DNA from: Candidatus Schekmanbacteria bacterium
Lineage (GTDB): Bacteria; CSSED10-310; JACPHN01
Assembly (NCBI GenBank): GCA_016188575.1
Contig: JACPHN010000079.1
Span: 1 to 5,892, forward strand
DNA: 5,892 nt
Direction of reading: 5' to 3'
Part shown: piece by piece, positions 1-5,892 of the stretch
Position numbering within the stretch: the stretch's first letter is position 1
Layout of the letters: each line of letters opens with the position of its first letter
Translations under genes and position numbers: made by a program
Notes under the pieces: model-generated
The model's database searches: none
The model's input: the letters and a program-made list of their open reading frames with translations, nothing else
Told to the model about the DNA's origin: nothing

Positions 1-119
1 AACAGCTCCACGCCGATCTGCACCGTGGCGCAGCCGGCGAGGACGGCACGGCTCATCAGCTTGGCGAGTCGGTCATAGTGCAGGCGAATCGGGTCGTGGG
101 TCGTGGGGTCGTCGGACAT
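1..119 (-). CDS. N-terminal fragment of an unrecognised protein, cut by the left edge
   Basis: An open reading frame starts at an ATG (complement of 117-119) and stays open for 39 codons to the window edge. It begins MSDDPTTHDPIRLHYDRLAK and continues with a moderately hydrophobic stretch (residues 22-39) that includes one Cys. I do not recognise the family, and too little is visible to give a function. No convincing Shine-Dalgarno sequence precedes the ATG, so the true start could differ. It has the same orientation as the peptide operon and lies 201 bases beyond the protease stop, so it may be a further operon member or a separate unit. Its upstream region carries a 12-base direct repeat (124-171). 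An open frame this short can also arise by chance at this GC content, but the acidic start and the reasonable composition favour a real gene. Confidence 0.45.
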   Translation of the reverse strand, partial: MSDDPTTHDPIRLHYDRLAKLMSRAVLAGCATVQIGVEL

Positions 120-120
120 G

Positions 121-171
121 GCAAGCAGCGCATGCTACCATTGCGGCAAGTCGATTGCGAGCAGCGCATGC
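121..171. repeat. Two direct copies of AGCAGCGCATGC, 36 bp apart
   Basis: AGCAGCGCATGC occurs at 124-135 and again at 160-171. Extending left, the copies share 14 of 15 positions (121-135 against 157-171). The pair lies in the 201-base gap between the protease stop and the partial gene that starts at 119, just upstream of that gene's ATG. The spacing is about three and a half helical turns. It could be a pair of operator half-sites or simply a small local duplication. The rest of the gap (172-320) shows no gene and no terminator hairpin with a U-tract that I can support. Confidence 0.5.
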
Positions 172-320
172 GTCTCCATGCTCAGATCCAACGGTGCTGG
201 ACGCATAACCGTGTGCCACATCGTTGCTGGAGACGCTCGCGGAGGGCTCCATGGCTATCGGCCCGCGCAGTCTCATGCTCGGAGCACTGTCGCCGCGCCG
301 CCAAGACGACGGTCACGCGA

Positions 321-1562
321 TCACCGCCGCGCCTCGGTCGCGCTGGTCGCGGCCACCGAGCCGCGCATTCGCTTCGCCATACGAGCCAGCCCGCGCAGTA
401 GCCCCCTGGCCAGCCGGCCCGCCAGGCACACGGCGACCGCGACAATCATCGTCGAGAAGGCCAGCTCGTGAAGAGCGCCCGTGTCCATCGCGCTCGAAGT
501 CGCGAAGGCGTGGCGCGCCACCGCCTCGAGCAGCGCCGGATACCCGGCCACCTTGCTCGCCAGCATCGGCAGGGCACCATGGAGAAACCAACCCCAAACC
601 GCGATGCTGGCAAACGAGTACGCCGTCAGGATGACCGTCGTGGCCGCGGGCCACGGCAGTGGAGGCGTCGCCCCTCCGCGCGAGCGGACCGCGAAATGAC
701 GGATGATGCGGGCGGGCTGACTCCCCAGGTTGGTCACACCCAGCGCATCGGCCACCAGCCAGTAGCCGTCGAACCGGAAGATCGGATTCAGCGAGAATAC
801 GCAGCTTCCAGCGAGCAAGAGCAAGGCGACGCGCAGCGGCTCCCAGCCGGTCCAGGCGTAGACCAACGCGTAGGCGGCGCCGACCAGGAGCTGGAAATAG
901 GTTCCACCAAGGTCCACCATGACGCGCTGCCATCGTTTCAGCTCCCAGGCCGCGCTGACATCGCTGTAGAACGCCGGGTAAAGCAGATAGACCGTGAAGC
1001 CGATCGTGCTCGGCTGCGCGCCGAACCGGACGCAGGCAGCGGCATGGCCAAGCTCGTGCGCGAAGATGGACACCAGCAGCAGCGCATAACCGGGCCAGAA
1101 GCTGGCCGCCTGAAACGCGACCGTCATGCCCTCGGCGTAGGCCAGCACGGCGGCGACGCCGGCGCCGATGAGCGCGCAGATCGCGACGGCGGGCGAAAAC
1201 GCGAGCTCCAGGCCGGAAGCCAGGTAGCGTACCCATGACTGCGGCACGAGCGGAATGCGGAACCAGAATCCCTGCCCTTCGGCCCGCGAATCGGACTCCA
1301 ACTTCCGGATGCGCTGATCGAGCGTTGCGTACAGGGTCTCGATCTCGCCCGCGCTGATCTCGCGGCCCAGACGAGCAGTCAGGTGCGCCGCGACCTGGCC
1401 AGCCCCAAGACCGCTGGTTCCCAGCCTGAGCAGGTGATAGGCGCTCGGAGAAAGGCGCATGTACCTGCCGTTTCGTCCCTCCAGCATGTACACCGGCCCG
1501 CTTTCGGACGTATCGACCAGGAGCCGGTCGTCCAGACCGCGTATGCCCGAAAGATCGATCAT
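321..1562 (-). CDS. M50 (site-2-type) membrane zinc protease with N-terminal PqqD-like region; probable RiPP leader peptidase
   Basis: This 413-residue protein carries HELGH at residues 169-173, the zinc-binding and catalytic HExxH of M50 metalloproteases. It also has LNPIFRFDGYW at 258-268, the second family motif, whose Asp265 is the expected third zinc ligand. About six hydrophobic segments are visible (near 120-144, 154-178, 218-238, 243-258, 305-331 and 364-386), placing both motifs in the membrane. Residues 10-95 are soluble and resemble PqqD-like/RRE winged-helix regions: a GPVYMLEGRNGRYMRLS strand pair, then helices. This suggests the protease itself grips a leader peptide. M50 proteases occur in RiPP operons, for example YydH in the yyd epipeptide locus, where leader removal is proposed. 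The start at 1562 is preceded by GGGGAG 7 bases upstream and lies 13 bases after the upstream gene's stop, indicating translational linkage. Earlier in-frame ATGs would overlap that gene. The exact substrate is inferred from context. Confidence 0.88.
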   Translation of the reverse strand: MIDLSGIRGLDDRLLVDTSESGPVYMLEGRNGRYMRLSPSAYHLLRLGTSGLGAGQVAAHLTARLGREISAGEIETLYATLDQRIRKLESDSRAEGQGFWFRIPLVPQSWVRYLASGLELAFSPAVAICALIGAGVAAVLAYAEGMTVAFQAASFWPGYALLLVSIFAHELGHAAACVRFGAQPSTIGFTVYLLYPAFYSDVSAAWELKRWQRVMVDLGGTYFQLLVGAAYALVYAWTGWEPLRVALLLLAGSCVFSLNPIFRFDGYWLVADALGVTNLGSQPARIIRHFAVRSRGGATPPLPWPAATTVILTAYSFASIAVWGWFLHGALPMLASKVAGYPALLEAVARHAFATSSAMDTGALHELAFSTMIVAVAVCLAGRLARGLLRGLARMAKRMRGSVAATSATEARR

Positions 1563-1575
1563 GCCCAGCTCCCCG

Positions 1576-2550
1576 TCACGCGCACGCCAGGGTCTCGGGA
1601 GCGGCGGCCGCCGCCCCGCGGTTCTCCAGTCCATCCCGCCAGCACCGCTCGCCGAGGCCAAGATGCCGGGCGAGCGCCTCGCATTGTTCCAGGAATTCGG
1701 CGACGACCTCTCGCCACCGCGGCAGCGGCAAGGGGTCCAGCAGCGCCAGCGACTCGCCAACCGTCTCGCGGATCGTCGTCAGGAGCCAGGTACCATGCTC
1801 GCCGCGGTACAGCGCTGCGGCAATCCGGCGGCGAAGCTGGTCGCGGTCGGCGCCGCGCTGGGGTTGCGGCCGTTCGCCCAGCATCCGCACAAGCAACAGC
1901 GACGGCATGCCACTGTCCAGGTCATCCTGCCAATCCTGGAGGTCGTCCCAGAGCTGAACCGCGATGTCGAAGCGATCCAGAGCCGCGACCAGGCGCTCGT
2001 AGCACCGGTCGTCTCCCGCCAGCTCGGCGAGTCCGGCGATGACCACCGCCGTCATGGCGCTCTTGCCCGTAGCGATCTCGAAGGCGACGGGTCGCGTAAA
2101 CTCGGCCCAGGGCCGCTCGCCGCGAGCGAACTGCGCCTCCAGCAGACAGGCCTGGGCGTAGCGGGCCATCTGCTGGCGAAACCGGCTCCAGAACGGGCTG
2201 CGCGGTGGGAACAGGGCGAACAGCCGGTCGTAGCATTCGAGCTGCATGAATTGCACGCCAAAGGCGGCATCCGCCTGCTCCACGCCGACGCGCGTCGGGT
2301 CCATGAGCTTGTCGTACAGAAAGATGGAATTCGCCAGCAGATGCAGAGCCACGTTCAGGGAAGCGACATCGGCCGCGCGGATACCGGGGAAGGCATCGAG
2401 GAAGAAATACGGATAGCAATCGAAGATGGACGGGCGCGGATTGGTGCTCAGCTTGAGGCCAGACGGCCACCCGCTCTGCAGGTCATGCACAGCCAGGCGA
2501 ACGGCCTCGATTTCCTTGCGGAAGTGCTCTTTCAAGGTGCGTGACGACAT
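1576..2550 (-). CDS. Class I isoprenoid-synthase-fold enzyme; candidate peptide prenyltransferase (ComQ-like)
   Basis: This predicted soluble, mostly helical protein of 324 residues has the usual length of trans-prenyl synthases. It has two acidic motifs placed as in the class I isoprenoid synthase fold. The first, FLYDKLMD (Asp80, Asp84), is DxxxD rather than the usual DDxxD. The second, QLWDDLQDWQDDLDSG (Asp202, Asp203, Asp206, Asp209, Asp210), would bind Mg2+-diphosphate. ATGKSAM at 161-166 resembles the substrate-binding Lys region of polyprenyl synthases. Enzymes of this fold condense or cyclise prenyl diphosphates. One known member, ComQ, instead transfers a prenyl group to Trp of the ComX pheromone. 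The neighbouring Trp-rich precursor makes a ComQ-like role attractive, but this is inference; a small terpenoid product is the alternative. The start at 2550 has GAGAGG about 6 bases upstream. The gene follows the precursor after a structured 138-base gap and is almost joined to the protease gene. The C-terminus is Ala-rich and probably disordered. Confidence 0.78.
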   Translation of the reverse strand: MSSRTLKEHFRKEIEAVRLAVHDLQSGWPSGLKLSTNPRPSIFDCYPYFFLDAFPGIRAADVASLNVALHLLANSIFLYDKLMDPTRVGVEQADAAFGVQFMQLECYDRLFALFPPRSPFWSRFRQQMARYAQACLLEAQFARGERPWAEFTRPVAFEIATGKSAMTAVVIAGLAELAGDDRCYERLVAALDRFDIAVQLWDDLQDWQDDLDSGMPSLLLVRMLGERPQPQRGADRDQLRRRIAAALYRGEHGTWLLTTIRETVGESLALLDPLPLPRWREVVAEFLEQCEALARHLGLGERCWRDGLENRGAAAAAPETLACA

Positions 2551-2572
2551 TGGTATCCTCTCGGCCGGGCAG

Positions 2573-2677
2573 CCGCCGCCGGCAGCGCCGGGGCGGCGGT
2601 CCCGCGAACATCCGTGGCACCCGCTCTCCCCGACCGGCGAGGAGAGCGAGCATCGTTCGGCCGGCGCTCGGGGCGCC
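2573..2677 (-). promoter_or_regulatory. Three predicted stem-loops between precursor and isoprenoid-fold gene
   Basis: The 138-base gap after the precursor stop contains three inverted repeats that would form hairpins in the minus-strand transcript. The first, 2663-2677, has a 5-bp GGCGC/GCGCC stem and a 5-base loop. The second, 2622-2648, has an 11-bp stem (one G-U pair in the transcript) and a 5-base loop. The third, 2573-2599, has an 8-bp CCGCCGCC/GGCGGCGG stem and an 11-base loop. None is followed by a U-run, so they do not look like a standard intrinsic terminator. Stable hairpins behind a precursor gene commonly protect that mRNA segment or partly reduce read-through, so that precursor exceeds enzyme. 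That role here is inferred. High GC makes chance short stems common; the 11-bp stem is the most convincing. Confidence 0.5.
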
Positions 2678-2688
2678 GCACGGGCTGT

Positions 2689-2880
2689 CTAATTCCAGTA
2701 GATCCAGGAGCAGCTTTCATATTTTCCCGAGCAGCTCGTGAAGCCCCAACAGATCGCTTCGTTCAGGGCGGCGGCAAGCTCCAGGCGGCGCTCGAGCAGC
2801 TCGATGTCCATGTCTTCGAGGTTCAAGGTGGTGATTTCCTCGATTTCGGTCAGCTCTGGGGTCAGGGTTGTGTCGTTCAT
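2689..2880 (-). CDS. RiPP precursor peptide, 63 residues, Cys/Trp/Tyr-rich core
   Basis: The peptide divides sharply. Residues 1-41 form an acidic, Cys-free leader rich in Leu, Glu and Thr, with a likely amphipathic helix (LEDMDIELLERRLELAAAL). Residues 42-63 form a core with three Cys (44, 50, 57), three Trp (45, 59, 62), two Tyr (54, 61) and Phe47. The core repeats with period seven: FTSCSGK, YESCSWI, YWN. It ends in WIYWN with no trailing basic or Gly-Gly processing site. The start at 2880 is supported by an excellent ribosome site, AGGAGAAGG, with its AGGAG core 8 bases from the ATG. The gene sits 64 bases after the radical SAM gene and ahead of the isoprenoid-fold and protease genes, the usual context for a modified peptide. 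I do not recognise a named precursor family. Candidate modifications are Cys thioether links, three-residue cyclophanes at aromatic-x-Ser/Asn, epimerisation, and prenylation of Trp or Cys. Confidence 0.88.
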   Translation of the reverse strand: MNDTTLTPELTEIEEITTLNLEDMDIELLERRLELAAALNEAICWGFTSCSGKYESCSWIYWN

Positions 2881-2944
2881 GAGACCTTCTCCTCTTCGGC
2901 GGGTGGGGTTTCCCCCGGGGTTGACGAACGTGGCGCCTACGAGC

Positions 2945-4459
2945 TCAGGCGCCGGTGGTAAGGGAAATGTTCAGGCCGTCACAGCCTGGTCCGGCGTGCG
3001 GAACGGTGACCTGGCCGGCCGCATGAGCCGTGAAGCCGGCGGCGACGCTTTCGCGGAAGCGCGCGGAAAATCCGTCGCAGCAGTTAGCAAAGAAGCCACC
3101 GCGCGAGGCCTCGGCGGCGACGCAACAGCCCCCGCCGCAATAGAGGGCGTAACGGCACCGGCTACATGTTGGATTGCTGGTGACATCGCGGTTTCGCCAC
3201 TTGGCGTGGTTGGTCTCGTCGAGCACCAGACCCTCGCTCTCCGCAATGCGGCCGATGCGGAGTCGCGGATCTCCATTGCGCTCCCAGCACGCGTAGACGT
3301 CGCCGAGCGCATCGAACACATACATGCCGTTGTGGGCACCGCAGAAGCTCGGGCGAAACCCCGGCAAGGGATCGTCGCGCTTCGCGAAGATGCCCTGCGC
3401 GCGCTTCTCGAGCCCATCGAGCGGGCGCTCGATGAAGGCGATTTCCGGGTGCTGCCTCCGCAGCTCCGCCAACGCTTGGTCGAGCTGCCGCGAAGTGTAG
3501 ATTTCGGGAGCCTGCTGCTTCTGGTCGTTGTCTACGGCCCGCGCCGCGTAGACGCGCAAGTTCTGGCGAAGATGCCACTGCCGGGCGACGATCTCCCGGG
3601 CAAAGGCCGGTAGGTGCGCGATGTTCGAGCGATCGACGTTGACTCTGAGGTCGACGCAGACACCGCGCTCCAGGGCCATGGAAACATTGCGGGTAATCTG
3701 CTCGAAGGATCCTTGCCCATCGGCGTGGACGCGCCGCCGGTCGTGCTCTGCGGGCGGGCCATCCAAGGTGATCTGCAGCCAGTTGACGCCGTCTCCGCCG
3801 AGCAGGTGGCTGAACCGGTGGAGCTCGGTGCCATTGGTGACCGCCCACAGATTCGCCTTGCCCTGCGAAACGGCGTTTTCGCAGATCCGCTCGACCGTCG
3901 CCAGACTTCTGGGCAAGAAAGGCTCACCTCCGAAGAGGCCGATGTTGCGCACCACCTGCTCGCCAGCAGGGGCTCCGTGATCGGCTTCGATGCGGGGCAT
4001 GGCGGCGAAGATGCGGTCCACGAGCTCGGGTGACATGACGCGCAGCAGGCCGGAGCGCTCGCCGCCGGCCCGCAGCGGGGCCTGAAAGCAGTAGGTGCAT
4101 CGCAGATTGCAGTCGTAGGTCGGCATGAAGACGTAGGTCGGCCGCCGGGCCTTGCCAAGCGCATGCAGCTTGTGCGCCAGGCGCGCGAAGAGCCGCTGCT
4201 CTTCGTCAACCGAGAGCTCCGTGAGGTAGCCGCGTTTGCGGAGCGTCTCGATGGTGCGGTCCGACGGGACCCGCGGCGCCGCCGGCGCGGGTAGCCCGGC
4301 CACGGGCCGCGCCGGTCGGCCGGGATCGAGCGCGGCGAGATAGGTCGCGACGAACCGGGAAACCTTGTCGTAAGCACCCGAGTAGCCGTGGACCAGGAGC
4401 ACCTCGTCAGGGAGGTTCGGGAGCTCGACGTGGATGTTGTAACTGCTGGCACGTAACAT
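2945..4459 (-). CDS. Radical SAM/SPASM peptide maturase
   Basis: This 504-residue protein has the radical SAM cluster motif CNLRCTYC (Cys117, Cys121, Cys124), which binds the [4Fe-4S] that cleaves S-adenosylmethionine. It also has the SAM-binding FGGEP at 176-180. The C-terminus is a complete SPASM domain for auxiliary clusters: Cys373, then G-x4-C at 386-391, then C-x2-C-x5-C-x3-C at 432-445, then Cys460/461. Residues 8-100 (LVHGYSGAYDKVS and following helices) match the leader-binding-like N-terminal region common in peptide maturases. SPASM enzymes of this type form thioether, C-C or C-O links, or epimerise residues, in peptides. The adjacent Cys/aromatic-rich precursor is the evident substrate. 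The start at 4459 has AAGGAAAG about 9 bases upstream. The frame stays open to 4894, but that extension crosses the sigma-54 promoter and is low-complexity, so it is not coding. The chemistry performed cannot be read from the sequence. Confidence 0.93.
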   Translation of the reverse strand: MLRASSYNIHVELPNLPDEVLLVHGYSGAYDKVSRFVATYLAALDPGRPARPVAGLPAPAAPRVPSDRTIETLRKRGYLTELSVDEEQRLFARLAHKLHALGKARRPTYVFMPTYDCNLRCTYCFQAPLRAGGERSGLLRVMSPELVDRIFAAMPRIEADHGAPAGEQVVRNIGLFGGEPFLPRSLATVERICENAVSQGKANLWAVTNGTELHRFSHLLGGDGVNWLQITLDGPPAEHDRRRVHADGQGSFEQITRNVSMALERGVCVDLRVNVDRSNIAHLPAFAREIVARQWHLRQNLRVYAARAVDNDQKQQAPEIYTSRQLDQALAELRRQHPEIAFIERPLDGLEKRAQGIFAKRDDPLPGFRPSFCGAHNGMYVFDALGDVYACWERNGDPRLRIGRIAESEGLVLDETNHAKWRNRDVTSNPTCSRCRYALYCGGGCCVAAEASRGGFFANCCDGFSARFRESVAAGFTAHAAGQVTVPHAGPGCDGLNISLTTGA

Positions 4460-4542
4460 GGTTTGCTTTCCTTGGCTGTCCGCGGCGACTGGCCGGGGTG
4501 GGGGCCGGCACCGGCGCCGCTTGCCCGTTTGTGCCGTGGTGA

Positions 4543-4559
4543 AGCAAGAGCCGTGCCAA
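4543..4559 (-). promoter_or_regulatory. Sigma-54 (-24/-12) promoter of the peptide operon
   Basis: The minus strand reads TTGGCACGGCTCTTGCT. This matches the RpoN consensus YTGGCACG-N4-TTGCW at every defined position, with the required GG-to-GC spacing. The -12 C is at 4544, predicting transcription start near 4532 and a leader of about 73 bases before the maturase ATG. Sigma-54 promoters require an AAA+ enhancer-binding protein, and one is encoded divergently next door. The site was found by eye, but a full match at this position beside such an activator is unlikely to be chance. Confidence 0.87.
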
Positions 4560-4587
4560 GGCCGGGACCGGTGTGCGATCCCCGGCC
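4560..4587. repeat. Inverted repeat abutting the -24 element
   Basis: GGCCGGG (4560-4566) and CCCGGCC (4581-4587) form a perfect 7-bp inverted repeat with a 14-base spacer, beginning one base upstream of the sigma-54 element on its upstream side. It could bind a dimeric regulator or form DNA structure. High GC makes such repeats fairly frequent, so the functional meaning is uncertain. Confidence 0.35.
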
Positions 4588-4688
4588 AGAACGAGGTGTA
4601 ATCGCGAGATCTGGCGGTTTGCGGCGTCGGGCGGACCCCAAGTGGGGCGGCTGTGGCGGGGGTTCGGGCGACCGCCGGGTGCGGAGGA

Positions 4689-4727
4689 GGAAACTTGCCG
4701 TTTGCGCAAGCGATCAGATGGAAACTT
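4689..4727. promoter_or_regulatory. Candidate upstream activator sites: GGAAACTT direct repeats
   Basis: GGAAACTT occurs at 4689-4696 and 4720-4727, 31 bp apart, about three helical turns, so both copies face the same side of the DNA. Between them, partly overlapping the first, is an inverted repeat CTTGC (4694-4698) / GCAAG (4706-4710). The sites lie about 130-170 bp upstream of the -24 element, the usual distance for enhancer-binding protein sites. They also lie just upstream of the regulator gene, which would allow autoregulation. The binding protein is inferred. Confidence 0.42.
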
Positions 4728-4788
4728 CTGGTTGACAATCGCCCGTCGCAGGTCCCACCGACACCCCATCCCGATCGCCCCGATGCGC

Positions 4789-4818
4789 TTGCTTCGGTGC
4801 CGCTCGCCAGTTTACAGT
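4789..4818 (+). promoter_or_regulatory. Possible sigma-70-type promoter of the regulator gene
   Basis: TTGCTT (4789-4794) and TACAGT (4813-4818), separated by 18 bases, resemble -35 and -10 hexamers with 3 of 6 and 4 of 6 consensus matches. Transcription would begin near 4825, about 24 bases before the proposed TTG start. The match is weak, but the placement is sensible. Confidence 0.33.
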
Positions 4819-4848
4819 AGGGCCGTTGGCTGGCAGCGGAGCGCGATC

Positions 4849-5892
4849 TTGAACCAGGCAAATCCCCTCGCACCGGCCGGGCCGGCAGCTCCATCCGCGG
4901 ACGCCTCGTCGGTTCCGGCGCACGCGACGCTCACGATTGCATTCGGCGATATCGTGCGCCAGGAGGTCCTGCGGGCGGATGCCGTGCTCGTAGGCCGTGG
5001 CGCCGATTGTGACATCCGCATTCCCGATCCCGGTTTGTCGCGTCGCCACTTCCGCCTGACGCGCCACGCCGATGGCGCGTGGGTCGTCGAAGACCTCGAC
5101 AGTCACGCAGGAACCTGGCTCGGCGACCAGCGAATCCGCGAGCCCACGCCGTTGCACAGCGGCGATTGCCTGCGTCACGGGGGTTCGACCACGCTTTTTG
5201 AGGCGCTTGCCGAGTCTCCGTCCTTGCTGAGCGGCGACCCCGGGCGCGACCTGGCCAACGTCCACCTGCTGCTGAGCACCGTAAGAGACCTCATGAGCGC
5301 GGCATCGCTCGAGAGCTTGCTCCGCACCCTGGTCGACCGCGCGGTGCAGGTGGCGCAGGCCGATCGCGGCGGCCTCTTTCTCGCGTCCGCCGGCGGCACC
5401 CTCGAGGGCATCATTGCCCGCGACGCTGGGGGAAATGACCTCCCGCCGGCCGCATCACTCACCCGATCGCTCCCGAGTCGGGCGCTGTCCGCCAATCGCC
5501 CGATCATCGTCACCGATACCGATGCCAGCGGCGATGCCTTTTTTCCGAGCGACAGCATGCTGCGGAGCGGCTTGCGCAGCATCCTCTGCGTGCCGTTGCC
5601 CGGCCGAGCCGGCCCGACGGGCGTCCTGTATGTCGACGCCACCCGGCCGGTGAGTGCTTTTGGGCCGAGCGATCTGGCGCTTTTCGAGGCGCTGGCGACC
5701 CACAGCGCCATCGCCATCGAACGGGCGCGCCTGCTCGACGCCGAAGCCGCGCGCATCCGCCAGGAAAAGTCCCGCCTCCAGGACGAGAATGCCGCCCTGC
5801 GCCGAAAGCTCGGCAACGACCCACCCATTGGAGACAGTCAGGCGATGCGGCGCGCCCTGGATCTGGCCCGGCGTATCGCTCCTTCGGACGTG
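4849..5892 (+). CDS. FHA-GAF sigma-54-dependent transcriptional activator, C-terminus beyond the window
   Basis: The visible 348 residues comprise an FHA domain (about 27-118), a GAF domain (about 138-292), a short coiled coil (about 293-321), and the first residues of a sigma-54-interacting AAA+ domain (PIGDSQAMRRALDLARRIAP, from 326). The window ends before the expected Walker A motif. FHA hallmarks are GR at 49-50 and SxxH at 64-67, but the usual Asn before Gly-Thr is Ala87. FHA domains bind phosphothreonine, so input from Ser/Thr kinases is likely; GAF domains sense small ligands. The output would be ATP-driven opening of sigma-54 promoters such as the divergent one at 4543-4559. I chose TTG at 4849 because GGAG lies 7 bases upstream and a plausible -10 lies at 4813. 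An in-frame ATG at 4783 would add 22 residues but has no ribosome site. The family assignment is firm; the target is inferred from adjacency. Confidence 0.9.
   Translation, partial: MNQANPLAPAGPAAPSADASSVPAHATLTIAFGDIVRQEVLRADAVLVGRGADCDIRIPDPGLSRRHFRLTRHADGAWVVEDLDSHAGTWLGDQRIREPTPLHSGDCLRHGGSTTLFEALAESPSLLSGDPGRDLANVHLLLSTVRDLMSAASLESLLRTLVDRAVQVAQADRGGLFLASAGGTLEGIIARDAGGNDLPPAASLTRSLPSRALSANRPIIVTDTDASGDAFFPSDSMLRSGLRSILCVPLPGRAGPTGVLYVDATRPVSAFGPSDLALFEALATHSAIAIERARLLDAEAARIRQEKSRLQDENAALRRKLGNDPPIGDSQAMRRALDLARRIAPSDV

Follow-up and report, generated by a model that had tools for sequence, protein, structure and literature searches.

A bacterial RiPP gene cluster that may combine radical SAM modification and tryptophan prenylation on one peptide

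Introduction

Prenylation and radical SAM crosslinking are valued peptide modifications. To our knowledge, no characterised ribosomal pathway combines the two on one peptide. A compact locus from Candidatus Schekmanbacteria raises the question of whether a single short precursor could receive both. The locus lies on a stretch of 5892 bases (called the window here), which is one whole contig (C199) of a 9.2 Mb genome. Seven further genomes represent the host phylum in the comparison set. Sequence comparisons and a predicted structure lead us to favour, as the probable reading, a RiPP that would be radical-modified and Trp-prenylated on the same core and freed of its leader by an M50 protease.

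Results and Discussion

The gene cluster

The window encodes four genes on the minus strand in the order radical SAM/SPASM maturase, 63-residue precursor, class I isoprenoid-fold enzyme and M50 protease. A sequence-only reading of this DNA had named the same four genes in the same order, and all of them are present. The set is beyond chance because two further genomes carry the same four genes together on a single strand. A divergent gene on the plus strand (4573..5892) encodes an FHA-GAF protein (PF00498, 6.3e-19; PF01590, 1.8e-15) with a partial NifA-like match (1.6e-6). It is cut by the contig end, its start codon is not fixed, and it is at most a possible regulator. The end of this gene is present in multiple copies in the genome. 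Positions 1–190 and 5537–5892 of the window are repeats with 90–97% identity to other genome copies (C67, C89, C233 and C196), and the contig probably stops at both ends because of them. No exporter is present on the 5892-base contig; an exporter or cyclase partners may lie beyond its ends.

The precursor peptide

The precursor gene (2689..2880, minus strand) encodes the 63-residue peptide MNDTTLTPELTEIEEITTLNLEDMDIELLERRLELAAALNEAICWGFTSCSGKYESCSWIYWN. It is preceded by a strong ribosome-binding site (AGGAGAAGG), and its GC3 is 0.80 as compared with 0.82–0.83 in the neighbouring genes. The leader contains the motif LERRLE and is followed by the core region AICWGFTSCSGKYESCSWIYWN, with a predicted border between the two. 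The last 20 residues hold all three Cys and all three Trp residues. The core includes the triplets WGF and WIY and ends in WN. No close relative of the peptide was found. The leader motif LExR(L/T)E is common to the precursors of the window and of six other prenyltransferase loci (L013, L061 and L156–L159). As a search pattern, it matched 21 of the 5645 small open reading frames over all loci, a count that includes true precursors and duplicate loci.

The radical SAM/SPASM maturase

The maturase (2945..4459, minus strand) has 504 residues. It matches the Radical_SAM family (PF04055, 4.7e-13) and, above the cut-off of that model, the SPASM domain (TIGR04085). The CxxxCxxC motif is CNLRCTYC at residue 117, and the full set of seven SPASM cysteines is present (Cys 373, 391, 432, 435, 441, 445 and 460). 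CefB and PapB are its best full-length families. Both scores are far under the equivalog cut-offs (112.7 versus 600 bits for CefB, NF038107; 100.7 versus 340 bits for the PapB ranthipeptide maturase, NF047865), and membership in either family was rejected. Ranthipeptide/QhpD-type SPASM maturases (PapB, CefB, SCIFF) are also the best family matches of the radical SAM domains in Eisenbacteria and at a Bacteroidetes locus (L062). A YydG-type epimerase was looked for, and no epimerase family was among the best 25 matches. The nearest relatives found are encoded at L156 (7e-74) and L159 (2e-74), and they group with the window enzyme at 89/80 in the tree.

Radical SAM enzymes of the same type occur with an M50 gene and no prenyltransferase at L130, and with neither at L143–L148. 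At L130 (6068–10460), two genes for radical SAM/SPASM enzymes lie in tandem, accompanied by an M50 protease gene, ABC genes and a 49-residue precursor ending in ACINLCCWNCCFQI. At L144 (3063–3305), an 80-residue precursor-like reading frame ending in PLCCWNICWWIG is directly upstream of a relative of the window maturase.

The isoprenoid-fold enzyme

The isoprenoid-fold protein (1576..2550, minus strand; 324 residues) is nearly an orphan by sequence, with a Pfam match to Terpene_syn_C_2 at just E 0.022. A sequence search against PDB chains returned noise only (thermonucleases); a later profile matched polyprenyl synthases, MoeN5 and Ord1. The AlphaFold2 model (pLDDT 84.8) has the trans-prenyl synthase fold and shows the features of class I isoprenoid synthases. 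Polyprenyl synthases rank first in the fold search, and the model matches 4lob (Z 25.4, rmsd 2.5, 274 residues). Ord1, a Trp farnesyltransferase, was also matched with a probability of 1.00.

In an alignment of 18 sequences, D80, D84, Q199, D203 and D210 are invariant, and D202 and D206 are nearly so. The resulting motifs, DxxxD (D80xxxD84) and QxxDDxxD (Q199xxDDxxD206), are conserved across phyla at less than 25% identity. The DxxxD of the FARM and a Gln shortly before the Asp-rich SARM are both present, and since canonical synthases also carry this Gln, it does not discriminate on its own. The FARM of the window enzyme is DKLMD, which deviates from DDxxD, and the SARM is kept. The protein ends after the prenyltransferase domain and has no C-terminal terpene cyclase domain. 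Its product may keep a linear prenyl chain, or the cyclase may be encoded elsewhere.

The first search covered 145 genomes, nearly all of other phyla, and gave three further matches, all in peptide-cluster settings. One of these (L013, in genome G061) is a prenyltransferase domain fused to a squalene-cyclase-like toroid. A 55-residue precursor-like reading frame lies just upstream of this fusion, and the genes after the fusion encode, in turn, an ABC ATPase, an FG-GAP protein, an ABC permease and an M50 protease. In the other two (L014 and L015), which are two copies in genome G076, a radical SAM enzyme is the fusion partner of the prenyltransferase domain. The locus set was extended with profiles made from these first matches. 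Weak profile matches at L040, L060 and L098 turned out to be ordinary polyprenyl synthases and were kept as the outgroup; a RiPP context was looked for at L094, L095, L097 and L099, and none was seen.

The prenyltransferases form a group together with the PalQ orthologues and apart from the canonical polyprenyl synthases at 100/99, in a tree with only three canonical sequences and long branches. Six prenyltransferases (L013, L061 and L156–L159) share a 93/92 clade with the window enzyme, and each of the six has an LExR(L/T)E-type precursor alongside. An M50 gene accompanies most members of this clade, and the majority are prenyltransferase–cyclase fusions (L013 and L156–L159). The branching order of the window, L061 and L013 enzymes was not settled by the trees, in which their branches are long.

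The comparison with PalQ links the window enzyme to CHARACTERISED PEPTIDE PRENYLTRANSFERASES. PalQ from Paenibacillus alvei prenylates the Trp indole at C3 in vitro, and its motif residues are D89/D93 (FARM), Q197 and D200/D204 (SARM; PMC10853753). Matches from a single family in two genomes (G059 and G594) adjoin precursors of the nitrile-hydratase-leader type (NHLP). The G059 precursor exceeds the cut-off of TIGR03793 and has a core with a terminal Trp. In L091, the G059 protein, Asp89, Gln197 and Asp200 fall at exactly the published numbers of PalQ; the match of L091 to the window-led profile has a probability of 99.2% across 248 columns. Judged by its sequence, L091 is a PalQ orthologue and is homologous to the window enzyme. 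The identity between the window enzyme and the nearest PalQ orthologue is about 15–17% in alignments.

A 2026 review places PalQ, ComQ and the ChrPC P domain together as trans-IDS-like prenyltransferases that share a Gln conserved ahead of the second Asp motif and have to date all proved specific for Trp; ChrPC is a prenyltransferase fused to a cyclase domain (PMC13290415). The alignment, the profile match to the PalQ orthologue, the trees, the AlphaFold2 model and the fold search lead us to read the window protein as a putative trans-IDS-like peptide prenyltransferase of the PalQ/ChrPC kind. With PalQ/PalX it shares the isoprenoid synthase fold, the DxxxD and QxxDxxxD motifs and an adjoining RiPP precursor. 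In contrast, PalX has an NHLP leader and a required C-terminal Trp, whereas the window core ends in WN, and descriptions of the PalQ/PalX system mention neither a radical SAM nor an M50 gene. The ChrPC architecture is seen in the nearest relatives of the window enzyme (L013, L156–L159), whereas the window enzyme itself has no cyclase domain. ChrPC is known to us through the review, in which a radical SAM partner is not mentioned. The sequence-only reading had pointed to ComQ. ComQ does belong to the same fold superfamily and to a system with Trp prenylation of a ribosomal peptide (ComX), but PalQ and ChrPC are closer. The window enzyme keeps the SARM and has a deviant FARM; ComQ is the reverse, with a FARM and no SARM (PMC10853753), and ComQ/ComX has neither a radical SAM nor an M50 gene.

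The M50 protease

The predicted intramembrane metalloprotease (321..1562, minus strand; 413 residues) carries both motifs of the M50 family, HExxH (HELGH at 169) and NPxxxxDG (NPIFRFDG at 259). The HExxH, N-P and D-G residues are invariant with the proteins at L013 and L061, and further relatives are encoded at L156, L158 and L159. The best NCBIfam match is the daptide metalloprotease (daptide_HExxH, 1.1e-31), with YydH/LiaK at 3.6e-11. Both are under the cut-off, and membership in the daptide family (NF041824) was rejected at 110.3 bits versus a curated cut-off of 300. A weak PqqD-like match (E 0.0086) covers residues 20–66 at the N-terminus and suggests an RRE-like region. Searching with the M50 protein by itself gave mostly large M50 proteins of other kinds.

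M50 proteases act in the maturation of epipeptides and pearlins (PMC10885120). The epipeptide system (YydFGHIJ/EpeXEPAB) resembles the window in having a radical SAM enzyme and an M50 protease around a short peptide. It differs in having no prenyltransferase, and the YydH/LiaK model gives the window protease a lower score than the daptide model does.

Recurrence in other genomes

Two loci from the Bacteroidota group (L156 and L159) each encode a radical SAM enzyme, a precursor, a prenyltransferase–cyclase fusion and an M50 protease on one strand. The gene order at L156 is that of the window, plus one TPR-like gene between the precursor and the prenyltransferase. At L159, the order is radical SAM enzyme, precursor, M50 protease, one outer-membrane-type gene and prenyltransferase. 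At three more loci (L013, L061 and L158), the precursor, the prenyltransferase and the M50 protease are present and no radical SAM gene is seen; contig ends truncate L061 and L158. As the radical SAM–M50 pair (L130) and the prenyltransferase–M50 pair (L013, L061, L158) are also found apart, two modules are combined in the window.

In the phylum of G076 (Eisenbacteria), the prenyltransferase profile matched all 20 genomes searched. Where the gene is complete, its product is nearly always a fusion of 830–930 residues in which the prenyltransferase is N-terminal and its partner is a PapB/QhpD-like radical SAM/SPASM enzyme. Between one and three short precursors lie 3' of the fusion, for example MMGMKHLKVANGFGRSVPGARREASDICLVDYSHCPNADVCWIFDFNGGCPTSDSCVIDVQ. 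Every one of the 32 precursor cores has exactly one Trp, the position of which varies (CW, DWG, DWC). Within this set of related sequences, such a rule would fit a single Trp-directed modification.

The sequence-only reading had proposed a search for co-occurrence of the isoprenoid-fold family with short Cys/Trp-rich peptides and SPASM enzymes. The Eisenbacterial fusions and the full sets at L156 and L159 provide it. The prenyltransferase gene was not consistently absent from homologous loci, nor did it consistently sit in terpene clusters without a peptide; at L013, L061 and L158 it again accompanies the precursor and the M50 gene.

Several other features of the Eisenbacterial loci were observed. 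The fusion, the one-Trp Cys-rich precursors, an FG-GAP protein and ABC genes are kept across the sampled genomes (L014, L041–L059). A TPR/sigma54-type regulator of roughly 1030 residues adjoins the fusion cluster.

Proposed pathway and alternatives

In the pathway that we consider probable, PqqD/RRE-like regions of the enzymes would hold the LERRLE leader of the precursor. The SPASM enzyme would alter the core. Because of its likeness to PapB and CefB, Cys-centred thioether bonds would be the most likely outcome, with Trp/Tyr C–C crosslinks as the alternative; crosslinking is itself just one possible reaction of the maturase. The isoprenoid-fold enzyme would move a C5–C20 prenyl group from its diphosphate onto a Trp of the same core, and the M50 protease would remove the leader at the membrane, the expected location of a lipidated peptide. 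The analysis shows the gene content, the fold, the active-site residues, the kinship, the recurring gene set and the common leader motif. We infer the substrates, the acceptor residue, the prenyl length, the radical reaction, the order of the steps and the function of the product. That crosslinking and isoprenylation may meet on one peptide had been suggested from the letters of the window. The recurrence of the genes, the kinship of the prenyltransferase and its motifs support the suggestion, and the existence of a radical SAM–M50 cluster with no prenyltransferase (L130) qualifies it. The 15–17% identity to the PalQ orthologue, the deviant FARM, the lack of an exporter on the contig and the lack of any close relative of the precursor among those found count against our reading.

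A different acceptor is the first alternative to be weighed. The cluster and its prenyltransferase could be real and the acceptor be Cys or Tyr, with Trp being a target of the radical SAM enzyme, as in Trp-centred C–C crosslinks. Precursors adjacent to the prenyltransferase at L061 (Ignavibacteria) and L062 (Bacteroidetes) are rich in Cys and have no Trp, so Trp is not necessarily the acceptor. Related radical SAM enzymes at loci where no prenyltransferase is seen (L130, L144) adjoin Cys/Trp cores, for example CCWNCC, so Trp may serve the radical SAM enzyme. The WGF and WIY triplets of the window core would suit this explanation as well. However, the cores at L013 (with Trp) and at the PalQ-like L091 (with a terminal Trp) have no Cys, a single Trp is kept in all 32 Eisenbacterial cores, the Gln before the SARM is invariant, and every characterised trans-IDS-like peptide prenyltransferase uses Trp (PMC13290415). 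We consider a Cys or Tyr acceptor unlikely and keep Trp prenylation as the preferred reading.

It is very unlikely that the isoprenoid-fold protein has lost prenyl transfer and instead assists the maturase as a scaffold or by binding the substrate. The DKLMD sequence of the FARM and the weak similarity to characterised enzymes would be in line with such a role, but even at below 25% identity across phyla, these Asp residues and the Gln stay invariant or nearly so. Moreover, relatives are fused to terpene cyclase domains, two of which carry DxDD, and such a fusion is sensible only if a prenyl group is attached. We give hardly any credence to the gene being a chance neighbour that makes a separate small terpene or diphosphate: polyprenyl synthases do come first in the fold search, but the same partners recur at L156 and L159, a radical SAM fusion is found in Eisenbacteria, precursors adjoin the prenyltransferase in the majority of a dozen or so unrelated lineages, and the tree sets the family apart from polyprenyl synthases.

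Relation to known pathways

It is reasonably likely that these loci represent a multi-phylum RiPP class in which one precursor is SPASM-modified and Trp-terpenylated by a prenyltransferase of the PalQ/ChrPC type, with the RRE–M50 protein as the maturation peptidase. The products of relatives would be cyclised by the fused cyclase, and Eisenbacteria would fuse both activities phylum-wide. Searches of the full-text literature gave no paper in which a trans-IDS-like prenyltransferase works with a radical SAM maturase. This is weak evidence of novelty, as subscription papers, including the ChrPC study (Hubrich 2024), are missing from that literature. The parts are of known kinds (ComQ/PalQ/ChrPC, SPASM, YydH/daptide M50), and the combination appears to be new. 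We do not call it categorically new because the parts are known in kind and the ChrPC study is outside the literature covered. On the sequence features tested, the window proteins fall outside formal membership of the PapB, CefB, daptide and ChrPC-fusion families.

The compact four-gene cluster is directly testable in E. coli. The presence of the Eisenbacterial version in every sampled genome of this uncultured phylum suggests a core function there and not solely an antibiotic one. The prenyltransferase–cyclase relatives suggest the existence of radical-modified meroterpenoids of ribosomal origin.

Three loci deserve separate mention. At L092 (9442–12739), a terpene-synthase-like relative of the prenyltransferase is near two short leader-like peptides (73 and 79 residues) with no obvious core. 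At L061 (3–830), two very Cys-rich precursors without Trp lie beside the prenyltransferase and M50 genes, and the acceptor residue is puzzling. The L062 locus (8997–15934) encodes a separate cyclase-like toroid protein and a prenyltransferase fused to a radical SAM-like part with no visible CxxxCxxC. It also encodes a Cys-rich peptide of 76 residues, a second SPASM-like protein and a true radical SAM enzyme close to the SCIFF maturases.
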